Of a stretch of DNA of 28,621 nucleotides, positions 1-28,621 are shown one piece after another. The position numbers and the translations under genes were made by a program. Below the pieces are notes generated by a model, which saw only the letters and a program-made list of their open reading frames with translations, searched no databases and had not been told where the DNA came from. Position 1 is the first letter of the stretch; each line of letters begins with the position of its first letter. Source of the stretch: an uncultured Oscillospiraceae bacterium (lineage in GTDB: Bacteria > Bacillota > Clostridia > Oscillospirales > Oscillospiraceae). The stretch spans positions 1 to 28,621 of the forward strand of contig CAKTPQ010000022.1 of NCBI GenBank assembly GCA_934591745.1. Reading direction: 5' to 3'.

Positions 1-1008
1 ATCCGCCGCGGCACGGTACAGCGCCGCACCGTTGGCCTCGCGCTCCAGCAGCACCTCCGCGCCGCCGTGGGCCTCCAGCAGCCGGGCGTTCTTCTCCTGA
101 TGGTTGTTGGTGACGTAAGGGGAAGGCACCATGATGGCCGGCATCCCCAGCGCCGTCAGTTCGCTGATGGTGGACGCGCCCGCCCGGCAGATCACCAGGT
201 CTGCGCTGCGCATCACCGTGGCCATGTTGTAGATGTACTGCCGCACATCCAGATCGGCGCAGGCGTCCAGTCCCCGCTGCTGTAAAGCTCTTTCCATTGT
301 CTCCCAGCCGCCCTTGCCGACGGCGTGGATATGGTGGAAGGGGAAGCCATTTTTTCGCTCCTCCTCGAAGAAGTCCAGCATGGCCTCGTTCATGTGGCTG
401 GCTCCCAGGCTGCCCCAGAAGGATACCACAACAGGCCGCCCGTCGTCAAAGCCCAACTCCTGCCGCGCCTCCTCCGGCGTTTTGGTGAAGAAATCGCCCC
501 GTACCGGGGTGCCGGTGACCATGATGCGCTCCGGGTGCCGGTAGTGCTGGCGGCAGTCCTCGAAACCCACCATGATAACGTCGGCGTACTCCTCCAGCAT
601 CCGGGTGGTCAGCCCCGGCACGGAGTTGCTCTCGTGCACCGCCGTGGGGATGTGGGCCTGTGCCGCCGCCTTCACCATGGGATAGCTGGCGTAGCCGCCG
701 GTGCCCACCACCAGGTCGGGCCTGAACTCCCGCAGGATGGCCCTGGCCGCCGGCCCGGACCGGGCCAGCGCCCCCACGGCGTGGAGATTGTGGCGCATGG
801 CCTCCGGCTTTATGGAGCGGTGAAAGCTGTCCACCTCCACGGCGGCGTAGTCGTAGCCCGCCTTGGACGCCAGATCCCGCTCCATGCCGTCGGGGGTGCC
901 CACGAACAGCACGGCGGTCTGGGGGTCGCGCTGCCGCATAAGCCCTGCCAGCGCCAGCGCCGGATTCACATGTCCCGCGGTGCCTCCGCAGGTGAAGATC
1001 ACTCTCAT
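1..1008 (-). CDS. murG: MurG, lipid II synthase (partial at window edge)
   Basis: UDP-GlcNAc:undecaprenyl-pyrophosphoryl-muramoyl-pentapeptide GlcNAc transferase. It converts lipid I to lipid II on the cytoplasmic face of the membrane, the last cytoplasmic step of peptidoglycan synthesis. The 336 visible residues open with MRVIFTCGGTAGHVNP, which holds the first glycine-rich GGTAGH loop (residues 8-13). A second loop, GTGGYAS, and the donor-side RAGASTISE motif follow. The family is usually about 360 residues, so only the C-terminal end is cut by the window edge and this is not a broken gene. The ATG at 1008 has AAGGAG upstream. It follows ftsW in the same direction after an 89-bp gap that holds a Spo0A-box-like site. 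Confidence 0.95.
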   Translation of the reverse strand, partial: MRVIFTCGGTAGHVNPALALAGLMRQRDPQTAVLFVGTPDGMERDLASKAGYDYAAVEVDSFHRSIKPEAMRHNLHAVGALARSGPAARAILREFRPDLVVGTGGYASYPMVKAAAQAHIPTAVHESNSVPGLTTRMLEEYADVIMVGFEDCRQHYRHPERIMVTGTPVRGDFFTKTPEEARQELGFDDGRPVVVSFWGSLGASHMNEAMLDFFEEERKNGFPFHHIHAVGKGGWETMERALQQRGLDACADLDVRQYIYNMATVMRSADLVICRAGASTISELTALGMPAIMVPSPYVTNNHQEKNARLLEAHGGAEVLLEREANGAALYRAAAD

Positions 1009-1069
1009 CGCAAACTCCTTCTGCTATTAATATACGTTTCGTAATTTTTCTGGGAAAAGATACAATTAG

Positions 1070-1077
1070 TTGTCGAA
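1070..1077 (+). promoter_or_regulatory. Spo0A-box-like site upstream of murG
   Basis: The octamer TTGTCGAA matches the 0A-box core (TGTCGAA) exactly. It lies in the AT-rich gap between ftsW and murG, on the strand opposite to the genes. A weak TATATT on the minus strand nearer the murG start could be a -10 element. One 7-8 bp match can occur by chance, so this is only a candidate, though spo0A lies in the same window. Confidence 0.3.
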
Positions 1078-1097
1078 TTTTGCCGTGGTGGGGCGCG

Positions 1098-2303
1098 TTA
1101 CCCCGCCTTCGGCGCGGGGATCTGCCGGGACACGCTGAGCACGATACCCATTTCCACCAGCTGCAAGCACAGGGCCGTGCCGCCGTAGCTGAAGAACGGC
1201 AGGGAGATACCGGTGGTGGGCACAAAGCCGGACACCACCGCAATATTCAGGAATGTCTGCAGCGCCAGATGGGTCATAATGCCCACCACCAGCAGCGCGC
1301 CGAACCGGTCGCGGGCGTGGAGGGCGATCCAGAAGCCCCGCAGGATCAGCAGGGCGAAGATCAGCATGATGACGCAGGCGCCGATCAGCCCCAGCTCCTC
1401 GCACACCACGGAGAAAATGAAGTCGTTGTACTGCTCCGGCAGGTACAGGAATTTCTGGCGGCTGCGGCCGAAGCCCACGCCCAGCAGGCCGCCGGAGCCA
1501 ATGGTGATCAGGCTCTGGGCCAGCTGATAGCCGTCGCCGGAGTAGTCCAGCCACGGGTCGTGCCACATGGCGATGCGGGCCGCGCCGTACTTGATGATAC
1601 CCTTTTCCGCCAGCTTGATAAACAGAAAGCCCAGGGCGGCCACGCCGCCCACGCCGGCGGCCACCAGCCAGCCCTGTATGCCGCCCACGATCATCAGCAC
1701 CGCGCCGGTGCACAGGATCAGCACTGTGCCGGACAGGTGCGGCTCCAGCATCATCAGCACAGAGATGATGCCCAGCAGCGCCACATAGGGCAGGATGCCC
1801 TGGCGCCACGTCAGCATTTTTTCCTTTTTCTTGGAGATGGTGTCGGCAAAGTAGACGATGACCGCCAGCTTGGCGATCTCCGACGGCTGGAACTGGAATA
1901 CGCCCTGGATGCCCAGCCACCGGGTGGCGTTGTTGGCGGTGATGGCCAGCGGGTTGTGGGGAATAATGACCAGGATCAGCAGGAACAGCGCCAGCCCCAC
2001 CAGGATCCGGGAGGCGCCGCGCCAGCGCTGGTAGTTGATCTTGGCCACCACGAACATGGCCGTCAGACCTACCGCGGCAAACAGCGCCTGCCGCTTGAAA
2101 TAATAGGTGCCGTCCCCGGTGTCGTAGTAGGCGCGGGGGAAGCTGGCGGAGAACAGCATGATGAGGCCCACCACCGTCAGAAGCACCGTCAGGATCAGGA
2201 AGGGCAGGTCCATGGAGCCCTTGGCGGCCTGCTTATGCTTCTGCTCCGTCTGGCGCATCCGCTCCTTGGCGGCCTTCTGCGCCCGATATTCCTCCCGGGT
2301 CAC
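1098..2303 (-). CDS. ftsW: FtsW/SpoVE-type SEDS peptidoglycan glycosyltransferase
   Basis: Polytopic membrane enzyme of the SEDS family (FtsW, RodA, SpoVE), which polymerises lipid II with a class B PBP partner. The 401 residues start with a charged cytoplasmic tail of about 30 residues, then about ten hydrophobic segments. Family motifs are clear: NNATRWLGI with FQPSEIAK, then a conserved stretch ending in QKFLYLPEQYNDFIFSVVCEELG, and FSYGGTAL near the C-terminus. The start is GTG at 2303, chosen because AAAGGAGG lies 7 bases upstream. It sits between mraY and murG, where spore formers usually carry spoVE. The sequence does not tell a vegetative FtsW from a sporulation SpoVE; the SpoVD-type PBP in the same cluster is the likely partner. 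Confidence 0.93.
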   Translation of the reverse strand: MTREEYRAQKAAKERMRQTEQKHKQAAKGSMDLPFLILTVLLTVVGLIMLFSASFPRAYYDTGDGTYYFKRQALFAAVGLTAMFVVAKINYQRWRGASRILVGLALFLLILVIIPHNPLAITANNATRWLGIQGVFQFQPSEIAKLAVIVYFADTISKKKEKMLTWRQGILPYVALLGIISVLMMLEPHLSGTVLILCTGAVLMIVGGIQGWLVAAGVGGVAALGFLFIKLAEKGIIKYGAARIAMWHDPWLDYSGDGYQLAQSLITIGSGGLLGVGFGRSRQKFLYLPEQYNDFIFSVVCEELGLIGACVIMLIFALLILRGFWIALHARDRFGALLVVGIMTHLALQTFLNIAVVSGFVPTTGISLPFFSYGGTALCLQLVEMGIVLSVSRQIPAPKAG

Positions 2304-2354
2304 GGCTGTCCCTCCTTTCCCATATTCTGCCAGTCAAATAATGCCTTGATGAAG

Positions 2355-2399
2355 TACATGATGAACGAAAAACCGCTTCAGCATGCATTTCATCATGTA
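2355..2399. repeat. 11-bp inverted repeat in the mraY-ftsW gap
   Basis: TACATGATGAA at 2355-2365 is matched by its perfect reverse complement at 2389-2399, with a 23-base loop between. It fills most of the 113-bp space between mraY and ftsW, where murD sits in many relatives. No T-run follows either arm, so it is not a standard terminator. It could be an mRNA processing stem or an operator; the function is unknown. Confidence 0.5.
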
Positions 2400-2416
2400 T
2401 GCGATCCTGTATTTTC

Positions 2417-3415
2417 TCAGAAGCTGAAGCGCTGGTACACGGCGAAGTAGGCCAGCAGGCAGAACAGTGCGCTGATGGTGGAGAACACCGCCACGATCTT
2501 TGTCTCCTTCCAGCCGCACATCTCGAAGTGGTGGTGCAGCGGCGCCATCTTGAAGATGCGCTTGCCGTGGGTCAGCTTGAAGTATGTCACCTGAATGATA
2601 TCCGACAGGGTCTCGCAGATATAGACGATGCCCACCAGCAGCAGCACCAGAGGCATATCGTAGGCAAACGCCAGCGCCGCCACCGCGCCGCCCAGAAACA
2701 GGGAGCCGGTGTCACCCATGAACACCCTGGCGGGGTAGTGGTTATACAGCAGAAAGCCTGCCAGACCGCCTACCATAGCGGCGGAAAACGTGCCAAGCTG
2801 GGCAAAGCCCGGCCAGACCACCGCCATGACCGTGAAAAAGACCGCCACGGGGATGGTGACGCTGGTGCTGAGACCGTCCAGACCGTCGGTAATGTTGACG
2901 GCGTTCACCGTACCCACGATGACGAAGGCGGCGAAGATGAGGTACACCGGCCACGGCAGCACCAGATGGGTGTTCCAGAAGGGGATATAGAGATTGGGGG
3001 TCAGCAGTCCCTCAAGCCGCATCAGACACAGAAACGCCACCGCCGCCGCCAGCTGCAAGGCGAACTTTTGCAGCGCCGTCAGGCCGGTGTTGTGGTGGTG
3101 CTTCACCTTCTGATAGTCATCGATAAATCCGATAGCGCCGAACACCAGCGCGAAGAGATAGACGTACAGATGGGCAAACTCGCCCGCCATCATGTGCCGC
3201 CACCCCAGCGCCAGAATGGTGATGCCGATGCCGATGATGAACATCACACCGCCCATGGTGGGGGTACCCTGCTTCGTCATGTGCCACGTGGGGCCGATCT
3301 CCTTGATGGACTGCCCGGCCTTCAGCCGCCGCAGCGCCGGGATCAGCAGCCGGCCCGCCGCGGCGGTGATGACAAAGCTGACCACCAGCGGCAGCACGAT
3401 CTCCATAAAACCCAT
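2417..3415 (-). CDS. mraY: MraY, phospho-N-acetylmuramoyl-pentapeptide transferase
   Basis: Integral membrane enzyme that moves phospho-MurNAc-pentapeptide from UDP to undecaprenyl phosphate, forming lipid I. At 332 residues it has family length and many transmembrane segments. Signature motifs are present: an early MGGVMF, the catalytic-region DDYQK, NAVNITDGLDGL, MGDTGSLFLGG and APLHHHFE near the C-terminus. The start is ATG 3415 with AAGGAG about 9 bases upstream. It lies 43 bases downstream of murE on the same strand. murF would be expected between them and is absent. Confidence 0.96.
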   Translation of the reverse strand: MGFMEIVLPLVVSFVITAAAGRLLIPALRRLKAGQSIKEIGPTWHMTKQGTPTMGGVMFIIGIGITILALGWRHMMAGEFAHLYVYLFALVFGAIGFIDDYQKVKHHHNTGLTALQKFALQLAAAVAFLCLMRLEGLLTPNLYIPFWNTHLVLPWPVYLIFAAFVIVGTVNAVNITDGLDGLSTSVTIPVAVFFTVMAVVWPGFAQLGTFSAAMVGGLAGFLLYNHYPARVFMGDTGSLFLGGAVAALAFAYDMPLVLLLVGIVYICETLSDIIQVTYFKLTHGKRIFKMAPLHHHFEMCGWKETKIVAVFSTISALFCLLAYFAVYQRFSF

Positions 3416-3458
3416 ACTTACTCGCTCCTTCCCTCCGCGTACTGCGGAGGTCTTTTCT

Positions 3459-4913
3459 TTATTTCTGCATTTCTTTCAGGTGTTCCGCCACGATGACCCG
3501 CTCATCCATGGGATAGTGGACGTGGTTGATCTCCTGATAGTCCTCGTGGCCCTTGCCGGCCAGAATGATGACGTCGCCGCTCTGGGCGTGGTCCATGGCG
3601 TAGTGGATGGCCTCCACCCGGTCGGGGATGGCCACATAGGGGGTATCGGTGTCCCGCATACCCGCCAGAATGTCGTCGATGATGGCCTGCGGCTCCTCGG
3701 TGCGGGGGTTGTCACTGGTGACGATGACAAAGTCCGCCAGCCGTGCGGCGATGCCGCCCATGACGGGGCGCTTCGTCTTATCCCGGTCACCGCCGCAGCC
3801 GAACAGCACCACGGTGCGGCCCTTGGCAAAGCCGTTCACCGACTCCAGCACGTTCTCCAGCGCGTCGGGCTTGTGGGAGTAGTCGTTGAGGATGGTGTAG
3901 TCCTTGCCGGGGGTGGGGATGATCTCCATGCGGCCCTTGACACCGTGGTTCCGGGCCAGCGCGTCGGCGCACTCCACCAGCGGCACACCCAGATTCCAGC
4001 AGCACGCCATGGCGTCCAGCGCGTTGTAGACGGTGAACTGGGCGGGGATCCCCACCTGCACGTGCGCCCACTCCGTGTCAGCCTCGGCATCAAACGCCAC
4101 GCTGCCGGGGTGGAGCTGCACGGACTTGGCCTTCAGATCCGCGTCGGCGTGGATGGCGTAGGAGAATTTCCGGGGGCAAGTGGCATTTTGCAGCAGCCGG
4201 GTATGCCACGGATCATCGGCATTATACACGCCGACATCGCAGCGGTCAAACAAAATAGCTTTGGCGTCGCAATATTCCTCCATGGTGCGGTGAAAATCCA
4301 GATGATCCTGACTGAGATTGGTAAAAATACCCACGGCAAAGCGGATGCCGTAGACCCGGTCCAGCACCAGTGCGTGGGAGGACACCTCCATGACCACATG
4401 GGTACAGCCGGCGTCGGACATCTGCCGCAGCAGCTTCTGCAGCTCGAAGGACTCCGGGGTGGTACGCTCCGTGTGGAGCACCTCGCTGCCGATCATGTTC
4501 TGGATGGTGCCGATGAGGCCCACCTTGGCGCCGGCCTTCTGCTCCAGAATGCTCTTGATGAGATAGGTGGAGGTGGTCTTGCCGCTGGTGCCGGTGACGC
4601 CGATCATGGTCAGCTCCCGGGAGGGGTGGTCAAACCAGTTGCAGGCGATGACCGCCAGCGCCCGGCGGGAGTCCTCCACCAGTACATAGGGGATGCCGCA
4701 GTCCGGCGCCTGCTGGCAGACCACGCAGGCGGCGCCCTTGTCGCGGGCCATGGGGATATATTTATGACCGTCCGTTTCCGCACCGGCGATGGCGACGAAC
4801 AGGCCGCCCGGCTTTGCCTGACGGGAGTCGTAGCAGACGTCGGTGATGTCGGCGTTCAGGTCGGCGTTGGTATCGAGAATGGTCAGATCCTTCAAAATTT
4901 CGCTGAGTTTCAT
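3459..4913 (-). CDS. murE: MurE, UDP-MurNAc-tripeptide synthetase (meso-DAP type)
   Basis: Cytoplasmic ATP-dependent ligase adding the third amino acid to UDP-MurNAc-L-Ala-D-Glu. The 484 residues show the P-loop GTSGKTT (108-114), the Lys carbamylation site in AKAILF (Lys218), and the DNPR motif at 401-404, which marks meso-diaminopimelate as substrate rather than lysine. A family GHEDYQ motif follows near the C-terminus. An open frame continues upstream, but the ATG at 4913 (MKLSEIL) has an AAGGAG site 8 bases upstream and matches the family N-terminus. A separate promoter candidate precedes it, so murE may be transcribed independently of the genes upstream. Confidence 0.96.
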   Translation of the reverse strand: MKLSEILKDLTILDTNADLNADITDVCYDSRQAKPGGLFVAIAGAETDGHKYIPMARDKGAACVVCQQAPDCGIPYVLVEDSRRALAVIACNWFDHPSRELTMIGVTGTSGKTTSTYLIKSILEQKAGAKVGLIGTIQNMIGSEVLHTERTTPESFELQKLLRQMSDAGCTHVVMEVSSHALVLDRVYGIRFAVGIFTNLSQDHLDFHRTMEEYCDAKAILFDRCDVGVYNADDPWHTRLLQNATCPRKFSYAIHADADLKAKSVQLHPGSVAFDAEADTEWAHVQVGIPAQFTVYNALDAMACCWNLGVPLVECADALARNHGVKGRMEIIPTPGKDYTILNDYSHKPDALENVLESVNGFAKGRTVVLFGCGGDRDKTKRPVMGGIAARLADFVIVTSDNPRTEEPQAIIDDILAGMRDTDTPYVAIPDRVEAIHYAMDHAQSGDVIILAGKGHEDYQEINHVHYPMDERVIVAEHLKEMQK

Positions 4914-4946
4914 ACAAACGTCTCCTTTGCAGCAGGTTTTGCCCCT

Positions 4947-4955
4947 ATTATAGCA
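4947..4955 (-). promoter_or_regulatory. Extended -10 promoter candidate for murE
   Basis: On the minus strand the spoVD-murE gap reads TGCTATAAT, a perfect -10 hexamer with an upstream TGn extension. No good -35 hexamer lies 16-18 bases further up. Extended -10 promoters can work without one. The start codon is about 34 bases downstream. Confidence 0.45.
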
Positions 4956-5014
4956 GGCAGAATTTGCGCAGAAAAGGGAAATCTGTGCGGTTCTCTGGGA
5001 AAATCGTGGGGCGG

Positions 5015-7264
5015 TCAGTCCGTAACGGAGGTGTCGCCCAGCTGGACGGTGATGACCGTGCCGGCCTCCACCTCCGTGCCCTCCTCGATGGACTGGGACA
5101 GCACGCGGACGGAGGAGGACTCGCTGCCGGTGGTGCCGGAAAAGCGGATGAACAGTCCGGCGCCGGTGGCGGCGGTGTTGGCCTCGGAGGGCGTCTTGCC
5201 AATGAGGTGGGGCACCTTGCACTTGGCGGTGGACTTATCCGTACCGGCGTACAGGATGACGGCGGACTTGCCGGGAATGATAGCGCCGCCGGCGGGGGTC
5301 TGGTCCGTGACGGTCTCGCCGTCGCCGCTGATCTTGCAGCTCAGGCCCCGCTCGGTGAGCTTGCTCTTGGCCTCCTCCACGGACATGCCGATGACGTTGG
5401 GCACGGTGGTGTCCATGCCCAGCAGCTCCTCGGCGGAGTAGCTGGGCTCCACGCCCAGATAGGGCAGCACCTCGGCCATGATGGAGCTGGCGGTGGGGGC
5501 CACCATGTTGCCGCCGGAGACGTAGGTGCCGGTGGAGCGGCTGGGGGTATCCATGGTCAGGAGCATGATGACCTGCGGGTCGTCGGCAGGGGCGAAGCAC
5601 AGGAAGGACACCACTACGTCGCCGGTCTGGCCCTTATCGGCCGTACCGGTCTTGCCGCCGATGCGGTAGCCGGCCACCTGGCCGTTTTTGCCGGTACCGC
5701 TGGCCACCACGTACTCCAGGCACTCCCGCACGGTGGCGGACGTCTCCTCGCTGATGACCTGACGGATGGGGGTGCTGTCGTGCTGGTAGGTGACGCTGCC
5801 GTTGGAGTCGGTGATGCGCTCCACCAGATAGGGGCTGCGGAGGTAGCCGCCGTTGATGCAGGCGGCCTGGGCCGTGATAAGGGCGATGGGGGTGACGTTG
5901 AAGTTCTGGCCGAAGGCGTAGCAGGCCAGGTCCAGCTGGGTGAAGCTGGCGGGGTCGGCAAAGATGCCCACGGCCTCGCCGCCCAGGTCGATGCCGGTGT
6001 CGTCCATGAGGCCGAAGGCCTTCATGTAGTTGTAGAACGTGGTGTTGCCCAGCTTCAGACCGTAGGAGATGAAGGCGGGGTTGCAGGAGTTCCCCACGGA
6101 CTGCACCAGCGTCTGCAGGCCGTGGCCGGCCTTGTTGGAGCAGTGGATGGTGTAGTTGGAGATGTTGACAAAGCCATTGCAGTTGACGGTGGTGTTCATG
6201 TCGATGACGCCCTCCTCCAGCGCGGCGGCCAGCGTCAGGATCTTGAAGGTGGAGCCGGGCTCGTAGGTGTCGTTCAGCGCCTTGTTGCGCCACTGGAGCA
6301 GCTGCATGTCGGCCAGCGTGCCCTCGCCCCGCTCCATCCGCTCCAGCAGGGTCTTATCCTGCACGGCGGAGAAGTCGTTGAGGTCGTAGTTGGGGTAGGA
6401 GGCCATGGCCAGGATGCCGCCGGTCTTGACGTCCATGATGATGCCGGTGGCGCCGTTGGCGGCGGCAAATTTGTCGGTCATGGACTCAAGGCCCTTTTCC
6501 AGATAGTACTGGATGGTGGCGTCCAGCGTCAGCGTCAGGTCGCTGCCGTTCTGAGCGGCAAAATACTGCTCGTAGGCGTACATCATGTCGTTGCCGGCGT
6601 TGTCCTTGGCGGACACCACAAGGCCGCTCTGACCCTCCAGCGCCTCCTCGTAGCGGGCCTCCAGCCCGTACAGGCCGGTGTTCTCGTCGCCTACGAAGCC
6701 GATGACGTGGGAGGCCAGAGAGCCGTAGGGATAGTAGCGCTTGGCGTCGGCCACCAGATGGACGCCCACGATCTTGTTCTCGTTGATGTAGGTGCGGACG
6801 GCGTTGGCCGTCTCCTCCTCGGCGCGGAGCTTGATGACCTCGTACTGGGACTTGGTGTTGTCCATGCGCTTGCGGATGGAGGAGGCGTCGCTGCCCAGGA
6901 TCTCGGCAAGGCCGGCGGCCAGGGAGTCCTTCGTCCACGACACGGGATCATCCTTGTCGTTGACGGCGTTGTCGATCTCCAGCGGGGAGAGGATGATGGT
7001 CTCGGCACTGGCGGAGATGGCCATGATGTTGCCGGTGCGGTCGTAGATGGTGCCGCGGGAGGCGGTGACCACCGTGCGGCGGGTCTGCTGGTTCACGGCT
7101 TTGCTCTGCAGCTCCTCGTGGCGGATGATCTGCAGGTCGAAAAGCTGGAAGAACAGCAGCACGAACATGGCCACGCCCATGATGAGCATCAGCACGAAGG
7201 ACCGGGTCTGGATGACCCGGTTGGCGCGGCGGATATTTTCGTCTTTACGTTTGGGATCTGACAC
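5015..7264 (-). CDS. spoVD: SpoVD/FtsI-like class B penicillin-binding protein with two PASTA domains
   Basis: Transpeptidase that cross-links peptidoglycan outside the cell membrane. In order, the 749 residues hold a short cytoplasmic tail, one transmembrane anchor (about 24-46), a dimerisation domain starting with the RGTIYDRTG motif, the transpeptidase domain and two C-terminal PASTA domains (about 620-684 and 684-749). Catalytic motifs are intact: STFK with Ser338 and Lys341, SCN at 393-395 and KTG at 538-540. The start is GTG 7264, because GGAGG lies 8 bases upstream; a TTG further up (7342) has no such site. C-terminal PASTA repeats and position beside murE fit SpoVD, the cortex PBP. 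It is the only class B PBP in this cluster, so a vegetative FtsI role is possible. Confidence 0.9.
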   Translation of the reverse strand: MSDPKRKDENIRRANRVIQTRSFVLMLIMGVAMFVLLFFQLFDLQIIRHEELQSKAVNQQTRRTVVTASRGTIYDRTGNIMAISASAETIILSPLEIDNAVNDKDDPVSWTKDSLAAGLAEILGSDASSIRKRMDNTKSQYEVIKLRAEEETANAVRTYINENKIVGVHLVADAKRYYPYGSLASHVIGFVGDENTGLYGLEARYEEALEGQSGLVVSAKDNAGNDMMYAYEQYFAAQNGSDLTLTLDATIQYYLEKGLESMTDKFAAANGATGIIMDVKTGGILAMASYPNYDLNDFSAVQDKTLLERMERGEGTLADMQLLQWRNKALNDTYEPGSTFKILTLAAALEEGVIDMNTTVNCNGFVNISNYTIHCSNKAGHGLQTLVQSVGNSCNPAFISYGLKLGNTTFYNYMKAFGLMDDTGIDLGGEAVGIFADPASFTQLDLACYAFGQNFNVTPIALITAQAACINGGYLRSPYLVERITDSNGSVTYQHDSTPIRQVISEETSATVRECLEYVVASGTGKNGQVAGYRIGGKTGTADKGQTGDVVVSFLCFAPADDPQVIMLLTMDTPSRSTGTYVSGGNMVAPTASSIMAEVLPYLGVEPSYSAEELLGMDTTVPNVIGMSVEEAKSKLTERGLSCKISGDGETVTDQTPAGGAIIPGKSAVILYAGTDKSTAKCKVPHLIGKTPSEANTAATGAGLFIRFSGTTGSESSSVRVLSQSIEEGTEVEAGTVITVQLGDTSVTD

Positions 7265-7386
7265 GTTTTCTGCCTCCGAAAGCAAGACCCGGCGCGGTTT
7301 TCCCGGGGCCGGGCGGGTTCTCGAATACCAAGCAAGGAGCAAGAAGTCGCCTTCTTACTCCTCACTGCCTCATGATATGGCCGCTG

Positions 7387-7923
7387 TCAGCGGAAATATT
7401 CCAGCACATAGTCCCAGCCCCGCTCCAGCTTATCCAGCAGGCCGCCCAGCGCGGCGCTGCCCTCGGCCTTGTAGAGCGTGACGCTGTCGTCGCCGGACAG
7501 GTCGATATACTGGATCTGGCCGCTGGTGGGCTTGGACATGCCGGCGGCCTCGGCCGCCGCCTTGACGGTGGCCAGGTCAAAGGTCTTTTCGTACTCCGTC
7601 AGCAGGGCGACGTGCTGCTCGTCCAGAGCTTCGATCTCCCGCTTGATGGAGGAGACGCTGCCGGACACGTCGGTGAGCGTCACATAGCCCAGCATCAGTA
7701 CCACCACCAGGGCCAGCAGCACCACGGTGCCGAGAGCCACCAGAGGAGAGGGGCGGGCGGCGGTGCGGGTACGGGTCTGACGGCGGGGGAGAGGCTGCGG
7801 CTGGGGGGCGGGCTGCTTCTGGGGCAGCTTGCCGGCATCCTCCAGCTGGCGTTCCCGTGCCAGGGCATCCAGGTCGTAGGCCAGACTGCCGTAGACGGCG
7901 CTTTTGCGATAGGGCTGGGCCAA
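7387..7923 (-). CDS. FtsL/DivIC-like septum protein
   Basis: Small bitopic membrane protein in the position of ftsL, between rsmH and the PBP gene. The 178 residues comprise a basic, proline-rich cytoplasmic tail (1-60), one transmembrane helix (about 61-82), a likely coiled coil (about 86-113) and a C-terminal region with no motif I recognise. FtsL and DivIC proteins share this plan but little sequence, so the call rests on topology and gene order. In bacteria they bind FtsQ/DivIB and help activate FtsW-FtsI. The likely start is TTG 7923, with AGGAG about 10 bases upstream. The C-terminal extension is longer than in a typical FtsL. Confidence 0.7.
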   Translation of the reverse strand: MAQPYRKSAVYGSLAYDLDALARERQLEDAGKLPQKQPAPQPQPLPRRQTRTRTAARPSPLVALGTVVLLALVVVLMLGYVTLTDVSGSVSSIKREIEALDEQHVALLTEYEKTFDLATVKAAAEAAGMSKPTSGQIQYIDLSGDDSVTLYKAEGSAALGGLLDKLERGWDYVLEYFR

Positions 7924-7963
7924 GGGACGGTCACTCCTCTCCGGAAAAATGGGGCGCTCTGCG

Positions 7964-8920
7964 TCAGAGCTTTTCCGCTACGCGCAGCTTGGCACTGCGG
8001 GCGCGGGGATTTTCGGCCAGCTCCGCGTCGCCGGACACGATGGGCTTGCGGCTGACCAGCCGTATCTTCGGCTTTTTGCCGCAGACACAGACAGGGAATT
8101 CGGGCGGGCAGGTGCAGCCGGTGGCCAGCTCCTGCATGGTCTTTTTGATGATGCGGTCCTCCAGCGAGTGGAAGGAGATGACAGCCAGCCGTCCGCCCGT
8201 GTTCAGATGGGACACGGCGGCCTCCAGCATGGGGGGCAGGGCGTCCAGCTCGCCGTTGACGGCGATGCGGATGGCCTGAAAGCTGCGCTTGGCCGGGTGC
8301 TGCTTTTCCCGGAGAGCGGCGGGGGGCATGGCGGAGCGGATGATGTCCACCAGCTGCAGCGTCGTCTCGATGGGGGCCTGCTCCCGGGTCTGCACGATGC
8401 GGCGGGCGATGGCGGGGGCATAGCGCTCCTCGCCGAAATCGTAGAGGATGCGGCGCAGCTCCTCATAGGGCCAGTCGTTCACCACGTCACGGGCGGTGAG
8501 AGGGGCTGTGCGGTCCATGCGCATGTCCAGCGGGGCGGCGTGCATGTAGGAAAAGCCGCGGGCGGCGTCGTCCAGCTGGGGGGAGGAGACGCCCAGATCA
8601 AAGAGCATCCCGTCGACGCCGGGGATATGGAGATCGGCGAGGATATCGCCGATACGGTCAAAGTTGCTGTGGACAAGGGTCACGCGCTCCAGATAGGGCG
8701 CCAGACGCTCCCGGGCGGCGTCGATAGCCGTCTGGTCGCGGTCGATGCCGATGAGGCGGCCGCCCGCCGTCAGGCGGCGGACGATCTCCAGCGAGTGGCC
8801 GGCGCGGCCCAGCGTGCCGTCCACATAGATGCCGTCGGGCCGGATGGCCAGCGCGTCCAGACACTCCTGGAGGAGGACCGGCTTGTGGCCGTAATCCTTT
8901 TCAATGGTGCAGTCAGACAT
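7964..8920 (-). CDS. rsmH: RsmH, 16S rRNA (cytosine-1402-N4)-methyltransferase
   Basis: SAM-dependent enzyme (formerly MraW) that N4-methylates C1402 in the ribosomal P site. It has 318 residues, the usual length. The N-terminus HKPVLLQECLDAL, the SAM loop DGTLGRAGHS, FDLGVSSPQLD and the C-terminal ISFHSLEDRIIK are all characteristic. Only three bases separate it from the mraZ stop, so the two are translated from one message. A small stem-loop overlaps its stop codon but is too short to call a terminator. Confidence 0.96.
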   Translation of the reverse strand: MSDCTIEKDYGHKPVLLQECLDALAIRPDGIYVDGTLGRAGHSLEIVRRLTAGGRLIGIDRDQTAIDAARERLAPYLERVTLVHSNFDRIGDILADLHIPGVDGMLFDLGVSSPQLDDAARGFSYMHAAPLDMRMDRTAPLTARDVVNDWPYEELRRILYDFGEERYAPAIARRIVQTREQAPIETTLQLVDIIRSAMPPAALREKQHPAKRSFQAIRIAVNGELDALPPMLEAAVSHLNTGGRLAVISFHSLEDRIIKKTMQELATGCTCPPEFPVCVCGKKPKIRLVSRKPIVSGDAELAENPRARSAKLRVAEKL

Positions 8921-8923
8921 GGG

Positions 8924-9340
8924 TCACAGCCCCATTTCCGCCATGGCCTGCTCCAGCGCGCCGGAGGAGAAGGCCTCGTTTTCGATGGCGGCCCAGCGTT
9001 CGGCGCTCCAGATCTCGGCGCGGTCGAAGCTGCCCACTACCACGACCTCCTTGGTCAGACCCGCGTACTCCCGCAGCTTGGCGGGGATGAGGATGCGGCC
9101 CTGGGAGTCCGGCTCGCAGTCCGCCGCATAGGCGAACAGGGCGCGGAGCTTCTTTACCTCGTTGTAGGACAGCTCCTTCAGCCGGGCCATGAAGGCGGCC
9201 CAGCTCTCGTCGGAGTAGACGGAGAGGCAGTGATCCTGTCCCACGGTGACGTGAAACGTCTGGCCCAACTCCTTGCGGAGAGAGGCCGGAATGAACAGGC
9301 GGCCCTTGGCGTCGATATTGTGGCTGAACTGACCGGTCAT
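8924..9340 (-). CDS. mraZ: MraZ, transcriptional regulator of the dcw cluster
   Basis: DNA-binding protein of the SpoVT/AbrB fold that represses its own cluster in bacteria where it has been tested. The 138 residues carry two copies of the signature: IDAKGRLFIPASLR near the N-terminus and DSQGRILIPAKLRE about 70 residues later, each with the DxxxR motif. Length is slightly under the E. coli protein. It is first in the cluster and is preceded by MraZ-box-like G-rich repeats and a promoter candidate, so autoregulation is likely. The start is ATG 9340 with GAGAGGAGG upstream. Confidence 0.95.
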   Translation of the reverse strand: MTGQFSHNIDAKGRLFIPASLRKELGQTFHVTVGQDHCLSVYSDESWAAFMARLKELSYNEVKKLRALFAYAADCEPDSQGRILIPAKLREYAGLTKEVVVVGSFDRAEIWSAERWAAIENEAFSSGALEQAMAEMGL

Positions 9341-9395
9341 GGGGCCGCCTCCTCTCGTGTGAAATCAGGTGACCGGTGGAAAACCGTGGGATGAT

Positions 9396-9433
9396 CCCCC
9401 ACAAAAGGGGGCACTTCCCCCACATTCCACCAC
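9396..9433 (-). promoter_or_regulatory. MraZ-box-like repeat cluster upstream of mraZ
   Basis: On the minus strand this stretch holds TGGTG, then TGGGG ten bases later, and a second GTGGGGG 21 bases after the first GTGGGGG (plus-strand CCCCCAC at 9396-9402 and 9417-9423). An inverted C-run lies between them. MraZ is known to bind spaced TGGG repeats between the promoter and its own gene. The position here, about 55-95 bases from the mraZ start and just below the promoter candidate, fits that. Confidence 0.55.
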
Positions 9434-9443
9434 TCACGGGATT

Positions 9444-9472
9444 AGTATACATAATGCGTTATGAAAATGCAA
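9444..9472 (-). promoter_or_regulatory. Candidate mraZ promoter
   Basis: Minus strand: TTGCAT (9467-9472), 17 bases, TATACT (9444-9449). The -10 is 5 of 6 to consensus and the -35 is 3 of 6. It lies directly upstream of the MraZ-box-like repeats. This would drive the whole dcw cluster. Confidence 0.45.
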
Positions 9473-9574
9473 GCAGAAGTTTCCTCCCGCAAAGGCTGCA
9501 AAAGCGCCAAATTTTTCCAGAAAACAGGGGAAAACGGGCACGTCTTAAAACGCATGTTCGATGCACGGAGGCGC

Positions 9575-9613
9575 AAAAAACCGGTAGACACAAAATATAG
9601 TGTCTACCGGTTT
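9575..9613 (-). terminator. Intrinsic terminator of the HAD-coaD operon
   Basis: A perfect 14-bp stem (AAACCGGTAGACAC at 9578-9591 with its complement at 9600-9613) encloses an 8-base loop. On the minus strand it is followed by a run of T. It ends the operon that finishes with the coiled-coil gene. The other 250 or so bases of the 9341-9704 gap hold the mraZ control sites and otherwise AT-rich sequence without a supportable gene. Confidence 0.9.
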
Positions 9614-9704
9614 GGAGTGCCACAAGATGTTATTCGATTGTGGAAAATGTAGAAATGCTTATAAAATATTCGGTGATTTTAAACAAAGGGTACAGAGGGG
9701 GGCG

Positions 9705-10247
9705 TTACTGGGCGCTGCTCTCTGTCTTGGGGGCGTCCTCGGCGGCGCCGGTGCGGTTCAGCTCGGCCCGCTGGGCCTGCATCTGCTCCTGACTGGCGGC
9801 GCGGAAGCGGACACGGGATTCCTGTACCTCGGTGAGGGCCATCTGGATGGCCTCCTCCGTGCGGCGCAGGGCGTCCTCGGTGTAGGTATTGGCCACATGG
9901 TACAGCTCGCGGGTGCGCTCCTCGGCGCGGCGGACGATCTCGCTGCTCTTCTGGCGGGCCAGCTGGATGGTCTCGCTCTCGGAGACGATGACCTTGGCGT
10001 CCAGCTCCGCCTGACGCAGCATCTTCTCCACTTCCTTTTTGGCACCGGCCACATACTCAGTGCGGGCGGCGATCAGCTCGCGGGCCTTTTTCAGCTCCAG
10101 CGGGAGCTTGGCGCGGATCTCATCCAGCAGGTCCAGCGCCTCATCGCGGTTGATGATGCATTTGTCGGAGCTGAAGGCGGCGCTCTTGGCCTCGTCGATC
10201 ATGCCGTAGAGCATATCCAGCAGTCGCTGCACATCCTTTTCTTCCAT
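9705..10247 (-). CDS. Coiled-coil protein of unknown function
   Basis: Soluble protein of 180 residues with no signal peptide or membrane segment. Nearly the whole chain is charged, Ala/Glu/Arg-rich heptad-like sequence (about residues 45-160), predicting long helices or coiled coil. The tail is disordered, with Ala, Glu and Thr. It resembles DivIVA-like and ATP-synthase-E/H-like coiled-coil families only in composition, so I assign no function. It lies 34 bases downstream of coaD as the last gene of its operon. ATG 10247 has AAAGGAA about 10 bases upstream. Confidence 0.8.
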   Translation of the reverse strand: MEEKDVQRLLDMLYGMIDEAKSAAFSSDKCIINRDEALDLLDEIRAKLPLELKKARELIAARTEYVAGAKKEVEKMLRQAELDAKVIVSESETIQLARQKSSEIVRRAEERTRELYHVANTYTEDALRRTEEAIQMALTEVQESRVRFRAASQEQMQAQRAELNRTGAAEDAPKTESSAQ

Positions 10248-10281
10248 ATCCCTGGTTCCTTTCTAAGTTTCTGGCAGGACG

Positions 10282-10761
10282 TCAGCCCCGCGTTTTTTCC
10301 AATTCCTCGGCGATGGGCGCCGGCACATACTTTTCCAGCGGCTGGCCGTAGCGGATCATCTCCCGTGCCATGGTGGAGCTGAAATGCTCGTACTCTGCGC
10401 TGGCGGGCAGCAGCAGCGTCTCCAGATCCGGCAGGATGCCCTGGTTGATGCGGGCCATCTGCAGCTCCATGTCCCAGTCCGTGGCGTTGCGCACGCCCTT
10501 GAGCAGGATATGGGCGCCCTTTTCACGGGCGTAGTCCGCCAGCAGGCCGCTCCAGTTCTCCACCTCCACGTTGGGGATGTCCGCCACGCTGCGGCGGATC
10601 AGCTCCAGCCGGCGCTCCGGCGTGAACATGGGCAGCTTCTTCTCGCAGTTGACCATGACGCAGACATACAGCTTGTCAAAGCAGGCCGCGCCCCGGCGGA
10701 TGATGTCCAGATGGCCCAGTGTGATGGGGTCGAAGCTGCCGGGATAAATGGCGATCTTCAT
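10282..10761 (-). CDS. coaD: CoaD, phosphopantetheine adenylyltransferase
   Basis: Fourth step of coenzyme A synthesis: transfers AMP from ATP to 4'-phosphopantetheine. At 159 residues it matches the family. It opens with IYPGSFDPITLGH, which contains the nucleotidyltransferase TxGH motif, and later has FSSTMARE, equivalent to the ISSTxVR motif. The open frame runs further upstream, but ATG 10761 matches the family N-terminus and has GAGGA close upstream. Only two bases separate it from the rsmD stop. The rsmD-coaD pairing is common in Firmicutes. Confidence 0.96.
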   Translation of the reverse strand: MKIAIYPGSFDPITLGHLDIIRRGAACFDKLYVCVMVNCEKKLPMFTPERRLELIRRSVADIPNVEVENWSGLLADYAREKGAHILLKGVRNATDWDMELQMARINQGILPDLETLLLPASAEYEHFSSTMAREMIRYGQPLEKYVPAPIAEELEKTRG

Positions 10762-10763
10762 GG

Positions 10764-11315
10764 TCAGTCCTCGTTTCCGCCGCGATGGAACACCGTCAGC
10801 TTGATCTTGCCGTACCGGTACTCGCGGTACAGCCGATAGGGGGCCGGAAGTGCGGGTAAAACCGTATCCGCGGCACTTTCCGCTACGATTATACCATGCT
10901 GGCGGCAAATGTCAAACGCTGCGATGTCCGTCAGCGCCTGTTCCAGCAGGCCGGAGGCGTAAGGGGGGTCCAGAAACACCAGGTCAAACTTTTCGCCGCT
11001 GCGGAGATAAGGCAGGGCGTCGCCCTGCCGGACCCGGGCGCGGTCCGCCAGCCGGCACAGGGCCAGATTCTCCTGAATGAGCCTGACGGCGTCGGGACGG
11101 CGGTCGATGAACACGCACTCCGCCGCGCCGCGGCTCAGGGCCTCGATGCCCAGCTGGCCGGTGCCGGCGAACAGGTCCAGCACACGGCGGCCCTCAATAT
11201 CGAACTGGATGATGGAAAACAGGCTCTCCTTCACCTTGCCGGTGGTGGGGCGCGTCTCCATGCCCTGCAATTCCTTCAGTACTCTGCCCCGGGCAGAGCC
11301 GGTGATGACTCTCAT
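10764..11315 (-). CDS. rsmD: RsmD, 16S rRNA (guanine-966-N2)-methyltransferase
   Basis: SAM-dependent enzyme that methylates G966 of 16S rRNA. The 183 residues begin MRVITGSARGR, followed by RPTTGKVKESLFSII, the SAM-binding DLFAGTGQLGIEALSRGA and the catalytic FLDPPY. All are hallmarks of RsmD. It starts six bases after the glycerophosphodiesterase stop and ends two bases before coaD. The ribosome binding site (AGGGGG, about 10 bases upstream) is weak, which fits translational coupling. Confidence 0.95.
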   Translation of the reverse strand: MRVITGSARGRVLKELQGMETRPTTGKVKESLFSIIQFDIEGRRVLDLFAGTGQLGIEALSRGAAECVFIDRRPDAVRLIQENLALCRLADRARVRQGDALPYLRSGEKFDLVFLDPPYASGLLEQALTDIAAFDICRQHGIIVAESAADTVLPALPAPYRLYREYRYGKIKLTVFHRGGNED

Positions 11316-11321
11316 CGGTGG

Positions 11322-12149
11322 TTACCCCCTTGGATCGAAGCATTCAAAGATGACCAGCGCGCCGTCCCGCTCGGCGGCGTCCATGTCCGCTTTGGAGCGG
11401 ATGGTCCAGCTGAACTCCTGTGCGCCGTACAGTCCGCGGCACAGCCGGAGGGACAGGGCCTTCCGGTCCTCGAAGCGGTAGGCGATGAAGTCGGGACGGG
11501 TGCGGGCGTTGAGCAGCAGGTTGCCCAGCACCCAGCGCACCGCACCGGGCAGATCCTGGGCGTCGCCGTGGCGCTGGAAATTTTCAGACAGCTGGCCCCG
11601 CACCACATCGGGACGGTTGGCCCACAGCCACATGAGGCAGCGGGGGTCAAAGGACTCGATGCAGTAGGTGACATGGTACTTGTCCAGCAGCTTGCAGGCA
11701 GCGGCGGCCAGCGCGTCGGCGTTGCCCCGCTCGGCCTTCAGCTCCACGATGAGGGGGGCTTTGCCGGCGAAGATGGGCAGCACCTCCTCCAGCAGGGGGA
11801 TGTGGTGCTCCGTGCCCTCCAGTGTGTAGTTTTTCAGGTCCTCCGCCGTCAGGTCCTCCACCAGCACGTCCGCGCCGGCGGTGCGCAGCAGGGAGGCGTC
11901 GTGGATGACGGCCAGATGGCCGTCCTTCATGAGATGGACGTCCAGCTCCGCGCCGAAGCCGCACTGGACGGCCCGGCGGAAGGCGGGGATGGAGTTTTCG
12001 GGGATGCGGGGCTTGTCGTGGAAGCCGCGGTGGGCGAAGCGCCACTTGCGGAAGCGCTCCCAGTCCTTACGGCGGCGGCAGCGCAGGCACAGGACGTACA
12101 GCAGGCACACCAGTACCAGCAGACCCAGAAGAATATATACGATGGTCAT
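11322..12149 (-). CDS. Glycerophosphodiester phosphodiesterase, membrane-anchored
   Basis: Hydrolyses glycerophosphodiesters from lipid turnover to glycerol-3-phosphate and an alcohol. The 275 residues start with a transmembrane segment (about 3-22) followed by basic residues CRRRK. The TIM-barrel GDPD domain follows: FAHRGFH, IPENSIPAF, ELDVHLMKDGHLAVIHD and VELK carry the conserved metal and catalytic residues. Charge placement suggests the domain stays on the cytoplasmic side, which is an inference. The ATG has GGAGG upstream and lies one base after the MFS stop. The natural substrate is unknown. Confidence 0.88.
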   Translation of the reverse strand: MTIVYILLGLLVLVCLLYVLCLRCRRRKDWERFRKWRFAHRGFHDKPRIPENSIPAFRRAVQCGFGAELDVHLMKDGHLAVIHDASLLRTAGADVLVEDLTAEDLKNYTLEGTEHHIPLLEEVLPIFAGKAPLIVELKAERGNADALAAAACKLLDKYHVTYCIESFDPRCLMWLWANRPDVVRGQLSENFQRHGDAQDLPGAVRWVLGNLLLNARTRPDFIAYRFEDRKALSLRLCRGLYGAQEFSWTIRSKADMDAAERDGALVIFECFDPRG

Positions 12150-12150
12150 A

Positions 12151-13710
12151 TCAATCCGCCTCCAGATCTTCCAGAACTTCGATGCCGACCTTGGCCTCGG
12201 GCTTGCTGTCGCCGTGCTTCACCATGAGCATGGTGAGGAACGCCAGCGCCGTGAACACGGCGGCGTAGGGGAACAGCACGTGCATGCCGAACTGGTCCAT
12301 CAGCAGGCCGGACACCATGGGAGTGGCCACCTGCGCCGCCATGGAGGCGGTGTAGTAAAAGCCGGTGTACTTGCCCACGTCGCCGCCGGAGGCCAGCTCC
12401 ACCACCATGGGGAAGGAGTTGACGTTGATGGTGGCCCAGCCGATGCCGGCCAGCGCGAACATGGCGTTCATCAGCATGGTGGGGCTGTCGGCATTGAGGA
12501 AGGCGGCCACGGTGAAGGCGCCGGTGAGCATGACCACGCCGGCCAGGATGGTCTTTTTGCGGCCGACCTTGCTGGCGATGAAGCCCACGGGCAGATAGGC
12601 CACGATGGCGGCGGCCTGGGCGATGATGAGGGTCAGGTTATAGTCCTTGTGCAGGATGTTGCTGGCGTAGACGGAGTATTTGCTGGTGACGGCGTTGTAG
12701 CCGAAGAACCACAGCACGATGGAAAGCAGGATGAAGATCAGACTCTTGACCTCGTCGGCGGACAGCTTGCGGCTGGCGGTGGGGTCGTCGGCCTCGGACT
12801 GATCTTCCAGTCCGGAGGCTACGGCCTGCTGCTGCATCTCCGCGGCCCACTCCGGCTCCCGGACGGTGAGCAGGAAGATCACCAGCGCCGCCAGCATCAG
12901 CGCCGCGATGACGCCGAAGTAGCCGGTGTAGCTCATGAGGCTGTTGCGGACGGCGGAGGTGGCGAACACCATGCCCAGCGCCAGCACCAGAATACCGCCG
13001 GCGGAGCCCATGAGGTTGATGACGGCGTTGGCCTTGGAGCGCAGGGGCTTCAGCGTTACGTCGGGCATCAGGGCCACGGCGGGGGAGCGGAACGTGGCCA
13101 TGGATACGAGGATGATGAGCAGCAGCACCACGAAGAAGATCAGCGTGGAGGGGTGCTCCGCCGTCATCTGCCAGGCGCAGGCCTGCCGGGCGGGCACCAC
13201 ATAGTTGGTGTAATCCGGGTTGGTGACGGTGTTCTCCCCGTCGGTGAGCTGGCTGCGGATGGCGGTGAACTCCTCCTCCGTGAACTTCTGGCTGAGGATG
13301 AACTTCTCGCCGGAGGGAGTCAGCAGCGTGGCGTCCTTCTCCTCCCGGTAGATGGTGGCCAGGGCGGCGGGATCGTCGATGGCGGACACGTCCCGCAGAT
13401 TCTTCAGCTGGGCGTTGTCCACAAAGGACAGGCAGACCAGCGCCACCGCAGCGATAAGAGTGCCGACGACGATGAAGGGTGTCCGGCGGCCATGGCGGCT
13501 GGTGCACTTGTCGGAGATGTGGCCGAACAGGGGCAGCAGGAACAGCGCCAGCACGTTGTCCAGTGCCATGATGACGCCGGACCAGGTCTGGCTCATGCCG
13601 AACTTGTTGGTCAGGATCAGGGGGATGGTGTTGTCATAGGCCTGCCAGAAGGCGCAGATGAGGAAGAAGGCGAAGCCTACCATGATGGTGCGCTTGTAGT
13701 TGAGTTTCAT
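12151..13710 (-). CDS. MFS transporter with a large external loop
   Basis: Major facilitator permease of 519 residues with about 12 transmembrane segments. The loop 2-3 motif GHISDKCTSRHGRRTPF (about 63-79) is typical. General layout resembles the GPH/SLC45-like sugar branch, but I cannot name the substrate. A hydrophilic insert of about 90 residues (98-188) sits between segments 3 and 4, on the predicted outer face, where most MFS proteins have a short loop. A charged linker (about 290-320) joins the two halves. The start overlaps the stop of the HAD gene by four bases (ATGA), so translation is coupled. Confidence 0.85.
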   Translation of the reverse strand: MKLNYKRTIMVGFAFFLICAFWQAYDNTIPLILTNKFGMSQTWSGVIMALDNVLALFLLPLFGHISDKCTSRHGRRTPFIVVGTLIAAVALVCLSFVDNAQLKNLRDVSAIDDPAALATIYREEKDATLLTPSGEKFILSQKFTEEEFTAIRSQLTDGENTVTNPDYTNYVVPARQACAWQMTAEHPSTLIFFVVLLLIILVSMATFRSPAVALMPDVTLKPLRSKANAVINLMGSAGGILVLALGMVFATSAVRNSLMSYTGYFGVIAALMLAALVIFLLTVREPEWAAEMQQQAVASGLEDQSEADDPTASRKLSADEVKSLIFILLSIVLWFFGYNAVTSKYSVYASNILHKDYNLTLIIAQAAAIVAYLPVGFIASKVGRKKTILAGVVMLTGAFTVAAFLNADSPTMLMNAMFALAGIGWATINVNSFPMVVELASGGDVGKYTGFYYTASMAAQVATPMVSGLLMDQFGMHVLFPYAAVFTALAFLTMLMVKHGDSKPEAKVGIEVLEDLEAD

Positions 13711-14504
13711 AGCGTTTCCTCCAGTTGGCGGTACAGGGCCGCGATGTCAGAAAAGATCCACGTGGGATGGATGCCGTATTGGGCGATGTCCGCCTCCGTG
13801 CCCTCGCCGGACAGCACGAAGATGCTGTCGATGCCGGCGTTGACGCCGCAGGCGATGTCGGTGTAGAGCCGGTCGCCGATGATGACCGTCTGCTCCGGCG
13901 CAAAGCCGGTGCGGCGCAGGGCCAGCTCCGCCATGGCGGGCCGGGGCTTGCCCAGAAACAGCGGCTCGCGGCCGGTGGCGGTGGTCAGCATGCGGCAGAC
14001 GCTGCCGCAGTCCGGAACGGAGCCGTACCAGGTGGGGCAGACCCAGTCGGGATTGGTGGCCAGCCACGTGACGCCCCGGTTCAGCAGGATGCAGGCGTCC
14101 TCCAGCTTCTGAAATGTCAGCTCCCGGTCAAAGCCGCACAGCAGGATGTCGATACTGTCCTCCAGCCGGTCGGTGACGGGGATGCCGGCCTCCCGCAGCT
14201 GGGAGAGGAACGAGCGGGTGCCGAACACATAGCACCTTTTGCCGGGGTGGCAGCGGCGCAGGTGGTCGATGGCGGCGTCCACGGAGGTGAGGTAGTCCTC
14301 CCGCCCGGTGGGGATGCCCATGCGGGAGAGCTTTTCAATGTAGCCCTCCACGCCCCGGGAGGAGTTGTTGGTCAGGAACAGGTAGCGTCCGCCGATGCGG
14401 CGGATGTGGGACAGAAATTCCGGCACTTTGTCAAACAGCCGGTCGTCCAGATAGAGCGTGCCGTCCATGTCCAGCAGGAACAGCCGCTTGTCCGCAAGAG
14501 ACAT
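13707..14504 (-). CDS. HAD-superfamily phosphatase, NagD/AraL type (class IIA)
   Basis: Cytoplasmic phosphatase of 265 residues. It shows FLLDMDGTLYLDD with nucleophile Asp12 and acid/base Asp14, LTNNSSR for motif II, a lysine in LGKPRPAM for motif III and IIGDRLYTDIACG for motif IV. The cap order fits HAD IIA enzymes such as NagD, AraL and pyridoxal or glycerol-phosphate phosphatases. The substrate is unknown; the glycerophosphodiesterase in the same operon makes glycerol-3-phosphate plausible. ATG 14504 is chosen over an in-frame ATG 24 bases upstream because GGAGG lies just before it. It is the first gene of the operon. Confidence 0.88.
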   Translation of the reverse strand: MSLADKRLFLLDMDGTLYLDDRLFDKVPEFLSHIRRIGGRYLFLTNNSSRGVEGYIEKLSRMGIPTGREDYLTSVDAAIDHLRRCHPGKRCYVFGTRSFLSQLREAGIPVTDRLEDSIDILLCGFDRELTFQKLEDACILLNRGVTWLATNPDWVCPTWYGSVPDCGSVCRMLTTATGREPLFLGKPRPAMAELALRRTGFAPEQTVIIGDRLYTDIACGVNAGIDSIFVLSGEGTEADIAQYGIHPTWIFSDIAALYRQLEETL

Positions 14505-14535
14505 TTTTCCGCCTCCCTCCGTTTGCATACCTTAT

Positions 14536-14564
14536 AGATTAGCACAAAGACAGGAGACTGGCAA
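14536..14564 (-). promoter_or_regulatory. Promoter candidate for the HAD-to-coaD operon
   Basis: Minus strand: TTGCCA (14559-14564, 5 of 6 to consensus), 17 bases, then TGC-TAATCT (14536-14541), a weak -10 with a TGn extension. Start codon 14504 is about 30 bases downstream. It lies at one end of the 323-bp divergent gap shared with spo0A. Confidence 0.5.
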
Positions 14565-14625
14565 GCGCGGTGCGTAAAAAGTAAAAAATTTCGCCATGCG
14601 AAAAAAGTAAGGAAAAGGCGAGGAG

Positions 14626-14748
14626 CGTCGAAAACAGGAAAAAGTGTTAACTATGTGTAAAAGCTACAACTTTATCGGAAAATTCTAAGTAAAACATAGG
14701 AATAATCGACAGAAACCCCTTGCATACGATGTCTCATTGTGCTAATTT
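14626..14748 (+). promoter_or_regulatory. spo0A upstream control region (candidate sites)
   Basis: This AT-rich part of the 14505-14827 gap holds several weak signals. CGTCGAA at 14626 and ATCGACA at 14705-14711 (TGTCGAT on the other strand) each differ from the Spo0A box by one base. ACAGGAAAA at 14634 fits a sigma-H -35 (RnnGGAwww), but no good -10 follows. TTGCAT at 14720 plus TGC-TAATTT 17 bases on could be a sigma-A promoter. In Bacillus spo0A has both sigma-A and sigma-H promoters and binds its own product. The rest of the gap holds nothing I can name. Confidence 0.35.
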
Positions 14749-14827
14749 TTATGACGGGTCACCGAGAATTGTTGGAACACTGCGAAACGGCGGCCCGAAT
14801 GCGAATCAAAAAGGACGGGGGAAGAAA

Positions 14828-15580
14828 ATGGACACAAAAATACGCGTGATGCTGGCGGACGCCAGCGCAGAGTTCCGACTATTGCTGCGGGAGGCTCTGG
14901 AGGAGACCGGAGAGTTCCAGGTGGTAGGCGAAACGGGAGACGGCAGCCAGGTGGCGGGGCTGGTGGCGGAGACACATCCGCAGATCCTGTTGATGGACAC
15001 CATGCTGCCGGTGCTGGACGGCATCGGGGTGCTGCGGCAGCTCCGTGAGAGGGAGGAGCGGCCCCGCACCATCGTGCTGTCAGCCTTTTACAACGACCGG
15101 ATGATCCACGAGGCAGTGGATCTGGGCGCCTACTTTTTCCTGCCGAAGCCCGTCAGCGAGGCCTCGCTGATGGAGCACATGCGGCGGGCCGTGGCACCGC
15201 CGGCCCAGAGGGAGCCTGCGCCTCAGCTGGAGGGCATGGTCACGGCCATCATCCACGAGATCGGCGTACCGGCCCACATCAAGGGCTATCAGTACCTGCG
15301 GGAGGCCATCATGATCACCGTGGACGATATGGAGGTCATCAACGCCGTCACCAAGGTGCTGTATCCCGAGGTAGCCAAGCGCTTCAGCACCACGCCCAGC
15401 CGGGTGGAGAGGGCCATCCGCCACGCCATCGAGGTGGCATGGGACCGGGGCGATCTGGAGACGCTGCAGAAGTACTTCGGGTATACGGTGAACTCCGCCA
15501 AGGGCAAGCCCACCAACAGCGAGTTCATCGCCATGATCGCCGACCGCCTTCAGCTGAAGCTGAAGAAGCGGCAGGCATAG
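14828..15580 (+). CDS. spo0A: Spo0A, master response regulator of sporulation
   Basis: Transcription factor that commits the cell to sporulation once phosphorylated. The 250 residues have an N-terminal receiver (about 1-120) with phospho-acceptor Asp57 in LLMDTMLP, Ser85 in the conserved Thr/Ser position and Lys107 in FLPKP. The C-terminal DNA-binding domain (about 135-250) is almost textbook: [36 protein letters not shown] and [13 protein letters not shown]. The acidic pocket reads LADAS, so the second of the usual two Asp residues is Ala12. The start is ATG 14828 after GGGGGAAG; the open frame upstream has no family match. Transcribed alone, ending at the terminator at 15631. Confidence 0.97.
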
Positions 15581-15630
15581 AGGGAGGACATGCGGCATGT
15601 CTGAGGGGGCAGGCCGCATGGCAGAAGTGA

Positions 15631-15671
15631 AAAACGGACGGCACACCGGAGGGGGTGTGCCGTCCGTTTTT
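15631..15671. terminator. Bidirectional terminator between spo0A and copA
   Basis: A 17-bp perfect stem, 15631-15647 paired with 15654-15670, encloses a six-base loop. A-run and T-run flanks serve both directions. It separates the converging spo0A and copA transcripts. Confidence 0.92.
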
Positions 15672-15682
15672 GCTATGGGGGG

Positions 15683-15883
15683 TCAGCGGATGTCCGTCAC
15701 CTGATAGCCGGCGTCGGCCACGGCCTTTTTCAGAGCCTCGTCGCTGGCGTCGCCGGTGACGACGGCGGTCTTGCTGGCCAGGTCCACCGAGGCGGTGACG
15801 CCGGGCAGAGCGCTGAGGGCCTTTTCCACATGGGCCACGCAGTGGGCGCACATCATGCCCTCGATAGTAAGTGTTTTCTTCAT
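15683..15883 (-). CDS. Possible free CopZ-like chaperone from an internal start in copA
   Basis: The last 66 codons of copA begin with ATG and encode a complete HMA domain, MKKTLTIEGMMCAHC onward, which is the size and layout of the copper chaperone CopZ. A full AGGAGGA lies 7 bases upstream, so ribosomes could start here in the same frame. The result would be both a fused and a free form. Production of the short form is inferred only from the start signals. An alternative is that the site is left over from a copA-copZ operon that fused. Confidence 0.45.
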   Translation of the reverse strand: MKKTLTIEGMMCAHCVAHVEKALSALPGVTASVDLASKTAVVTGDASDEALKKAVADAGYQVTDIR

Positions 15884-18205
15884 GGCAGATTCCTCCTGCT
15901 GCGCCGCGGGTGCGGCGGTATTCACGTCTGTATTGTCCGTCAGGGCGGCGGATTTGTCAAGGGAAACGCGGCTGTCAGGCCGGGAGCCTTTCCAGCCCCG
16001 GAGCCGCAGGGCGTTGGACACCACGCACACGGAGCTGAGGCTCATGGCGGCGGCGGCGATCATGGGGTTCAGGGTGATCTGGAAGGCGGGGTACAGCACA
16101 CCGGCGGCCACGGGGATGCCGATGGAGTTGTAGAAAAACGCCCAGAACAGGTTCTGGCGGATGTTCCGCAGGGTGGCGCGGGACAGGGCCGCCGCGTCCA
16201 CGATGTCCATGAGGCTGCTGCGCATCAGCACCACGTCCGCCGACTCGATAGCCACGTCGGTGCCGGCGCCGATGGCGAGGCCCACGTCCGCCGTTACCAG
16301 TGCCGGGGCGTCGTTGACGCCGTCGCCTACCATGGCCACCAGCCGGCCCTCCTTCTGAAGCTCCTCGATGCAGCGGGCCTTGTCCTGGGGCAGCACCTGG
16401 GCGATGACCCGGTCCACGCCGACCTGACGGGCGATGGCCTCGGCGGTGCGCTGGTTGTCGCCGGTGAGCAGCACCACCTCGCAGCTGCTGCGGCGCAGGG
16501 CGGCGATGGCGGCTGCGCTGTCGGGCTTTACCACGTCCGCCACGGCGATGACGCCCAGCAGGCGGTGCTCCTCGGCGAAGTACAGGGGCGTTTTGCCCTG
16601 CGCGGCCAGCTGCGCCGCCGCGTCCGCCAGGGCGGAGGTGCCTGCGCCGATAAGGGTCATGTAGCGGTCATTGCCGGCGTAGAGGGTCTTGCCGTCCAGC
16701 ACGGCCTGTACGCCGCCGCCGGCCACGGCGGCAAAATCGGACACGGCGCACAGAGGGATGTTCCGGCGCTCGGCCTCCTGCACGATGGCGTCGGCCAGCG
16801 GGTGGCCGGAGGGCTTTTCCAGCGAGGCGGCGGCGCACAGCAGCTCCTCCTCGGTGACGCCGCCGGCGCACAGCACATCGGTGACCTGGGGCTTGCCCTC
16901 GGTAACGGTGCCGGTCTTGTCCAGTACCACGGTGTTGACGCGGCCCATCAGCTCAAGACTGGCGGCGGATTTGATGAGGATGCCTTTTTCGGCGGCCTTG
17001 CCGGTGGCCACGGTGATGGCCACGGGGGTGGCCAGACCCAGGGCGCAGGGGCAGGAGATCACCAGCACGGCGATGCCGATGGACAGGCAGAAGCGGACGC
17101 CCATGCCGCCCACGGTGGCCCACAGCACGGCAGCCACAACGGCAATGGAGATGACCACCGGCACGAACACGGCGCTGATCTTATCGGCCAGACGGCTGAT
17201 GGGGGCCTTGGTGGAGGCGGCCTGCTCCATGAGCTGGATGATCTGGGACAGGGTGGTGTCCGCGCCCACCCGGTCAGCGGTCATCTCCAGATAGCCGCTG
17301 GTGAGGATGGTGGCGGACACGGCCTTGCTGCCGGGGGTCTTTTCCACGGGCATGCTCTCGCCGGTGAGGGCGGATTCGTCCACAGAGCCGCTGCCCTTGG
17401 TGACGGTGCCGTCCACGGGGATGCGGCCGCCCTGCCGGATGATGACCGTCTCACCGGCCTTGATCTGGTCGGTGGCCACGGTGACCTCCGTGCCGCTGCG
17501 GCGCACCACCGCCACGTCCGGAGCCAGCGCCAGCAGCGCCGTGATGGCGCCGGTGGTCTTGCCCTTGGAGCGCTCCTCCAGATACTTGCCCACGGTGACC
17601 AGCGCCAGGATCATGCCGGCAGACTCGAAGTAGAGGTCCGGCATACCGGTGATCTGGCCGGCGGCCAGCAGGCCCATTTCAATGAGGCTGTACACCAGTC
17701 CCGCCGCGGCGCCCAGCGCCACCAGCGAGTCCATGTTGGGGCTGCCCTGGAACAGGCGGGAGAAGCCCACGGTGAAGTAGGCGCGGTTGAGGATGAGAAT
17801 GGGCAGGCACAGCGTCAGCTGCACCAGCGCTGCCAGCAGCGGCTGGTGGTGCATAAAGCCGGGCACAGGCAGCCCCATCATGTGGCCCATGCTCAGGTAG
17901 AACAGGGGCACAAGGCACACCACCGACCACAAGAGACGGCGGCCCATGGCTTTTGCCGAGGCCTCCTGCTCCTTGCGGAGGTCGCACTTGGCGTCGTCCG
18001 TGGAGGCGGCCCCGTAGCCCGCCGCCTCCACGGCGGTGATGATGGCCTGGGGCGAGACTTTATCGGCGTCGTAGGCGCACACCAGCGTGCCCAGCATCAG
18101 GTTTACGGCGGCACTGTCCACACCGTCCAGCGAGCTGGCCGCCTTTTCCACATGGGCGGCGCAGGCGGCGCAGGTCATGCCGGTGACGACAAATTTTTCG
18201 GTCAT
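15683..18205 (-). CDS. copA: CopA, copper-translocating P1B-type ATPase with N- and C-terminal HMA domains
   Basis: Membrane pump that exports Cu(I) using ATP. The 840 residues begin with a heavy-metal-associated domain, GMTCAAC (Cys12 and Cys15), then eight predicted membrane segments with the metal-binding CPC (385-387). Phosphorylation Asp429 lies in DKTGT, and GDGVNDAP follows. A linker of about 30 residues then leads to a second HMA domain (about 775-840) with MCAHC (Cys786 and Cys789). HMA domains are normally N-terminal only. The ATG at 18205 has AGGAAGG 7 bases upstream. It has its own promoter candidate and is probably induced by copper, though I see no clear CsoR or CopY operator. 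Confidence 0.95.
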   Translation of the reverse strand: MTEKFVVTGMTCAACAAHVEKAASSLDGVDSAAVNLMLGTLVCAYDADKVSPQAIITAVEAAGYGAASTDDAKCDLRKEQEASAKAMGRRLLWSVVCLVPLFYLSMGHMMGLPVPGFMHHQPLLAALVQLTLCLPILILNRAYFTVGFSRLFQGSPNMDSLVALGAAAGLVYSLIEMGLLAAGQITGMPDLYFESAGMILALVTVGKYLEERSKGKTTGAITALLALAPDVAVVRRSGTEVTVATDQIKAGETVIIRQGGRIPVDGTVTKGSGSVDESALTGESMPVEKTPGSKAVSATILTSGYLEMTADRVGADTTLSQIIQLMEQAASTKAPISRLADKISAVFVPVVISIAVVAAVLWATVGGMGVRFCLSIGIAVLVISCPCALGLATPVAITVATGKAAEKGILIKSAASLELMGRVNTVVLDKTGTVTEGKPQVTDVLCAGGVTEEELLCAAASLEKPSGHPLADAIVQEAERRNIPLCAVSDFAAVAGGGVQAVLDGKTLYAGNDRYMTLIGAGTSALADAAAQLAAQGKTPLYFAEEHRLLGVIAVADVVKPDSAAAIAALRRSSCEVVLLTGDNQRTAEAIARQVGVDRVIAQVLPQDKARCIEELQKEGRLVAMVGDGVNDAPALVTADVGLAIGAGTDVAIESADVVLMRSSLMDIVDAAALSRATLRNIRQNLFWAFFYNSIGIPVAAGVLYPAFQITLNPMIAAAAMSLSSVCVVSNALRLRGWKGSRPDSRVSLDKSAALTDNTDVNTAAPAAQQEESAMKKTLTIEGMMCAHCVAHVEKALSALPGVTASVDLASKTAVVTGDASDEALKKAVADAGYQVTDIR
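15891..15897 (-). promoter_or_regulatory. Internal Shine-Dalgarno site within copA
   Basis: Minus-strand AGGAGGA is followed by a 7-base spacer and ATG 15883. Within copA these bases encode Gln-Glu-Glu of the linker before the C-terminal HMA domain. Confidence 0.55.
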
Positions 18206-18246
18206 AGGATCACCTTCCTATCAAAGGAGTAGGATTTTGTACCGAT

Positions 18247-18275
18247 AGTGTAACACCGGCGGGAAAATTTTGCAA
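18247..18275 (-). promoter_or_regulatory. Promoter candidate for copA
   Basis: Minus strand: TTGCAA (18270-18275), exactly 17 bases, TACACT (18247-18252) preceded by TGT as an extended -10. Each hexamer is 4 of 6. The imperfect palindrome TCCTA-N9-TAGGA between it and the start codon could bind a regulator; the match to any known copper operator is not convincing. Confidence 0.55.
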
Positions 18276-18294
18276 GAGGGGAGTTAGAGAACTT

Positions 18295-18657
18295 TTACCT
18301 CTGCCGCTTGTCGCTGGGGCGGAACAGTACGGCCATCAGAAGACCGAACACCACGGCGGCGGCGATGCCGCCGGCGGTGGCAGTGAGCCCGCCGGTGATG
18401 ACGCCCAGCAGCCCCTTTTCCGCCACGGCTTTGGCGACGCCTTTAGCCAGGGAGTAGCCGAAGCCGGTGAGGGGCACGGTGGCGCCGGCACCGCCCCAGT
18501 CCACCACGTACTGGTAGACGCCCACGGCCTGCAGCAGCACGCCGCAGACCACATAGCCCGTCAGGATGCGGGCGGGGGTGAGGTTGGTTTTGTCGAGGAT
18601 GATCTGGCCCACGGCGCACAGCAGTCCGCCGCAGAGAAATGCATTGAGGTATTCCAT
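18295..18657 (-). CDS. spoVAE: SpoVAE, spore membrane protein for dipicolinate uptake
   Basis: Small integral membrane protein of 120 residues with about four hydrophobic segments. It opens MEYLNAFLCGGLLCAVGQIILDKTNLTPARILTG in pieces typical of SpoVAE/SpoVAEb, followed by VPLTGFGYSLAKGV and a glycine-rich TATAGGIAAA segment. SpoVA proteins move dipicolinic acid into the forespore and out at germination. The open frame extends upstream within spoVAD, but ATG 18657 matches the family start and lies one base after the spoVAD stop. No clear terminator follows, so transcripts could run into copA. Confidence 0.92.
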   Translation of the reverse strand: MEYLNAFLCGGLLCAVGQIILDKTNLTPARILTGYVVCGVLLQAVGVYQYVVDWGGAGATVPLTGFGYSLAKGVAKAVAEKGLLGVITGGLTATAGGIAAAVVFGLLMAVLFRPSDKRQR

Positions 18658-18658
18658 T

Positions 18659-19684
18659 TTACTGCGCCTCCTTGGTATGGGAAAGTACCACCGCGTGGCA
18701 GATGCCGGGCACGCTCTCGCCCTGAAAGGAGCTGGTGGGGCTGAGCAGCGCGCCGGTGGGCGCAAAGACCAGACGCTGCCATTTGCCGGTGTGCAGCCCG
18801 TGGAGCAGATAACCGTTGAGCACGGCGGCGGAGCAGCCGCAGCCGGAGCCGCCGGCGTGCATATCCTGATTCACCCGGTCGTACAGCAGGATGCCGCAGT
18901 CGGTGCAGTTGTCGCCCAGCACCACACCATCGCGGCGGAACAGCTCCACCAGCAGGGCGTGGCCCAGATAGCCAAGGTCGCCGGTGACGATGAGGTCATA
19001 GTCCTGAGGCGATGTGCCGGTGTCGCGGAACAGGGCGGTCAGGGTATCGTGAGCGGCGGGGGCCATGGCCGCACCCATGTTGGCTACGTCCGTGACGCCC
19101 AGATCCACGATGCGGCCCCGGACGGTGTGGGTGATATACGGTCCCTCGGACTGGGCGCCCACCACGCAGCAGCCGGCGGCGGTGGCCGTCCACTGGGCGG
19201 TGGGGGCGCGCTGGCTGCCGTAGGGCACCGGGGCGCGATACTGCCGCTCGGCGGTGCAGAAGTGGGAGGAGGTCTGGGCAGCGGCAATGCGGGCGAAGCC
19301 GCCGGCCACCGCCATGGCCGCCAGTGACAGGCTCTCCCCCATGGTGGAGCAGGCGCCGTACACCCCGTAGAAGGGAATGGCGAAGTCCCGCAGGGAGAAG
19401 GTGGCGCCGATGTTCTGGTTCAGCAGGTCGCCGGCAAAGACGCAGTCCACGTCCTGGGGCGTCAGGCCGCCCTTTTGCAGGGCACGGCGCAGGGCCAGGG
19501 CCTGCATCTCCGCTTCCCCCTGCTCCCAGGTCTTTTTGCCGAAGAAGGAGTCGTCGTCCGTTACGTCAAAATAAGAACCCAGCGGGCCCTGCCGTTCCAG
19601 ACGGCCGCCTACATTGGCCCAGCTCACCACGCCGGGGGGCTGGAGGAACCGGCAGGTCTGGCGGCTCAGTCGTTTGATGTCCAT
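18659..19684 (-). CDS. spoVAD: SpoVAD, dipicolinate-binding spore protein
   Basis: Thiolase-fold protein without catalysis that binds dipicolinic acid in the spore inner-membrane channel. The 341 residues are family length. Recognisable parts include the opening with WANVGGRLE, GDLLNQNIGATFSLRDF, FYGVYGACSTMGESL, then HFCTAERQYR, and CSAAVLNGYLL near the end. ATG 19684 has GAGGTGG upstream. It leads a two-gene unit with spoVAE. spoVAC, normally just upstream, is not here; the preceding 117 bases hold a promoter candidate and a terminator. Confidence 0.95.
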   Translation of the reverse strand: MDIKRLSRQTCRFLQPPGVVSWANVGGRLERQGPLGSYFDVTDDDSFFGKKTWEQGEAEMQALALRRALQKGGLTPQDVDCVFAGDLLNQNIGATFSLRDFAIPFYGVYGACSTMGESLSLAAMAVAGGFARIAAAQTSSHFCTAERQYRAPVPYGSQRAPTAQWTATAAGCCVVGAQSEGPYITHTVRGRIVDLGVTDVANMGAAMAPAAHDTLTALFRDTGTSPQDYDLIVTGDLGYLGHALLVELFRRDGVVLGDNCTDCGILLYDRVNQDMHAGGSGCGCSAAVLNGYLLHGLHTGKWQRLVFAPTGALLSPTSSFQGESVPGICHAVVLSHTKEAQ

Positions 19685-19728
19685 AGTGTTCCACCTCGCG
19701 CTTTATTCGCATTGTGCGGTATTGCCCT

Positions 19729-19757
19729 TAGTGTGCGCGGGAAGCGGAAAAATATGA
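19729..19757 (-). promoter_or_regulatory. Forespore (sigma-G-like) promoter candidate for spoVAD
   Basis: Minus strand: TCATA (19753-19757), 17 bases, CACACTA (19729-19735). The sigma-G consensus is roughly GhATR then CATnnTA; each part has one mismatch. spoVA operons are transcribed by sigma-G in Bacillus, so the location fits. The evidence is short motifs only. Confidence 0.35.
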
Positions 19758-19784
19758 AAAGGACGTCCGGCAGGACGTCCTTTT
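19757..19784 (-). terminator. Terminator downstream of azlD
   Basis: The stem AAAAGGACGTCC (19757-19768) and its complement (19773-19784) enclose a four-base loop. The T-run on the minus strand is short (four). It ends the azlC-azlD transcript just before the spoVAD promoter candidate. Confidence 0.75.
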
Positions 19785-19801
19785 GCGGATATGGGCGATG
19801 C

Positions 19802-20137
19802 TTACACAAAAACCAGCTGCACCAGCAGCATGTACACGGCGGTGCCCGCCAGAATGGACAGCAGTGTGCTGCGCTTCCACAGGTGGAGCCCGGCGGTGAC
19901 GGCCACGGCGATGGCCTCCGGCAGACCGTGGCTGCCGGTGAGAAGTTGGGTGTTCCGCAGGCTGTACACCACCAGCAGGCCCATCATGGCCGGGGGCAGC
20001 AGGCGGCCCAGGTCCTCCACCACCTTGGGGAGCCTGCGGCCGCCGGAGAACACCAGAAACGGCGTCCAGCGGGTGATCTGGGTGGCCAGCGCCACCATGA
20101 GGATGATGATGAGGGACTGGATGAAATTCAGGCGCAT
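19802..20137 (-). CDS. azlD: AzlD, branched-chain amino acid export subunit
   Basis: Small membrane partner of AzlC. The 111 residues have about three or four transmembrane segments, with RWTPFLVF and LLPPAMMGLLVVYSLR typical of the AzlD family. It overlaps the end of azlC by ten bases and has GGAGG upstream of ATG 20137. AzlCD exports branched-chain amino acids or their analogues in Bacillus. The exact substrate here is unknown. Confidence 0.9.
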   Translation of the reverse strand: MRLNFIQSLIIILMVALATQITRWTPFLVFSGGRRLPKVVEDLGRLLPPAMMGLLVVYSLRNTQLLTGSHGLPEAIAVAVTAGLHLWKRSTLLSILAGTAVYMLLVQLVFV

Positions 20138-20820
20138 AGCTTTTTCCTCCCCAGCAGAAGTGCGATAAGCGTCAGGACCATGGCCGGGATGACCATGTTG
20201 TCCGCGCCGAAAACGGCCAGACCCGCCACGGAGCAGGCAAGGCCCATGAAGCCGGCGGCGCGGTTCTCCCGCTTGATGACCTGCTCGATGAACAGCACCA
20301 CGAACAGCGCCGTTAAGGCAAAGTCGATGCCGTTGATGTCAAAGGTGATGAGGCCGCCGATGAGGCCGCCCAGCATGGAGAAAACGATCCAGTACAGCCA
20401 CGTCAGGAAGCTCATGGCGAAGTAGAACAGCGTGGGGTCCTGATCCTCCGGCGGCTCCACCGTGGAGCCGAGAGAGAAGTTCTCGTCGCTGAGGGTGTAG
20501 ATGAGGAAGTACCGCAGCCGTCCCAGCCCCCGGTACTTGGGCAGCAGCGCCAGCGAGAAGAACAGGTGCCGGGCGTTGACCATCAGGCTGAGGAAAAAGG
20601 CACTGAGGGGGTCGAAGGCCGTGGTCAGCAGGGTGATGGCCACATACTGCATGCTGCCGCAGAAGGCGAAAGCGCTGACAAAGCCGGCCCACAGGAAATT
20701 GTAGCCCTTGGAGGCCATCAGCAGGCCGTAGGCCAGGCCCACCGCCAGATAGCCTGTGAGGATGGGCACTGTGTGGGGGAACGCCGCCTTCAGCGCGGCG
20801 GGAAGGGATTTGCGGGGCAA
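20128..20820 (-). CDS. azlC: AzlC, branched-chain amino acid exporter
   Basis: Membrane protein of the LIV-E/AzlC family with about seven or eight hydrophobic segments. Characteristic stretches include the segment with PILTGYLAVGLAYGLLMAS, FCGSMQYVAI, VNARHLFFSLALLPKY and LSDENFSL. The start is probably TTG 20820, since GGAGG (20829-20833) lies 8 bases upstream. A GTG nine bases further up touches that site and is unlikely. This gives 230 residues. Its promoter candidate lies about 30 bases upstream, back to back with that of the zinc-ribbon gene. Confidence 0.9.
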   Translation of the reverse strand: MPRKSLPAALKAAFPHTVPILTGYLAVGLAYGLLMASKGYNFLWAGFVSAFAFCGSMQYVAITLLTTAFDPLSAFFLSLMVNARHLFFSLALLPKYRGLGRLRYFLIYTLSDENFSLGSTVEPPEDQDPTLFYFAMSFLTWLYWIVFSMLGGLIGGLITFDINGIDFALTALFVVLFIEQVIKRENRAAGFMGLACSVAGLAVFGADNMVIPAMVLTLIALLLGRKKLCA

Positions 20821-20849
20821 AACGACCACCTCCGATAAAATATGCCGGC

Positions 20850-20878
20850 ATTATAACGGAAAAAGCCGGAGAGCGCAA
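20850..20878 (-). promoter_or_regulatory. Promoter candidate for azlCD
   Basis: Minus strand: TTGCGC (20873-20878), 17 bases, TATAAT (20850-20855). The -10 is perfect and the -35 is 3 of 6. It lies in the 158-bp divergent gap with the gene at 20979. Confidence 0.55.
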
Positions 20879-20913
20879 GAGGAAAAAACCCTGCGAAAAC
20901 GGGCAAAAACCTC

Positions 20914-20942
20914 TGGAAAAAGCGGCGCTGACAGCGTATAAT
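20914..20942 (+). promoter_or_regulatory. Promoter candidate for the zinc-ribbon/CDF pair
   Basis: TGGAAA (20914-20919), 17 bases, TATAAT (20937-20942). The -10 is perfect and the -35 is 4 of 6. The start codon at 20979 follows about 36 bases later. Confidence 0.6.
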
Positions 20943-20978
20943 ATAAAGACTTTACATCAGGAGAAGGAGCGTGTACCG

Positions 20979-21578
20979 ATGGAGGAAATGCGCAGCTTTG
21001 GCTATATCTGCCCCCACTGCGGCAAGGCGGTGCTGCACCAGCGCAGTGTGTTCGCCCTGTCTGCTGCCGCGGCCCGCATGGAGTGTGCATGCGGGCAGGA
21101 GGCGCTGGAGGCGGAGACGGACGGCACGAAATTCCGGTTTTGGGTACCCTGCGGCGTGTGCGGCGGGCACCATCAGGCGGAGTGCGGCGCCGATGCGGTG
21201 CTGCACGGGCGGGGCATCGGACTGGCCTGCCCGGAAAAGCAGGAGCTTTGCTGCTATATCGGCGAGGAGCAGCAGGTGCGCAGGGCCATGGAGGAGCTGG
21301 CCCTGCGGGTGGAGAAGGAGAAGGCAGGCGGTGAGGAGGCCTTCACCGACAACGTCATCATGTACGAGGTGCTGTCGGAGCTGAAGGATATCGCCGCACG
21401 GGACGGCATCGCCTGCACCTGCGGCAGCCGCAGATATAACATCGCGGTGCGGCGGGGCGCGGTGGACATCATCTGCGCGGACTGCGGCGGCAGGCTGCGG
21501 ATCAATGCCGCCACCGACCGGGATCTGGACGACCTGTGCTGCCAGATGAAGCTGACCATTCGGGGCACGGCGCAATAA
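20979..21578 (+). CDS. Cysteine-rich zinc-ribbon protein of unknown function
   Basis: Soluble protein of 199 residues with no signal or membrane segment. It has a series of paired cysteines: CPHC near the N-terminus with CACG about 25 residues later, CGVCGGHH, a central CC, CTCG, CADCGG and CC near the end. The pairs suggest two or three structural zinc ribbons, with a helical stretch (about 95-135) between. I do not recognise a named family. AAGGAG lies about 9 bases upstream of ATG 20979. A 32-base gap to the CDF gene suggests one transcript, so a metal-linked role is possible but unproved. Confidence 0.8.
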   Translation: MEEMRSFGYICPHCGKAVLHQRSVFALSAAAARMECACGQEALEAETDGTKFRFWVPCGVCGGHHQAECGADAVLHGRGIGLACPEKQELCCYIGEEQQVRRAMEELALRVEKEKAGGEEAFTDNVIMYEVLSELKDIAARDGIACTCGSRRYNIAVRRGAVDIICADCGGRLRINAATDRDLDDLCCQMKLTIRGTAQ

Positions 21579-21610
21579 GGCGCGGTACGCCGTGAAAGGA
21601 GAGAAAGAGC

Positions 21611-22780
21611 ATGATACGACTGCTGGCCCGGTGGTGCATTCCTGACCGGGAAAATGTGACGTCCCCGGCGGTGCGGCGGGCCTACGGCACGCTGTGCGGC
21701 GTGGTGGGCATCGCGCTGAACCTCCTGCTGTTTGCGGGGAAGTTTTTCGCCGGGCGGCTGTCCGGCTCCATCGCCGTGACGGCGGACGCCTTCAACAACC
21801 TGTCGGACGCAGGTTCCTCGGCGGTGACGCTGCTGGGCTTCCGGCTGGCGGGGCGGAAACCGGACACAGACCACCCCTTCGGACACGGACGGATCGAGTA
21901 CATATCCGGTCTTGTGGTGGCGGGACTGATCCTGCTGATGGGCGTGGAGTTGGCCAAGTCCTCCTTTGACAAGATCCTCCACCCGGAGGAGGTGGCGTTC
22001 TCGGCGCTGGCGCTGGGCATTCTGGCGGCGTCGGTGTGCGTGAAGCTGTATATGTGGCTGTACAACCGGCGCATCGGACGGAGGATCAAGTCCGCGGCCA
22101 TGGAGGCCACCGCCATGGACAGTCTCTCCGACACGGCGGCTACGGCGGCGGTGCTGCTGGCTATGCTCATCGGCAAGTGGTCGGGGCTGGCGGTGGACGG
22201 CTATGTGGGTCTTGTAGTGGCGCTGTTCATCCTGTTCTCCGCCTACAAGGCGGCGAAGGAGACACTGTCGCCCCTGCTGGGGCAGGCCCCCGACCCGGAG
22301 CTGGTGCAGGAGATACGGGACATCGTGATGGCCCACGACACCGTGCAGGGCGTCCACGATCTGGTGGTACACGACTACGGTCCGGGGCGGTGTATGATCT
22401 CCCTCCACGCGGAGGTACCCGCCCACGGGGACATCATGGAGATGCACGATGTTATCGACAACATCGAAAAGGAGCTGGCGGAGAAGCTGCACTGTCAGGC
22501 GGTGATCCACATGGATCCCATCGTCACCGACGACGCGTTGGTGGGGGCGCTGCGCCGGCAGGTGGCTGAGGCGGTGAAGCAGGTGGACCCCCGCATGACC
22601 ATCCACGACTTCCGGCTGGTGCGGGGCACCACCCACACGAACCTCATCTTCGACGCGGTGCTGCCGTTTTCCTCCGGCAAGACGCCGGAGCAGGCGGCCC
22701 GGGAGATACGCGGGCTGGTGAAGGCACTGGACAGCACCTATTTCGCCGTGGTGACGGTGGAGCACAGCTACACGGAATAA
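21611..22780 (+). CDS. Cation diffusion facilitator, probably Mn/Fe type
   Basis: Membrane antiporter of 389 residues that exports divalent metal. About six transmembrane segments (residues 25-215) are followed by a cytoplasmic domain with HDLVVHDYGPG and a second ferredoxin-like repeat. The transport-site motifs are NNLSD in segment 2 (Asn62 and Asp66) and DSLSD in segment 5 (Asp170 and Asp174). The lack of the His seen in zinc CDFs favours Mn or Fe. The conserved DHPFGHGRIEYI follows segment 2. GAAAGGAGAG precedes the ATG. The C-terminal half is longer than in most CDFs. Metal choice is an inference from the site residues. Confidence 0.9.
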   Translation: MIRLLARWCIPDRENVTSPAVRRAYGTLCGVVGIALNLLLFAGKFFAGRLSGSIAVTADAFNNLSDAGSSAVTLLGFRLAGRKPDTDHPFGHGRIEYISGLVVAGLILLMGVELAKSSFDKILHPEEVAFSALALGILAASVCVKLYMWLYNRRIGRRIKSAAMEATAMDSLSDTAATAAVLLAMLIGKWSGLAVDGYVGLVVALFILFSAYKAAKETLSPLLGQAPDPELVQEIRDIVMAHDTVQGVHDLVVHDYGPGRCMISLHAEVPAHGDIMEMHDVIDNIEKELAEKLHCQAVIHMDPIVTDDALVGALRRQVAEAVKQVDPRMTIHDFRLVRGTTHTNLIFDAVLPFSSGKTPEQAAREIRGLVKALDSTYFAVVTVEHSYTE

Positions 22781-22808
22781 AAAACATCCCGCACCGGCGG
22801 GTGCGGGA
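22781..22808 (-). terminator. Terminator of the ArsC-like gene
   Basis: TCCCGCACC (22787-22795) pairs with GGTGCGGGA (22800-22808) around a four-base loop. On the minus strand a six-T run follows. On the plus strand no T-run follows, so it would not stop the CDF transcript well. It overlaps the tail of the CDF gene. Confidence 0.82.
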
Positions 22809-22815
22809 CGGGGCG

Positions 22816-23154
22816 TTATTCCCAGGTCTGCCAGATGTCGGGGCAGTAGCCCACGGTGGCCTGGCGGCCGTTGCGGACGATAGGGGCGGCGAAAAGCTCC
22901 GGGTATTCCAGCAGCTTTTCCTCCGCCGCCTGGGGCGTGATGTAGGCCATGTACTGCTCCTCGTAGGCGCGGCAGGTCTTGTCCAGCAGCGCGTCGAAGC
23001 TGCCCACGGCGGCGCGGATGGAGCGGTACTCGCCGGGGGAGACGCCCTTGGCGGCAAGGTCGATGTACTGGTACTTGATGCGGCGCTCCTTGAACCAGCG
23101 CTCCGCCTTTTTCGTATCGAAGGACTTGGATTTTCCGAAGATCTGAATATTCAT
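22816..23154 (-). CDS. ArsC/Spx-family thioredoxin-fold protein lacking the active cysteine
   Basis: Small cytoplasmic protein of 112 residues, family length for ArsC and Spx. The ends match well: MNIQIFGKSKSFDTKKAERWF and, near the C-terminus, APIVRNGRQATVGY. The catalytic cysteine expected in GKSKC-FDT is serine here (codon TCC), and the usual arginine pocket is only partly recognisable. Arsenate reduction is therefore unlikely. It may be a regulatory or structural relative. AAGGAG lies upstream of ATG 23154. It is divergent from the Sir2 gene with only 35 bases between, so the promoter must overlap coding sequence. Confidence 0.85.
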   Translation of the reverse strand: MNIQIFGKSKSFDTKKAERWFKERRIKYQYIDLAAKGVSPGEYRSIRAAVGSFDALLDKTCRAYEEQYMAYITPQAAEEKLLEYPELFAAPIVRNGRQATVGYCPDIWQTWE

Positions 23155-23189
23155 AGACGGCTCCTTGTGAGTGAAATGGAGGGTTTGCC

Positions 23190-23906
23190 ATGGATGAGAG
23201 TATCCGTAAGCTGAAGGAATTGCTGGACGGCTCCGACAACATCGTGTTTTTCGGCGGGGCCGGGGTATCCACGGAGTCGGGCATCCCCGATTTCCGCAGT
23301 GTGGACGGGCTGTACCACCAGAAGTTCAGCTATCCGCCGGAGACGATGCTGAGCCATACGTTTTTTGAGCGGCACACGGAGGAGTTCTTCGACTTCTACC
23401 GGGCCAAGATGCTGGCGCTGGATGCCCAGCCCAACGCGGCCCACCGGAAGCTGGCCCAATGGGAGCAGGAGGGGCGGCTGAAGGCGGTCATCACCCAGAA
23501 CATCGACGGCCTGCACCAGAAGGCGGGCAGCCGGGAGGTGCTGGAGCTGCACGGCAGCGTGCTGCGCAACCACTGCACCCGGTGCGGGAAATTTTACGGC
23601 GTGGAGCGCATCGTGAACAGCACCGGCGTGCCCCGCTGCGATTGCGGCGGCGTTATCAAGCCCGACGTGGTGCTGTATGAGGAGGCGCTGGACGAGGATG
23701 TGATGATAAAGGCCATTCACTATATCCGACAGGCGGATGTGCTGCTCATCGGCGGTACGTCGCTGGTGGTGTATCCGGCGGCGGGGCTTGTCACCTACTA
23801 CCGGGGACGTAAGCTGGCGGTCATCAACAAGGGCGGGGCCGGCAGCGGTCTGGGCGCCGCCGTCACGGTGGACGGGCCTATCGGGCAGGTGCTGGCACGA
23901 TTATAA
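23190..23906 (+). CDS. cobB: Sir2-family NAD-dependent protein deacylase
   Basis: Sirtuin that removes acyl groups from lysine using NAD. The 238 residues carry GAGVSTESGIPDFRS (23-37) for NAD binding, TQNIDGLH, the catalytic His in LELHGS, four zinc-ligand cysteines (CTRC and a later CDC) and GTSLVVYPAA. This is the single-domain bacterial type of standard length. ATG 23190 has GGAGG about 7 bases upstream. Its likely terminator now lies beyond the acetyltransferase gene: only the left arm follows its stop (see the repeat at 23919). Confidence 0.94.
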   Translation: MDESIRKLKELLDGSDNIVFFGGAGVSTESGIPDFRSVDGLYHQKFSYPPETMLSHTFFERHTEEFFDFYRAKMLALDAQPNAAHRKLAQWEQEGRLKAVITQNIDGLHQKAGSREVLELHGSVLRNHCTRCGKFYGVERIVNSTGVPRCDCGGVIKPDVVLYEEALDEDVMIKAIHYIRQADVLLIGGTSLVVYPAAGLVTYYRGRKLAVINKGGAGSGLGAAVTVDGPIGQVLARL

Positions 23907-23918
23907 CACGGGAGCATA

Positions 23919-24524
23919 AGAAAAACCACCCCGAGGGACGAAATGGATCCCGCAAAATAAAGGCAGGAGGGGACAGCATATGGTCACAGTGAGGAAATGC
24001 CGCTCTGAGGAAGAAAGCATTTGGGTCGAGTTGAACCGGGAGTTTATGGCTTATGAGTACGAGGACGAAAACGTGTGGGAATCACCGCTGGAAAAAGGCG
24101 ACCCAGCCGAGATATTCCGCGCTGTTTTGTCGGAGCCGGAGAGCGCCAACCTGCTGCTCATGATCGAAAACGACGGACAACCCATTGGCTTCATGAACAC
24201 AGTGATATTTTACAGTATATGGGCACATGGAAAAGTGCTGTTTCTCGATGACTTCTTTATCAGAGAGCCGTTTCGCGGCAGAGGCTGTGGCCGGGCCGCC
24301 TTGACGGAATTGGAAGCGATGATGCGGACGTGGGGCTGTCTGCGGATACAGCTGCTGGCTGAGGACACCAATCCCGGCGCGGTGGCCTTCTATCAGCGGG
24401 AACGCTTTGCCCGCCAGCAGATCAATCTGTTCTGCAAGTATCTGAAAGAGGAGCCGCACAAAAAAGCGCAGGCGGTGGGCGATGCCTGTCCCATCGCTGG
24501 CACCTAATAGAAAAACCACCCCGA
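23919..24524. repeat. 16-bp direct repeat bracketing the GNAT gene
   Basis: AGAAAAACCACCCCGA occurs at 23919-23934 and again at 24509-24524, 590 bases apart. The second copy is the rising arm of a working terminator; the first copy lacks the falling arm. The pair encloses the GNAT gene, as if a segment was inserted or duplicated at a terminator. Confidence 0.75.
23980..24507 (+). CDS. GNAT-family N-acetyltransferase
   Basis: Acetyl-CoA-dependent transferase of 175 residues; substrate unknown. Motif A is visible as VLFLDDFFIREPFRGRGCGRAAL, where RGRGCG binds the pyrophosphate of CoA. Motif B follows in LAEDTNPGAVAFYQRERF. AGGAGG lies upstream of ATG 23980. The codon use is richer in A and T than in its neighbours (for example GAA, AAA and ATT), and it is bracketed by a direct repeat, both suggesting recent gain. 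GNAT proteins of this type include aminoglycoside and polyamine acetyltransferases, so a specific name would be a guess. Confidence 0.88.
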   Translation: MVTVRKCRSEEESIWVELNREFMAYEYEDENVWESPLEKGDPAEIFRAVLSEPESANLLLMIENDGQPIGFMNTVIFYSIWAHGKVLFLDDFFIREPFRGRGCGRAALTELEAMMRTWGCLRIQLLAEDTNPGAVAFYQRERFARQQINLFCKYLKEEPHKKAQAVGDACPIAGT

Positions 24525-24537
24525 TGGGGTGGTTTTT
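24511..24537 (+). terminator. Intrinsic terminator after the GNAT gene
   Basis: A 12-bp perfect stem (AAAAACCACCCC at 24511-24522 and its complement at 24526-24537) with a three-base loop and T-run. By its symmetry it may also end the tRNA-Leu transcript on the other strand. Confidence 0.9.
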
Positions 24538-24538
24538 C

Positions 24539-24625
24539 TGGTGCGAGCGATGGGACTTGAACCCACACGACCTTACGGACACAAGCACCTCAAGCTTGCC
24601 TGTCTGCCGATTCCAGCACGCTCGC
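24539..24625 (-). tRNA. tRNA-Leu (anticodon GAG), CCA encoded
   Basis: The 87-base gene folds into a class II tRNA. The acceptor GCGAGCG pairs with CGCTCGC. The D region is typical of tRNA-Leu. The anticodon loop TTGAGGT has GAG (plus-strand CTC at 24589-24591). A long variable arm follows, then GGTTCAAGTCC in the T arm. Discriminator A and CCA are present in the DNA (24542-24539). GAG reads CTC and CTT leucine codons. Confidence 0.96.
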
Positions 24626-24641
24626 AAACGGAACACCCGTT

Positions 24642-24669
24642 ATTATAACAAAATGCCCCTGTTTGTCAA
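24642..24669 (-). promoter_or_regulatory. Strong promoter of tRNA-Leu
   Basis: Minus strand: perfect TTGACA (24664-24669), 16 bases, perfect TATAAT (24642-24647). The mature tRNA starts about 17 bases downstream. It is the best sigma-A promoter in the window. Confidence 0.85.
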
Positions 24670-24680
24670 GGGGGACGGGG

Positions 24681-24707
24681 AAAAAAGCCGCCCGGAGGGC
24701 GGCTTTT
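24681..24707 (-). terminator. Terminator of the pepT-ilvA transcript
   Basis: GCCGCCC (24687-24693) pairs with GGGCGGC (24697-24703) around three bases, with a six-T run on the minus strand. It stands between ilvA and the tRNA promoter. Confidence 0.9.
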
Positions 24708-24734
24708 CTGGTTTTTGACGGTTCGGCGCGGGGA

Positions 24735-25937
24735 TCAGGAGCGCTCCTCCACCTCGTAGCCCTTGCGGCGGAGAGAGGAAAGAATTTCCTGAATGTGGGC
24801 CTTGTCCCGGGTCTCCAGCGACAGCTGCACCACGCAGGAGCCGATGGCGGCACGGGTGTTGCGGCGCTCGTGGTTCACGTCCAGCACATTGGCGCCCATG
24901 GACGACACGACAGTCAGGAACGACGCCAGCGCGTGGGGCTGGTCGGGTAGTACGGTGGAGAACGTGACGGTGCGGCCCTCCTTGGCAAGGCCGCGGGTGA
25001 GGATGCGCTCCAGCATGGTGACGTCTACGTTGCCGCCGGACAGCAGGGCGCAGACGGTCTTGCCCTCGATGTTCACCTTGTGGTACATGGCGGCGGCGAT
25101 GCCCACAGCGCCGGCGCCCTCGGCCACCAGCTTCTGCTTTTCCAGCACGGTCAGGATGGCGCTGGCGATCTCGCCCTCCGTCACTGTCACCACCTCGTCC
25201 ACGTACTGGCGGCACATATCGAACGTCAGGTCGCCGGGGGTCTTGACCTTGATGCCGTCGGCCACGGTGTCCACGCTGGAGAGGGTGATGATCTCGCCCT
25301 TTTTCAGGGACTCCGCCATGCTGGGTGCGCCGGCAGCCTGCACGCCGATGACGCGGCAGTCCGGCTTCAGGTTCTTCACGGCGTAGGCCAGGCCCGCGAT
25401 GAGCCCGCCGCCGCCGATGGGCACGAAGATCACATCCACGTCGGGCAGCTGCTCCAGAATTTCCAGACCGATGGTGCCCTGACCGGCCATGATGCGGTAA
25501 TCGTTGAAGGGGTGAATGAACGTCAGGCCCTGCTCGTCCCGCAGGCGCACGGCCTCGGCGTAGGCGTCGTCGTACACGCCGGGCACCAGCACCACGTTGG
25601 CGCCGTAGCTGCGGGTGGCCTCGATCTTGGAGATGGGCGCGCCCTCGGGGATGCAGATGGTGGCCTTGATGCCCATGTCACGGGCGGCGAAGGCCACGCC
25701 CTGGGCGTGGTTTCCGGCGGAGCAGGCGATAACGCCCCGGGCCTTCTCCTCGTCACTGAGGGTGGCGATCTTGTAGTACGCGCCCCGCAGCTTGAAGGCG
25801 CCGGTCTTTTGCAGACAGTCGGCCTTCAGGTAGAAGTCGCAGCCGGGGACCATGCCCTTGGTGGGCACCACGGGGGTGCGGTTGATGACGGGGGCCAGCA
25901 CCCGCTGGGCGTCGCGGAGCATATCCATTGAGATCAT
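24735..25937 (-). CDS. ilvA: Threonine ammonia-lyase with C-terminal ACT domain
   Basis: PLP enzyme that deaminates threonine to 2-oxobutanoate, either for isoleucine synthesis or threonine breakdown. The 400 residues begin with the PLP domain, Lys49 in KTGAFKLRGA, the phosphate loop SAGNHAQG, PIGGGGLIAG and a C-terminal SGGN. An ACT-like regulatory domain follows (about 325-400). The single ACT domain matches the shorter 'tdcB with ACT' class rather than long biosynthetic IlvA with two. AGGAGG lies 7 bases upstream of ATG 25937. Thirty-three bases separate it from pepT, so the two are likely co-transcribed, linking peptide breakdown to amino acid use. Confidence 0.93.
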   Translation of the reverse strand: MISMDMLRDAQRVLAPVINRTPVVPTKGMVPGCDFYLKADCLQKTGAFKLRGAYYKIATLSDEEKARGVIACSAGNHAQGVAFAARDMGIKATICIPEGAPISKIEATRSYGANVVLVPGVYDDAYAEAVRLRDEQGLTFIHPFNDYRIMAGQGTIGLEILEQLPDVDVIFVPIGGGGLIAGLAYAVKNLKPDCRVIGVQAAGAPSMAESLKKGEIITLSSVDTVADGIKVKTPGDLTFDMCRQYVDEVVTVTEGEIASAILTVLEKQKLVAEGAGAVGIAAAMYHKVNIEGKTVCALLSGGNVDVTMLERILTRGLAKEGRTVTFSTVLPDQPHALASFLTVVSSMGANVLDVNHERRNTRAAIGSCVVQLSLETRDKAHIQEILSSLRRKGYEVEERS

Positions 25938-25970
25938 GGGAAAACCTCCTTCATGTTTGTGATGGATGGG

Positions 25971-27176
25971 TCACTGGACGAAGCCGGACACCAGATCGGC
26001 CAGCACGGCGGCCATGGCGTCCAGACTGGCGGCGGGGATCCACTCCCGCACACCGTGGTAGTTGTAGCCGCCGGTGGACAGGTTGGGGCAGGGCAGGCCG
26101 TCCCAGGACAGCCGCGCCCCGTCGGTGCCGCCCCGGATGGGGACGCACAGCGGCGCGACGCCGTTCTGCCGGAAGGCGTCCTCCGCACGGTGGATCAGCT
26201 CCATGTGGGGCAGGATCTTCTCCTTCATGTTGTAGTAGCTGTCGGTGGTGACGGCGGTGGCCGTGCCGGGGCCGTACAGGGCGTTGACAGCGTCGGCGCA
26301 CCGGTGGAACAGGGCCTTGCGGGCCTCGAAGCCGGCACGGTCGTGGTCGCGGATGATATAGTGCAGCGCGGCCTCCGTCACGTCGCCGGACATGGCGTGC
26401 AGGTGGAAGAAGCCCTGATAGCCGTCGGTCTTTTCCGGCACCTCGTCCGCCGGGAGCATGGCGTGGAACGCCATGGCCGCCGTGGCGGCGTTGACCATCA
26501 CGTCCTTGGCGCTGCCGGGGTGGACGCCCACGCCGCGGAACGTCACATCGCCGGAGGCGGCGTTGAAGTTCTCGTACTCGATCTCGCCCAGCGGGCCGCC
26601 GTCCACGGTGTAGCCGTAGTCGCAGGCCAGCTCCGCCACGTCCAGACCGTCCACGCCGCAGCCGATCTCCTCGTCGGTGGTGAACACCACCCGCACCTCG
26701 CCGTGGGGGCGGCTCTGCAGCAGCTCCACGGTAGCCATGATCTCGGCAATGCCGGCCTTGTCGTCGGCGCCCAGCAGGGTGGTGCCGTCGGTGACGATCA
26801 GCTCCTCGCCGGCGTGGGCGGACAGGCCGGGGCACAGGGACTCCGTCAGAGAGACGGTGTCGGACAGGGGCAGGTCGCCGCCCTGATACAGCACCACGCG
26901 GGGCTGCACGTTTTCACCGGGAGCGTCGGGAGACGTGTCCATGTGGGCGATGAGGGCCAGCACGGGGGCGGTGGCGCCCTCCGAGGCGGGCAGGGTGGCG
27001 ATGACGTTGCCGGCATCGTCCATGCGGGCGCCGGTGAGACCCAGCGCCGTCAGCTCCGCCAGCAGGACGCGGCCCAGGTCCTTTTGCCGCTCCGTGGAGG
27101 GGGAGGTGCCGGTGTGCTCGTCCGAGGTGGTGTAGTAGGTCACATAGCGAAGAAAGCGGGAACGCGCCGATTCCAT
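25971..27176 (-). CDS. pepT: PepT, tripeptide aminopeptidase
   Basis: M20-family zinc peptidase that removes the N-terminal residue of tripeptides in the cytoplasm. The 401 residues carry the zinc motifs ALIAHMDTSPDAPG, GADDKAGIAE, TTDEEIGCG with the catalytic Glu, and RGGTDGARLS near the C-terminus, plus a lid domain between. The open frame runs upstream, but ATG 27176 has AGGAGG 8 bases upstream and matches the family start. A weak promoter (TTGCAG, 17 bases, TACACT at 27213-27241) precedes it. Confidence 0.95.
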   Translation of the reverse strand: MESARSRFLRYVTYYTTSDEHTGTSPSTERQKDLGRVLLAELTALGLTGARMDDAGNVIATLPASEGATAPVLALIAHMDTSPDAPGENVQPRVVLYQGGDLPLSDTVSLTESLCPGLSAHAGEELIVTDGTTLLGADDKAGIAEIMATVELLQSRPHGEVRVVFTTDEEIGCGVDGLDVAELACDYGYTVDGGPLGEIEYENFNAASGDVTFRGVGVHPGSAKDVMVNAATAAMAFHAMLPADEVPEKTDGYQGFFHLHAMSGDVTEAALHYIIRDHDRAGFEARKALFHRCADAVNALYGPGTATAVTTDSYYNMKEKILPHMELIHRAEDAFRQNGVAPLCVPIRGGTDGARLSWDGLPCPNLSTGGYNYHGVREWIPAASLDAMAAVLADLVSGFVQ

Positions 27177-27212
27177 GGCAAAGTCCTCCTTGCATTTTTT
27201 ATAGATGTGTCC

Positions 27213-27241
27213 AGTGTAGCACATCCGGCGGCGGGCTGCAA
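27213..27241 (-). promoter_or_regulatory. Promoter candidate for pepT-ilvA
   Basis: Minus strand: TTGCAG (27236-27241), 17 bases, TGC-TACACT (27213-27218), an extended -10 of the same type as the copA promoter candidate. The start codon is about 37 bases downstream. Confidence 0.45.
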
Positions 27242-27257
27242 CGGGAAATGCGCGTGC

Positions 27258-27285
27258 ATAGGGACTTGCCGCGGGGGCATAGGTT
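27258..27285 (+). promoter_or_regulatory. Mother-cell (sigma-E-like) promoter candidate for sigK
   Basis: ATA (27258-27260) and CATAGGTT (27278-27285) are separated by 17 bases, the spacing used by sigma-E promoters (ATA then CATAcAaT). The -10 is 6 of 8. The ribosome binding site GGGAGG starts ten bases downstream. sigK is known to be transcribed by sigma-E, then sigma-K, in Bacillus. Confidence 0.4.
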
Positions 27286-27309
27286 CAGAGAAAAGGGAGG
27301 TATGCGCGT

Positions 27310-27657
27310 ATGATCTCGGCGTTTTTGCTGCTGCTGTGCAACAGCCTATTTTTGTCGCTGCACCTGTCCGGGGGCGCGGGATCGTTCCCCAAGCCGCTGA
27401 CCGCCGCACAGGAGAGAGAGTACCTGCGGCGGTGCGGGGAGGGGGACATGGAGGCCCGGAACCTGCTGGTGGAGCACAACCTGCGGCTGGTGGCACATAT
27501 TATCAAAAAGTACTATACCCAAGCGGACGATCAGGAGGACCTCATCTCCATTGGCACCATCGGACTGATCAAGGCGGTGAACACGTTTCGGCCAGACAAG
27601 GGCATCCGCCTGGCGACCTACGCCAGCCGATGTATTGAAAATGCTATACTATCGTAA
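27310..27657 (+). CDS. sigK: Pro-sigma-K, N-terminal half, interrupted
   Basis: Late mother-cell sigma factor of sporulation, cut short. The 115 residues start with a hydrophobic pro-sequence (about 1-22), the part removed by SpoIVFB-type proteases elsewhere. [14 protein letters not shown] follows, then [34 protein letters not shown] and [11 protein letters not shown], all strongly sigma-K-like (region 1.2 to 2.4). After Asn111 the frame gives AILS and stop, where the family reads EIL and continues for about 120 residues. Regions 3 and 4 are missing, so this fragment cannot work alone. GGGAGG lies 9 bases upstream of ATG 27310. Confidence 0.93.
27637..27657. mobile_element. Left junction of an element inserted in sigK (skin-like attachment site)
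   Basis: The sigK match ends at GAAAATG (27637-27643), within the codons for Glu-Asn and the first base of the expected Glu. From there the sequence is unrelated and its base composition drops in GC. This is the point at which skin elements enter sigK in other spore formers. The crossover core is probably within AATG at 27640-27643. Only the left end is visible. Confidence 0.7.
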
Positions 27658-27677
27658 CGGAACAATCGGCGGTTGAG

Positions 27678-28247
27678 GTGGCGGAACGGGTGTCTTTTGA
27701 GGCAAAATGGCGCCTGCTGGCGAGAGTGGGAGTCCGCTGCTATATTCTGATTTCCAATGTATCGGGTGCAGTAAAAGTAGCCCCGCTGCAAATTCTTCAG
27801 TTTCCAGTGGTGCTGCCGCACAAGTTTCAGGACGCAGAAAAGTTCAATTTGCAGTTCTCAGACTTCTCAGAAATCACCGAAACAGCGGACAAGCTGCGCT
27901 GGCTTCGCTACCAGAAAGGACTGCGGCAGAGAGATGTAGCCGACTATACCGGTATAGACAGGAGCACCTATGTCCACTACGAAGAATACGGCAAAGACCT
28001 CTATCCACCGGAGCACATGGAGAAAATCGCGCAGCTTTTTGAAGTGCCGGTCGATATGCTTCTGGATGATTACAATCTATTTCTGAGGAATGGTCAGGGC
28101 AACCAGATCAAGGCAATCCGAACGAAACTGGGGCTGACGCAAAAACAATATGCGGACAAGCTGGGCGTCAGCCTCGGTAATCTCAAGCATTGGGAACAAA
28201 ACCGCAAGCAGATTTTCAAGTCCACATGGGAGAAGTATTTCAAATAG
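27678..28247 (+). CDS. Double HTH (XRE-type) DNA-binding protein in the sigK element
   Basis: Soluble protein of 189 residues with two helix-turn-helix domains of the Cro/CI type. HTH1 is about 72-130, starting LRWLRYQKGLRQRDVADYTGIDRSTY in pieces, and HTH2 about 143-180, IRTKLGLTQKQYADKLGVSLGNLKHWE in pieces. The N-terminal 65 residues are a mixed alpha/beta region with no motif I know. Proteins of this layout are common in mobile regions of clostridial genomes. The likely start is GTG 27678; its ribosome binding site is weak. It begins 20 bases after the sigK fragment stop. It could regulate the element, but this is inferred from position only. Confidence 0.8.
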   Translation: MAERVSFEAKWRLLARVGVRCYILISNVSGAVKVAPLQILQFPVVLPHKFQDAEKFNLQFSDFSEITETADKLRWLRYQKGLRQRDVADYTGIDRSTYVHYEEYGKDLYPPEHMEKIAQLFEVPVDMLLDDYNLFLRNGQGNQIKAIRTKLGLTQKQYADKLGVSLGNLKHWEQNRKQIFKSTWEKYFK

Positions 28248-28263
28248 ACATAACCATAGCAGT

Positions 28264-28302
28264 AAACGAGCAGACCGGCGTTCAATGCTGGTCTGCTCGT
28301 TT
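28264..28302. terminator. Bidirectional terminator between converging genes
   Basis: A 16-bp stem (28264-28279 with 28287-28302, one possible mismatch-free pairing) and seven-base loop. It has A/T flanks on both sides and lies between the HTH gene and the minus-strand small gene. Confidence 0.85.
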
Positions 28303-28310
28303 GCTATGTA

Positions 28311-28487
28311 TTATTGCTGCGCTTTCAGATGCTTCACGGCGGCGTCCACCAGTTCCAGCTTCTGCTCCGTGGAGCAGGGCAGCTTCTGGATGGATTTCAG
28401 CGCCTGCTCGGACTGGAACTTCGCCAGCTCCTGCCCAAGCTCCTGCTGCGCCTGCTTTGATTTCGGGAAGATCAGAAATACTTCCAT
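28311..28487 (-). CDS. Small 58-residue protein of unknown function
   Basis: MEVFLIFPKSKQAQQELGQ opens a hydrophilic, Gln/Glu/Leu-rich helical protein ending KHLKAQQ. GGAAAGGAGGGC lies just upstream of ATG 28487, a strong ribosome binding site, and a terminator follows the stop. There is no signal peptide or membrane segment. I do not recognise a family; the composition suggests a small element-encoded helical protein. Confidence 0.7.
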   Translation of the reverse strand: MEVFLIFPKSKQAQQELGQELAKFQSEQALKSIQKLPCSTEQKLELVDAAVKHLKAQQ

Positions 28488-28543
28488 GGCTGCCCTCCTT
28501 TCCAGAGCGTTTTCTTCTTCAATCTATGCGTGTGTTCCGGCTG

Positions 28544-28621
28544 CTATGTAGACAAATAGAACTCGATTTCGCGGCTGCGAGGGAAATCGTATTGCCGCGC
28601 GGCTTTGGCGGTGCAGGAAGG
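28544..28621 (-). CDS. C-terminal end of an unknown protein (partial)
   Basis: The last 25 residues of a possible minus-strand gene are visible, ending QYDFPRSREIEFYLST with a TAG stop. The reading looks more protein-like than the other two frames. It lies 57 bases upstream of the 58-residue gene, probably the same transcript. Too little is visible to name it. Confidence 0.4.
   Translation of the reverse strand, partial: PSCTAKAARQYDFPRSREIEFYLST

Follow-up and report, generated by a model that had tools for sequence, protein, structure and literature searches.

Near its end, the stretch of DNA analysed here (28,621 nucleotides, hereafter the window) carries a sigK gene that stops midway, and the question raised by this locus is whether the gene has been ruined or is interrupted by an element that is removed when the cell sporulates. 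The preliminary description of this DNA leaned to the latter, reading the break as the entry point of a skin-like element.

The sigK junction in the window

The 5' half of sigK lies at 27310–27657 on the plus strand and comprises 111 native codons, after which the element supplies the residues AILS and a stop codon. The SigK family model (TIGR02846) matches this open reading frame with an E-value of 8e-44 over profile positions 7–114 of 227, sigma region 2 being the sole Pfam match, and the last native residue, Asn111, is encoded by AAT at 27640–27642. The strong match up to Asn111 and the abrupt break beyond it, as first described, are thus borne out. Comparison with 80 sigK loci, taken from at least 584 relatives found by a genome scan, indicates that most intact relatives read RCIENE[IVL]LM at the position of the break, with RCVENEILM and KCVENEILM as variants. 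Four of the 80 loci are broken at this same point and continue with foreign residues (ENAILS or ENAILP), namely those of Ruminococcaceae bacterium D5 (L035, hereafter D5), MAG S36M_St_18 (L036), Hungatella UBA5385 (L049) and MAG RUG14213 (L065). Two further loci of this set are also incomplete: L063 leaves its contig, and L070 retains ENEILM and loses the frame further on.

The base composition changes along the same region, the GC content being 0.66–0.71 upstream, 0.58 in sigK and 0.49–0.52 past the junction, in agreement with the lower-GC DNA initially noted there. A D5-like junction pattern, allowing up to three mismatches, matches the window once and none of 100 shuffles; this result and the recurrence of the junction in other genomes indicate that the match is not due to chance. 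The sigK gene of the window is therefore broken at an internal site, as in skin-type elements, and the window ends around 980 bases into the element, whose own right end lies beyond the sequence. The helix-turn-helix (HTH) open reading frame seen past the junction is genuine, as it contains two HTH_3 stretches. Two features go beyond the preliminary description: a small minus-strand gene that is conserved, and a reading frame that links the HTH region to a large serine recombinase (LSR).

A complete relative and the family of elements

The element part of the window and the left end of the D5 element share 93.1% DNA identity over 606 bases (ungapped) and 95.2% over 356 bases, whereas the N-terminal halves of the two sigK genes share 67% protein identity; this difference points to a probable recent transfer of the element from one host to another. 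In D5 the 5' half (C16:130087-130416) and the 3' half (C16:103712-104065) of sigK are ordered on one strand, and the 26,066 bases between them are sited after the same sigK codon as in the window. The final gene of this element encodes a 571-aa LSR with Resolvase, Recombinase and Zn_ribbon_recom domains, and the 3' half of sigK comes next; when the flanks are joined in silico, a 234-aa open reading frame results, reading RCIENEILMYFRN. A complete element at the same codon, with an LSR and the missing part of sigK, upholds the skin-like reading, and this close relative serves to predict what the right half of the element in the window would contain. Apart from the split gene, the best full-length match to sigK in D5 and in Hungatella UBA5385 is sigE (over the NF006158 SigE cut-off), which adjoins a SpoIIGA match that is itself under its cut-off.

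Altogether 14 elements are complete, ranging from 3.7 to 78 kb (26,066; 5,155; 10,148; 78,106; 22,163; 13,865; 33,989; 13,997; 27,151; 19,144; 9,554; 6,957; 9,000 and 3,662 bases). The LSR is present by homology in all 14, its Pfam domains being confirmed in D5 and Hungatella. A profile finds the small protein in 13 of the elements, BLAST in 12, and the HTH region occurs in eight. Other families of open reading frames found in at least four elements sit within the footprint of the LSR in other frames, with one exception, which occurs in four of the 14. The LSR and the protein of around 58 aa are the sole near-constant families across the complete elements. A special case is G004 (C19:87988-98804, L095), in which a 10-kb insertion in sigK has a short LSR of 334 aa, no small protein, and cargo that by eye includes iron-sulfur hydrogenase-like, nucleoside phosphorylase-like and deaminase-like genes; this element is perhaps domesticated or decaying.

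Attachment sites and orientation

Comparison of 15 left and six right ends, most of the left ones having been chosen by a pattern that contains the core, places the att core AATG at 27640–27643 on the plus strand; further left ends were found independently of that pattern. The predicted crossover dinucleotide AA (27640–27641, plus strand) is at the centre of the near-palindrome GGATAGCA-AA-TGCTATCC, which is formed by the ends of related elements, and the element arm of attL, TGCTATACTATCGTAACGG (27642–27660, plus strand), recurs with variants in related left ends. The elements thus have a short core with inverted-repeat arms, AATG in general and AA in G377 and G195, where the left ends read AAAACC; the reduction of the common core to AA in these two fits a crossover at this dinucleotide. 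The skin element of B. subtilis has its site near the same sigK codon and an AATGA core.

At the opposite end, all 20 right ends with a resolved LSR frame close with the LSR, directly ahead of the sigK 3' half, in keeping with the absence of a recombinase from the first kilobase; only the inverted element of G077 is arranged otherwise. In 18 of these 20 right ends the TGA stop codon of the LSR overlaps the AATGA core of sigK, the exceptions being G004 and G657; the right end of G062, which falls outside the resolved set, was also read. In G077 (C18 and C48; L192 and L178) the sigK element is reversed, with the LSR beside the 5' half and the HTH end beside the 3' half. Near-palindromic attP arms would account for both orientations of insertion.

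A search of 38 genomes for the attP pattern gave no exact match; when one mismatch was allowed 22 matches were obtained, of which 16 are of the attR type (AATGA) and six lie away from attR. Among viral contigs the attP pattern has two matches, both rejected as unrelated phage contigs, and the attL pattern has five, sigK preceding the junction in two (L126, L129) and no sigK match being found in the other three.

A reading frame across the recombinase and the HTH region

The window contains an open frame of 201 codons (27642–28247, plus strand) with two HTH stretches (Pfam HTH_3/HTH_19), which would continue the LSR frame across attP. Since the HTH region would thus prolong the LSR frame in the circular form, insertion would split two genes at once. 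Indeed, the HTH region is in the LSR frame across the core in 14 of the 15 left ends that bear it, being out of frame in G496, and the frame is open for 176–215 codons where its end is visible. When the left ends are grouped by their identity to the window HTH and by eye, eight of nine groups are in frame, which would be expected about once in 1000 if frames were random.

It is conceivable that the HTH frame is instead an independent gene started inside the element, its in-frame relation to the LSR being accidental, and this is the alternative that we weigh most seriously, even if we find it rather improbable. Possible starts do lie close to the core in G195 and G346 (codon 4), G508 (codon 5), G377 (codon 8) and the window (GTG at 27678, codon 12, in the integrated state); the HTH is absent from seven of 22 left ends, where the circle would extend the LSR by merely 8–37 residues; and many HTH homologues in databases start past the core or form fusions with other genes. 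An accidental relation is however hard to reconcile with 14 in-frame cases out of 15, nor would a gene of its own be expected to lack an ATG before codon 125, as in six of the 15 left ends, any of ATG, GTG or TTG before codon 93, as in G084, or a start before codon 55, as in G373. Moreover, whole LSR-HTH proteins occur in metagenomes.

These proteins were retrieved with the D5 LSR-HTH fusion as query, which found 63 proteins. Among the best 20 of the 63, 17 combine a recombinase domain (PF07508) with an HTH domain in 718–812 aa, and their junction reads G[ED]DS[EKV] followed by CYT, CNT or CYA in eight and by YYP or YYT in nine; the tyrosine after the core in these nine implies a core other than AATG, so that elements inserted at other sites may be their source. 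P0181 is a partial fusion. The source contigs, known by their length alone (up to 401,826 bases, P0259), are compatible with a circle, a tandem array, other sites or misassembly as possible origins. In P0252 and P0259 an LSR of another type, ending THWGEDSK, is joined to window-like HTH frames, and these could be elements stacked in tandem at one site. In P0126, P0123, P0136, P0133, P0145, P0177 and P0187, HTH left-end proteins are joined in frame to unrelated protein starts, by eye restriction-endonuclease-like, lipoprotein-like and others, which suggests that related left ends may occupy sites other than sigK in metagenomes. In respect to the LSR-HTH frame as a single gene divided by integration, it is plausible that the switch between the two forms has a function.

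The small protein as a candidate excision factor

The second near-constant gene encodes a 58-aa protein on the minus strand (28311–28487), preceded by a purine-rich ribosome-binding site recognised by eye, and is a candidate recombination directionality factor. The protein has a pI of 7.9, is identical to that of D5 and belongs to a conserved family of around 53–62 aa with 622 relatives in the protein database, no Pfam domain being present among the 120 of these that were listed. The window protein has no match in PHROG or NCBIfam and none at gathering level in Pfam, so that the label of phage-like, originally given to this small open reading frame, does not hold by these tests: it is a conserved small gene. 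Among 16 element entries the family is present in 14 and missing in G004 and G341, the contig of the latter stopping around 270 bases past the core. As a rule the gene is a minus-strand one, no more than 2.5 kb from the left end, the exceptions being G496 (plus strand), G076 (12 kb in), G151 (28 kb), G084 (around 6 kb) and G299 (around 16 kb).

Upstream of the window gene there is a sigma-E-like promoter (28521–28549, minus strand), with ACATAGC as −35 (28549–28543), a 14-bp spacer and CATAGATT as −10 (28528–28521); its score, computed with the sigma-E consensus, is attained by a fraction of 0.02 of 60 shuffles. Sigma-E-like promoters (p≤0.05 against shuffles) were found in 13 of 28 small-gene upstream regions versus four of 160 control frames (Fisher 1.7e-9), and the test was failed by the other 15 regions. 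The 28 regions are the non-redundant ones out of 55, with G287 representing the group of the window (p 0.010), and the controls were sampled from 308 mechanically defined frames of at least 100 aa in 13 complete elements. In 11 of the 28 regions, versus four of the 308, the −35 is followed by a SpoIIID-like box, a figure which is descriptive only, since these sequences also served to tune the pattern. For the plain SpoIIID consensus RRACARNY there is no clear enrichment (6/28 versus 40/308).

The small protein is likely to be a mother-cell excision factor, the trigger of excision, a proposal based on its association with the LSR and with split sigK and on its promoters. A different constant function, for example in immunity, as an antitoxin or in repression together with the LSR-HTH protein, we consider unlikely. 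Such a role would sit well with the four genomes out of 31 in which the protein occurs without a split sigK (intact in G129, G185 and G347, not found in G218), which indicate that it is not strictly tied to sigK, and with G347 in particular, where it is placed beside other genes around 1.7 kb from the intact sigK. It sits less well with a protein that alone accompanies the LSR almost constantly, that is as small as known factors and that has sigma-E-like promoters, as the C. difficile factor has (PMC5025042). In G347 (C12:78114-80637, L171) the small-protein gene is upstream of sigK, and no LSR match was found within the 6 kb read. The HTH frame and the small gene of the window converge on a 13-bp inverted repeat (arms 28264–28276 and 28290–28302), which is possibly a terminator shared by the two.

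Frequency of split sigK genes

The survey covered 394 genomes of the order of D5 and 295 of that of Hungatella, which we take from their named members to be Oscillospirales and Lachnospirales respectively; the genomes designated G come without quality values. The left-junction (attL) pattern is present in eight of the 394 genomes (D5 included) and in four of the 295 (Hungatella included), and the reversed pattern, used as a control, has no match in either set. A small-protein profile built from 12 rows has matches in 31 genomes of the D5 order, against the eight found by the attL pattern, so that the latter undercounts.

Within these 31 genomes sigK is found as two halves in 24, as one half in three (G039, G090, G287) and intact in three, with none found in one. 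A split sigK thus occurs in 27 of the 31 genomes with the small protein versus none of 53 without it, the latter being the first in order within the same draw of 394. Both halves are on one contig in 11 of the 24 two-half genomes, D5 among them, and also in G003, G004 and G657; G120, G164 and G274 were tallied as split across contigs, the 3' junction being unread there. Among the 53, the sole partial match (58–226) is that of G030, at a contig edge, and two genomes have no match at all. The visible sigK halves of most of the 27 carriers align to their part of the model with no internal stop before the junction; the 5' half is damaged in G373, and the 5' match contains two stops in G321. A second sigK-like gene in G002 was set aside as belonging to another lineage (69.5% DNA identity over 223 bases), this being probably a mixed bin. 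The share of sigK-split genomes in the D5 order amounts to at least 27 of 394 species genomes, around 7% (28 if G341 is counted).

Sporulation genes of the hosts

The window carries spo0A at 14720–15580 on the plus strand (TIGR02875, 282.7 bits for a cut-off of 200), so that, to judge from genes alone, the host is equipped to enter sporulation. Among the relatives, spoIVA is over its cut-off in all 31 split-sigK genomes searched, which is evidence of genes and not proof of spores, and spoIIID has matches in 28 of the 31, four of them as halves only. Elsewhere in the window a tRNA-Leu (gag) is located at 24539–24625 on the minus strand, between an open reading frame that by eye is acetyltransferase-like and a threonine ammonia-lyase gene.

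That an ordinary mobile element simply uses sigK as a site and ruins sporulation, the halves being leftovers and excision serving transfer only, we judge quite improbable: metagenome HTH homologues fused to other genes (P0126, P0123, P0133, P0177) do suggest left ends outside sigK, the sigK 5' half of G373 is damaged and excision of the inverted G077 element may not restore sigK, but most of the 27 carriers keep halves free of internal stops (exceptions G373 and G321), spoIVA is kept throughout, and the near-constant gene besides the LSR bears a sporulation-type promoter.

The spoIIID gene is likewise split, near codons 36–42 (STVH/KD), with ordered halves 7–20 kb apart in five genomes; single halves only are found in G088, G023 and G024. 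The loci concerned are at C7:75964-96189 in G367 (L195 and L196), C21:519468-528729 in G195 (L197), C10:2154-10855 in G076 (L198) and C67:6672-6809 in G088 (L199), and also at C1:705696-712622 in G014 and C58:9858-29634 in G020. Another serine-recombinase-like open reading frame (515–540 aa) ends right at the spoIIID 3' half in G367, G195 and G088, one lies nearer the 5' half in G076, and G014 and G020 are devoid of the sigK-type small protein. No report of a spoIIID-intervening element was found among the titles and opening parts of abstracts surveyed.

Cargo and relation to phages

The cargo was assessed from the largest proteins of the D5, G151 and G076 elements. In D5 these include a DruE1 match (1741.6 bits), a match to a type IV methyl-directed restriction enzyme, a UvrD helicase and a MobC/NikA-like protein. 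The 34-kb element of G151 carries a rhamnosidase, GH2 and GH3 proteins, a sugar transporter and a fucose-isomerase domain, and the 78-kb element of G076 has AFOR, a glycyl-radical enzyme, a MoeA-like protein and SLH/repeat proteins.

The left end of the element has no DNA match in phage and plasmid collections, and the HTH frame has no relative by tblastn in viral contigs, in which 20 candidate stretches were considered; the HTH part has matches among phage regulator families, which is usual for HTH proteins. The D5 LSR matches a PHROG integrase family, its best phage match having 37.2% identity, and against plasmids the LSR matches eight records, all below 60% identity. Neither the left end nor the recombinase thus comes out as phage-related, and the element is probably non-viral on this sequence evidence. 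The nearest phage recombinase, that of Terrisporobacter phage TPELB_ph1, was also considered and discarded: the 11.5-kb stretch read has no small-protein relative, and there is no such core near the recombinase 3' end.

Comparison with known systems

In the literature surveyed, skin-type elements are known from Bacilli, C. difficile, C. perfringens, C. tetani and Alicyclobacillus; sigK-intervening elements are spread among spore formers, and a non-prophage one is found in gerE (PMC5595907). The closest parallel is skin(Cd) of C. difficile, where sigK is also split and the LSR CD1231 has a small partner, CD1234, under sigma-E and SpoIIID in the mother cell (PMC5025042). Excision of this element requires the 72-aa factor, which is controlled by sigma-E and SpoIIID, and the LSR and the 72-aa protein suffice for excision in E. 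coli (PMC5025042). Contrary to CD1234, which has 72 aa and was reported to be without database relatives, the family described here has around 53–62 aa and is widespread, the two being set apart by description (PMC5025042). Also, the LSR here ends inside the att site beside the sigK 3' half, whereas the attL primers of skin(Cd) combine sigK and the 3' portion of CD1231 at what is termed the "5'" junction, and an LSR-HTH frame is not described for skin(Cd) in the available part of that report (PMC5025042).

The skin element of B. subtilis is alike in that sigK is split and a serine recombinase (SpoIVCA) acting at a five-base core excises it in the mother cell, but it is a 48-kb prophage-like region (PMC13141910), in contrast to a left end without DNA match to phage records. 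The gin element of B. cereus (gerE; GirC, GirX) likewise is a non-prophage gene-intervening element with an LSR and a directionality factor, by which a sporulation gene is rejoined, and differs in its target gene and host group (PMC5595907). The phages phiS63 of C. perfringens and MMB025 of Alicyclobacillus also integrate in sigK but are infectious (PMC13141910), whereas the cargo here, as seen in the largest proteins of three elements, consists of defence or metabolic genes. Finally, in mycobacteriophage BPs attP lies within a coding gene and integration alters the C-terminus of the protein, the split gene there being the repressor (PMC4557955) and here the recombinase itself, which gains or loses an HTH part of around 200 aa. 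In the Oscillospirales and Lachnospirales no sigK element is described in the titles and opening parts of abstracts surveyed, which is weak evidence, as the subscription literature is thinly covered.

Proposed mechanism and significance

The insertion codon, the ordered sigK halves, the right-end LSR of the relatives, the small gene with its sigma-E-like promoters and the in-frame LSR-HTH arrangement are read from sequence, and from them we infer programmed excision, the directionality-factor role and a function of the HTH extension. Programmed excision is likely on these grounds, and we hold with considerable confidence that this is a sigK-intervening element, excised in the mother cell by means of its LSR and a small protein driven by sigma-E. 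In growing cells the element would stay inserted in sigK behind Asn111. Sigma-E, possibly aided by SpoIIID, would turn on the small protein of 28311–28487 in the mother cell, and this protein would shift the LSR from integration to excision; recombination of attL with attR would then yield an unbroken sigK and a released circle. The spore would retain the integrated copy, and the element and its cargo would thereby be inherited. In the circle the recombinase frame would pass through attP into the HTH frame, so that circle and integrated copy would encode recombinases with different C-termini.

A broader proposition, for and against which we see equal grounds, is that integration reciprocally splits sigK and an LSR-HTH recombinase, whose C-terminus would report the integrated or circular state, that a sigma-E-dependent micro-protein would unlock the element in the mother cell only, and that sigK would serve as a parking site for defence and metabolic islands, which spores inherit and mother cells discard.

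These results place a skin-type rearrangement in one gut order, with a testable excision factor and an att site that doubles as the stop codon of the LSR, and with a cargo that includes a Druantia-type defence gene and glycan-use genes. If the proposed excision is true, matched sets of recombinase, factor and att site could be used as recombination tools, and the frequency of genome editing for sporulation among gut commensals would become directly testable.
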